A DNA stretch of 38,001 nucleotides from a bacterium (lineage in GTDB: Bacteria; Sysuimicrobiota; Sysuimicrobiia; Sysuimicrobiales; Segetimicrobiaceae), in assembly GCA_035308905.1 (NCBI GenBank), contig DATGFS010000061.1, positions 1 to 38,001 on the forward strand, in the 5' to 3' direction. The first letter of the stretch is position 1. Each line of letters starts with the position of its first letter. Shown here piece after piece: positions 1 to 38,001 of this stretch. The translations under genes were made by a program, and so were the position numbers. The notes beneath the pieces are model-generated. The model worked only from the letters and a program-made list of their open reading frames with translations. It was not told the origin of the DNA and searched no databases.

Positions 1-673
1 GCTGCTCCGCCAATTCATAGCCGAGCGTCTTCTTGCCCTCGGCACGATACGGCTCGCGGAGCGTCGACATATCGAACCAGCCGCGGCGTGCCCCGGCCTT
101 GCGCAGCACCTGGCCCGCGTCGGTGATGAGCCCGTGAATCAGGTAGGTGTGCGCCCCGTACGCCGCGCACTCGGCCTTGTTGGCGTGCGGGGCATCCACC
201 GGCATCACGAGGTAGAGCTCGAGATGCGCGCGGGCGCAGTACGCCGCGGCCGCGGACGCCGCGTTGCCCGCCGACGGCATCGCGATCGTTGTGACGCCGA
301 GCTCCTTGGCCTTGCTGATCGCCGCGGAGAGCCCGCGCGCCTTGAAGGATCCGGTCGGGTTGAGGCCCTCTTCCTTGCAGAGAACGTGGGTGAGCCCCAG
401 CCGGCGGCCGACGCCCGGCATCGGTAGGAGCGGGGTCATCCCCTCGCCGAGGGTCACGATGTTCGCCTCGTCCCGGACGGGCATCAGCTCGTGATAGCGC
501 CACATCGTCGCCGGCCGTTTGGCCAGCGTCGCCCGTGAGAACTCGCCGCGGGCCCGATCGAGATCGTACCGGGCGTAGAGGACCTTTCCGCAGGCCGGAC
601 AAACCGTGTGGATCTCATCGGCGGAATACGTCGCGCCGCACGCCGTGCACTCGAGATGGTGCAGAAAATTCAT
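1..673 (-). CDS. thrC: threonine synthase, C-terminus beyond window
   Basis: PLP enzyme converting O-phosphohomoserine to threonine. I translated 224 residues from ATG at 673; the rest lies left of the window. An N-terminal zinc ribbon is visible (C9-x2-C12 and C25-x2-C28), as in many bacterial and archaeal threonine synthases. It is followed by LGEGMTPLLP (about 75-84) and the cofactor lysine in NPTGSFKARG (K111). Further on, PSAGNAASAAAAYCARA matches the phosphate-binding region of fold-type II PLP enzymes. The start is preceded by AAGGGGG. It is the first gene after an extended -10 promoter (803-811), with a hairpin in the leader. A threonine dehydratase or cysteate synthase is less likely because of the zinc ribbon and the motif set. 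Confidence 0.9.
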   Translation of the reverse strand, partial: MNFLHHLECTACGATYSADEIHTVCPACGKVLYARYDLDRARGEFSRATLAKRPATMWRYHELMPVRDEANIVTLGEGMTPLLPMPGVGRRLGLTHVLCKEEGLNPTGSFKARGLSAAISKAKELGVTTIAMPSAGNAASAAAAYCARAHLELYLVMPVDAPHANKAECAAYGAHTYLIHGLITDAGQVLRKAGARRGWFDMSTLREPYRAEGKKTLGYELAEQ

Positions 674-765
674 GAAGACCCCCTTCAGCCCAGGTTCTGC
701 CGAGCCGCGGGCGAGCCGGCCCGGCCATGCGTCCAGGTTAATACTTCTCTCGGGGAAACGAAAAG

Positions 766-787
766 GCCCGCGCGGGGTCGCGCGGGC
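766..787 (-). terminator. hairpin with T-run in the thrC leader (terminator or attenuator)
   Basis: Perfect 8-bp stem (GCCCGCGC at 766-773, GCGCGGGC at 780-787) with a 6-nt loop. On the minus strand it is followed by CTTTTCGTTT, the form of an intrinsic terminator. It lies between the putative thrC promoter and the thrC start, beginning only about 10 nt after the expected transcription start, so it could attenuate thrC. I see no leader peptide or T-box elements. Confidence 0.5.
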
Positions 788-802
788 TGTCAACCGAGCC
801 GT

Positions 803-811
803 ATTATACCA
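803..811 (-). promoter_or_regulatory. extended -10 promoter for thrC
   Basis: On the minus strand the sequence reads TGG-TATAAT, a perfect -10 hexamer with the TG extension. No good -35 is visible, as expected for an extended -10 promoter. Transcription would start near 796, giving a leader of about 120 nt before the thrC ATG at 673. Confidence 0.6.
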
Positions 812-923
812 TATTCTCCGTCAGGAGGGAAGAGGCAGAATGAATCTATCCAAATGATAGAAATATCAAATTCAGCCGAACATGCTGTGTCGAAAGTCCG
901 GGAGCGTTCGGACCTATGCCGGC

Positions 924-1793
924 TTAGACCGAGGCGTGAGCGATGAACTGAAGCCAGTAGCGCGGGACGGTGCCGTCCGTCAAACGGGCGTCCTGGATCG
1001 CGGCGCGGACGGTGCGCTTGAGGGCGTCGGCACCGGCCTCGAGCGGCACGCCGGGAAGCGCGCCTTCGATGAACATCGAGAACTGGCCGATGTCCTCAAG
1101 GCTTTCGGGAGACATCTCGACCTTGTGGAGCTCCCAGGACGGCTCGACGAAACCGGCCCCGGACAGCAGCTGCGCGTATTCTTCGGGTGTGCGCCACCGC
1201 ATCGCGGCCGCGCGGTCGGCGTGCGTATGCGTCACGCTGATGCCGGAATCTTGCAACAGGCGCGCCGCCCGGACCACCCACGACCGCCAGAACCGCTCGG
1301 TCCCCGGCACGTAGCATCCTTTGAAATAGGTCGTGTTGAACGCGAGCACGCCGCCCGGCCCAAGCACGGTCCGGATTTCCTGCAGCACCCGCTCCTTGTC
1401 GCCGATCAGGTGAATGGCGTTGCAGAACACCACGACGTCCACCTGCGGAACGAGCCGGCTGAGGTTCTCGGCGCTGCCGTGGACGAACCGGACGATGCTC
1501 GACGCGATCCGCCGCCGGGCGCGGTGCAGCTCGACGAGCGACGGATCCACGGCGTAGATAATCCCGCGGGTGTGCTCGCGCATGCGGGCCAGCAGCAGCT
1601 CGGTGATCGCGCCGGGACCGCAGGCGAGGTCCACGATGCGCGGGCCGAGCGCCGCGACGCGATCGACGAGCCAGCGGTTGACGTCGGTGAAGAACGGATG
1701 GCGGGCAAAGCGCCAGAAACCGAAACGGTCTTCCTCTGTTGAGAGGACGTCGGACGCAAACTCGGACGTTACGTGGTGCTCGTCCACAGCCAT
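924..1793 (-). CDS. class I SAM-dependent methyltransferase
   Basis: 289 residues. Motif I is IVDLACGPG (about 53-61), followed by an acidic residue ending strand 2 (YAVDPS), then VVFCNAIHLIGDKERVL (motif IV region) and LGPGGVLAFNTTYF (motif V region). This is the usual Rossmann methyltransferase order. The substrate cannot be inferred: the family includes small-molecule, quinone and lipid methyltransferases. No membrane segment or extra domain is visible. A TATAAT hexamer directly abuts the ATG at 1793, so the functional start may be the GTG at 1787 of a leaderless transcript (see the site at 1795-1800). It stands alone between thrC and the helicase-like gene. Confidence 0.85.
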   Translation of the reverse strand: MAVDEHHVTSEFASDVLSTEEDRFGFWRFARHPFFTDVNRWLVDRVAALGPRIVDLACGPGAITELLLARMREHTRGIIYAVDPSLVELHRARRRIASSIVRFVHGSAENLSRLVPQVDVVVFCNAIHLIGDKERVLQEIRTVLGPGGVLAFNTTYFKGCYVPGTERFWRSWVVRAARLLQDSGISVTHTHADRAAAMRWRTPEEYAQLLSGAGFVEPSWELHKVEMSPESLEDIGQFSMFIEGALPGVPLEAGADALKRTVRAAIQDARLTDGTVPRYWLQFIAHASV

Positions 1794-1794
1794 A

Positions 1795-1800
1795 ATTATA
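1795..1800 (-). promoter_or_regulatory. TATAAT box abutting the methyltransferase start
   Basis: Minus strand reads TATAATTATGGCTGTG. If this is the -10 box, transcription starts about 7 nt on, near 1788, beside the in-frame GTG at 1787. That predicts a leaderless message. The -35 match is weak (TTGCAC with 18-bp spacing), so this rests mainly on the perfect -10. Confidence 0.4.
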
Positions 1801-1843
1801 ACCGCGTCCCGGAGCGCCGTGCAAGCACGGTCCGGGACGCGGT
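1801..1843 (-). terminator. long hairpin downstream of the helicase-like gene
   Basis: ACCGCGTCCCGG (1801-1812) pairs perfectly with CCGGGACGCGGT (1832-1843), extended by one further pair. The enclosed segment forms a second short stem, CCGTG/CACGG. On the minus strand it is followed by TATAATT, a poor U-tract. Its position after the helicase-like gene suggests termination, but it also overlaps the upstream promoter region of the methyltransferase. Confidence 0.45.
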
Positions 1844-1976
1844 GGGGACGCTATTCGCCTTCATGCTACCGCGGGGGCTGAGCCTGCGGGCGTCTTGGCT
1901 CCGCTCGCCGACTCCGCGGCGAGCAACGATGTAATTCAAGCCGTTAGGCCTGGAGCCAAAACGCACCGGCGCCAGA

Positions 1977-2645
1977 TCAGGCCCGGTGCCCCGGACTGAG
2001 CGACTGCACGGGCGCGTTCGTCACCCAAATGGGGTTCCGGAGGTACCGGCTCACCATCGCCCGGATCGGCTCCGGCAGCGTCGACGAGAACAGCACCGTC
2101 TGCCGCGTCGACGGCGTGCGCACGAGGATCTGCTCGACGTCCGTCCGCAGACCCATCTTGAGCATCCGGTCCGCGTCGTCCAAGACCAGCATGTGCACGC
2201 TGCGCAGGGTCAGCGTCGCCTTGCCGAGGTGTTCGAGCACACGGCTCGGCGTCCCGACGACGATGTGCGGCTTCTCCCGCAGCCGTGTGATCTGCCGCGC
2301 GAGCGGCTCGCCCGTCGAGATCGCGACGATGCGCAGCCGCGTGTGCGCCCCAAGCCGGCCGAGGTCGCCCGTGATCTGCCGCACCGCGTCGCGATTGGGC
2401 GCCAGGACGAGGCCCTGCACGGCCTTGCTGCGCGGATCGAGCCGCTGCAGCATCGGGATGCCGAACGCCGCCGTCGTGCGCGGCGCGGGATCGGCCTGCG
2501 CGACGAGATCCCGTCCGATCGCAAGCGACGGGATCACGCGCGACTGGATCGGCGTGGGGGTCGCCCACCCGAGTTCCTGCAGCGCGCGCTGGATGCGGGG
2601 ATCCGCCAGCCCGCCGAAACCGTTGGTATGTGTTTCGATGGCCAT
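1977..2645 (-). CDS. degenerate stand-alone DEAD-box RecA1 domain protein
   Basis: 222 residues from ATG 2645, chosen because GAGGGG lies 7 nt upstream. The whole protein aligns by eye to the first RecA-like domain of DEAD-box RNA helicases: Q-motif region GWATPTPIQ (26-34), motif Ia-like LAPNRD, GTPSRV (131-136), motif II-like VLDDAD (154-159) and motif III-like SST (187-189). The key ATPase positions are altered. The Walker A stretch reads AQADPAPRTTAAF (49-61), where the family has AQxxTGxGKTxAF, so the lysine and both glycines are lost. DEAD is DDAD and SAT is SST. No RecA2 domain follows before the stop. ATP-driven unwinding is therefore unlikely; an RNA-binding or partner-binding role is inference. 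It has no obvious operon partner. Confidence 0.75.
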   Translation of the reverse strand: MAIETHTNGFGGLADPRIQRALQELGWATPTPIQSRVIPSLAIGRDLVAQADPAPRTTAAFGIPMLQRLDPRSKAVQGLVLAPNRDAVRQITGDLGRLGAHTRLRIVAISTGEPLARQITRLREKPHIVVGTPSRVLEHLGKATLTLRSVHMLVLDDADRMLKMGLRTDVEQILVRTPSTRQTVLFSSTLPEPIRAMVSRYLRNPIWVTNAPVQSLSPGHRA

Positions 2646-2794
2646 TCGCACGCCCCTCGAATCAGGTTCTGCGCCGTGCACCCGCAAGCACCTGAACGGG
2701 AGATGCCGGGTACACAGGGCACGACCGGAGACAGTCACTCACTCCCGTCGGCCGTTGGAAGATGCGTCGTTGCGTCGCTGGAAGACGCCGGGGT

Positions 2795-2824
2795 TTGAGT
2801 TTGGCTGCGAGGCTATTGTATCAT
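2795..2824 (+). promoter_or_regulatory. candidate promoter of queF-queT
   Basis: TTGAGT (2795-2800), 18-bp spacer, TATCAT (2819-2824): four and five matches to the sigma-70 hexamers. It predicts a start near 2831 and a leader of about 37 nt carrying the queF ribosome binding site. The leader is too short for a preQ1 riboswitch with an expression platform, and I see none. Confidence 0.5.
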
Positions 2825-2867
2825 AGCACCGGCCTGACGTTCAACCGAGGCGAGGTGGCGAACACAC

Positions 2868-3371
2868 GTGCGGCCCAAGCCGGGCGAAGCGCCCAGGGAC
2901 ACCACCGCTCGCGATACCGCGGGGGTCGACGCCGACCGCGTGCCGGCGGACCCGCCGGCGGCCGGCATGATATCGAGGCCGCTGCCCGTCTCGCTCGATG
3001 TCCGGTCTCCGGCCACGGTCAGGGCCGAGGTACTGGAGACGTTCCCGTACGAATACGCCGGCTCGCCGGCGGTCGTGGATATCGAGACCGACGAGTTCAC
3101 CGCCGTCTGCCCGTGGTCGGGGCTGCCCGATTTCGGCCGCCTGGTCATCCGCTATCTGCCGAAAGAGCGGGTGCTGGAGCTGCGCTCGCTCAAGTACTAT
3201 CTGCTCTCGTACCGCAGCGTCGGCATCTTCCAGGAGCACGCCGCCAACCGCATCCTCGACGACCTCGTCCGCGCCTGCGCGCCCGCCTGGATGGAGCTCG
3301 AGCTCGATTACCGAATCCGCGGAGGCGTCCACACCGTCGTCCGCACGCGCTGGCCGGCGTCCCCCTCGTGA
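2868..3371 (+). CDS. queF: NADPH-dependent 7-cyano-7-deazaguanine reductase QueF
   Basis: Reduces preQ0 to preQ1 in queuosine biosynthesis or salvage. 167 residues in the short unimodular form of the family. Catalytic cysteine C81 and aspartate D88 are in AVCPWSGLPDFG. The QueF signature region is ELRSLKYYLLSYR (104-116), followed by the substrate-contact stretch GIFQEHAANRI. The first 45 residues are a Pro/Ala-rich extension not expected in the core family, so the in-frame ATG at codon 34 is a conceivable alternative start. The GTG at 2868 is preferred because GAGGTGG lies 9 nt upstream. Its stop overlaps the queT start by 4 bp (GTGA). Confidence 0.92.
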   Translation: MRPKPGEAPRDTTARDTAGVDADRVPADPPAAGMISRPLPVSLDVRSPATVRAEVLETFPYEYAGSPAVVDIETDEFTAVCPWSGLPDFGRLVIRYLPKERVLELRSLKYYLLSYRSVGIFQEHAANRILDDLVRACAPAWMELELDYRIRGGVHTVVRTRWPASPS

Positions 3372-3913
3372 GCTTCCGCGCGGCGGCCGCGCCCGGCGGC
3401 GGGCCGGCGTTCCGCCGTGCGCGGCGCGGGATCGCCTTCCGCGTGGCCGAAGGCGCCGTGATCGCCGCCGCCTACGCGGCCTTGACCGTCTATCTCGCTC
3501 CGGTCTCCTACGGACCGTACCAGCTGCGGTTTGCAGAGGTCCTCAAGCCGCTCGTGATCTGGGAGCCGCATCTCATTCCGGCGTTTGTCATCGGCAACTT
3601 CCTCGGCAATCTGACGAGCCCGTTCGTCGGTCCGTGGGAGCTGGTGTGGATGCCGTTCGCGAACCTCGTCGGAGGATGGGCGGCGTGGCGCCTCGGCCGG
3701 ACAAACGCCTACCTCGGCGCGACGGCCTACGCGGTCGTCATTGCGGTCGCCGTGACCGTGATGCTGTCCGCGATCCTCCACGCGTCGGCCCGCGTCTTGT
3801 TTCCGCCGCTGCTCGTGAGCGAAGTGTTGCTGATCGTGACCGGCGTCCCGGTGATGCAGCCGGTGCACGCCGCGCTGCGGCGGGTGTTCAAAGCGCCCGG
3901 GAGCCGCGCCTAG
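3368..3913 (+). CDS. queT: QueT-type queuosine precursor transporter (ECF S component)
   Basis: 181 residues, hydrophobic, with five or six membrane segments. It carries the QueT family pattern: AAAYAALTVYLAPVSYGPYQ, then LRFAEVLKPL, and GNFLGNLTSP. QueT proteins are substrate-binding S components of energy-coupling factor importers for queuosine precursors. The GTG start lies within the queF stop (GTGA) and lacks a ribosome binding site, so translation is probably coupled. Pairing with queF points to uptake and use of preQ0 or preQ1 rather than de novo synthesis; that link is inference. The energising EcfA/T module encoded at 6346-9000 could serve it as a shared group II module. Confidence 0.85.
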   Translation: MSFRAAAAPGGGPAFRRARRGIAFRVAEGAVIAAAYAALTVYLAPVSYGPYQLRFAEVLKPLVIWEPHLIPAFVIGNFLGNLTSPFVGPWELVWMPFANLVGGWAAWRLGRTNAYLGATAYAVVIAVAVTVMLSAILHASARVLFPPLLVSEVLLIVTGVPVMQPVHAALRRVFKAPGSRA

Positions 3914-3929
3914 AACACGTTCGCCGGCC

Positions 3930-5339
3930 CTATTCGGGCTCGGGCGGCCGGCGCGTGTGCCACGGCGTCGCCCGCTCGTAGGCGCCGCCGATCGCGATCA
4001 CCGTCTCCTCGTCCATCGGCCGGCCCGCGATCTGAAGGCCCACGGGCAGGCCGTCCGCGCCGAAGCCGCACGGCACCGAAAGCGCCGGCGCGCCGACGAA
4101 GTTGAACAGCCGGCTGAACCGGGTGATCACGCCGCGGGTCTCCAGGACTTCTCCCCCGAGATCGATCGTATCCTGGCCGATGCGCGGCGCGACCGCCGGC
4201 ACGCTCGGCAGCACGAGCGCGTCGAGGCGCCGGAAGAGCTCGCCGTACTCCTCGAGCGCGAGCGCGCGCAGCTTCTGGGCGCGCAGGTACTGCGGCGCGG
4301 TGATGAACAGCCCGTGCCGCAGGCGCTCGAGCGTCTCCGGGCCGTAGTCCTGAGGACGCTCCCGCAGCCAGCGCTCGTGCACGCTGGCGGACTCGGCCTG
4401 GATGATGGCGAGCTGCGCGGCAAACGTCTCCGGCATGTGCGGCAGCGTGACCGTCTCGAGCCGGAGCCCGAGTCCGCGCAGGACGTCGAGCGCCGCCTCG
4501 AACGCGATCCGGACGCCGTGCTCCATCTGGCGGTGGTAGGGATCGTCGAAGATGCCGACGCGCAGGCCGCGCACCTCGGCTCGGACGGCCGCGCGGAAGT
4601 CGGGCACGGTGTGGCCGAGCGTCGTCCGGTCGTGCGGATCCGGGCCCGCGATCGCCTGGAGGACGATCGCGGCGTCCTCCACCGTCCGGGTCAACGGCCC
4701 GGGGTGATCGAGCGACCACGAAAGCGGAAAGACGCCGTAGGTGCTGACGCGGCCGTAGGACGGTTTGAGTCCGACGACCCCGCAGAGCGCGGCGGGAATG
4801 CGGATGCTGCCGCCGGTGTCCGTGCCGATGGACGCGCAGCCGAGCCCGGCCGCGACGGCGGCCCCGCCCCCGCCGCTCGACCCGCCCGGGATCCGGTCGA
4901 GCCCCCACGGGTTGCACGTCGGGCCGAAGTACGCGTTGTTGTTGGTGATGCCGTAGGCGAACTCGTGGAGCGCCGCCTTGCCGAGCAGCACCGCGCCGGC
5001 CTCCCGCAGCCGGACCGTCACGGTGGCGTCGTGCGCCGGCACGTGGTCGGCCAGCACCCGTGAGCCGCAGGTCGTCCGGATGCCGCGCGTGTCGATCAGA
5101 TCTTTGAGCGAGACGGGCACGCCGTGGAGCAGTCCGCGGTAGCGCCCCGCAGCGATCTCGCGCGCCGCCTCCGCCGCCTGGGCGCGGGCCAGATCGGCCG
5201 TCACCGTGATGAACGCGTTCAGCGCGCGCCAACGGTCGATCTGCGCGAGCGCCGCGTCGGTGAGCGCGAGGGGCGACAGCTCACCCGACCGCAGGCGCTC
5301 CGCCAGGCCGGCGATGGTCTCGTACGGAAGGTCGGTCAG
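3930..5339 (-). CDS. amidase signature family hydrolase (AtzE/GatA-like), CTG start
   Basis: 469 residues. The amidase-signature triad is recognisable: lysine in VSLKDLID, the cis-serine in PGGSSGGGGAAVAAG, and the nucleophile serine in GTDTGGSIRIPAA. The family hydrolyses C-N bonds of amides; the substrate is not readable. No ATG, GTG or TTG lies in frame between the typical N-terminus (TDLPYETIAGLAERL) and the upstream gene. The best start is CTG at 5339, overlapping the stop of the upstream small subunit (CTGA) with GGAG 8 nt before it. That partner is GatC/AtzG-like, so this may be an AtzG-AtzE-type pair rather than the tRNA amidotransferase: no gatB is present. Confidence 0.87.
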   Translation of the reverse strand: MTDLPYETIAGLAERLRSGELSPLALTDAALAQIDRWRALNAFITVTADLARAQAAEAAREIAAGRYRGLLHGVPVSLKDLIDTRGIRTTCGSRVLADHVPAHDATVTVRLREAGAVLLGKAALHEFAYGITNNNAYFGPTCNPWGLDRIPGGSSGGGGAAVAAGLGCASIGTDTGGSIRIPAALCGVVGLKPSYGRVSTYGVFPLSWSLDHPGPLTRTVEDAAIVLQAIAGPDPHDRTTLGHTVPDFRAAVRAEVRGLRVGIFDDPYHRQMEHGVRIAFEAALDVLRGLGLRLETVTLPHMPETFAAQLAIIQAESASVHERWLRERPQDYGPETLERLRHGLFITAPQYLRAQKLRALALEEYGELFRRLDALVLPSVPAVAPRIGQDTIDLGGEVLETRGVITRFSRLFNFVGAPALSVPCGFGADGLPVGLQIAGRPMDEETVIAIGGAYERATPWHTRRPPEPE

Positions 5340-5542
5340 CGGCCGTTCTCCATGCTGGGCGCCGCCGCGGGCAGAAGCGGCGGCAGGGCCGGTCTGCGGC
5401 CGTCGATCGGCAGCTCGCGCAGCCGGTCGAGATCCGCGTACATTTTCGAGACGGCCGGCGCGAGCCGCTCGAGGGCGTCGGGCGGAATCGAAAGCCCGAG
5501 CATCCGGGCCAGCTGTGCGAGACCGGCGGCGTCTACCGACAT
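5336..5542 (-). CDS. small GatC/AtzG-like amidase subunit
   Basis: 68 residues, Ala/Leu-rich and helical. It resembles the short helical partners of amidase-signature enzymes (GatC, AtzG): an N-terminal helix region (AGLAQLARMLGLSIPPDALERLAPAV is the general region, about 6-31), then YADLDRLRELPID and a Pro-rich tail. ATG at 5542 has CGGAG about 9 nt upstream. Its last codons contain the ribosome binding site and CTG start of the amidase. Identification rests on size, composition and adjacency more than on strong motifs. Confidence 0.6.
   Translation of the reverse strand: MSVDAAGLAQLARMLGLSIPPDALERLAPAVSKMYADLDRLRELPIDGRRPALPPLLPAAAPSMENGR
5348..5351 (-). promoter_or_regulatory. Shine-Dalgarno that supports the CTG amidase start
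   Basis: GGAG on the minus strand, 8 nt before CTG at 5339, inside the last codons of the GatC/AtzG-like gene. It supports termination-reinitiation at CTGA. Confidence 0.5.
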
Positions 5543-5579
5543 TCCGGGAACTCCGGGATCGAGCGTGTCGGATCGGTAC

Positions 5580-5629
5580 CGTGCCGGCGCCGCGGGTCCG
5601 CGAGGCCGCGGCCCTCGTGCGCCGGCACG
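5580..5629 (-). other. 11-bp inverted repeat between the S component and the GatC-like gene
   Basis: CGTGCCGGCGC (5580-5590) pairs perfectly with GCGCCGGCACG (5619-5629). The 28-nt loop contains a further GC-rich dyad (GAGGCCGCGGCCCTC). No T-run follows on either strand, so it is not a classical terminator. It may mark an mRNA processing point or Rho-independent pausing between the ECF block and the amidase pair. Confidence 0.4.
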
Positions 5630-5638
5630 CTTGAGGCG

Positions 5639-6184
5639 CTAGACGCGGGCGCGGGCCTCCGGCCGCTGCACGCGCTTCCATCCGAGGAGCACCGCCAACG
5701 AGATGATGACGGCGACGATGATCTCGGGGATGCCGTGGGTCACCGCGACGGTCGCGGCCACCTTGGCCGGCAGGTAGTGCCGTGCAACGCCGAAGCCGAG
5801 CACGAGGATCGTGTTTGTCGCCGTGCCGACGATCGCCGCAAGCGTGATGGCCGTGGCCTCGCCGGACCGCCGGAACGACGTGTACGTCCACGCCGCGAAG
5901 ATCCCGATGAAGATCCGCGGCACGATCGCGACGATCGGATCCTTGAACATCGGGGTCGTGGCATAGAAGAAGCTGTAGAGTCCGAAAATGGTGCCGATGA
6001 TGGCGCCGACTACCGAGCCTTCCAGGATGCCGCCGATGATCGCCGGCACGTGCATGATCGTGGCGTTGATGCCGGTCGGCATCGGGATGAAGCCGAGACG
6101 CGTGGCGCCGAGGAAGATCGCAATCGCGGCGAGCACCGCGGAAATCACGATGCCGCGCGTCGAGAGTCCCCCCTGACCCTGCAT
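5639..6184 (-). CDS. ECF transporter S component, substrate unknown
   Basis: 181 residues from ATG 6184, chosen because GGGAGG lies 7-8 nt upstream. Five or six membrane segments. Features typical of the general ECF S-component family (PF12822-like) are LGATRLGFIPMPTG, ATIMHVPAIIGGILEG, GAIIGTIFGLYSFFYAT and VPRIFIGIFAAWTY. The family binds vitamins or small metabolites such as pantothenate, folate or riboflavin, and the exact ligand cannot be told from these motifs. It follows ecfA1-ecfA2-ecfT in the same direction, so it is probably the dedicated S subunit. The hydrolases on both sides of the block may act on its ligand (inference). Confidence 0.85.
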   Translation of the reverse strand: MQGQGGLSTRGIVISAVLAAIAIFLGATRLGFIPMPTGINATIMHVPAIIGGILEGSVVGAIIGTIFGLYSFFYATTPMFKDPIVAIVPRIFIGIFAAWTYTSFRRSGEATAITLAAIVGTATNTILVLGFGVARHYLPAKVAATVAVTHGIPEIIVAVIISLAVLLGWKRVQRPEARARV

Positions 6185-6345
6185 CGCTTCGCCTCCCGTG
6201 GTCGTCGTGGGCCGCCGGGCCCCGAAGCCGCCCAGCCGGCCCCGCATGAAGCCGCGGGGCACATTCCCCGCCTCCGGCCGTCCTCCTGCCCTGGCCGGCA
6301 TAGGCCTCCGGCCCCGTCTGCCGCGGACGTGCCGGTTGAGTCCGG

Positions 6346-7185
6346 CTACACCGAAAACGGCGCCCGCAGCATCGCGACGAGGAACAGCAGCGCCGCCACC
6401 GGCACCAGCCAGTCAACGGGGCTCCCCCGCAGCACCATGTAGCTCGTGCGCCCGGCGCCGCCGGTGTACGCCCGCGCCTCCATCGCGACGATCAACTCCT
6501 CGCCGCGCCGGAGCGCGAAGGTAAACAGCGGCACGAGGACCGGCAGCATCTGCCGCGTCCGCTCGACGAACTGCCAGCGGCTCCCGCCGATCCGGCCGCC
6601 CCGCGACGCCTGCGCCTTCATCAACCGTTCCGCCTCGAGGGCCAGCGTGGGCACGAACCGGATCGCGATGGTGACGACGAGCGCCAGTTCGTGCCCGGGC
6701 ACGCGAAACCGCCGCAGCGGCCGCAGGAGGCTCTCGATGCCGTGCGTGAGCTCCGTCGTCGTGGTCGTCAGCGTGAACACGCTCGTCACGAACAGCAGCT
6801 CCACGAACCGCGCGGCCGAGACGATCACGAGCCGCACCACGGCCGCGGTGACGACGATCCAACCCCAGTGGAAAACGACGGGGCTCGACGGGTCGTAGGC
6901 CCTCCCAAAGAACAGCAGCTGCATCACGGCCAGGATCACCAGCACCGGCATCGCGGGAAGGATCCCGCGCAGGGCATAGCTCATCGGGATGCGGCCGAAC
7001 GCCACGATCCCGAGGCACACCGCGATGAGCAGCGCGTTGCCGGTCAGCGTCGGGGTGAAGCTCACGGCGCCGACCAGCAGAAGCGTCGCGACGATCTTGG
7101 CGCGCGGATCCATCCGGTGGAGGTACGAGCCGGTCGGCAGATACTGGCCGATCGTGATGTTGCGGAGGAGCTCGAACTCGCTCAC
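6346..7185 (-). CDS. ecfT: energy-coupling factor transmembrane protein EcfT
   Basis: 279 residues. An N-terminal YLPTGSYLHRMDPRAKI precedes several membrane spans and the two coupling-helix signatures: ASRGGRIGG (Ala-Arg-Gly type) and ARAYTGG near the C-terminus. EcfT links the two ATPases to the S subunit and drives its toppling in the membrane. GTG start at 7185, 10 nt after the ecfA2 stop, with TGAGG 8 nt upstream. A 161-nt gap separates it from the S component; I see no gene or clear signal in that gap. Confidence 0.92.
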   Translation of the reverse strand: MSEFELLRNITIGQYLPTGSYLHRMDPRAKIVATLLLVGAVSFTPTLTGNALLIAVCLGIVAFGRIPMSYALRGILPAMPVLVILAVMQLLFFGRAYDPSSPVVFHWGWIVVTAAVVRLVIVSAARFVELLFVTSVFTLTTTTTELTHGIESLLRPLRRFRVPGHELALVVTIAIRFVPTLALEAERLMKAQASRGGRIGGSRWQFVERTRQMLPVLVPLFTFALRRGEELIVAMEARAYTGGAGRTSYMVLRGSPVDWLVPVAALLFLVAMLRAPFSV

Positions 7186-7195
7186 GCGCGCGGCC

Positions 7196-8104
7196 TCATA
7201 CGCGGGCGCCGAGCAGCGCCGCCACGGCGTCGCCCGCCTCCTCGACGGTCAGCGCGTCCGGCCGCACCGCCATCCCGAGCGCGCGCAGGCGCTGCACCAC
7301 CTGCACCGGCTCCGGCGGCGCGAGCCCGAGCGCCGCCAGCCGCGCCGCATCGCCGAACACCTCGCGGGTGGACCCTGCCGCGGCGACGACACCGTCTTGA
7401 AGCACGTAGAGACGGTCGGAGAGGCGCGCAACCTCCTCCATGTCATGCGACACCAGCACGAGCGTCAGACCCTCACGGTCGCGCAGGTCCTGGATGCGCC
7501 GCCGCAGCTCCGCCCGCGCCCCGGGATCGAGGCCCGAGGTCGGTTCGTCGAGCACCAGCACGCGCGGCCGGATCGCCAGCACGCCGGCGAGCGCGGCCTT
7601 CCGCATCTCGCCGCCGCTCAGCGAGAACGTGTAGCGGTCCTTGAAGCGCTCGAACGGGAGGCCGACCGTGTCCATTGCCCAGCGCACGCGGGCACGGATC
7701 TCGTCCATCGGAAGGCGCAGCTGCCGCGGTCCGTACGCCACGTCGTCGCCGACGAGCGGCTCGAACATCTGCGTCTCGGGGTCCTGGAACACCAGCCCCA
7801 CCCGCTGGCGCACGGCCCGCAGATCGGTGCGCGGGCTCGCGAGATCGTGCCCGTCAACGACGACGCGGCCGCGCGCCGGCCGCAGCAGGCCGTTCAGGTA
7901 CTGGATCAGCGTGGATTTGCCGGATCCGGTCCGGCCGAGGATGCCGACGACTTCGCCCGCCCGCACCTCGACGCTCACGCCGCGAAGGGCCGTATGCTCG
8001 AAGGGCGTGCCGGCCATATAGGTGTGCCAGAGGTCCGTGACCTCGATGAGCGGGGAGCCGGCCTGGACTTCGCGGCTGCCGTTCGCCTGCCGGGCGCCGG
8101 TCAT
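7196..8104 (-). CDS. ecfA2: ECF transporter ATPase EcfA2
   Basis: 302 residues from ATG 8104, which overlaps the ecfA1 stop (ATGA). Walker A GRTGSGKS (57-64), Q-loop VFQDPETQMF, signature LSGGEMRKAALAG, Walker B VLVLDEPTSGLDP and switch histidine in LVSHDME. The DPETQ Q-loop and the LSGGE signature match ECF ATPases rather than general importers. It should pair with EcfA1 as a heterodimer on EcfT. Confidence 0.92.
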   Translation of the reverse strand: MTGARQANGSREVQAGSPLIEVTDLWHTYMAGTPFEHTALRGVSVEVRAGEVVGILGRTGSGKSTLIQYLNGLLRPARGRVVVDGHDLASPRTDLRAVRQRVGLVFQDPETQMFEPLVGDDVAYGPRQLRLPMDEIRARVRWAMDTVGLPFERFKDRYTFSLSGGEMRKAALAGVLAIRPRVLVLDEPTSGLDPGARAELRRRIQDLRDREGLTLVLVSHDMEEVARLSDRLYVLQDGVVAAAGSTREVFGDAARLAALGLAPPEPVQVVQRLRALGMAVRPDALTVEEAGDAVAALLGARV

Positions 8105-9000
8105 GACGGCCGGCCGGCGCGGGCGACGACCGCGGCGGTGAGCTCGTCCACCGAGAGCACGTCGATCGGAAACTCCGGCACGTGCGCGCGCACGCGCAGC
8201 GCGACGGCGGTCACGGGCGGCAGGTCCAGACCCACGTCGCGGAGCAGGTCCGCGCGCGCGAACACCCGGCGCGGCGGTCCCTCCACCAGCACCGCGCCGC
8301 CGGCCAGCGCGATGATCCGATCCGCGCGGGCGGCCTCGTTCATCAGGTGCGTGATCGCCACCACCGCGGTCCCCCGCCGGCGCAGCTCGGCGATGATCGC
8401 GGCCACGGCCTGGCGCCCCTCCGGATCGAGCATCGACGTCGCCTCGTCCAGCACGAGACACGCGGGCCGCATCGCCAGCACCGCGGCGATCGCCACCCGC
8501 TGCTTCTGTCCGGCGGACAGCAGATGCGGCGGCCGGTCCCGCGCGCCCCACATCCCCACCAACTCGAGCGCCTCGCGCACGCGGACGCGCAGCTCCTCGT
8601 GCGGCACGCCGAGGTTCTCCGGACCGAAGGCGACGTCTTCCTCGACGATCGTCGCGACCATCTGGCTCTCCGGATGCTGAAAGACCATACCGACCGTGCC
8701 GCGGATCGCACGGGTATGCGCCGGGTCGCGCGTATCCAGACCGGCGACGAGGACGCGGCCGGACGCCGGCCGCAGGAGGGCGTTCAGGTGCCGCGCGAGC
8801 GTCGACTTGCCGGAGCCGTTCGGACCGACGATGGCGACGTATTCGCCGGGATCGATCCGCAGCGAGACGCCGCGCAGCACCGGCGGTCCGGCCTGCGCGG
8901 CGGCCTCCCTGTCGCGGGGCACGCCGGTGTCGGGTCCCGACCCCGCGGACGCCGCGTACGAAAAATGGATATCTTCGCAGACGATCAGCGGGTCGGCCAT
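8101..9000 (-). CDS. ecfA1: ECF transporter ATPase EcfA1
   Basis: 299 residues. Walker A GPNGSGKS (59-66), Q-loop VFQHPESQMV, signature LLSAGQKQRVAIA (160-172), Walker B CLVLDEATSMLDP and switch histidine in AITHLMNE. There is an insertion of about 20 residues between IHFSYAASAG and GPPVLRGVSL near the N-terminus. ATG at 9000 has GGAGG only 3 nt upstream, an unusually tight spacing, and overlaps the M20 peptidase gene by 16 bp. Confidence 0.92.
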   Translation of the reverse strand: MADPLIVCEDIHFSYAASAGSGPDTGVPRDREAAAQAGPPVLRGVSLRIDPGEYVAIVGPNGSGKSTLARHLNALLRPASGRVLVAGLDTRDPAHTRAIRGTVGMVFQHPESQMVATIVEEDVAFGPENLGVPHEELRVRVREALELVGMWGARDRPPHLLSAGQKQRVAIAAVLAMRPACLVLDEATSMLDPEGRQAVAAIIAELRRRGTAVVAITHLMNEAARADRIIALAGGAVLVEGPPRRVFARADLLRDVGLDLPPVTAVALRVRAHVPEFPIDVLSVDELTAAVVARAGRPS

Positions 9001-10229
9001 TCGCCTCCGAGAAAACGGCAGGCGGCCGCGGCATAGATGCGGCAGGCCTCCGCGATCTCCGCGACTCGGACGAACTCGTCGACCTGATGCGGAATCGTGA
9101 CGTCGCCGGGCCCGATCGTGACGATCGGCACCCGCGCCCACGCGTGCAGAAACGTGCCGTCGGTGGCGCCCGGCACGCCGGCGAACCTCGGCGGACGGCC
9201 CTGCACTCGCCGGCACGCCTCCGCGACGGCCACCGCGACCGGGGTGGACGGGTCGGTCTCGGTCCAGGGACGCTCTTCGATGACCTCGAGTTCCGCGGTG
9301 CAGCCGGCCGCGGCGGCGGACTCCGCCGCCGCGGCCGCGAGATCGGCGCAGATCGCCGCGTGCTCCTGCCCCGGAATCGTGCGGATGTCGAGCCCGACCA
9401 CCGCGTCCGCGTGCATCACGTTGAGCTGCGCCGGCTCCCCCGCGCGCAGCAGCGTCGGCGTTACACTCGGTTCGCCGAGAAAGGCGTGACGCCCGTGGCG
9501 CGTGACGTACCGCGCCTCGAGTGAGCCGGCCTCGCGCACGAACGCCGCCGCGGCGGGAATCGGGTTGCGGCCGCTCTTCGGCATCGCGCCGTGGGCCATG
9601 CGGCCCCGGAAGCGCGCGAGCGCGCGGATCCCGCCCTTCTGCACAAGACAAATCGCATTCTCTTCCGGCTCGCAGATGATCGCGCCGGCCGCCCCCTCGG
9701 CCCAGCCGTTCCGGATGAAGGCCTTGATGCCGGCCATCATCCCCTCTTCGTCGGCCACGACGGCGAGGCGCACGGTACCGGACAACCGGGTACCGGCGTC
9801 CCGCAGCGCGCGCACGGCGCCGATCGCCGCCGCCACCCCCGCTTTCATGTCCGCCGAGCCGCGCCCGTACAGCCGGCCGTCGCGAATCTCGGCGCCGAAC
9901 GGCGGCACGGACCAATCCGCGGCCTCACCCTCCGTCACGACGTCGGTGTGGCCTTCGAAGATGAGGATGGGACCGGCCGAAGAGCCCGCGAGATCGGCGA
10001 TGACGTTCGGCCGCCCCGGTGCGGCGTCCTCGACGCGAACCACCAGATCGAGGCGGCGCAGCTCGTCGGCCACGAGGGCGGCGGCCTCGGTCTCGTTGCC
10101 GCGGGGGTCGCCGGGCCGGTAGACGCTCGGGATGCGCACCAAGCGGCGCGCGAGGTCGAGCGTGTACCCGTCGTCGACGGCCGCCAGCGCGGCGTCCACC
10201 GCGGACCCCGCTCCGGATTCGGTCGGCAC
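8985..10229 (-). CDS. M20 family metallo-amidohydrolase (ArgE/DapE type)
   Basis: 414 residues. Two-zinc M20 motifs: GHTDVV (H94, D96), GRGSADMKAG (D127), catalytic DEEG (about 160-163), CEPEEN (about 186-191) and a C-terminal IPHQVDEFV histidine. The family cleaves N-acyl or peptide bonds (ArgE, DapE, carboxypeptidase G2 types), and the sequence does not fix the substrate. GTG at 10229 lacks a good ribosome binding site; the GTG at codon 11 is an alternative. It lies 19 nt after the aldehyde dehydrogenase and overlaps ecfA1, so it probably belongs to the importer operon. It may deacylate the imported compound (inference). Confidence 0.88.
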   Translation of the reverse strand: MPTESGAGSAVDAALAAVDDGYTLDLARRLVRIPSVYRPGDPRGNETEAAALVADELRRLDLVVRVEDAAPGRPNVIADLAGSSAGPILIFEGHTDVVTEGEAADWSVPPFGAEIRDGRLYGRGSADMKAGVAAAIGAVRALRDAGTRLSGTVRLAVVADEEGMMAGIKAFIRNGWAEGAAGAIICEPEENAICLVQKGGIRALARFRGRMAHGAMPKSGRNPIPAAAAFVREAGSLEARYVTRHGRHAFLGEPSVTPTLLRAGEPAQLNVMHADAVVGLDIRTIPGQEHAAICADLAAAAAESAAAAGCTAELEVIEERPWTETDPSTPVAVAVAEACRRVQGRPPRFAGVPGATDGTFLHAWARVPIVTIGPGDVTIPHQVDEFVRVAEIAEACRIYAAAACRFLGGEWPTR

Positions 10230-10248
10230 GGAGGCGCGGGCAGTGCGC

Positions 10249-11709
10249 CTAGTAGATCTTGGAATCCCGCGCCCGCCCCGTGTAGTCGAAGAACACGCTC
10301 TTCAGCTCGGTGTAGAACTCGAGGCCCTCTTCCGCCATCTCGCGGCCGCCGACGCCGCTCCATTTGATCCCGCCGAACGGGATCTGCGCCTCCCCGCCGA
10401 CGGTCGGCGAGTTCACATGGACCATGCCGACTTCGACGCGATCGACGAAGCGCATGATCGCCGACGCATCGCCCGCGTAGATGGACGACGAGAGGCCGTA
10501 GCGCACCCCGTTCGTCACCGCGAGCGCCTCGTCGAGCGACCCGACCGGGATCACCGACAAGACCGGGCCGAAGACCTCCTCCTGCGCGATCCGCGACTGC
10601 GGCGGGACGTCGACGAACACCGTGGGCTCGACGAAAAACCCCCGTTCGCACGCGCCCTCGGTCGCCCGGCGGCCGCCGGTGGCGACCCGCAGTCCCTCGC
10701 GGCGCGCGCCGTCGATGTACCCGAGCACGCTGTCCAGCTGATGCGCGTCGACGAGCGGGCCCAGGTCGACGTCTTTGTGCAGCCCGTTGCCGAGCCGCAT
10801 CTTCTTGGCGTAGGCCACGATCCGCTCGGTGAGGCCGGCGACGACATCGCGGTGGGCGATGCACAGGCTGGTCGCGGTGCAGCGCTGCCCGGTGCTGCCG
10901 AACGCGCCCGAGGCGATCCCGGTCGCGGCGAGGTCGAGGTCGGCGTCCGGCATCACGACCACCGCGTTCTTGCCGCCCATTTCGCAGGTCACCTTCGCGA
11001 GGCGGCGGGCCGCCCGCGCGTACACATCGCTGCCGATCCCGGTCGAGCCGGTGAACGACACCGCGCGAACGTCGGGATGATCGACGAGCGCGTCCCCGAC
11101 GTCGCCGCCGCTGCCCGGCAAGACTTGGAGGACGTTCTCGGGCAGCCCCGATTCTTGTAAAATCTCCCCGTAGCGCTCCGCGAGCAGCGGCGTGAGGCTG
11201 GCGGGCTTGAGAATCACGGCGTTGCCGGCGACGATCGCCGGCGCCGCCTTCCACACCGGCTCGGCCCAGGGAAAGTTCCAGGGGGTAATGACGGCCACGA
11301 CGCCGAGCGGCTGCCTGAGCGTGAACAGAAGCGTGGACGGCATCTCCGACGGCCGCGTACGGCCCCCCATCCGGAACCCTTCGCCGGCGAACCATTCAAG
11401 GAGCACCGCGCCTCGGATGATCTCGCCCCGCGCCTCCGAGACGATCTTGCCCTCCTCGCGGGTCAGCAGCTGCGCGAGCTCGTCGGCGCGCGCGCGGGTC
11501 ATCGCCGCGGCGCGCGCGAGCACGCGGCCGCGCTCGGGCGCCGGCACGTCGCGCCACTTCTCGAACGCGGCTTTGGCCCGCGCGACCGCGGGCTCCACGT
11601 CGGCGGCCGTCGCCTGGCGAACTTCGGCGATCACGTCGGTGGTGTCCGCCGGATTGACGTCGACTACCACGCGGGTACTGGCTGCGCGGTGGGCGCTGGA
11701 CGTGCTCAT
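10249..11709 (-). CDS. aldehyde dehydrogenase, 2,5-dioxovalerate/ketoglutarate-semialdehyde type
   Basis: 486 residues from ATG 11709, with GGGAGG 9 nt upstream. NAD(P)-dependent ALDH superfamily: ITPWNFPW (N145), FTGSTGIG, catalytic E243 in CEMGGKN and nucleophile C277 in GSTGQRCTATS, then QEEVFGPVLSVI and PFGGIKWSG. The VEFYT-like end (LEFYTELKSVF) and the general layout resemble alpha-ketoglutaric semialdehyde dehydrogenases, but succinate-semialdehyde or betaine aldehyde activity cannot be excluded. It is the first gene of the minus-strand block that continues through M20 and the ECF importer. Confidence 0.9.
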   Translation of the reverse strand: MSTSSAHRAASTRVVVDVNPADTTDVIAEVRQATAADVEPAVARAKAAFEKWRDVPAPERGRVLARAAAMTRARADELAQLLTREEGKIVSEARGEIIRGAVLLEWFAGEGFRMGGRTRPSEMPSTLLFTLRQPLGVVAVITPWNFPWAEPVWKAAPAIVAGNAVILKPASLTPLLAERYGEILQESGLPENVLQVLPGSGGDVGDALVDHPDVRAVSFTGSTGIGSDVYARAARRLAKVTCEMGGKNAVVVMPDADLDLAATGIASGAFGSTGQRCTATSLCIAHRDVVAGLTERIVAYAKKMRLGNGLHKDVDLGPLVDAHQLDSVLGYIDGARREGLRVATGGRRATEGACERGFFVEPTVFVDVPPQSRIAQEEVFGPVLSVIPVGSLDEALAVTNGVRYGLSSSIYAGDASAIMRFVDRVEVGMVHVNSPTVGGEAQIPFGGIKWSGVGGREMAEEGLEFYTELKSVFFDYTGRARDSKIY

Positions 11710-11729
11710 CGAGTCTGCCCTCCCGGGGT

Positions 11730-11776
11730 GCCGGCCGGCTTTGATCCCATGGTCGCCGGCCGGCTCGCCGGCCGGC
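11730..11776. repeat. three copies of GCCGGCCGGC in the divergent intergenic region
   Basis: The palindromic 10-mer occurs at 11730-11739, 11755-11764 and 11767-11776, upstream of the aldehyde dehydrogenase and divergent amidohydrolase genes. It could form alternative stems or bind a dimeric regulator. In DNA this GC-rich, chance occurrence is also plausible. Confidence 0.35.
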
Positions 11777-11948
11777 GCCGTCGTGTCGTGGGCCGGCACA
11801 CAATGCGGCGAGGTCATTCGTTCGCGCTTCGCAGGAGCGGACTCCTGCACGCGGAAGACCGTCATGCCGCGCACGCGACCGGGAAGCACCGCCGCGCTGC
11901 GCGCGTTGCGCGTGTTGGGAGACGGTACTTCGAGGTAGGAGCCGCGGA

Positions 11949-12974
11949 ATGCAGGGACAGCCGCTCGACGAAGCCCGCTCGGACGGGTTCGCCACGCCGC
12001 CGCCGCGTGCGGTGGCGTGCCCGATCGTCGACATACATACGCACATGACCGAGCCGGCGACGAACCACGAGCTCGTCGAGGCCGCCCGTCGCTACGGCGT
12101 CACACGCCTGGGCGCCATCACGTCGCTCGAGGAGGGTCTGGCACTGGGGCGGCGCTATCCCGGCGAGATCGAGATCGTGGCCCGTCCTCCCCTCGTCCCG
12201 TCCGCCAAGGCGGCGCCGCGGGACCACCGGCCTCCGGAAGCACGGGCGCTCGAGATGATTCCTCGGGCCGCCGCGAACGGTGTGCGTATCATCAAGTTCT
12301 GGTTCGCCCCGCGCATCCGCGACCGGCTGGACTTTCTCTTCGATTCTCCGAGGCTGGACCCCGTCTTCGACGCGATCGCCGCGCACGGCCTCGGCATTCT
12401 CGTGCACGTCAGCGACCCCGACCGGTGGTTCGAGCGGAAGTACGATCCGGCCAAGTACGGCACGAAGGCCGACCAATATCCGATGCTGGAGCACCGGCTC
12501 CGGCAGTATCCCACCGTCCCGTTTCTGGCGGCGCACATGGGCGGCGATCCCGAGCACCTCGACCACCTCGCCGGCCTCCTGACGCGCTACCCCAACCTCT
12601 ACCTCGACACGAGCGCGACCAAGTGGATCGTGCGGGAGCTGGGGCGGCAGCGCGAGGCGGCGCGTGTGTTCTTGCGGCGTTGGGCGGACCGGATCTGCTT
12701 CGGCACCGACCAGGTCGTGCTCAAGGACTCGGACCCGGTCCGCTACCTCGTGCGCTACTGGGTCCACCAGATGTTCTGGGAAACCGATCTCGTCTGTCCG
12801 TCGCCGATTCCGGACCCGGACGCGGACAGAACGCCGATGCTGCGCGGCCTCGATCTTCCGGGGGACGTGCTCGAGCAGATCTATTGGAAAACGGCCGGGC
12901 GGGCGTTCGCGATCGACGCCCGCCCGGCCGCACATGCCGCCGCCGACCCCACACAGGGGGCCGGCGGCGGATGA
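11949..12974 (+). CDS. TIM-barrel amidohydrolase (amidohydrolase_2 type)
   Basis: 341 residues. Metal-binding DIHTHM (H30, H32), then ILVHVSDPDRWF, FLAAHMGGDPEHL, LYLDTSA and RICFGTDQ give the order of the amidohydrolase_2 family (decarboxylases and hydrolases such as ACMSD or 4-sulfomuconolactone hydrolase types). AGGAG lies 7 nt before the ATG. It is divergent from the ALDH-M20-ECF operon across 239 bp, so the two may be co-regulated; the substrate is unknown. The last 20 residues are Ala/Gly-rich and probably disordered. Confidence 0.82.
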   Translation: MQGQPLDEARSDGFATPPPRAVACPIVDIHTHMTEPATNHELVEAARRYGVTRLGAITSLEEGLALGRRYPGEIEIVARPPLVPSAKAAPRDHRPPEARALEMIPRAAANGVRIIKFWFAPRIRDRLDFLFDSPRLDPVFDAIAAHGLGILVHVSDPDRWFERKYDPAKYGTKADQYPMLEHRLRQYPTVPFLAAHMGGDPEHLDHLAGLLTRYPNLYLDTSATKWIVRELGRQREAARVFLRRWADRICFGTDQVVLKDSDPVRYLVRYWVHQMFWETDLVCPSPIPDPDADRTPMLRGLDLPGDVLEQIYWKTAGRAFAIDARPAAHAAADPTQGAGGG

Positions 12975-12992
12975 GCTATCGTCTGTGGACCA

Positions 12993-13064
12993 TTAACGGA
13001 TGATCAGGTGTCCGGTGGCCCACAGCGCCAAGCCGACCAGCAACAGCAACCCGGCCAGCAGCAT
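12993..13064 (-). CDS. 23-residue single-span membrane protein
   Basis: I translated MLLAGLLLLLVGLALW-type sequence: M-L-L-A-G-L-L-L-L-V-G-L-A-L-W-A-T-G-H-L then I-I-R and TAA. The whole peptide is one hydrophobic helix with a basic C-terminal end. AGGAGG lies 8 nt before the ATG, one of the strongest ribosome binding sites in the window, which makes a chance ORF less likely. A weak -35/-10 pair (TTGAGC, 16 bp, TATTCT) lies upstream on the same strand. Function unknown; such peptides often stabilise a larger membrane protein. Confidence 0.55.
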   Translation of the reverse strand: MLLAGLLLLVGLALWATGHLIIR

Positions 13065-13157
13065 CGTTTCCACCTCCTGTTCATCCCGTATTGTGTAGCT
13101 CACGAGAATATTCCCCGGAAAGGCCTGCTCAAAACATCGTCGTCCGTTGGGCGCCGC

Positions 13158-13643
13158 TCAGTTCCCCGTTTCCCGGTACATCCCGGTGTCGCACATCGAT
13201 GCAGAGACGACGCAGAACGACCGGCGGTCGGACCCGGCGGTATCGTAGCACTGCGCGAGGGCCTGAGACTCCGCCGTTTTCTTGTCGCCGCCGATCGCCC
13301 ATCCCACGCCCGGAGTTCCCTTCTGCGGGTCCATCGCGACGGCGGCGCACTGCTGATGGATCGTCTGCACCACCTGGCAAACCTTACGGGCGTCGCCCGA
13401 CGCGCCCTTCGCGGTTCTGCAGAGATCCAGCGCCTGGTCGGACGCCTGGTTCGCATTTGCCACGTTGCTCACAATGCCGAAGGCAAAACCGTGATTGGAC
13501 ACGTCGTCGGGGCGTCCGATCGCAAGGGCGCCGTCGGCGCTCGCCGTCACCGGCCACACCGCCGCGGCCGCGCACGCGACCGCCACGACGGTCGCAGCGA
13601 TCATCATCGGCGCCCCGGCTCGGCCAAAACGCATCTGTCGCAT
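13158..13643 (-). CDS. secreted DUF4189-type protein
   Basis: 161 residues. Signal peptide with hydrophobic core at about 13-36 (APMMIAATVVAVACAAAAVW) and a likely cut after TASA. The mature part has the DUF4189 pattern: GVGWAIGGDKKTAESQALAQC, followed by spaced cysteines (CVVSASMC) that probably form disulfides. Function of the domain is unknown. GGAGGTG lies 7 nt before the ATG. It probably has its own transcript. Confidence 0.75.
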   Translation of the reverse strand: MRQMRFGRAGAPMMIAATVVAVACAAAAVWPVTASADGALAIGRPDDVSNHGFAFGIVSNVANANQASDQALDLCRTAKGASGDARKVCQVVQTIHQQCAAVAMDPQKGTPGVGWAIGGDKKTAESQALAQCYDTAGSDRRSFCVVSASMCDTGMYRETGN

Positions 13644-13758
13644 TCACCGCCACCTCCATGAGTATCCACGCGTCGCCGCGGGCTGCCCCGCCGGGGCTGC
13701 GCGCCGCGTCGACCCGGCCTTGTTGTCTGTGTACCCCGTTTATGCGGCGGAAAACGAT

Positions 13759-13783
13759 CGCCGGCGCCCGTGGGACGCCGGCG
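13759..13783 (-). terminator. terminator-like hairpin after the 96-residue gene
   Basis: CGCCGGCG (13759-13766) pairs with CGCCGGCG (13776-13783) around a 9-nt loop. On the minus strand it is followed by ATCGTTTT. The T-run is short and 4 nt away from the stem, so the call is tentative. Confidence 0.4.
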
Positions 13784-13806
13784 TTGACTTCGCGGCGGCC
13801 GGCCGC

Positions 13807-14097
13807 TCAGGCGATGGCCTTCTCGACGTCCTCCCGGGTCAGCGTCTCGCCGAGCTCGCCGGACCAGCGCAGAATGGCTTCAATCACGTCCTCGCGCGAC
13901 ATGCCGAGGGTCGACGTCATTTCCTGGACGCACATCTCCACGACGTATTCCAGGCGGCCGCTCCACCCCGCGTCTTTCGCCTCGGCGACCAGCGACACAA
14001 TCACACCGGCAAGCAGCGGCTCCGCCCACTCCCGGCGCGCGGACTGGGCCTCAGTCGACACAGCGGCCCCCGTCCTCGATCCCGACTGGTTGTCCAC
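13807..14097 (-). CDS. small helical protein of unknown function
   Basis: 96 residues from GTG 14097 (GGAGG 6 nt upstream); a GTG 13 codons further in, starting VSTEAQ, is an alternative. No signal peptide or membrane helix. The body is acidic and helical: EWAEPLLAGVIVSLVAEAKDAG, then MSREDVIEAILRWSGELGETLTREDVEKAIA. I do not recognise a family. It lies 40 nt downstream of the DUF4337 gene and is probably co-transcribed with it. Confidence 0.6.
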   Translation of the reverse strand: MDNQSGSRTGAAVSTEAQSARREWAEPLLAGVIVSLVAEAKDAGWSGRLEYVVEMCVQEMTSTLGMSREDVIEAILRWSGELGETLTREDVEKAIA

Positions 14098-14137
14098 ACT
14101 CCACCTCCACAGCGGCTTGCTCCATGCGTCGCACCCG

Positions 14138-14737
14138 TCAGCCCGCCCGCGCGCTTTGCAAGGACGGCAGCACGGCCTGGAGCAGCAGCACGGCGCCCGC
14201 GGCGCCGGCGACGATCCCACCGTACCACAAGGGCGTCCGGCGGATGATCGCGGCGACGGAACACAGCACAATCCCGGCCTGGAAGAACGCCACCGCGCTG
14301 CCGAGCCGCTCGTGGAGCGAATCGTAACGCTCCGCGATATGGCGCGCGTCGTCGCGGCGTTGCTCCAGCGCTTGCGCGTCTTTGCTGATCTTGCGCTGGG
14401 CCGCGGCGTAGCGCGCCGCCTCGCGATCGTAGCGGGCGGCGAGCGCGGCCCCTGCGGACGCGCCGCCGAGGCGCAGCGCGTCGCGCTGGACTTCGAACAC
14501 GTGTCGCTTGATGCCCTCGGCCTGATAGAACGACCATTGATCGGAGGCCTGGCTCTGCAGCACCGCGGCCTCGGTCAGGCTGGCCAGCGAGTCGTGGACC
14601 GCCTTGCCGCCGGCGTAACTGGCGTACGCGGCGAGCATCGCCAGCACCGCGGTCGTGATGGCGACGGCCGGAATGAGCCAGTGCGGCTGGCCCTCCGCCG
14701 GCTCGATTTTTGATTCGACCTCGAACCGCTCTTCCAC
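14138..14737 (-). CDS. DUF4337 membrane protein
   Basis: 199 residues from GTG 14737, which has GGGGAGG 4 nt upstream; an upstream in-frame GTG at 14794 has no ribosome binding site. One membrane helix near residues 20-42, a periplasmic-type helical stretch with the DUF4337 hallmark QSQASDQWSFYQAEGIK, and two C-terminal helices (AVAFFQAGIVLCSVAAII and IVAGAAGAVLLLQAVL). The middle part (about 95-140) is charged and probably coiled coil. Function of this family is unknown. Confidence 0.8.
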   Translation of the reverse strand: MEERFEVESKIEPAEGQPHWLIPAVAITTAVLAMLAAYASYAGGKAVHDSLASLTEAAVLQSQASDQWSFYQAEGIKRHVFEVQRDALRLGGASAGAALAARYDREAARYAAAQRKISKDAQALEQRRDDARHIAERYDSLHERLGSAVAFFQAGIVLCSVAAIIRRTPLWYGGIVAGAAGAVLLLQAVLPSLQSARAG

Positions 14738-14862
14738 CGCGCCTCCCCAACGCCACGGAACACCGCCGCGGCGGATGCCGGTGACGGCGGTCACGAATGG
14801 GTGGTTTTCTGGACGGCGCGCGCCCAGTCCTGCGCAGGCGCGGCGGGGCGGCGTGTGAAACG

Positions 14863-14900
14863 GAGACGGCCGGCGCGCCCTCAGGCGCGCCGGCCGTCTC
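14863..14900 (-). terminator. 17-bp perfect hairpin downstream of the D,D-carboxypeptidase
   Basis: GAGACGGCCGGCGCGCC (14863-14879) pairs perfectly with 14884-14900 around a CTCA loop. On the minus strand CGTTTC follows, a weak U-tract. Its place just after the carboxypeptidase stop and before the DUF4337 gene suggests termination, and stem symmetry would let it act in both directions. Confidence 0.65.
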
Positions 14901-14946
14901 TGTCGCGTCCTTCCACGGGCGCGGCTTCAGCCGGCCCGCGCGTTCG

Positions 14947-16212
14947 CTAACTCGGCGGGGAATACGTCCCGCGCGACGTGACCGGGTGGCGGTGCAGCAG
15001 GGACGCCGCCGCGTAGCTGATCGCGCCCCACAAACGGCCGAGCAGTCCCGTCCGCTCGACGGCCGAGGCGGCGAGCAGCGGAACCGACTGCACGACCTGG
15101 CCGTTGCGCCGCAGCGTCAGCATCCCAACCTGCTGGCCGCGTTCGACCGGAGCAAACGGCCGCGCGGTGATTTGTTCCGTCACCTCGAACTCGCCGCGCG
15201 ACCCGCGCGGCACCAGCACCGTCACCGGCCGCGCCGGCTGCAGCGGCACCGCGTGGAGGCTGCCGCCGTACACCCGGAGCGAGGCCGGCACGACGGTCTG
15301 CCAGGGCACGGCGACGACCGTGTAGTGCGCGAAACCGGTGGTCAGCATGCCCTCGGCGAGCGCGGTGCGGCGCGGCACGGTGGGCGCACCGAGCACGACC
15401 GCGACCAGCCGGAGGTCGCCGACGCGGGCCGTCGCGACGATGCTGTAGCCGGACTCTTCCGTGTGTCCGGTCTTCAGCCCGTCCACGCGCGGATCGCGAA
15501 AGACCAGGTTGTTCCAGTTCGCCTGGCGGATGCCGCCGTACGATTCGTACTGCGGGCTGCTGTACCGGGTCGCCTCCGGAAACTCGAGCAGGATCTGCCG
15601 TGCCAGCACCGCCATGTCCGAGGCGCTCACATGCTCCCCGGGCGCCGGCAGTCCATGCGGCGTCACGAAATGCGTATCGTGCATCCCGAGCCGCGCGGCC
15701 GTCGCGTTCATTTCCTCCACGAACCGCTCCGCCGAGCCGCCCACCGTCTCGGCGAGCGCCTCCGCCGCGTCATTGCCTGAGGAGACCATCAATCCCTCGA
15801 GCAGCTGCCTGACCGTCACCGTGTCGCCCACGTTGAGAAACATCCGGCTGCTGCCCGGCACGCGGCCGATGCGCCACGCCTCGGTACTGACGGTCACGTT
15901 GGAGTCGGGGGTGAGCCGCCCCGCCCGCATCGCCTGCAGCGTGAGGTAGAGCGTCATCAGCTTGTCGAGGCTCGCCGGCTGGTGCTGCACGTGGGGATTC
16001 GTGCTCTCGAGCACCTCCCCCGTGCTCACCTCCATGAGCACACCGGCGGCGGCCGGCAGGGCCGCGCGCGCGCCGGGCGCCGCCGGCGCGTGCGGCCGCG
16101 GGGCGGCCTCGACCCGCGCGCCGGCAACACCGGCCCACGGCTGAAGCAGCACCACCGCGCAGAGGACAAGGACCGCGAGCCGGCGGGCCGGGCGGGGCAT
16201 CGGACGCACCAT
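14947..16212 (-). CDS. dacF: D-alanyl-D-alanine carboxypeptidase (S11, PBP5/DacF type)
   Basis: 421 residues; trims the terminal D-Ala of peptidoglycan pentapeptides. Signal peptide with core at about 11-28. Active-site motifs are S81-L-D-K84, S145-G-N147 and K247-T-G249. The catalytic domain is followed by the beta-rich C-terminal domain typical of PBP5 (about 305-385), and a short hydrophobic or amphipathic tail (LWGAISYAAASLLH) that may anchor it to the membrane. The ATG at 16212 shares its first base with the stop of the alcohol dehydrogenase (TGATG), so translation is coupled, although the two functions seem unrelated. Confidence 0.93.
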   Translation of the reverse strand: MVRPMPRPARRLAVLVLCAVVLLQPWAGVAGARVEAAPRPHAPAAPGARAALPAAAGVLMEVSTGEVLESTNPHVQHQPASLDKLMTLYLTLQAMRAGRLTPDSNVTVSTEAWRIGRVPGSSRMFLNVGDTVTVRQLLEGLMVSSGNDAAEALAETVGGSAERFVEEMNATAARLGMHDTHFVTPHGLPAPGEHVSASDMAVLARQILLEFPEATRYSSPQYESYGGIRQANWNNLVFRDPRVDGLKTGHTEESGYSIVATARVGDLRLVAVVLGAPTVPRRTALAEGMLTTGFAHYTVVAVPWQTVVPASLRVYGGSLHAVPLQPARPVTVLVPRGSRGEFEVTEQITARPFAPVERGQQVGMLTLRRNGQVVQSVPLLAASAVERTGLLGRLWGAISYAAASLLHRHPVTSRGTYSPPS

Positions 16213-17309
16213 CAGGCCGCCGACACTTGGAGAATTGTCCGCAGCCCGTCGCCGCGATCCAGCACGTCCACCGCCTCGTTCACCCGCTCGAGCGGAAACG
16301 ACGCGGTCACCAGTTCATCCAGCATGAGCTGCCTCCCGTAGTACAGCCGGAGCAGTCTCGGGATGTCGTCCCGCAGGCGCGAGGATCCATAGAAGCAGCC
16401 CCGGAGCTGTTTCTCATTGAGAATAAACGAAGTCCCGGCCACGGCGAGTTCCGCCTTGGCGGAGGGGATGCCGACCGCCACCGCGACCCCGCCGCGCGCC
16501 ACCGCGTCGACGGCCTGCCGCACCGTCTCGGGGCGGCCGATCACCTCAAACGCGTAGTCGGCGCCGCCGCCGGTGAGGTCCCGGACCGCGGCCACGGCGT
16601 CGTCGCGCTTGCCGTTGACGACGTGCGTGGCGCCGAACTGCCGCGCGGCTTCGAGGCGGTGGTCCAGAAGGTCGACCCCGATGATCGTCGTGGCGCCGGC
16701 GATGCGGGCGCCCTGCACGACGTTCAGGCCCACGCCGCCGAGCCCGATCACAACCACGCTCGAGCCGGGAGTGACTCTGGCGGTGTTGATGACCGCCCCG
16801 ACCCCGGTCGTGACGGCGCACCCGAGCAGCGCCGCGACGGACAGCGGGAGATCGCGGTCGATGCGCAGCACGCCCGCTTCCGGCACCACGGCCTGCTCCG
16901 CCCACGACGAGACGCACGTGAAGTGGTTGAGCTCTTCGCCGCGCGCCCGCAACCGCGTCGTGCCGTCGGGCATCCGCCCGCGAACACGGTAGCGCATCTC
17001 ACAGAGATGAGGCCGGCCGCTGTCGCAGTAACGGCACGCCCCGCACGCGGGCGCGAAGAGCAGGACGACGTGATCGCCCGGCCGCACCGACTCTACGCCG
17101 GCGCCGACGGATGCGATGACGCCCGAGGCCTCGTGCCCGAGTACCACGGGCAGCGGCATCGTGAGGTCGCCCTTGATGTAGTGGAGGTCGCTGTGGCAGA
17201 CGCCGGTCGCGACGATGCGGACGAGCACTTCCCCGGGACGCGGCGGTTCCAGATCGACGTCTTCGACAACCAGAGGCTTGCCGACTTCATAGAAGACCGC
17301 GGCGCGCAC
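16212..17309 (-). CDS. zinc-dependent MDR-family alcohol dehydrogenase
   Basis: 365 residues. GTG at 17309 is chosen because GGGGAGG lies 9 nt upstream and the protein then begins in the usual way (RAAVFYEVGKPL). Catalytic zinc ligands are C38, H59 (GHEASG) and C164; the structural zinc cysteines are 89, 92, 95 and 103. Rossmann GLGGVG is at 189-194. The layout is that of long-chain medium-chain dehydrogenases of the class III type, with NAD preference suggested by VDLLDHR. The substrate is unknown. It overlaps the carboxypeptidase start by one base. Confidence 0.9.
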   Translation of the reverse strand: MRAAVFYEVGKPLVVEDVDLEPPRPGEVLVRIVATGVCHSDLHYIKGDLTMPLPVVLGHEASGVIASVGAGVESVRPGDHVVLLFAPACGACRYCDSGRPHLCEMRYRVRGRMPDGTTRLRARGEELNHFTCVSSWAEQAVVPEAGVLRIDRDLPLSVAALLGCAVTTGVGAVINTARVTPGSSVVVIGLGGVGLNVVQGARIAGATTIIGVDLLDHRLEAARQFGATHVVNGKRDDAVAAVRDLTGGGADYAFEVIGRPETVRQAVDAVARGGVAVAVGIPSAKAELAVAGTSFILNEKQLRGCFYGSSRLRDDIPRLLRLYYGRQLMLDELVTASFPLERVNEAVDVLDRGDGLRTILQVSAA

Positions 17310-17447
17310 GGGCGAGAGCCTCCCCTCGCAGAAATGAGCGGAGCCCTTCCCTTCGCCCGGCGGCGAATCCTCCCGCATGCCGGACACACACGCGGCCCCC
17401 GGACAACGCCGCCGCGCCGCGGGCGTTCGCCGGCGCGCCGATTCCGA

Positions 17448-18590
17448 TCAGCGCGCAGCCGCGGTGCGCTCACGCTCGAGCAGCGCCCGCTTCCGCGCGA
17501 GACCCAAGCGGTAGCCGCCGAGATCGCCGTTGTTGCGGATGACACGGTGGCACGGTATTACCAGCGGCACCGGGTTGGCGGCGCACGCCTGGGCGACGGC
17601 ACGAACGGCCGAGGGCCGGCCGATCGCGCGTGCCACGTCGCTGTACGAGCGCGTAGTGCCGTACGGAATCGCCCGCAGCGCATCCCACACGCGTCCCTGG
17701 AACGCCGTCGCGCGGATGTCGAGCGGCAGGTCGAGGTGCATCTCCCGGCCGTCGAGATACCCGAGGATCGATCGCACCGCGGGCGCCAGCGCCCGGCTGT
17801 CGCGCACGAGGCGCGCCGCGGGGTATTCCGCCCGCAGCGCCGCCGCGTGACGCGTGTCGCTGTCCCCGAGCGACACCGCGCACACACCGCGGTCCGTCCG
17901 GCCGACGAGCAGGCGTCCAAGCGGAGTCGCCACCGTCGTATACCGGATCGTCGCGCCGGCGCCGCCGCGCCGGTATGCCGCGGGCGTCATCCCGAGGCGC
18001 CGCGCGGCCCGCTCGTACAGGCGGCTGCTCGATCCGTACCCGGCGTCGTAGAGCGCGGTCGTCACCGCCGCCTGCGCCCGCAGCCGAGCCTTGACGAGGT
18101 CGAGACGGCACGCATCGACGTAGCGCTTCGGCGAGAGGCCGAGCACGCGCGCAAACGCGCAGCGGACCTGCTGCGGACCGCACCCGAGCGCGGCGCCGAG
18201 CCGCTCGAGACTCAGCGGTTCGTCGAGGTGGGTCTCGATGAACCGGCAGGCGCGCTGCGCGAGCGCGGCCGTCTCATCGCGGCCGGCCGGAGCGTCGGGA
18301 CGGCAGCGCCGGCAGGGCCGGTACCCTGCCCGGGCCGCCTGGGCGGGTTCACGAAAGAATCGCACGCGGTCGCGCTGCGGCCGCCGCGCGGGACACGACG
18401 GCCGGCAGTACACTCCGGTCGAGCGCACCGCAAACACGAACGTGCCGTCGGCGGCGGCGTCGCGCGCCAGCACGGCGCGCCAGCGCTGTTCGTCGCCCGG
18501 ACCGCCGCCGCTCCCGTTATGCGTCTGGACCCGATCCGCCCGTATCGCCACCCCGGCCTCCTGCTTCGCGGCCTCCTGCACGTTCAGCAT
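17448..18590 (-). CDS. ada: Ada: methyltransferase and AraC-type regulator of the adaptive response
   Basis: 380 residues in the full three-part layout. The N-terminal Ada zinc domain has C62, C66, C93 and C96 (YCRPSC and RPCRRC). An AraC-type helix-turn-helix follows at about 105-195 (LSLERLGAALGCGPQQV). The C-terminal O6-alkylguanine transferase carries IPCHRVIRNNG. C62 is equivalent to the phosphotriester methyl-acceptor of E. coli Ada. The protein repairs alkylated DNA and, when methylated, activates transcription. The ATG at 18590 has a GGGGGTGAT-type site; a GTG at codon 14 with GGAGG before it is a credible shorter start. An 18-bp dyad lies about 60 bp upstream. Confidence 0.93.
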   Translation of the reverse strand: MLNVQEAAKQEAGVAIRADRVQTHNGSGGGPGDEQRWRAVLARDAAADGTFVFAVRSTGVYCRPSCPARRPQRDRVRFFREPAQAARAGYRPCRRCRPDAPAGRDETAALAQRACRFIETHLDEPLSLERLGAALGCGPQQVRCAFARVLGLSPKRYVDACRLDLVKARLRAQAAVTTALYDAGYGSSSRLYERAARRLGMTPAAYRRGGAGATIRYTTVATPLGRLLVGRTDRGVCAVSLGDSDTRHAAALRAEYPAARLVRDSRALAPAVRSILGYLDGREMHLDLPLDIRATAFQGRVWDALRAIPYGTTRSYSDVARAIGRPSAVRAVAQACAANPVPLVIPCHRVIRNNGDLGGYRLGLARKRALLERERTAAAR

Positions 18591-18649
18591 ACCATCACCC
18601 CCGGCGTTGTCGCACCGATCGTACGTCCCCGCCTCGGGGGCCGCTATCC

Positions 18650-18667
18650 GATTTGTCGCGGCAAATC
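18650..18667. promoter_or_regulatory. 18-bp dyad between ada and the secreted-protein gene
   Basis: GATTTG-T-CGCG-G-CAAATC: 6-bp arms perfect around a core CGCG palindrome. It lies in the 189-bp divergent region between ada and the gene at 18780 and is less GC-rich than its surroundings. The symmetry suggests an operator for a dimeric regulator. No A/B-box like that of E. coli Ada is evident. Confidence 0.45.
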
Positions 18668-18779
18668 ACGGGCGCAGGAAGGCAGGGTCCGGGCCCGGAC
18701 GGCGCCGAAAATGCATCCCGTCATCCGTCGAACCCGTCCTTGGTTCACAACGCCGTCCTCCCGAAGGTGCGATCCGGTT

Positions 18780-19418
18780 ATGTCGATCGTCCGCACCGCG
18801 CTTGCCGCCGTCCAAATTCTTGCCGCCACCGCACTGCCGCCCGCCGGGGTCCGCGCGGACGCGCCGGACGTGCGCGACGCGGGCGAATCCTACCGGACGG
18901 TGCACGACATCAACAACCGGTTCACGATCGAGGTGCCGGCGGCATGGAAGGTGACCACGTCACGCGGGGACCCCGCGCTGTCGGCGCTGGCGTCATCGAT
19001 CGACGGCAGCCTCCCGGCGAGTCTGGTCGTTATCGTCCGCGACCTCCCCGTGGCGATCACGGCCGAGACCTGCGTCTCCGAAGCGCAGTATGTGATGCGG
19101 CGCGCCATTCAACGCTATGCGAGCGTGGCGGTCGGCCCCGACCGGATCGGATCCCTGCCGGCATGGTCTCACGCGTATATTTGGACCACCAAGACCGGCG
19201 AGGAGCGGCGCAGCATCCAAACCTGCGTCACCGTGGGCCGGCGGGCGTTCCTCGCCATCGGGACGACGGCCAACCGGCCCGCGCGCGTGCGCGACGACAT
19301 GCCGGCGCTGACCCGCGCGATACAAAGCCTTCACCCGGCCGCGATTCCGTCCGAACCGGACCCGATCCACGGCGGGCATAATATGAGCCGCGGCGTCGTC
19401 CGCCGCGGCTCGATGTAA
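18780..19418 (+). CDS. secreted protein, PsbP/DcrB-like
   Basis: 212 residues with a signal peptide (core about 6-22, likely cut near VRADA). The mature domain starts YRTVHDINNRFTIEVPAAWKV, the opening of the small lipocalin-like PsbP/DcrB fold, and ends near AIQSLHP; two cysteines could form a disulfide. Function unknown. GAAGGTG lies about 10 nt before the ATG. The last 11 codons run through a terminator-like hairpin, so the C-terminus may be extended compared with relatives. Confidence 0.65.
   Translation: MSIVRTALAAVQILAATALPPAGVRADAPDVRDAGESYRTVHDINNRFTIEVPAAWKVTTSRGDPALSALASSIDGSLPASLVVIVRDLPVAITAETCVSEAQYVMRRAIQRYASVAVGPDRIGSLPAWSHAYIWTTKTGEERRSIQTCVTVGRRAFLAIGTTANRPARVRDDMPALTRAIQSLHPAAIPSEPDPIHGGHNMSRGVVRRGSM
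19385..19411. terminator. hairpin at the convergent gene junction
   Basis: GAGCCGCGGCG (19385-19395) pairs perfectly with CGCCGCGGCTC (19401-19411) around TCGTC. It sits between two convergent genes; on the minus strand it is followed by ATATTATG, on the plus strand by GATGTAAC, so neither tail is a strong U-tract. It overlaps the end of the reading frame on the plus strand. Confidence 0.45.
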
Positions 19419-19438
19419 CGAGGACCCCGCCCGGCCGA

Positions 19439-19714
19439 TCAGTGCGGGTGCGTCGCGTCCCACTGCAGGGCCGCGGCGATATCGGCGCGGGCGCGCTGCA
19501 TCGACTCGATCGCGCGAATCCGGAGACCGCCGTAGTCCGCCTGGTCGTGCTGCAGCTGATCGATCAATCCCTCGAGCGCGCTCCGGACGTGGACGAGGTT
19601 GCGGGCGCTGCCGAATTCACTCCGTGTCGGCGGGACCTGCGCCATCGCGGCGCCTGCCGCCACCACGGTCGCGGCCATCCCGGCTGCTCCGGCGAGAAAC
19701 GTCTTGCGGGTCAT
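19439..19714 (-). CDS. small secreted protein of unknown function
   Basis: 91 residues from ATG 19714, with GGAGGTG 8 nt upstream. The first 26 residues are a signal peptide (MTRKTFLAGAAGMAATVVAA region) ending AAMA; the start TRKTFL resembles a Tat signal with a lysine in place of the second arginine. The mature 65 residues are helical and carry SALEGLIDQLQHDQADYGG and ESMQRARADIAAAL. No family recognised. Confidence 0.65.
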   Translation of the reverse strand: MTRKTFLAGAAGMAATVVAAGAAMAQVPPTRSEFGSARNLVHVRSALEGLIDQLQHDQADYGGLRIRAIESMQRARADIAAALQWDATHPH

Positions 19715-19867
19715 GATCGCGTCACCTCCGATGTACTTCCCGAGCCGCCTGCTGTATCGCATATAGCGCCCGACGGGGGCGCCAAGTTCCCAGCAGGCGT
19801 GGGATATCGGACGTCCGGCGGGCGGTCGCGGTCGGACGGCGCCTCGGCGTGAACGCCCTGCAGTAAC

Positions 19868-20932
19868 TTAGCGGACGCGCGCCCCGGCCGCGGCGGGCAG
19901 GACGTCGGGGAGCGAGGCGGGCACGGTCTCGTCCGGCGCAGGCTCGAACATCTCCCGCAGCGACTTCGCGAACGCCGCCGCCGGAGGCGCGAGAAACATG
20001 CCCATCAGCCCGAACAAGGCGTTGCCGAGCAGGAGCGCGAGCAGGATCGTGGCCGCGTGCAGCTTCAGTTCGTGGCCGATGATCTTGGGCAGCACGATCT
20101 TCGATTCGGCCAACTGTACGATCACGAAGAATATCAGGACTGCCGCGGCCGTGCCCGACGACTGGAGCATGGCGACCCCGACGATCGGAATGGCGCCGAG
20201 CACCGGGCCGATGATCGGGATCGCGCGCGAGATTCCGGCGACGATGCCGAGCAGCAGCGGATAGCGGACTCCGAGCAGCGCAAGCCCGATCGTGACGGCG
20301 ATCCCGGACACGAGCATCAGGATGAGCTGCGCGCGCACATAGCCGGCCACGATGCGATCCGCGCGCCGGCCGGCCGCGAGCACGGTACGGCGCATGGCGG
20401 CCGGGAGAAACCCCAGCAGCTCGTCGCGCAATACCGGAAGATCGAGAAGAAAATAGAACGCGAGTATCGGAATCAGCAGGACCTCGAACCCCTTCGAGAT
20501 CCACCGCGCCGTACCGCGCAGCGTCCCGGTGGCGGCTCCGAACGCGATCGTCTCGGCCTGGTCGAGCGCCCGCTCCACCGGCGCGACGAGCGGGGCCGGC
20601 AGGCTCCGCCGCAGTCCCTGCTGCATTTGGGTCAGCGCCGTACCGACCCGGTCGCGGTACTGCTCGAGATTCTGTCCGAAGCGCTGGGCCTCCGCCGCGA
20701 CCGGCCGCATGGCCAGCCGGGTCACAAGGCCGAGGGCGAACGCCACCACGAGAAAGACGGCGAGAACGGCGACAAGACGCGGCACCGGCCGTCCCCACGG
20801 CCGCAGCCGGCCGGTGTACTCGACGAACGGCATGAGGGCATAGGCGAGCATCGCGCCGAGCGCGACCGTCACGAGGACGAACCGCAGTCGCCACATAAGA
20901 AACGCCGCGGCCGCGGCCACGACAAGGACCAT
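19868..20932 (-). CDS. AI-2E family transporter (PerM/TqsA family)
   Basis: 354 residues, eight or so membrane spans, with a long extracytoplasmic helical stretch in the middle (RFGQNLEQYRDRVG to the RALDQAETIAFGA region), typical of the family. Conserved features include FYFLLDLPVLRDEL and RAIPIIGPVLGAIP. Members export AI-2, ions or other solutes, so no substrate is assigned. The first in-frame ATG is at 20932, close to the first span. An upstream in-frame ATA at 20965 has GGGGGGA 7 nt before it and would restore an 11-residue cytoplasmic head. I keep ATG as the safer start. Confidence 0.88.
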   Translation of the reverse strand: MVLVVAAAAAFLMWRLRFVLVTVALGAMLAYALMPFVEYTGRLRPWGRPVPRLVAVLAVFLVVAFALGLVTRLAMRPVAAEAQRFGQNLEQYRDRVGTALTQMQQGLRRSLPAPLVAPVERALDQAETIAFGAATGTLRGTARWISKGFEVLLIPILAFYFLLDLPVLRDELLGFLPAAMRRTVLAAGRRADRIVAGYVRAQLILMLVSGIAVTIGLALLGVRYPLLLGIVAGISRAIPIIGPVLGAIPIVGVAMLQSSGTAAAVLIFFVIVQLAESKIVLPKIIGHELKLHAATILLALLLGNALFGLMGMFLAPPAAAFAKSLREMFEPAPDETVPASLPDVLPAAAGARVR

Positions 20933-21051
20933 CGTGGCTCTGGCCCAACGATCAAGCGTGCTTATGCGCCCGTCCCCCCACGGTCTCGCATAGTAGCCAT
21001 CACGCGGAGATGTAATTCGGAGTTCCGGCGCCGCCGCCCTGCCCGAACGCG

Positions 21052-22011
21052 CTACGGGCCGCCGACCCGCACCCAGACGCCGGCGCGCCCCGGTGTCCAG
21101 GCCGCCGCCGGAGCGTCCGCGGGAATGGACCGGACCGCGATCTCCGGGTGCAGGATCGAGGCCATGATCTCGAGGCCGTCCACGAGCCGCGGCCCCGACC
21201 GGCTGAAGAACGCGCTGCCGTCCGTCGCATACACCCGCCCCGCGGCCACCGCGGGAAGGGCCCGCCACTCGGACCGCGCGGCGACCGGCGGCAATTCCGC
21301 GCAGGTGCGGCCGACGTCGAATCCGCAGACCGTGAGCACGACGACCTCCGGGGCGGCCGCGACGATCGCGTCCCACTCGACGCGAAACGACGGCCGGCCG
21401 TGGACGCCGATCACCTCGCGGCCGCCGGCGCGCTCGACGATCTCGGGCATCCAATGGCCGCTGCAGAACGGCGGATCGAGCCACTCCATACAGAATACGC
21501 GGGGCGTACCGCGGCGCCGGCGAATGGAGCATGCGGTCTCGACCGCCGCGATGCGCGTTCTGAGCGCCGCGACGAGGCGGCCCGCCTCATCGCGGCGGCC
21601 GGCCGCGCGTCCCACCGTCTCGATGTCGCGGAGGACGTCCTCCAGGGTGTGGGGATGAAGGCGCAGCACGCGCGGTGGTCCGGGCAGCCCCGCGGCAATG
21701 CCCTCGACGTCGAGGCTCGGCAGCGCGCACACGTCACAGAGGTCCTGCGTGATGATGAGATCGGGCCGCGCGGCGGCCAGCGCAGCTTCGTCCAGCCGGT
21801 ACAGGCTCTCCCCGCGCCGCAGCGCCCCTTCGACCTCCGCGTCGATCGCGGCGCTGGCGAGACGCGAGTCCACGCGCGGACGCACCACCCGCGGCCGGTC
21901 GCGGATCTCGGCCGGAAAATCGCACTCGTGCGTGATCGCCACGATCTCGCCGACCAGCCCAAGCGCCGCGACAATCTCGGTCGCGCTCGGCAGCAGGGTC
22001 GCAATGCGCAT
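21052..22011 (-). CDS. BtuF-like cobalamin-binding protein without signal peptide
   Basis: 319 residues of the helical-backbone metal-receptor (class III binding protein) fold. It starts RIATLLPSATEIVAALGL, with HECDFPAE, PDLIITQDLCDVCALP and VFCMEWLDPPFCSGHWMPEI downstream, all typical of proteins annotated as cobalamin-binding. There is no N-terminal signal or lipobox, and no BtuC/BtuD partner in the window. A cytoplasmic role or import partners elsewhere are both possible. GGAGG lies 18 nt before the ATG, further than usual. I see no cobalamin riboswitch in the 215-bp upstream region. Confidence 0.82.
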   Translation of the reverse strand: MRIATLLPSATEIVAALGLVGEIVAITHECDFPAEIRDRPRVVRPRVDSRLASAAIDAEVEGALRRGESLYRLDEAALAAARPDLIITQDLCDVCALPSLDVEGIAAGLPGPPRVLRLHPHTLEDVLRDIETVGRAAGRRDEAGRLVAALRTRIAAVETACSIRRRRGTPRVFCMEWLDPPFCSGHWMPEIVERAGGREVIGVHGRPSFRVEWDAIVAAAPEVVVLTVCGFDVGRTCAELPPVAARSEWRALPAVAAGRVYATDGSAFFSRSGPRLVDGLEIMASILHPEIAVRSIPADAPAAAWTPGRAGVWVRVGGP

Positions 22012-22176
22012 CGCGACATCGAGTTCGCCTCCGGCGCGCGAAAGCCTCGCCCGCGTCCGCCCCCCGGGCCGGAACTGCGCCGGCCGGCAGACTGAAACGG
22101 GCGCCGCCCTGCTCCGGCGGCTTTATATGGAAGGACATCGAGCTCGACCCGTTACGGAGCCGTTGCAGCGTGGCAC

Positions 22177-22182
22177 GATAAT
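22177..22182 (+). promoter_or_regulatory. candidate -10 box for the condensing-enzyme cassette
   Basis: GATAAT, five of six matches, about 45 nt before the ATG at 22227. The -35 region is poor, so confidence is limited. Confidence 0.35.
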
Positions 22183-22226
22183 GAAGGCCGGGGTGATGGA
22201 AAACGGATCGTGAGGCCGAGGACCGC

Positions 22227-22952
22227 ATGCGGACGAATCTAGCCGGGCCGGCGCCCGGGGCCGTCCACGAATTGATGGACGATCCCGCGAGCACCGAGGA
22301 GATGCTGCGCCCGAATCTCGAGGACCTCGGCCGCATCAACCGCCTCACGGGCGCGGTGCGCCTCGTGTGCGCCTACCTCGACCGGCTGCTGCCGTTGTGG
22401 CGGCGTTCGCGCACGCTCGGCGCGCCGCTCGCGCTGCTCGACGTGGCGACCGGAGGCGCCGACATTCCCCGCGCGGCGGTGCGGTGGGCCGCGCGGCGCG
22501 GCGTCCCCGTGCGCGTCGTTGCCATCGAGCGTCACCCTGTGACCGCGCGGCTCGCCGCGGAGACCTCCGCCGCCTTTCCGGAGATCGCGGTGGTCCGGGC
22601 CGATGCGCGCGCGCTGCCCTTCCGCGACGGCGCGTTCGACGCGTGCCTGTGCTCGATCTCGCTTCACCACCTCGAGCCCGCGGACCGGCCCGCCCTCCTG
22701 CGGCGGCTGGACCGGCTCGGCCGCCTCGGATTCTTCGCGGTGGACCTCGTGCGATCACCGGCCGCGCACGCCGGCGTGTGGCTGCTGACGCGGTGTTTCC
22801 GGAACCACCTGATCCGCACGGACGGGCCCCGCTCGGTCCGCCGCGCGTACTCATGGGCGGAGTACCGCGCGCTCGTCGCGGGCGCCGGGATTCCCAACCT
22901 GACCGTGCGCCGCGTGCCCGGCTTTCGCGCGGCTCTGGAGCGCCTCGAATGA
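22227..22952 (+). CDS. SAM-dependent methyltransferase of the condensing-enzyme cassette
   Basis: 241 residues. The N-terminal stretch HELMDDPASTEEMLRPNL followed by DLGRINRLTGA is a family-specific head seen in methyltransferases linked to type III polyketide loci. The Rossmann core has LLDVATGGADIPR (motif I, with GxGxG reduced to TGGAD), VVAIERHP, ADARALPFRDGAFDACLCSI and HHLEP. Its stop overlaps the FAD reductase start (ATGA), so the two are co-translated. Substrate unknown; O- or C-methylation of a cassette product is inference. Confidence 0.8.
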   Translation: MRTNLAGPAPGAVHELMDDPASTEEMLRPNLEDLGRINRLTGAVRLVCAYLDRLLPLWRRSRTLGAPLALLDVATGGADIPRAAVRWAARRGVPVRVVAIERHPVTARLAAETSAAFPEIAVVRADARALPFRDGAFDACLCSISLHHLEPADRPALLRRLDRLGRLGFFAVDLVRSPAAHAGVWLLTRCFRNHLIRTDGPRSVRRAYSWAEYRALVAGAGIPNLTVRRVPGFRAALERLE

Positions 22953-24157
22953 CCCGGCCGCTCGACGTCCTCGTGGTGGGCGGGGGCCCTGCGGGTGCCG
23001 CGACCGCGGCGCTCCTTGCGCGGCGAGGGTACCGCACCGTGATCGTCGACCGCGCCGTCTTCCCGCGCCCCAAGCCGTGCGGCGATTATCTCAACCCGGG
23101 CTGCGATGAGCTGCTCGAACGGCTGGGTGTCCGCGACGCGGTGGCGCGCGCGGCCGCGCCGGTGAGCGGCATGCGGCTCGTGACCGCGGACGGCGCCGCG
23201 GCCTCCCTTCCGTTCCCGCACCGCAACGGCTGGGCGCTTCAGCGGTCGCGGCTGGATCAGACGCTGCTCGATCACGCCGTCCGCGCCGGCGCCCTCGTTC
23301 GGGACGGCAGCCGGCTCGCCGCGCTCGAGCCTCAAGCCCGCGCCGTCCGCGTGACCGTGGAACGCGGCGGGCGCGAGGAGTGCTATACCGCGCGGCTCGT
23401 CGTCGGCGCGGACGGCCTGCGATCGGCGGTGGCGCGGGCGGCGGCCGTCGCCGCCCCCGCGCGGCACGGACGGTATACCGTCGGCGCCTATCTCGCAGGC
23501 GTCGACGGTTCCGCCGGCGGGAATGGATCCGGCGGCGGCGGCCGGTGGGGCGAGATCCATCTCCGGCGCGACGGCTACTGCGGGGTCGCGCATCTTCCGG
23601 GCGGGCTGGCCAACGTCACGCTGGCCGTCCCGCGGCACGTGGTGCGCGCCTGGCGCGGTGATCTCGAGGCGGGCTATTGGGCGTGGCTGCGCGGATGTCC
23701 GGGGCTCCGCGACCGGCTCGCGCGCGCGGAAAGAACCGGTCCGCTGACGGCGGTCGGGCCCCTCGGCTATTACCGGCACCGCGCCGGCCGCGGCCGCGTG
23801 CTGCTCGTCGGCGACGCCGCGGCCCACCTCGATCCGATGACCGGACAGGGCGTATACCTCGCGCTGCGCGGCGCCGAGTTGTGCGCCGCGATCGCCGCGG
23901 ACGCGCTCGAAGGCACCGGCGTCCCGCGGCTTCGAGCCTACGCGCTCGCGCGCGCGCGCGAATTCGGCCCGGTCTTCGCGGGGTCCCGCCTCGTGCAGGC
24001 GCTGGCCTTTCGTCCGGCGATCGTTCGCCGCACCGCGGTCCAACTGGCGCGGTATCCCGATCTCGGGAAACGGCTCATCGGCATGATCGGCAACACCGAC
24101 GGCCTGGGCGCCGTGTTCCATCCGGCCGTCCTTCCGCGCCTCATGGGGTGGGCGTAG
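22949..24157 (+). CDS. FAD-dependent oxidoreductase of the geranylgeranyl-reductase type
   Basis: 402 residues. Dinucleotide-binding VVGGGPAGAATA (9-20), then DRAVFPRPKPCGDYLNPG, a hallmark of the geranylgeranyl reductase/halogenase-like subgroup. The second FAD motif is LLVGDAAAHLDPMTGQGV, with the GD aspartate near residue 290. A glycine/serine-rich insertion (SAGGNGSGGGG) occurs near the middle. The enzyme may reduce double bonds or oxidise a polyketide or isoprenoid chain; which is not readable. It is coupled to the methyltransferase and precedes the cyclase-like gene by one base. Confidence 0.85.
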   Translation: MTRPLDVLVVGGGPAGAATAALLARRGYRTVIVDRAVFPRPKPCGDYLNPGCDELLERLGVRDAVARAAAPVSGMRLVTADGAAASLPFPHRNGWALQRSRLDQTLLDHAVRAGALVRDGSRLAALEPQARAVRVTVERGGREECYTARLVVGADGLRSAVARAAAVAAPARHGRYTVGAYLAGVDGSAGGNGSGGGGRWGEIHLRRDGYCGVAHLPGGLANVTLAVPRHVVRAWRGDLEAGYWAWLRGCPGLRDRLARAERTGPLTAVGPLGYYRHRAGRGRVLLVGDAAAHLDPMTGQGVYLALRGAELCAAIAADALEGTGVPRLRAYALARAREFGPVFAGSRLVQALAFRPAIVRRTAVQLARYPDLGKRLIGMIGNTDGLGAVFHPAVLPRLMGWA

Positions 24158-24158
24158 C

Positions 24159-24620
24159 GTGCACACGGAAACCGCGGTGCGGATTCGAGGCCCGGTCGAC
24201 GCGATCTTCCGCTACGCCGCGCAGGTCGAGCACTGGCCGCGCATCCTTCCGCACTACCGCGGTGTCCGCGTCCTCGCCGTCGACGGCGCCGGCCGGCTCG
24301 TCGAGATGAGGGCGCGCCGCGGCTGGATTCCGATCTGGTGGTGGGCACGGCAGATCGTGCAGCCGCGGGAACGGCGCATCCGCTTCACGCATGTGCGCGG
24401 CGTGACGCGCGGCATGGAGGTGGAGTGGCGCTTCGAACCCGTGCCCGGCGGCGATGTGGCAGTCTCGATCGTGCACGATCTGGACCTTGGCTGGCCGATC
24501 GTCGGGCGCGCCGTCGCGCGGTCGATCATTGGACCGCTGTTCATCGAACCGACCGCGAGGGCCACGCTGGGCCACATCAAGCGGCTCGTGGAAACGAGCC
24601 CCCCGGAGACCGTTTCGTGA
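24159..24620 (+). CDS. SRPBCC / polyketide cyclase-like protein
   Basis: 153 residues. The START-like helix-grip opening is ETAVRIRGPVDAIFRYAAQV followed by WPRILPHYRGVRVL, and the C-terminal helix is TARATLGHIKRLVE. These proteins bind hydrophobic ligands and include aromatic polyketide cyclases. A hydrophobic WIPIWWWARQ loop stands out. GTG at 24159 starts one base after the reductase stop and has GGGGTGGG upstream. Its role in the cassette, cyclising or carrying the product, is inferred. Confidence 0.78.
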   Translation: MHTETAVRIRGPVDAIFRYAAQVEHWPRILPHYRGVRVLAVDGAGRLVEMRARRGWIPIWWWARQIVQPRERRIRFTHVRGVTRGMEVEWRFEPVPGGDVAVSIVHDLDLGWPIVGRAVARSIIGPLFIEPTARATLGHIKRLVETSPPETVS

Positions 24621-24697
24621 CACGGTGGGGGGAAAAACGCGCCCGGACGGCGGGCTCGAGATCTCGAAGGTTGCACGCCAGACCGCGGGGGTGAATT

Positions 24698-25942
24698 GTG
24701 ACGGATACGGGACGCCGCGTCGTCGTCACCGGAATCGGCGCGGTCACGCCGATCGGATGCGGCGCCGGGGGCCTCTACGACGGGCTCCGGCGCGAGCGTT
24801 CGGCGGTCGGACACATCACGCGGTTCGACGCGGCCGCGTTCAACAGCCGTGTGGCCGGCGAGGTCACGGACTTCGACCCCGCAGCCTTCATCGAGCCGAG
24901 GCGGCTCCGCCGCCTCGACCGCTACGCGCAGTTCGCGCTCGCGAGCGCCCGCATGGCGATCGACGACGCGGGGCTGCGTCTCGAGGACGAGAACCGCGAT
25001 GCGATCGGGTGCTTCGTCGGCTCGGCCCTCGGCGGGGCCGCGTTCGCCGAAGAACAGCACGCCGTCTTCCTGAGCCAGGGCGTGCGCCGGATCCGGCCGA
25101 CGCTGGCGCTGTCGGTGTTCTGCGGCGCCGCGTCCTGCAACGTCGCGATCGAACACGACCTCCGCGGCCCGTCCAGCGCCAACTCGGACAGCTGCTCGAG
25201 CGGCGCGATCGCGATCGGGCAGGCGTTCCGGACGGTCCGCGACGGCTACGCCGACGTGATGGTCGCCGGCGGTGTGGAGGCGCCGCTCGCGCCGCTGACG
25301 TTCGCCGCGTTCGACGTGATCCGGGCGATGTCGACCCACAACGACGAGCCGGCGCGCGCCTGCCGTCCGTTCGATCGGACGCGCGACGGGTTCGTAATGG
25401 CCGAGGGCGCGGCGCTGCTGGTGCTCGAGGAACGCGAGCACGCCCGCCGCCGGGGCGCCCGGATCTACGGCAGCGTCCTCGGCTTCGGCGCGACGAACGA
25501 CGCCCACCACATGACGGCTCCGCTGCCGTCGGGGACCCAGGCCGCCCGCGCGATGCGGCTCGCCCTCGCCGAAGCCGGTGTCGCGGCGGAGGACATCGAC
25601 TACGTCAACGCGCACGGCAGCGGCACCCCCCTCAACGACTCCACGGAGACGCTCGCGGTCAAGCAGGTCCTCGGAGATCACGCCTATCGGGTGCCCGTCA
25701 GCGCCACGAAGGCGATGCACGGGCACGCGCTCGGCGCCACCGGCGCGATCGAGGCGGCCAGCTGCTTCCTCAGCCTGCGGCACCGCTACGTTCCGCCCAC
25801 GCTCAACCTCGAGGCGCCGGACGAGGCCTGCGATCTCGACTACGTGCGCGACCGCGGCCGGGAGATGCCGCTGCGCCACATTCTCAGCAACTCGTTCGGC
25901 TTCGGCGGCATCAACGCGGCGCTCGTCTTCGGGCTGGGGTAA
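24698..25942 (+). CDS. beta-ketoacyl synthase (FabF/KAS II-like) of the cassette
   Basis: 414 residues, full-length thiolase fold. Catalytic cysteine C166 is in NSDSCSSGAIAIG, where housekeeping FabF has a TAC motif. Histidines are H306 (NAHGSGTPLND) and H343 (KAMHGHALGATG), with K338. The C-terminal GFGGINAALVF is typical. The altered nucleophile context suggests a specialised subgroup rather than the primary fatty-acid enzyme. GTG at 24698 has GGGGGTGA about 5 nt upstream. No ACP gene fits in the 77-bp gap before it, so the acyl carrier must come from elsewhere. Confidence 0.88.
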   Translation: MTDTGRRVVVTGIGAVTPIGCGAGGLYDGLRRERSAVGHITRFDAAAFNSRVAGEVTDFDPAAFIEPRRLRRLDRYAQFALASARMAIDDAGLRLEDENRDAIGCFVGSALGGAAFAEEQHAVFLSQGVRRIRPTLALSVFCGAASCNVAIEHDLRGPSSANSDSCSSGAIAIGQAFRTVRDGYADVMVAGGVEAPLAPLTFAAFDVIRAMSTHNDEPARACRPFDRTRDGFVMAEGAALLVLEEREHARRRGARIYGSVLGFGATNDAHHMTAPLPSGTQAARAMRLALAEAGVAAEDIDYVNAHGSGTPLNDSTETLAVKQVLGDHAYRVPVSATKAMHGHALGATGAIEAASCFLSLRHRYVPPTLNLEAPDEACDLDYVRDRGREMPLRHILSNSFGFGGINAALVFGLG

Positions 25943-26002
25943 CGATCGGATCGAGGCAACCGCGGCCCACGCGGCGAATGCAACCCCAGGGGGGGTGATG
26001 CG

Positions 26003-26701
26003 ATGAGGATGCTGTGGATCGGCGCCGCCCTTGCCGTCGCGGCGGGCCTCACAGGCGCTGCGCCCGTCTCGGCGCAGACGGCGTGTCAACAAATCCAGAT
26101 TGCGACGACGCGGACGTCGAGCCCGATCTCGGCCACCCCGCTCGACGCCATCGCCTTTCCCGTTCAACTCTCCCCGGCCACGGCCACGGTCGTCCGGCAG
26201 ATCCTCGTGTGTCCGCCGGGCGCCACGCCGCCGCCCGCGATCATGCCCGGTCCTTTCGTGATCGGTACGCCGGTCTTCGGCGTACCCGCGTTCGAGACGC
26301 CGATCTTCGGTCCCGCCTTCGGGATACCGGGGCATTATTCGAGCGCGCCGCCGCTCCCGGCGCCGGGCCCGGGCGCGCCGCCGCGGATGGTGGGCGCCGC
26401 GCCCGCGGACACCGTGCGCGCGCTCGCGACGCAGGCCGCGCGGTTCGACCGCACGGTCGTGACCGTCACCGGAACCGCGGCCGACGTCGCGCCGGCCGCG
26501 GACGCGCGGGGCGCGCCGATCACGACGTTCCGCCTGGAAGCCCAGGGCGCATCGGTGGGCGTGGTCGTGTGGGGGCGCGCAGTCGTGCGGGCGGGCGAAA
26601 CCGTTCGCGTGAGCGGACCCTTCTACACCTCGACGCCGTTTGTCGGGGTGTCCGGCACTCCCTGGCACGACGTGATCGAAGCCGACCTCCTCGAGCGATA
26701 G
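26003..26701 (+). CDS. secreted proline-rich protein of unknown function
   Basis: 232 residues; signal peptide with likely cut after PVSA-QT. The mature part has a Pro/Gly/Phe-rich segment (about 88-125) with near-repeats GTPVFGVPAF and ETPIFGPAFG, then a compact beta-rich domain (VVTVTGTAADV to GETVRVSGPFY) that resembles small OB-like exported folds. No family assigned. GGGGGTGATGCG precedes the ATG. It lies 60 nt after the condensing enzyme on the same strand and may be in its transcript. Confidence 0.7.
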   Translation: MRMLWIGAALAVAAGLTGAAPVSAQTACQQIQIATTRTSSPISATPLDAIAFPVQLSPATATVVRQILVCPPGATPPPAIMPGPFVIGTPVFGVPAFETPIFGPAFGIPGHYSSAPPLPAPGPGAPPRMVGAAPADTVRALATQAARFDRTVVTVTGTAADVAPAADARGAPITTFRLEAQGASVGVVVWGRAVVRAGETVRVSGPFYTSTPFVGVSGTPWHDVIEADLLER

Positions 26702-26720
26702 GCCGTCCGATCGAGCCCCG

Positions 26721-28043
26721 CTAGCCCTTCGCCCGCTCGTCGATGACGCGGCGGAGCTTGCCGCCTTCGCTTCTCGGCAGGCTGCCCGGGGCCTGAAGCG
26801 TTATGCGCGCGGCGATGCCGATCACGCCGCGGAGGCGATCGGCGATCCGCCGCCGCAGGTCATCCGCGGCCGCCACGTCTCCCCGGGGCGCGGGCGGCTG
26901 CGCGGCGTCCGGCGCCACCTCCACCCGCACCTCGAGCGAGTCCAGCGTCCGTTCGCGCGCGACGACCAGCTGGTAGTTGGGCGAGAGCTCGTCGAACTGC
27001 ATCACCACCGCTTCGATCTGCGACGGGAACACGTTGATGCCGCGGATGATGAGCATGTCGTCGGTGCGGCCGACGATGAGCGACATCCGGACGGAGGTGC
27101 GGCCGCAGACGCAGGGCGCGGGATCGAGGGAGGCGAGGTCGCCGGTGCGGTACCGGATCACCGGCAGCGCCTCCTTCGTGAGCGTCGTAAACACCAACTC
27201 CCCCACCTCGCCCGCGGCCACCGGTTCGCCGGTCCGCGGGTCGACCACCTCGACGAGGAAGTGGTCCTCGAAGACGTGGGAGCCGCGCTGCGCCTCGACG
27301 CACTCGTTGCTGACGCCGGGCCCGATCACTTCGCTGAGCCCGTAGATGTTCACGGCCTTCACCGGCAGCAGACGCTCGATCTGGCCGCGCATCGCCTCCG
27401 TCCACGGCTCCGCGCCGAGGACGGCCGAGCGGATCGTCAGGCTCCGCGGGTCGATGCCCCGGGCCGCGGCGGCCTCCCCCAGCGTGAGCATGTACGACGG
27501 CGTACAGGCGATCACGCGCGGCTTGAAGTCTTGTAAGAGCAGCAGCTGCCGCTCGGTGTTGCCGCCCGAGACCGGCACGACCGTGAGGCCCATCAGTTCG
27601 CCGCCGTAGTGCATGCCGAGCCCGCCGGTGAAGAGGCCGTACCCGTACGCGTTGTGAAATACGTCGCCCGGCCGCGCGCCGCTCGCCGCGAGGGACCGGG
27701 CGCACACGTCCGCCCACACGCCGAGATCGGCGCGCGTGTAGCCGACCACCGTGGGCTTCCCGGTCGTGCCCGACGACGCGTGCACGCGGACGACCTGGTC
27801 GAGCGGGACCGCGAACAGGCCGAACGGATAGTGATCCCGCAGATCCGCCTTCCGCGTGAACGGCAGCCGGCGAAGATCGTCGAGCGAGCGGACCTGGTCC
27901 GGACGGACGCCCGCGCGGTCGAACGCCTCGCGGTAGAACGGCACCTTCGCGTGAACGCGTGCCACGAGGTCCGCGAGACGCTGCCGCTGCAGGGCTTCGA
28001 GATCGGAGCGTGTCATCGTTTCCGCGGTGCGGTTCCAGATCAT
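26721..28043 (-). CDS. paaK: phenylacetate-CoA ligase
   Basis: 440 residues, the usual length. Adenylate-forming enzyme that activates phenylacetate or a related aryl acid with ATP and CoA. It shows VRVHASSGTTGKPTVVGYT (phosphate loop), NIYGLSEVIGPG, IRYRTGDLASLDP and the C-terminal hinge GRTDDMLIIRGINVFPSQIE. A zinc-like cysteine pair, CVCG, follows the hinge entry as in PaaK. The ATG at 28043 has GGGAGG 7 nt upstream and overlaps the MFS stop (ATGA). No paaABCDE genes are present here, so it may serve a single-step activation. Confidence 0.92.
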   Translation of the reverse strand: MIWNRTAETMTRSDLEALQRQRLADLVARVHAKVPFYREAFDRAGVRPDQVRSLDDLRRLPFTRKADLRDHYPFGLFAVPLDQVVRVHASSGTTGKPTVVGYTRADLGVWADVCARSLAASGARPGDVFHNAYGYGLFTGGLGMHYGGELMGLTVVPVSGGNTERQLLLLQDFKPRVIACTPSYMLTLGEAAAARGIDPRSLTIRSAVLGAEPWTEAMRGQIERLLPVKAVNIYGLSEVIGPGVSNECVEAQRGSHVFEDHFLVEVVDPRTGEPVAAGEVGELVFTTLTKEALPVIRYRTGDLASLDPAPCVCGRTSVRMSLIVGRTDDMLIIRGINVFPSQIEAVVMQFDELSPNYQLVVARERTLDSLEVRVEVAPDAAQPPAPRGDVAAADDLRRRIADRLRGVIGIAARITLQAPGSLPRSEGGKLRRVIDERAKG

Positions 28044-29242
28044 CCGGCTGCCTCCCTGATCTCGCCGCCGGGCGCGCCGGCGCGGTGTGGGAGCCCGAGC
28101 GCCGCCCCGAAGGTCGTGGCCGCGCCCGCAAACGCGGGCAGAAACGCCGCCGCCGGCAGGTGGGTGATGTCCCACGCGACGCCGCCCAACAGCGGCAGCA
28201 GAAACGAATAGCCGTAGCCGATGGCGAACATCCCCGCCGACACGTGGTGCACGTCGCGGGCCTCCGTGACGAGCGGTGGCAGCGCAAGCGACAGCACCAG
28301 CCCGAACGCGCAGCAGAAGCCGATCAACGCCGCGGCGACCACCCAGAACGCGGGCGGCGCGAGCAGAAACAAGGCGAGGCTCGCCGCGATCGCGACCGGG
28401 ACCACGACCAGCGACGCGCGGCGCCCGACGATGGCACGGGCCGCCGCGAGTGCGACCACCGACGCGGGCAACTGCCCCGCGTTGAGCGCCGCGAGGCATG
28501 GGCCGATGAGGTCGACCCGTCCGGCGGTCCGCAGGTAATCCGGGATGAAGGCGTTGGTGGCGAAATACGCGACGCCGACTCCGCCGAGCACGAGCCCGAG
28601 CCGCCACGTCTCCGCGGCGCGCCAATCGGGCCACCAGCGCGCCTCGGGGCCCACCGCGGCATCGGGCAGCCGCTCCCGGAGGACCAACATGAGGATGGCC
28701 GTCACCAGCGGCACAGCGGACCACGCCGCCAGCGCGGCCGGCCAACTCCCGCGCATGAACGGTAAGACGAGCGGCAGGGTCAGGCCGGCGCTCAACGTCT
28801 CCCCGACGAGCAACCCGTTCACGTAGAGCGCGGTGGCAAAGCCGATGCGGTCCGGGCACCACCGGGCGACCAACGCTGGCACCGCCGGCTGCATCACCGC
28901 GATCCCGACGCCCATCACAAACGTCATCGCAAACAACATCGCGATCGACGGGCCGACGCCGCGCAGCGCCGACGAGAGCGCGACCACGACGAGGCCGGCA
29001 ATCGCGGCGCGGCGCGCGCCGCCGCGCGCGATCAGGAGCGATCCCGGGACGGCCGCCGCGGCCAGCACCAGCACCGGGAGGCTCGTCAGCGCCCCCACCC
29101 CGGTCTCGCTCAACCCGAGGTCGCGGTGGATGAAGATGAGGACCGGCGGCAGGGCCAGCAGGGTCGCCCGCAGATCAACGCCCGCCAGCCACAGCACGGC
29201 CAGACGGGTGAACGTCGAGCGCTCCGGTTCTATGGACGTCAC
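28040..29242 (-). CDS. MFS permease of the CynX/NimT type
   Basis: 400 residues, about 12 membrane spans with a central charged loop (around 200-215). The N-terminal half has the MFS helix 2-3 pattern and LSSALRGVGPS-type motifs seen in CynX/NimT-like exporters. GTG at 29242 overlaps the upstream stop by 4 bp (GTGA), and its own stop overlaps paaK. The position between a molybdoenzyme and an aryl-CoA ligase suggests transport of an organic acid (inference). Confidence 0.85.
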   Translation of the reverse strand: MTSIEPERSTFTRLAVLWLAGVDLRATLLALPPVLIFIHRDLGLSETGVGALTSLPVLVLAAAAVPGSLLIARGGARRAAIAGLVVVALSSALRGVGPSIAMLFAMTFVMGVGIAVMQPAVPALVARWCPDRIGFATALYVNGLLVGETLSAGLTLPLVLPFMRGSWPAALAAWSAVPLVTAILMLVLRERLPDAAVGPEARWWPDWRAAETWRLGLVLGGVGVAYFATNAFIPDYLRTAGRVDLIGPCLAALNAGQLPASVVALAAARAIVGRRASLVVVPVAIAASLALFLLAPPAFWVVAAALIGFCCAFGLVLSLALPPLVTEARDVHHVSAGMFAIGYGYSFLLPLLGGVAWDITHLPAAAFLPAFAGAATTFGAALGLPHRAGAPGGEIREAAG

Positions 29243-29808
29243 CAGGGGTCGGAGTAGCGCTCTTCCTTCCAGGGATCGCCGCGGATGTGGTACCCGTTCT
29301 GCTCCCAGAAGCCCGGGCGCTCGCCGCGCATGAATTCGAGCCCGCGAACCCACTTCGCGCTCTTCCAGAAATACAGGCGCGGCACCACGAGCCGGCAGGG
29401 TCCGCCGTGCTCGGGCGTGAGCGGGCGGCCGTCGTGGGTGAACGCGAACAGGACGTCGTCCTGCATCAGGTCGTCGAGCCGGAGGTTCGTTGTGTAGTCG
29501 CCGTACGAGTGCACCATCACGAACGCCGCGCCCTCGCGGGGCCGCGCGCGGGCGATCACCTCGGACGCGGGCACCCCCTCGAACACGTTGTCGAACCGCG
29601 ACCAGGCGGTGACGCAGTGCACGTCGCAGCGAACGCTCTTTCGGGGCAGCGCGGTCCACTCATCCCACGTCCACCGCACGGGACTCTCGACCTCACCCTC
29701 CACGGCGAACGCCCACTTCGCGAGGTCGATGCGGGGAATGCCCCCATAGTAGAGCACCGGCCACTTTTCCGTGAGGGTCTGGCCGGGCGGCAGGCGGGGC
29801 GTCTCCAT
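29239..29808 (-). CDS. MsrP/sulfite-oxidase-like molybdopterin protein, cytosolic short form
   Basis: 189 residues from ATG 29808; a longer TTG start at 29868 would overlap the terminator region. The molybdopterin domain begins RLPPGQTLTEKWPVLYYG. The molybdenum-ligand cysteine is C65 in DVHCVTAWSRFDN, with VPASEVIARA and HGGPCRLVVPRLYFWKSAKW downstream. It lacks the Tat signal of MsrP and the dimerisation domain of true sulfite oxidases. No MsrQ partner is present. The reductase or oxidase substrate is unknown. It leads the operon with the MFS and PaaK genes. Confidence 0.82.
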   Translation of the reverse strand: METPRLPPGQTLTEKWPVLYYGGIPRIDLAKWAFAVEGEVESPVRWTWDEWTALPRKSVRCDVHCVTAWSRFDNVFEGVPASEVIARARPREGAAFVMVHSYGDYTTNLRLDDLMQDDVLFAFTHDGRPLTPEHGGPCRLVVPRLYFWKSAKWVRGLEFMRGERPGFWEQNGYHIRGDPWKEERYSDPW

Positions 29809-29884
29809 GCCGGGTTGTTCGGCTCGGAGGCGCGGCGCCCCTGGGATGCCGGCCGTGTGAAGAATCAAACCGGGACGCGAAAGA

Positions 29885-29913
29885 GGAACGGCGGGCAGGT
29901 CGCCCGCCGTTCC
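29885..29913 (-). terminator. intrinsic terminator of the exported FAD oxidoreductase gene
   Basis: GGAACGGCGGGC (29885-29896) pairs perfectly with GCCCGCCGTTCC (29902-29913) around a 5-nt loop. On the minus strand TCTTTC follows. It lies 21 nt after the oxidoreductase stop. Confidence 0.75.
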
Positions 29914-29934
29914 AGCGCGACAAACAGACGCGGC

Positions 29935-31500
29935 TTACGGCTTGGTGGGACGCGCGCCCTCAACCGGTGTGAGCGGCAGCACCGGCGGCCGTACGGCCGA
30001 TCCGCTGTGCAGCAGCCACGGCGGCGACGCCTCGCCGATCGAGGCGAGCGTATCCGGCAGCAGGTAGGCGCCTTGCCCGTGGAGACCGGCCTGCAGATCG
30101 TGGATCAGGGCCGGCTGCTCCAGGAGCTGCGGGATCGACACCCGCCGCTCGATCGACAGCACCGCCGCGAGCCCGGCGGCCTGCCCCTCTTCCATCGTCG
30201 TCGGCACGACGCGGCACGAGGCCGCGGCCGCGTACGTCGCGGAGATCGAGCGGCTCGCCATCACGAGGTTCCCGATCCCGTACGGCACGAGCGAGCGGAA
30301 CGGGATCGTATACACGAAGCGCTTCGGCGCGTACGGGTTGAACTCGCCGATCTTGTATGGATGGATGTCGATCGGGTAGCTCGCGACGCCGACGGCGTCC
30401 CAGAACACCCGGCTGTTCACGATGTCGTTGGCCGTCAGCGTGTAGAGCCCCCGGATGTGGCGCGTCTCGCGGATGTAGAGGTAGTCGGCGGTGCGCACCA
30501 GCGACGCCTTCGCGAAGCCCGGCGCCGTCTCGCGCAGGAAATCCATGAGCAGCGGCAGCTCCACTTTGGCGCGGCGCATGCCGTCCGCCACCGACGCCGG
30601 GTCGGTGCCGTCGACGCCGAACACCAGGAGCCCGTTGATCAGCACCGAGCGGTCGTTCTGCAGGCCGATGTTGAGGTCATAGATCGCCACGTTCGGCTGC
30701 GTCGGCTTGTACATCCGCATGATCGGGCCGTAGCCCCACACGTTGCCCTGGTAGAAACCGCCGCGGCGCATGTGCTGCTCGCGCGCGCCGCTCACGTAGG
30801 CGGTGACCTGGTGCCAGTTGACGTCCTTCACCTCGAACACCAGGGTCGCCGACATCATCGCGCGGTCGATGCCGGAATCCTCGCGGCCGATCGTAAACGG
30901 CGCACCGGCCATCGCGGCGACGTCGCCGTCGTCCGTCGCGTCGACCACGCGCTTCGCGCAGACCGTTTCCCGCGTCTGATGCGGGCCGTCGAAGACGACG
31001 CCGGTCACCCACGGACCGTTCATCAGCACCTCGACGGGTTTGCGGTGCAGCGTCAGCGTGATGAGAGGCTCGCGGCGGACCGCGTCCATGAAGACGCGCT
31101 TCGCGGTCTCGACGTCGAAGGTCATTCCGAGCTGCTTGTAGATTTCTGAAAAGACGCCGCGCGCAAGGTGCTCGCCGGTGAGACCGAAGTCCATGTCGAG
31201 CATGTTGAGCATGGCGCCGGTGAGATCACCGCCGAGGTAGGGCCGCGACTCGGTCATGTACACCGCGGTGCCCGTCCGCGCCGCGGCGAGGGCCGCGGCC
31301 ACGCCCGACGGGGTTCCGCCGACCACGAGCACCGGCGTCCGGACGTCGCACGCTTCGGCGACCCGCGGCGCATTCGGCACACCGGCGGCCGCCCGGCCTG
31401 CCGGCCCAAGCGCCATGGGCAGCGCGAGGATCACCGCCAACACGGAGGCCGCCCCCACGCGGACTCCGCGCCGCGCCACCATCGAATTCCCCACGCTCAT
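29935..31500 (-). CDS. exported FAD-dependent oxidoreductase (FAD_oxidored type)
   Basis: 521 residues from ATG 31500, with GGGGGG 3-4 nt upstream and a leader ORF overlapping it. Signal region with twin arginines (ARRGVRVGA) and a hydrophobic core (about 16-38) ending AGRAAAG. The FAD motif VLVVGGTPSGVAAALAA is the family form of GxGxxG; VDATDDGDVAAMAG is the second conserved region. As a cofactor protein with an RR signal beside tatC it is a candidate Tat substrate, although the motif lacks the usual S/T and F. The oxidised substrate is unknown. It has its own promoter and terminator. Confidence 0.83.
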   Translation of the reverse strand: MSVGNSMVARRGVRVGAASVLAVILALPMALGPAGRAAAGVPNAPRVAEACDVRTPVLVVGGTPSGVAAALAAARTGTAVYMTESRPYLGGDLTGAMLNMLDMDFGLTGEHLARGVFSEIYKQLGMTFDVETAKRVFMDAVRREPLITLTLHRKPVEVLMNGPWVTGVVFDGPHQTRETVCAKRVVDATDDGDVAAMAGAPFTIGREDSGIDRAMMSATLVFEVKDVNWHQVTAYVSGAREQHMRRGGFYQGNVWGYGPIMRMYKPTQPNVAIYDLNIGLQNDRSVLINGLLVFGVDGTDPASVADGMRRAKVELPLLMDFLRETAPGFAKASLVRTADYLYIRETRHIRGLYTLTANDIVNSRVFWDAVGVASYPIDIHPYKIGEFNPYAPKRFVYTIPFRSLVPYGIGNLVMASRSISATYAAAASCRVVPTTMEEGQAAGLAAVLSIERRVSIPQLLEQPALIHDLQAGLHGQGAYLLPDTLASIGEASPPWLLHSGSAVRPPVLPLTPVEGARPTKP

Positions 31501-31535
31501 GCGTCCCCCCGACGCCACGGCGTACAGTGCGCCAT
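31497..31535 (-). CDS. possible 12-residue leader peptide overlapping the oxidoreductase start
   Basis: MAHCTPWRRGDA, with AGGGG about 5 nt upstream and a stop that overlaps the oxidoreductase ATG (ATGA). It lies between the promoter and the main start, so it could couple or tune translation. The same frame can be extended upstream to a GTG at 31697 with GGAGG, but that longer form crosses the promoter and looks low-complexity. Confidence 0.35.
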   Translation of the reverse strand: MAHCTPWRRGDA

Positions 31536-31814
31536 AGCGACCCCTAACGGTACTAATACGCCATTATAGCAACGCCGGTTCGCTCCGCAATACCACGAGG
31601 ACCCTAGACGGCGGGGCAGCCGGGCGGGCCCCGGACGCGCCGGGACGGGCGCCGGAGACGGCTGGGACCACGGCGTCTGTATGCTTCCTTGATACACGGA
31701 TCCCTCCAGGCCGGCCGGGACGCCGGTCCGACCGAGGGCAGCACAGCCGCCGTCGGTCCAGGGTATTAGGAATATCCCCTGTCCGCGTGAATTGTGAACG
31801 TCGGTTCGCGACCG
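31501..31814. other. intergenic region between tatC and the FAD oxidoreductase gene
   Basis: 314 bp holding the oxidoreductase promoter and leader ORF at its left end. The remainder (about 31591-31814) is GC-rich, with short inverted repeats (GGCCGGCCGGG-type). I see no gene or RNA in it. Confidence 0.5.
31563..31590 (-). promoter_or_regulatory. extended -10 promoter of the FAD oxidoreductase gene
   Basis: Minus strand: TTGCGG (31590-31585), 16-bp spacer, TGC-TATAAT with the hexamer at 31568-31563. Transcription would start near 31556, about 56 nt before the ATG. It shares the TGnTATAAT form with the thrC and rplY promoters. Confidence 0.65.
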
Positions 31815-32618
31815 CTACCCGCCGGTGTGGGCGGCCTGCGCGGGCTTCGCCGCCGCCGGCCGGATGAAGATGCGGCAGAGCACGATGCTGAACTCGTACA
31901 GGAGGGCCATCGGCACCGCGACGAGCATCATCGTGACCGGGCTCCAGTCCGGGGTGCCGAAAACCGCGATCGCGGCGATGACCATGTAGGCGATGCGCCA
32001 CTCCCGGCGCAGCGTCTGCGGGGTGACGAGCCCGAGCATCGCGAGCGAGAGGATGACGAGCGGCGTCTCGAACGTCCCGCCGACGATGAGGAGAAAGAAC
32101 AGGACGTACGAGATGTAGGCGTTCGCCGTCAGCAGCACGTTGAACTGGCCGCCGGCCTGGGCGAGGAGCCAGCGGGTGCTGATCGGCAGGACGAAGACGT
32201 AGCCGAAGACGAGCCCGATCGCAAAGAGCACCCCCGCGAGCAGCGCGAGGGGGATGGTCCGGCGACGCTCGTTCTCGGTGAGGGCCGGCGAGATGAAGGC
32301 GTAGACCTGATACATGATCCACGGCATGCTGACGGCGAGGCCGAACAGAAACGCGATCTTCACCTTGACGAGAAACGGCTCCAGCACGGTCAGCGTCGTC
32401 AGCTTCATGTGCCCCGTGGGCCGCAGCAGCAGCGTGAGGAGCGGGTCCACGAAGATGAAGCCGGCAAGCGTCGCCACGAGCAGGCCGATGACGGAGCGGG
32501 TCAGCCGGACCCGCAGCTCCTCGAGATGCTCGATGAGCGTCATCGGCCGATCGCGCGGGGTGTCGGATCGCTCGTCCATCACGTCGGTCCTAGATTCGTC
32601 GCGGACGGCCGCGCTCAT
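31815..32618 (-). CDS. tatC: Sec-independent translocase subunit TatC
   Basis: 267 residues, six membrane spans. The N-terminal signature HLEELRVRLTRSV is the twin-arginine recognition region, and LEPFLVKVKIAFLFGLAVSMPW and FSPALTENERR-like (ISPALTENERRR) follow. Charged tail at the end. ATG at 32618 overlaps the preceding deacetylase stop (ATGA). TatA is not in this window. It is the last gene of the sigma-factor operon, which may tie Tat capacity to envelope stress (inference). Confidence 0.95.
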   Translation of the reverse strand: MSAAVRDESRTDVMDERSDTPRDRPMTLIEHLEELRVRLTRSVIGLLVATLAGFIFVDPLLTLLLRPTGHMKLTTLTVLEPFLVKVKIAFLFGLAVSMPWIMYQVYAFISPALTENERRRTIPLALLAGVLFAIGLVFGYVFVLPISTRWLLAQAGGQFNVLLTANAYISYVLFFLLIVGGTFETPLVILSLAMLGLVTPQTLRREWRIAYMVIAAIAVFGTPDWSPVTMMLVAVPMALLYEFSIVLCRIFIRPAAAKPAQAAHTGG

Positions 32619-35146
32619 TCCGCGTCCCGCGCAAGCTGGGAGACGGTCACGAGCGTGTACCCGCGCCGCCGCAGCTCCACGACGATCGCCGGCAGCGCGC
32701 GAACGGTATTGAGCGTGCCGTTGTGCATCAGCACGATCGCGCCCGGCTCCGCGCGCGCCAGCACGCGCTCGACGAGGATGCGGAACGGCGGCAGCGACCA
32801 GTCGCCGGAGTTCGTCGTCCACATGGCCATCCCGAGGCCGAGCCGGCGGGCGTCCCCGGCGACGCCCGCGGTATAGTCCCCGCCGGGCGGCCGGAACCAC
32901 TCCGCGGGCCGGCCGGCCGTGCGGCCGATCACCGCCGCGCCGGCGGCGATCTCACTACGGGCGACGGCGTCGCCAACCGTGACCATGTTCGGATGGTGGT
33001 AGGTGTGGTCGCCGACCTCGTGGCCGTCCGCCGTCATCGCCCGGACGAGGTACGGGTAGGCGCGGGCGTGCTCGCCGATCACGAAGAACGTCGCGTGCGC
33101 GCCGTACCGGCGCAGCACGGCGAGGAGGAGCGGCGTCGCCAGCGGGCTCGGCCCGTCGTCGAAGGTGAGCGCGATCTCGCGGCGCCGGGGGTTGCCGCGC
33201 CACAGCATGCCGTCACTCGCCGCGCCGAAGAGCAGCCCCTCGAGCTGCACCTTCGTGTCGACGATGCGCTGGAGGAGCGTACCCTGAAACCGCTCCGCCG
33301 ACTCGTAGGTCCGATCACCCGGCAGCAGCACCGGCGCCCGCATGCCGGCCGACAGGTGCGGATCGTGCGGAACGGGCAGTCGCGGAACGAGCGCCCCCTC
33401 GAGCAGTTCGGGCGCAAACCACACGCTGCCCGCCGCGGAAAGCGCCTCGCGCGGGTCCCCGCCGGGCGTGGCCCCGAGCAGCCGCCCGGCATCGAGCGCG
33501 GCGGTCACCGTCACGTCGGTGCGGCGGCCGTCGAACCGGCCCGGCATTTGATAGTAGCCGCTCAGCGTGATCCGGTCCACGCGCGGATCGGCGCGCGCCG
33601 CCGCGGCCGCGAGCGCGCGCGCGGTCGCCGCCGCCTCGCGCACCATCGCCGCGGGCGTCGCCGCCCGGTCCATCCCGTAGACGAACCAGATCCACACCAG
33701 CCGCGAGAGCCGCCCGTCCGGCAGTTTGGTGACACCGTCGCTGGCAACCGTCACCTTCACGACGACCGGAGCGAGGCCTTGCTCGACGAAGGCCTGCCAG
33801 ATGCGTGTCTCTTCGGGGTGGATGCCGGGACCGATCGGATGGGTGTCGTTCGTGATGTAGGGCGACACGGGAACGGGGGGCACATCCGGCCACGCCGGGG
33901 CCGGATGCACGGGCGGCTGAGTCGCCGCTTCGGCGATCGCGGGCGCGAGGAGCGCGCGCAGCCACCCGGCGGCGCGGCCCGCAACGGCCGCCCGGAGCGC
34001 GGACATCGTGGTCATGGCCGCCGGCCGCTCTGATTCCACAGCGGCCCGTCGCGGGTCGACCGGCAGCAGGTCGGACGATCCGGCCGGCGGTACCGACCGT
34101 CCGACGCGCAGGAGCTCGTTCGACGCGATGTCCCCGACAAGCGTCATCGAGATGCCGTTGGTGTTCCAGTGGACCACGGTGGCGACGCCCCGCGTCTGCA
34201 CCGTGCCCTCGAAGGCGCCGATCTGCACGCGCTGCCCGCCGCCCGCGCCCACCTGCGCGCCGCGGCTCTCGAACAGGGTCATCGTCGCGACGCCGTCCGT
34301 GAAGGCGAACGTCGCCGTCGGCGTGCCGTGAATCATGGCGACGTTGGACCGCACAAACTGGTAGCCCGGCGGCAGGTAGGCCGGCAGCTGCGGGATGAAG
34401 CCGACCCGGCGGGAGATCTCCTCGATCGTCAGGGCGGCGGCCGGCGCCTGCTGGAGGCGGGTCTGGACCTGCGCCCCCGCGGGCGGCGACACGATGAAGA
34501 GGTCCGCCGCGAGCGTCGGGTTCAGCTGTACGCTGAGAAACGCCGAGGTCTCCCGCAGCGCTCCGGCCGGGCCGTAGCGCTCGAGCCGGAGGATCAGCCG
34601 CGTCTCCAGATCGATCCACAGCCGCAGGCGCGGCCGGCCGGGCAGGCGGCCCCGGATGTCGATGATCCGCGCGGGCCGGCCGGCGACACGCTCGGCGCCG
34701 GCAAACCGCACTTCGTAGTTCGCGGCGAGCTGCGGGAGAATTTGACGGATGAGCTCGTCCTCGTCGGTCTGGGGCGCCGGCCCCTCGACGTACCGGCCGC
34801 GTCCGGGCACGAACTCGATCTGTCGGCCGGCGTTGATCACCACCACGCGTTCCGGTTGATCGCCGGCGGCCAGATACTCCAGCCGTGTGCGGTCGGGCGC
34901 CTGATGGTAGATCCGTACCTCGGACGCGCGAACGGTTTGCGCCCAGACGGTGACGGTCTTGGTGCCGGTGTAACTCACGCCCCGCGGCGCGAGCGCGGCC
35001 TCGGTCAGCCAGCGGATCGGCTCCGGCTCGTCCGGCCCGGCGGGCGGCACGCCCGGCGCGCCCAGCGCGGCACCGTCCGGGACGATCGCGGCCAGCAGCG
35101 CACAGACCGCCAGGAGCACGATCCGGCGGCGGAGGCGAGGCGTCAT
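32615..35146 (-). CDS. RseB-like sensor fused to NodB polysaccharide deacetylase
   Basis: 843 residues, one uninterrupted frame. Signal peptide (core about 9-28). Residues about 42-235 match the LolA-like domain of MucB/RseB: VSYTGTKTV, RIYHQAPDRTRLEYL, RVAGRPARIIDIRG, LRLWIDLETRLILRLE. Residues about 250-360 match the RseB C-terminal domain: LPPGYQFV, FAFTDGVATMTLFESRG, and GDIASNELLRVGRS. A Pro/Ala-rich linker and an unrecognised domain (about 425-600) follow. The C-terminal NodB domain (about 655-840) has all catalytic motifs: TFDDGPS (661-), HTYHH (714-718), RPPGG (752-), SGDWSLP and LMHNG. ATG 35146 has AGAGG 4-5 nt upstream, just after the anti-sigma stop. RseB protects anti-sigma factors in known systems; the fusion is unusual. 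Confidence 0.88.
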   Translation of the reverse strand: MTPRLRRRIVLLAVCALLAAIVPDGAALGAPGVPPAGPDEPEPIRWLTEAALAPRGVSYTGTKTVTVWAQTVRASEVRIYHQAPDRTRLEYLAAGDQPERVVVINAGRQIEFVPGRGRYVEGPAPQTDEDELIRQILPQLAANYEVRFAGAERVAGRPARIIDIRGRLPGRPRLRLWIDLETRLILRLERYGPAGALRETSAFLSVQLNPTLAADLFIVSPPAGAQVQTRLQQAPAAALTIEEISRRVGFIPQLPAYLPPGYQFVRSNVAMIHGTPTATFAFTDGVATMTLFESRGAQVGAGGGQRVQIGAFEGTVQTRGVATVVHWNTNGISMTLVGDIASNELLRVGRSVPPAGSSDLLPVDPRRAAVESERPAAMTTMSALRAAVAGRAAGWLRALLAPAIAEAATQPPVHPAPAWPDVPPVPVSPYITNDTHPIGPGIHPEETRIWQAFVEQGLAPVVVKVTVASDGVTKLPDGRLSRLVWIWFVYGMDRAATPAAMVREAAATARALAAAAARADPRVDRITLSGYYQMPGRFDGRRTDVTVTAALDAGRLLGATPGGDPREALSAAGSVWFAPELLEGALVPRLPVPHDPHLSAGMRAPVLLPGDRTYESAERFQGTLLQRIVDTKVQLEGLLFGAASDGMLWRGNPRRREIALTFDDGPSPLATPLLLAVLRRYGAHATFFVIGEHARAYPYLVRAMTADGHEVGDHTYHHPNMVTVGDAVARSEIAAGAAVIGRTAGRPAEWFRPPGGDYTAGVAGDARRLGLGMAMWTTNSGDWSLPPFRILVERVLARAEPGAIVLMHNGTLNTVRALPAIVVELRRRGYTLVTVSQLARDAE

Positions 35147-35147
35147 G

Positions 35148-35651
35148 TTACCTCTGGACAGTCGACTCCGGAAGAGCCGTGTGGGCGATGACCGTTCGTG
35201 TCACGTCGTCGGTCAGGCGGTCGGACGACGTCATCAGATAGTTGCGCACGTACGCGTCCGGATCGAACAACGTCCCCCGCGGCGCAAAGAGTCCGGACAC
35301 CCATCCCATCGGCAGCCCAATAATGACCAGTATCGTCGCGCCGGCCAGGGCAACCCGCAGCGGCCGTGTCACGGCCGGGCGTGTCACCGCCGCCCACACC
35401 GCGCGCCACGGCGACGGCCGGAACGCGGCTTCCTCCCGGGCGAGGCGCCAGTGAATCCGGTCCTCGAGTCCGGACGGCGCCACCGGATCCGGCAGCGCGC
35501 GCAGCAGTGAGCGCAGCGTCCGCAGCTCCTCGTAGGCGCGGCCGCACGTCCCGCAGACCTCGAGGTGCGCCTGCACCTGCTCCAGATCTGACGCCGGCAG
35601 GGCGCCGTCGAGGTACGCGGAGAGGTGATCGGCAACGTGCGTGTGGTTCAC
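35148..35651 (-). CDS. zinc anti-sigma factor, membrane-bound (zf-HC2)
   Basis: 167 residues. The ZAS motif H29-x3-C33-x2-C36 (HLEVCGTC) marks the anti-sigma domain that holds the cognate ECF sigma factor inactive. One membrane helix at about 98-120 (RVALAGATILVIIGLPMGW). The outside segment (121-167) would be the site read by an RseB-like protein. ATG at 35651 overlaps the sigma stop (ATGA), and the stop precedes the RseB-NodB start by one base. This is the sigma-RseA-RseB order of envelope-stress operons. Confidence 0.9.
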   Translation of the reverse strand: MNHTHVADHLSAYLDGALPASDLEQVQAHLEVCGTCGRAYEELRTLRSLLRALPDPVAPSGLEDRIHWRLAREEAAFRPSPWRAVWAAVTRPAVTRPLRVALAGATILVIIGLPMGWVSGLFAPRGTLFDPDAYVRNYLMTSSDRLTDDVTRTVIAHTALPESTVQR

Positions 35652-36328
35652 CGCTCCCCTCCCCTCAGGTAGGGACGCAGCGCGGAGCGCAGCGCCTCGC
35701 GCGCCCGGTGCAGGCGCGATCGAACGGTTCCGACCGGACAGGCGGCCACCGCCGCGATTTCATCATACGAAAGTCCCTCGATATCCGCAAGGACGACGAC
35801 CGTCCGGAACTCCGGCGGCAGGCTCTCGAGCGCGGCCTGAATGGGGCCGTCGAGATCCCGCACCTCGGTGAGATGCTGCGGGTCCGTGTCCGAATCGCCG
35901 AGCCGCGCAAGCAGCGGATCGCCCTCCGGGGAGGTGGGCGCGTCGAAGGAGATCTCGGGCCGCCGGCCGCGCCGGCGGATCCAGTCGATGTGGGTGCGGT
36001 GCATGATCCGGTACACCCACCGGTCGAAGAACGTCCCCGGCTGATACCGGTCGAACGCCCGAAACGCCTCGGCCACCGCTTCCTGCATCAAATCTTCCGC
36101 GTCGTCGGCGTTGCCGGCCAGCCGATACGCCACCCGGTAGATGCTGCGGAAGTGGCGGTTCAGCAGTTCCTCAAATGCCGCCAGACGGTGCGCGCCGCTC
36201 TGACCGGCCTGCGCGCCGGCATCGATGACTCCACTCAGCGCCGATACGGCTTCCGTCACGTCGGGACCCCCGGCAGCGGTCTCTTTGTGAAGAGCGTTGC
36301 CGGACTCCCGGAAGTTCCCCTCAGGCAC
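35648..36328 (-). CDS. ECF sigma factor (RpoE-like)
   Basis: 226 residues. Region 2 (about 55-125): HFRSIYRVAYRLAGNADDAEDLMQEAV and WVYRIMHRTHIDWIRRR. Region 4 (about 165-220): LPPEFRTVVVLADIEGLSYDEIA followed by PVGTVRSRLHRAREALR, the -35 recognition helix-turn-helix. No region 1 or 3, as in group IV. A roughly 45-residue N-terminal extension precedes region 2. GTG at 36328 has GGGAGG 5 nt upstream and overlaps the pth end by 8 bp. Confidence 0.93.
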   Translation of the reverse strand: MPEGNFRESGNALHKETAAGGPDVTEAVSALSGVIDAGAQAGQSGAHRLAAFEELLNRHFRSIYRVAYRLAGNADDAEDLMQEAVAEAFRAFDRYQPGTFFDRWVYRIMHRTHIDWIRRRGRRPEISFDAPTSPEGDPLLARLGDSDTDPQHLTEVRDLDGPIQAALESLPPEFRTVVVLADIEGLSYDEIAAVAACPVGTVRSRLHRAREALRSALRPYLRGGER

Positions 36329-36965
36329 CCGCGCCTCCCGGGCGTCCCGGGGGTCCGCCCTGCCCGGCCGCGGCCTCGCGCGGCCGGCCCCCGGCCGCCG
36401 CAGTCTCCCGCACGTTGACCCGGTTCATCGCCGCCTCCAGGCCGTCGCTGACGACGGCCAGGGCGGCGTTGGCGGCGCGCTCGACGGCTTCGTCGATGAC
36501 GGTGCGCTCCTCCGGCGTAAAGCGCTCGAGCACGAACGTCTCCGGGGCTACGCCGGCCGGTGGACGGCCGATGCCGACCCGAAGCCGCGGAAAGTCCTTG
36601 GTGCCGAGCTCCTCGATGATCGAGCGGACGCCGTTGTGGCCGCCCGCGCCGTTGCCGGGCTTGAGCCGCAGCCGGCCGAGGGGCAGGTCGAGGTCGTCGT
36701 AGACGATCAACACATTCTCCGGACGAACGCGCCGGCGCCGCGAGAGGTCGGCCACGGCCTGGCCGCTCACGTTCATGTAGGTTTCCGGAACGGCGAGCAG
36801 CACCGCGGCTCTCCCGAAGTGGGCGCGCGCGGTCCGCGCGAAGCCGTCATCGGCCAGCCGCACGCCGAGTTTGGCGGCGACGCGGTCCACCACGTCGCCG
36901 CCGACGTTGTGCCGCGTGCCCCGATACCGGCGGCCCGGATTGCCGAGTCCCACGATGGCGATCAT
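36321..36965 (-). CDS. pth: peptidyl-tRNA hydrolase
   Basis: 214 residues. It begins IAIVGLGNPGRRY, with catalytic H19 in GTRHNVGG, YMNVSGQAV, and the DDLDLPLGRLRLKPGNG-plus-GGHNG loop. It releases tRNA from peptidyl-tRNA. ATG at 36965 is taken as start: it gives the canonical N-terminus, while the in-frame ATG at 36980 sits inside a hairpin arm. The C-terminus carries about 25 extra Gly/Ala/Pro residues and overlaps the sigma factor gene by 8 bp, so the sigma operon is joined to translation genes. Confidence 0.93.
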   Translation of the reverse strand: MIAIVGLGNPGRRYRGTRHNVGGDVVDRVAAKLGVRLADDGFARTARAHFGRAAVLLAVPETYMNVSGQAVADLSRRRRVRPENVLIVYDDLDLPLGRLRLKPGNGAGGHNGVRSIIEELGTKDFPRLRVGIGRPPAGVAPETFVLERFTPEERTVIDEAVERAANAALAVVSDGLEAAMNRVNVRETAAAGGRPREAAAGQGGPPGRPGGAGA

Positions 36966-36976
36966 CTCTCTACGTA

Positions 36977-37013
36977 GCATGAGGGGCGCGGCCCGATCCC
37001 ACGCCCCTCATGC
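36977..37013 (-). other. 12-bp perfect hairpin between rplY and pth
   Basis: GCATGAGGGGCG (36977-36988) pairs with CGCCCCTCATGC (37002-37013) around a 13-nt loop. No T-run follows, so it is not an ordinary terminator. It may control mRNA processing or pth translation. The pth ribosome binding region AGAGAG (36966-36971) lies just past the stem. Confidence 0.5.
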
Positions 37014-37049
37014 ACCAAACCGCAGCCGCGCATCCCTGCTCGGACCGCG

Positions 37050-37790
37050 CTACTCCTTCTTGTCGGACTTGGCCGGCTTGGCCTCCGCCTTGGCGGGCTT
37101 GGCCTCGGCCTTGGGCGCCTTGGCTCCCTCTTCGGCCGGAGCCTCGCCCTCGGCCGGCGCACGCCCGACGACCTCGGGCTCCGCCGCCGCCTCGGCCTCC
37201 GCCGCGGGCGCCGCCTCTTCCTCGACCACCGGCGCCACCACCGCGGCGATCACTTCCTCGGGCGGCGTGAGGACCTCGATGCCCTCCGCCACCTTCAGGT
37301 CGCCGACGTGGATCGACGCGCCGACGCGCAGGCCGGTGACGTCCACGGTGAACCGGTCGGGAATCTGCGTCGGCAGACAGCGCACCTCGATCTCGCGGCG
37401 GACCTGTTCGAGCACGCCGCCGCCCGCAGTGACGCCCTCGGGCGTGCCGCTCAACACGACGGGCACGCTGACCTCGAGCGCTTCGGTCAAACTGATCAGG
37501 TGCAGGTCCACGTGCAGGATCTCGCGGCGAATGTGGTCGCGCTGGATCTCCTCGATCATCACCACTTCGGTCTGCGCGTCGCCGTCCTGCGCGATCCGCA
37601 GATCGATCAGGGCGTTCCGGCCCGCGGTGTGCAGCGCCGAGACCAGGTCCTTGCGGCCTAAGGACACCGCCCGGGGCGTCCGGCCGCGGCCGTAGAGCAC
37701 CGCCGGCACGAGACCGTCACGGCGCGCGCGCTTGGCCGCGCTCTTCCCCGTGGCCGTGCGCTCGAGGGCGCTCAGGCTCACCCGTTCCAT
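37050..37790 (-). CDS. rplY: 50S ribosomal protein L25 / general stress protein Ctc
   Basis: 246 residues: N-terminal L25 domain (5S rRNA binding) starting LSALERTATGKSAAKRARR, followed by the Ctc TL5-like domain (DLHLISLTEALEVSVPVVL). A C-terminal extension of about 60 residues is acidic (VVEEEAAPAAEAEAAAEPE) then turns to Ala/Pro/Lys repeats (AKAPKAEAKPAKAEAKPAK). ATG 37790 has GGAGG 9 nt upstream. It is the first gene of the rplY-pth-sigma series. Confidence 0.95.
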   Translation of the reverse strand: MERVSLSALERTATGKSAAKRARRDGLVPAVLYGRGRTPRAVSLGRKDLVSALHTAGRNALIDLRIAQDGDAQTEVVMIEEIQRDHIRREILHVDLHLISLTEALEVSVPVVLSGTPEGVTAGGGVLEQVRREIEVRCLPTQIPDRFTVDVTGLRVGASIHVGDLKVAEGIEVLTPPEEVIAAVVAPVVEEEAAPAAEAEAAAEPEVVGRAPAEGEAPAEEGAKAPKAEAKPAKAEAKPAKSDKKE

Positions 37791-37826
37791 GAGACGTCGC
37801 CTCCAGTCCGTTCGTTACGACGGGAC

Positions 37827-37856
37827 ATTATAGCATCTGCGCAGGCAGCGCGACAA
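37827..37856 (-). promoter_or_regulatory. promoter of rplY
   Basis: Minus strand: TTGTCG (37856-37851), 18-bp spacer, TGC-TATAAT with the hexamer at 37832-37827. Start near 37820, giving a leader of about 30 nt. The -35 box lies only a few bases from the end of the insertion sequence. Confidence 0.65.
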
Positions 37857-37859
37857 CGT

Positions 37860-38001
37860 GCTGTACTGGTCCAGTAGATCCGACTACACCAGCCTCCAAA
37901 TTCATCGCTGAGCCGCCTGCCATTGAGCGAGGTACTCGTTCGGAGTGAGGTAACCGAGCGCCTGGTGCGGCCGGACGTTGTTGTAGGTCTCCTCCCAGCG
38001 C
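37860..38001 (-). mobile_element. 3' end of a DDE-transposase insertion sequence
   Basis: Contains the transposase C-terminus (37902-38000) and about 40 bp of non-coding end carrying a TACTGG-T-CCAGTA palindrome (37864-37876). The element continues past the right edge. The exact boundary cannot be fixed because the other terminal repeat is not visible. Family is IS3- or IS481-like by the C-terminal motif. Confidence 0.7.
37902..38000 (-). CDS. IS3/IS481-type transposase, C-terminal 32 residues
   Basis: Translated from the minus strand: begins RWEETYNNVRPHQALGYL and continues TPNEYLAQW to a TGA at 37904. The N-x2-R-P-H-x-A-L-G-Y-x-T-P-x-E-Y signature marks the end of the rve-type integrase core. 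The rest lies beyond the window. Transcription points towards rplY. Confidence 0.85.
   Translation of the reverse strand, partial: RWEETYNNVRPHQALGYLTPNEYLAQWQAAQR

Follow-up and report, generated by a model that had tools for sequence, protein, structure and literature searches.

The window analysed here is the whole 38,001-nucleotide stretch of DNA from a Segetimicrobiaceae genome (4.0 Mb, 97.3% complete; G000 in our set). From an ATG at 2645 to a stop codon ending at 1977, its minus strand encodes a protein of 222 residues (MAIETHTNGF...SPGHRA). The first-pass annotation had described a product of this length without naming the strand; the length is correct, the strand is minus, and nothing similar is encoded on the plus strand of 1977-2645. 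The gene and its immediate surroundings comprise the following features.

924-1793, minus strand: class I methyltransferase, the downstream neighbour, whose adjacency to the gene is conserved
1977-2645, minus strand: coding sequence of the RecA1-only DEAD-box pseudohelicase, 222 amino acids (open reading frame, Pfam, AlphaFold model)
2653-2658, minus strand: Shine-Dalgarno-like GAGGGG, 7 bases upstream of the ATG and conserved in the upstream alignment of relatives
2646-2813, minus strand: conserved structured 5' leader of the pseudohelicase gene (model R2), 106.3 bits in the window
2815-2820, minus strand: -10-like box TACAAT, assigned by sequence match
2839-2844, minus strand: -35-like box TTGAAC, 18 bases from the -10-like box, likewise a sequence match
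2868-3371, plus strand: QueF-like divergent neighbour, found beside the gene across the family

Both the intact frame and the good ribosome-binding site claimed for this gene stand up to scrutiny: the frame is unbroken in the window and runs to its natural end in 10 of 11 orthologues, and GAGGGG lies 7 bases before the ATG. An alternative frame from 2738 is longer (253 amino acids); since the relatives have the ATG at 2645 in common, together with its ribosome-binding site, 2738 is probably not the natural start. Pfam reports DEAD (PF00270, 2e-33) at residues 31-194 as the sole domain match in the protein, in agreement with the earlier statement that it has no RecA2 domain. The AlphaFold model (mean pLDDT 89.1, pTM 0.86) superimposes on the RecA1 domains of CshA/DeaD helicases with Z of about 33 and rmsd of 1.0-1.2, with which Foldseek agrees. 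The fold is shared with these structures (PDB 5ivl, 6aib, 5gju) over about 197-200 residues at 37-44% identity. CshA is also the best NCBIfam match, at 199.9 bits, far under its cut-off of 646.

A half-size helicase could be one part of a split enzyme, with RecA2 supplied in trans. A Helicase_C search of four genomes (G000, G001, G006 and G010) found no separate RecA2-only gene, and all matches listed sit in open frames of at least 434 amino acids; with no short Helicase_C frame in these four genomes, the split enzyme was rejected. Orthologues of the window gene are present in 11 of the 12 Segetimicrobiaceae genomes, the window's included, and the others are 69-98% identical to it. In the twelfth (G008, 64% complete) the contig carrying QueF runs on for only 55 bases after the QueF match and ends just where the gene would be expected. 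Because 11 of 12 family genomes carry the same single-domain, lysine-less protein, chance and an assembly frameshift are excluded, and the orthologues together with the Helicase_C search in the four genomes also rule out a RecA2 domain lost in assembly. The only broken frame among the 11 orthologues is that of G009 (68% complete), which breaks at about residue 186.

Beyond the family, the gene is absent from all 31 other Sysuimicrobiota genomes (43 were searched in the phylum), where the matches are full-length helicases; a short frame in G017 proved to be what remains of a broken helicase gene, its end with RecA2. We extended the search to a collection of 84,980 species and examined the best 80 of 192 related stretches. 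Five of these 80 are members of the group (L025-L029). Among the other 75, the motif pattern flagged three: L093, truncated at a contig end, shows a normal Walker A; in L081 and L083 the frames are long and DEAD is present, with a Walker A unmatched by the search pattern used.

The helicase motifs of the window protein, together with its longest conserved segment, map as follows.

2544-2570, minus strand: Q motif GWATPTPIQ, residues 26-34, intact in the window protein
2472-2495, minus strand: ADPAPRTT in place of motif I (Walker A), which is lost; residues 51-58, from the alignment of orthologues
2403-2474, minus strand: TAAFGIPMLQRLDPRSKAVQGLVL, residues 58-81, the longest block without variation across all 10 intact orthologues
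2241-2255, minus strand: motif Ib region GTPSR, residues 131-135, with T, P and R unchanged across the 10 intact orthologues
2169-2180, minus strand: motif II DDAD, residues 156-159, from the alignment of orthologues
2079-2087, minus strand: motif III SST, residues 187-189, which is SAT, SAA, AST or ASA in relatives

All motif assignments of the first-pass annotation are found in the protein: PTPIQ and GTPSRV are kept, Walker A has changed from AQTGSGKT to ADPAPRTT, DEAD reads DDAD, and SAT reads SST. Two further changes had escaped it, namely motif Ia (PTREL to PNRDA) and the GG motif (now TG). Across the orthologues, motif Ia is PNRDA or PSKDL, GG is TG or EG in genera g1 and g4, and the end of the Q motif varies to PTPIE in genus g2 (three genomes) and to PTTIQ in one g4 genome. 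A lysine at the Walker position occurs in none of the 10 intact orthologues and is absent in G009 too. Motif I takes a form typical of each genus: ADPAPRTT in g1, ADPGSRTT in g2, AEAGDRTT in g3, and AEAGSART or AETGSART in g4. Motif II appears as DDAD, DDTD or DAAD; its first and fourth aspartates are kept and its glutamate is lost in all 10 intact orthologues. The proposed check on shared substitutions thus came out positive, with the Walker lysine and the DEAD glutamate gone in every orthologue. Neither restored motifs with a RecA2 domain nor an assembly frameshift was found among the orthologues, and the only intact homologue is the paralogue at another locus. Of the hallmarks of an active DEAD-box helicase, the window protein retains the RecA1 fold and the Q motif (PTPIQ) and lacks the P-loop lysine, the DEAD glutamate and the second RecA domain with motifs IV-VI.

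From its sequence, the window protein is predicted not to bind ATP. Loss of the ATP-site residues is universal and the replacing residues are genus-specific, a pattern that points to loss of the site before the Segetimicrobiaceae diversified, with no selection on it as a site since. Replacement residues, for example the arginine in APRTT or SART, might instead preserve a dependence on ATP or another nucleotide: every one of the 10 intact orthologues has an arginine at the lysine position or next to it, and both outer aspartates of motif II persist. We consider this very improbable, given that the P-loop glycines and the catalytic glutamate are gone, that the glutamine of the Q motif has become glutamate in genus g2, that motif I differs between genera, unlike a functional site, and that there is no RecA2, the domain that supplies the arginine fingers in DEAD-box helicases.

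The gene might also be a decaying pseudogene or a truncated assembly product, and the frame break in G009, one of 11 orthologues, could be read in this way. The check for a low dN/dS, called for by the first-pass annotation, bears on this directly. In nine within-genus pairs, drawn from three genera and not independent of one another, dN/dS of the pseudohelicase gene is 0.017-0.070 versus 0.099-0.211 for the RecA1 part of the intact paralogue in the same genomes (NG86 only, 199 aligned RecA1 codons; whole-gene values agree; dS is near or above 1 in the g4 pairs). The pseudohelicase value is the lower one in nine of nine pairs, with bootstrap intervals clearly apart in six. Furthermore, 121 of 204 positions are invariant among the 10 intact orthologues, in which frame, start, leader and synteny are all preserved. 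Decay is thus refuted at the sequence level by intact orthologues, synteny and dN/dS, and we regard it as extremely unlikely.

Not only the strength of constraint distinguishes the two genes. We compared, in nine genomes, the 27 positions that we assigned to the motifs with the remaining 172, by a Fisher test that treats sites as independent. In the pseudohelicase gene 10 of 27 motif positions are invariant versus 114 of 172 others (odds ratio 0.30, p 0.005), whereas in the active paralogue of the same nine genomes the counts are 26 of 27 and 72 of 172 (odds ratio 36). Constraint in the pseudohelicase gene is inverted relative to the active paralogue. Within the block TAAFGIPMLQRLDPRSKAVQGLVL, the active paralogues are invariant at only 9 of the 24 sites. 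The protein thus combines a helicase-homologous fold, a group-wide loss of catalytic residues and maintenance by selection, the properties by which a pseudohelicase is recognized at the sequence level. The earlier reading of a maintained pseudo-enzyme rather than a decaying gene agrees with the shared motif loss, the very low dN/dS and the intact paralogue, and we hold with high confidence that the window protein is a maintained pseudoenzyme.

Wherever the flanks are assembled, the locus is constant: QueF lies divergently upstream, and the methyltransferase follows downstream together with a gene that we take to be threonine synthase, a name given from reading its sequence rather than from a family search. 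In G010 the QueF frame (L129, G010:C5:117855-118259) has one TGA stop inside the match. Such a conserved adjacency, and the presence of both QueF and QueT as divergent neighbours in the window, would fit a protein that partners the methyltransferase (or the queuosine genes) and lends RNA specificity to an RNA-modifying enzyme. On the other hand, 24 of the 31 phylum genomes outside the family have the methyltransferase, all without the pseudohelicase gene; the spacing of the two genes is not constant, and several methyltransferase starts have TATAAT-like boxes ahead of them. We find a partnership of this kind hardly likely. The methyltransferase perhaps has its own promoter, and with its transcription apparently separate, the neighbourhood offers little hint to the function of the pseudohelicase. 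In the window, a strong inverted repeat (1800-1845) stands directly before the methyltransferase start and is followed within a few bases by TATAAT and the ATG, an arrangement that suggests a leaderless methyltransferase mRNA.

An intact helicase elsewhere in the genome, which the first-pass annotation had proposed to look for, does exist: the window genome contains two matches to the query, namely the pseudohelicase gene and a full-length DEAD-box helicase on contig 28 (G000:C28). Of the 11 family genomes with the pseudohelicase gene, 10 also carry the full-length helicase. In the remaining one, G006 (96% complete, 130-contig assembly), we found neither a full-length DEAD-box match nor the helicase leader described below, although the pseudohelicase gene is present; G006 may lack the helicase only through an assembly gap. 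Across the phylum, six genomes (G006, G020, G035, G036, G037 and G041) yielded no full-length DEAD-box helicase, four of them being 94-99% complete; the only helicase of this kind in the phylum has apparently been lost there.

In a tree of 48 RecA1 domains (G009 left out), the pseudohelicases form a clade with 100/100 support, whose stem is long (0.71) and whose inner branches are short, placed beside the full-length helicases of the phylum. An AU test rejected a single clade of pseudohelicases and family helicases (p 0.011), while the family helicases alone as one clade were not rejected (p 0.104). The former result argues against a duplication inside the family, with room for a long-branch effect left by the long stem; an older duplication followed by losses may have taken place.

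Both genes have conserved structured leaders. Model R2, built from 11 sequences including the window's, was detected upstream of the pseudohelicase gene in 10 of 11 family genomes searched (all but G009; none in G008). Covariation in R2 exceeds the shuffled mean on all five measures, with 0 to 12 of 500 shuffles reaching the observed values, and outside the family R2 gave three weak matches (E 0.0023, 0.06 and 0.09), all at other places. The region upstream of the full-length helicase gene contains a leader of about 110 bases, captured by model R1 (26 sequences; L133:967-1076, that is G000:C28:967-1076, in the window genome). R1 is present in 35 of 43 phylum genomes, that is in 35 of the 37 with a full-length helicase match and in none of the six without, and each of these genomes has one copy, apart from G007, where an additional one is a contig-end fragment. 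In the R1 alignment, 96.2% of cells are paired, and there are 12 double-change cells versus 3.2 in shuffles; two of the five covariation measures are not above shuffles. R1 was not found in the 62 helicase loci of other phyla searched (of 75). Rfam gave no match in the window and only tRNAs in four helicase loci. The R1 leader resembles an autoregulatory or cold-sensing element. Its core is followed, directly before the helicase ribosome-binding site, by two more small hairpins (L133:960-1160, aligned leaders), and a possible pseudoknot pairs GAGTTGGTCCGGC with GCCGGCACCAACTC, competing with the GTGTGTCGC/GCGAGACAC helix.

Comparison of the two leaders gives weak signs that they are akin. R1 matches the pseudohelicase leader of G005 with E 0.0016 (39 kb, without filters) and 0.0084 in another search. 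When the 11 pseudohelicase leaders were compared by a sequence-only shuffle test, five beat all 100 shuffles, two were beaten by 6 and 12 shuffles, and four, the window's among them, gave no match. In the reverse search of helicase loci, R2 reached E 0.5-0.7 at the helicase leaders, and unrelated places scored equally well or better.

Such a relationship, however weak, would fit a pseudohelicase that is a dedicated regulator of the full-length helicase, an antagonist or buffer whose lone RecA1 domain competes for the RNA, the leader RNA or the RecA2 of that helicase. Both proteins are CshA-like, and their genes occur together in nearly every family genome. Against this stand G006, with a pseudohelicase gene and no detectable full-length helicase, and the four leaders that match nothing; moreover, a pure RNA competitor should keep motifs Ia and GG intact, and both vary. 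We regard a dedicated regulator as rather unlikely. Because G006 keeps the gene without a detectable full-length helicase, inhibiting that helicase is probably not the only role of the pseudohelicase.

Rather, within the reading as a maintained pseudoenzyme, a half-size helicase copy has very probably acquired a new, ATP-free job. A copy of a CshA/DeaD-like helicase would have been cut down to RecA1 and would have lost its ATP site before the Segetimicrobiaceae diversified; strong purifying selection would then have fixed it for a job that needs the RecA1 scaffold and neither ATP binding nor hydrolysis. Over the aligned RecA1 region, the 10 pseudohelicases have a net charge of +8 to +12 versus +3 to +6 in 11 active RecA1 domains; this charge and the kept TPxR of motif Ib point to a protein that may bind RNA or an RNP without an ATP cycle, while the invariant non-motif surfaces (residues 58-81, 170-183 and 200-206) might dock a partner. 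The resulting role would be that of an adaptor or an RNA chaperone-like factor. The RNA-contact motifs Ia and GG are partly eroded, so RNA binding may be weakened too. On balance, we lean slightly towards an ATP-independent RNA- or RNP-binding adaptor.

That a single domain predicted to be ATP-dead evolves more slowly than its active paralogue shows that selection can act on the RecA1 scaffold alone as a function, and the shift of constraint from motifs to surfaces singles out specific, testable residues. Searches of open-access papers showed no bacterial DEAD-box pseudohelicase, and none that is RecA1-only and derived from an RNA helicase. We tentatively raise a broader scenario, which we consider unlikely as a whole: the first bacterial and first RecA1-only DEAD-box pseudohelicase would be an ATP-independent RNP factor copied together with the helicase leader, and related 5' RNA sensors would read out both genes as one regulatory pair. 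According to one study (PMC11604079), Segetimicrobiaceae are the most abundant family of the phylum in soils, and most Sysuimicrobiota genomes used there derive from hot springs. If true, this helicase-pseudohelicase pair would thus belong to a soil lineage of a largely hot-spring phylum.

Compared with the CshA/DeaD enzymes whose fold it shares, the window protein has no RecA2, no P-loop lysine and no DEAD glutamate, its SAT motif is altered, and its constraint lies off the motifs. Pseudohelicases appear to be scarce; the searches turned up two published cases, and a 2022 paper terms its own only the second proposed (PMC9539457). The case of that paper, Utp25/Def of the SSU-processome, is described there as a DEAD-box-derived, maintained non-catalytic protein with vestigial, dispensable motifs, which is the likeness to ours. 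Utp25 keeps both RecA-like domains and is a eukaryotic factor of ribosome assembly, whereas the window protein is bacterial and consists of RecA1 alone. A bacterial parallel is PriA of Deinococcus radiodurans, which is reported to be a helicase that has lost its ATPase and kept its nucleic-acid binding and a helicase partner. PriA is a DNA helicase, apparently without an active form of its own alongside (PMC4504706), whereas the window protein is a single domain derived from an RNA helicase, and most genomes that have it also encode an active paralogue.

Follow-up and report, generated by a model that had tools for sequence, protein, structure and literature searches.

The window, that is, the whole 38,001-nucleotide stretch of DNA that was analysed, carries a sigma factor gene, an anti-sigma factor gene and a gene in which an RseB-like sensor is joined to a polysaccharide deacetylase, an architecture that a preliminary description of the locus considered non-standard. 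This arrangement raises the question of whether the fusion is genuine and, if it is, what a sensor and a glycan-modifying enzyme might be doing in a single polypeptide. All of the genes concerned lie on the minus strand, in the order pth (36321..36980), ECF sigma factor (35648..36259), zf-HC2 anti-sigma factor (35148..35651), the 843-residue exported fusion (32615..35146) and tatC (31815..32618; PF00902, E 2e-58). The start of the anti-sigma gene overlaps the sigma stop codon by 4 nt, a single nucleotide separates the anti-sigma stop from the fusion start, and tatC overlaps the fusion stop codon by 4 nt; consequently, sigma, anti-sigma, fusion and tatC look like one translationally coupled unit. 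The operon originally proposed is thus present with all three of its genes and in addition runs on into tatC, which is found in the same order in those family members whose contig reaches that far. The flanking pth gene adjoins the sigma gene in the three genomes of the source's genus and lies kilobases away from it in the other genera of the Segetimicrobiaceae in which both genes were seen.

The product of the first gene of this unit is an ECF sigma factor, as had been described, with Pfam matches to both region 2 (Sigma70_r2, E 6e-17) and region 4 (r4_2, E 3e-17). The protein very likely begins at GTG 36259, which gives 203 aa, and not at 36328 as previously assigned, because the longer form would overlap a conserved promoter-like motif; furthermore, the N-terminus VTEAVSALSG aligns with the starts in relatives. 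The motif, GGGAACTT-N15-CGCT at 36293..36319 on the minus strand, is a putative ECF-type promoter located 33 nt upstream of the sigma gene. The pattern GGGAAC-N17-CGCT precedes the sigma gene in eight of ten family loci (it was not found in those of G001 and G003), which suggests that the sigma factor autoregulates its own operon. If so, the fusion is probably made under the envelope-stress alarm's own promoter.

A scan of 12 family genomes for this pattern gave 16 matches, compared with 3 for a reversed control pattern. As a means of defining a regulon, the motif was too weak, there being 10 matches outside the sigma loci in the 12 genomes versus the 3 of the control. A second exact copy in the window (19765-19791, minus strand) lies upstream of a small ORF, 19439-19720, encoding a 93-aa exported protein (MTRKTFLAGAAGMAATVVAAGAAMAQ) that has no Pfam match, and in G001 the motif is also found ahead of a protein similar to this one. 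In two other genomes (locus L116 of G006 and L117 of G003), it lies upstream of a large protein that starts MPSGL, is alike in both and by eye resembles a DUF1800 member. Upstream of sigma genes associated with the other RseB clade, GGAAC-N16to18-CGTA tends to replace the CGCT form (L074, L083, L084, L089, L094, L098, L099 and L104).

The 167-aa anti-sigma factor has a zf-HC2 zinc finger at residues 6-36 (E 5e-10) and one hydrophobic span at residues 100-118, in agreement with the single-span zinc-finger protein first proposed. Its outer tail, residues 119-167 (35151..35297, minus strand), contains the sequence DxDAYxRxYLxxS, which is well conserved among six family members. By analogy with RseA and MucA, this tail is a candidate for the segment that would be bound by RseB and cleaved by the site-1 protease. 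However, at 49 aa it is shorter than the periplasmic domains of RseA (97 residues) and MucA (89 residues) in the constructs used (PMC7400510), which weighs against reading the fusion as an RseB-type co-inhibitor. The same genome contains LpxC and Omp85 genes, which make a diderm envelope probable and a periplasmic location of the fusion the expected one. Genes for RseP-type M50 proteases are present as well.

The fusion begins with a signal peptide of about 30 residues (35057..35146), in which the hydrophobic stretch IVLLAVCALLA has a mean Kyte-Doolittle value of 3.27 over 11 residues and residues 3-21 are modelled as a helix. The RseB/MucB N-terminal, LolA-like domain follows at residues 44-214 (34505..35017), with a PF03888 (MucB_RseB) match of E 6e-17 and 62.2 bits against a cut-off of 22.3. 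The C-terminal RseB/MucB domain, at about residues 240-350 (34097..34429), falls below the Pfam cut-off (17 bits versus 30.1, E 0.0064), and this also counts against the co-inhibitor reading. Nevertheless, the domain was accepted as part of a two-domain fold spanning about residues 40-350, since phmmer aligns residues 38-356 with MucB (E 3e-10), the model has confident strands in this region, and the structural comparison agrees. The AlphaFold2 model of the whole fusion (mean pLDDT 83.5) matches RseB and MucB crystal structures in Foldseek at an E of about 5e-21 over roughly 320 aligned columns for RseB, with TM scores, normalised to the target, of 0.74-0.78 for most chains; LolA was matched too, more weakly than either. 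The assignment of both RseB domains in the preliminary description is thus upheld, the N-terminal one by profile and structure and the C-terminal one by phmmer and Foldseek.

Residues 351-440 (33827..34096) form a variable linker of low model confidence, with lower identity than the folded domains and, in four ortholog pairs, mostly higher dN/dS. Ahead of the middle domain, the linker is rich in alanine and is modelled with a low-confidence helix, and most family members have an AEAA- or AQAA-like sequence just before the domain. Such a sequence would be in keeping with cleavage of the linker after export, in which case the fusion would be a convenience at the level of translation that yields separate RseB and deacetylase proteins. 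However, a fossil signal peptide at this junction, although suggestive by eye, was rejected, since shuffling of the nine members (p 0.04 to 0.9) showed the hydrophobic segment to exceed the expectation from composition in one of them only, and we regard processing of this kind as very doubtful.

The middle domain (MID; about residues 441-585, 33392..33826) is alpha+beta and belongs to no known family. Modelled alone in AlphaFold2, its core is confident, mostly above pLDDT 80, and yet it matches nothing in Pfam or among PDB sequences and has no counterpart in Foldseek at an E value of 0.001 or lower. It had been described simply as an unknown middle domain; the lack of a recognisable family stands, but the domain can now be assigned, from its distribution, to the deacetylase, because MID and NodB occur together as separate exported proteins elsewhere in the order. 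Its occurrence with NodB in proteins that have no RseB half rules it out as a part of the sensor.

The final module, residues 650-839 (32630..33199), is a CE4/NodB polysaccharide deacetylase domain (Polysacc_deac_1, PF01522, residues 651-772, E 2e-33). All five CE4 motifs are present: TFDDGP (661-666), HTYHH (714-718), RPPGGDY (752-758), NSGDW (779-783) and LMHN (806-809). In the fourth, N stands in place of the first D of DxxDW and is conserved in fused members. The metal-binding triad D664, H714 and H718 and the presumed catalytic residues D663 and H808 are intact, so the enzyme is as complete as had been claimed. In NCBIfam, the deacetylase falls close to PdaB and NodB but below their cut-offs; the equivalog cut-offs for PdaB, PgdA and PdaA are missed, the best being TIGR02764 with 149.5 bits against 237.4. 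By analogy with other CE4 enzymes, the deacetylase probably acts on the glycan strands of peptidoglycan. However, its close structural neighbours in Foldseek (TM normalised to target 0.95 for 7fbw and 0.87 for 4l1g) include an acetylxylan esterase in addition to peptidoglycan deacetylases, which weighs against this choice of substrate.

Is the joining of these modules genuine? A whole-genome search found the fusion only in Candidatus Segetimicrobiaceae (phylum Sysuimicrobiota), a family of uncultured soil bacteria. It is an open frame before tatC in eight family genomes (G000, G002-G007 and G009), and four fragmented genomes agree, three being cut at contig ends (G001, G008 and G011) and one split by apparent frameshifts (G010). 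For four ortholog pairs, Nei-Gojobori dN/dS in the folded modules is 0.09-0.27. A sequencing or assembly artefact, which would have undone the original interpretation, is ruled out by the presence of the fusion in many assemblies together with this purifying selection. Among 291 sampled genomes, RseB-like matches outside the family were mostly in frames too short for a NodB domain, the longer frames not having been individually checked for one.

The order's other families encode RseB on its own, downstream of the sigma gene and, usually, of a recognised anti-sigma gene; at every examined locus with a full-length RseB half, there is a sigma gene nearby on the same strand, usually with a recognised anti-sigma gene between the two. 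Three genomes of another family (G018, G030 and G038) have the order sigma, anti-sigma, RseB, tatC, so the Segetimicrobiaceae deacetylase sits exactly where RseB and tatC meet. Standalone exported MID-NodB proteins are found in eight further genomes of the order, with three copies in G013, and no consistent promoter motif was seen upstream of their genes. One more was observed in a genome sampled outside the order (G088, L133, 2573-3832), so MID is not confined to it. Judged from these gene arrangements, the fusion is a joining of genes that are separate in sister families, and its restriction to one family bears out the view of the architecture as non-standard. A tree built from 36 RseB halves unites the fused ones in a single clade (100/99), and the fused NodB domains likewise group together (96/98). 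The simplest reading of these trees is a single fusion event. A literature search that covered few subscription papers found no paper describing an RseB-deacetylase fusion. Thus, as far as was found, RseB as the fused partner of a deacetylase is new, and the architecture, as far as the searches show, is a new one built of known parts.

The source genome also has a second sigma/anti-sigma/RseB operon, which lacks a deacetylase (G000 C59, L085, 6996-9933). Its existence, together with the resemblance of RseB folds to the lipoprotein carrier LolA, would fit a model in which the fused RseB half is a lipid- or glycan-binding domain that targets the deacetylase, and control of sigma falls to another RseB-like protein or to the anti-sigma factor by itself. 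This model is unlikely, however: wherever the contig of a family locus extends far enough, the fusion immediately follows a sigma/anti-sigma pair of its own, the tail of the neighbouring anti-sigma factor is conserved, and the RseB of the second operon falls in a different clade from the fused one.

If the RseB half does serve the adjacent anti-sigma factor, the two ends of the fusion might be truly coupled, such that the deacetylase is switched or moved elsewhere when the RseB pocket is occupied or when the fusion is released from the anti-sigma factor, or such that, as first suggested, the ligand is the substrate or product of the enzyme. That the family has retained the fusion, and that purifying selection acts on each of its three modules, speaks for such coupling, as does the finding that in two genomes outside the family (G028 and G031) an unfused MID-NodB gene already lies in the sigma/RseB cluster, upstream of the sigma gene and on the same strand. 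However, a long, variable and predicted flexible linker is what would be expected of modules that work independently, side by side, and the model has modest global confidence (pTM 0.56) and no reliable domain-domain interface. Coupling of this sort is consequently possible but improbable. The same tentative standing applies to a form of it in which the sensor is covalently its own effector: once RseB captures its ligand, the anti-sigma factor would be let go and the attached deacetylase simultaneously freed or activated; if true, an immediate enzymatic response would precede the transcriptional one.

Comparison with known systems helps to place the locus. Like E. coli RseA/RseB/sigma E and P. 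aeruginosa MucA/MucB/AlgU, it combines an ECF sigma factor, a single-span anti-sigma factor and a two-domain RseB in one operon, and the genome likewise has diderm envelope genes and an RseP-type protease gene. Unlike in those systems, the anti-sigma factor belongs to the zf-HC2 type and has an outer tail of 49 aa, and MID and a CE4 deacetylase are attached to RseB. An ECF sigma factor and an anti-sigma factor are also shared with C. difficile SigV/RsiV/PdaV, where the operon includes a peptidoglycan deacetylase, PdaV, that is controlled by SigV and answers envelope damage (PMC9044953, PMC5014341). In that Gram-positive host, however, sensing is done by RsiV, the anti-sigma factor, which binds lysozyme, and the deacetylase is a separate protein. 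In B. subtilis, the exported CE4 deacetylase PdaC has an N-terminal domain akin to the DUF4163/DUF3298 sensor domains of RsiV; these are not RseB, and none was found in the fusion. The standalone exported deacetylases of Sysuimicrobiota have the same MID and NodB in the same order but lack the RseB half and are usually not beside a sigma gene.

Taken together, these results favour, with a probability of about 0.6, a model in which the 843-residue protein acts in the periplasm as a co-inhibitor of the RseB type, permanently carries a CE4 deacetylase and is made under the sigma factor's own control. In P. aeruginosa, MucB keeps MucA safe from AlgW until lipid A brings about release (PMC7400510). 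Given this analogy, the RseB half should guard the anti-sigma tail, most likely by binding it and keeping the site-1 protease away. The RseB pocket would be filled by a ligand from the envelope, which by analogy could be lipid A or some other mislocalised amphiphile, whereupon the anti-sigma factor would be released and degraded and the freed sigma factor could transcribe its own operon. More fusion protein would then restore the inhibition and at the same time deliver more deacetylase, with peptidoglycan glycan strands as its probable target. Of this model, the analysis itself supplies the gene order, the domains with their predicted fold and intact catalytic residues, the conserved fusion and the promoter-like motif, whereas tail binding, ligand, protease relay, autoregulation and substrate are carried over from what is known of RseB/MucB and CE4 enzymes. 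Wall modification is a plausible output of such a circuit, since C. difficile already has a peptidoglycan deacetylase that counters lysozyme under the control of an ECF sigma factor (PMC9044953).

So far, RseB has been regarded as a co-inhibitor with a signalling role only. Its fusion, throughout a family, to an enzyme that modifies the wall links this sensor to a concrete output, with the sensor and the likely repair enzyme produced as one protein. The unfused relatives provide a natural before-and-after comparison, and the deacetylase-linked MID is a new family to characterise. For this largely uncultured diderm phylum, the fusion suggests that damage to the cell wall or to glycans forms part of the signal.
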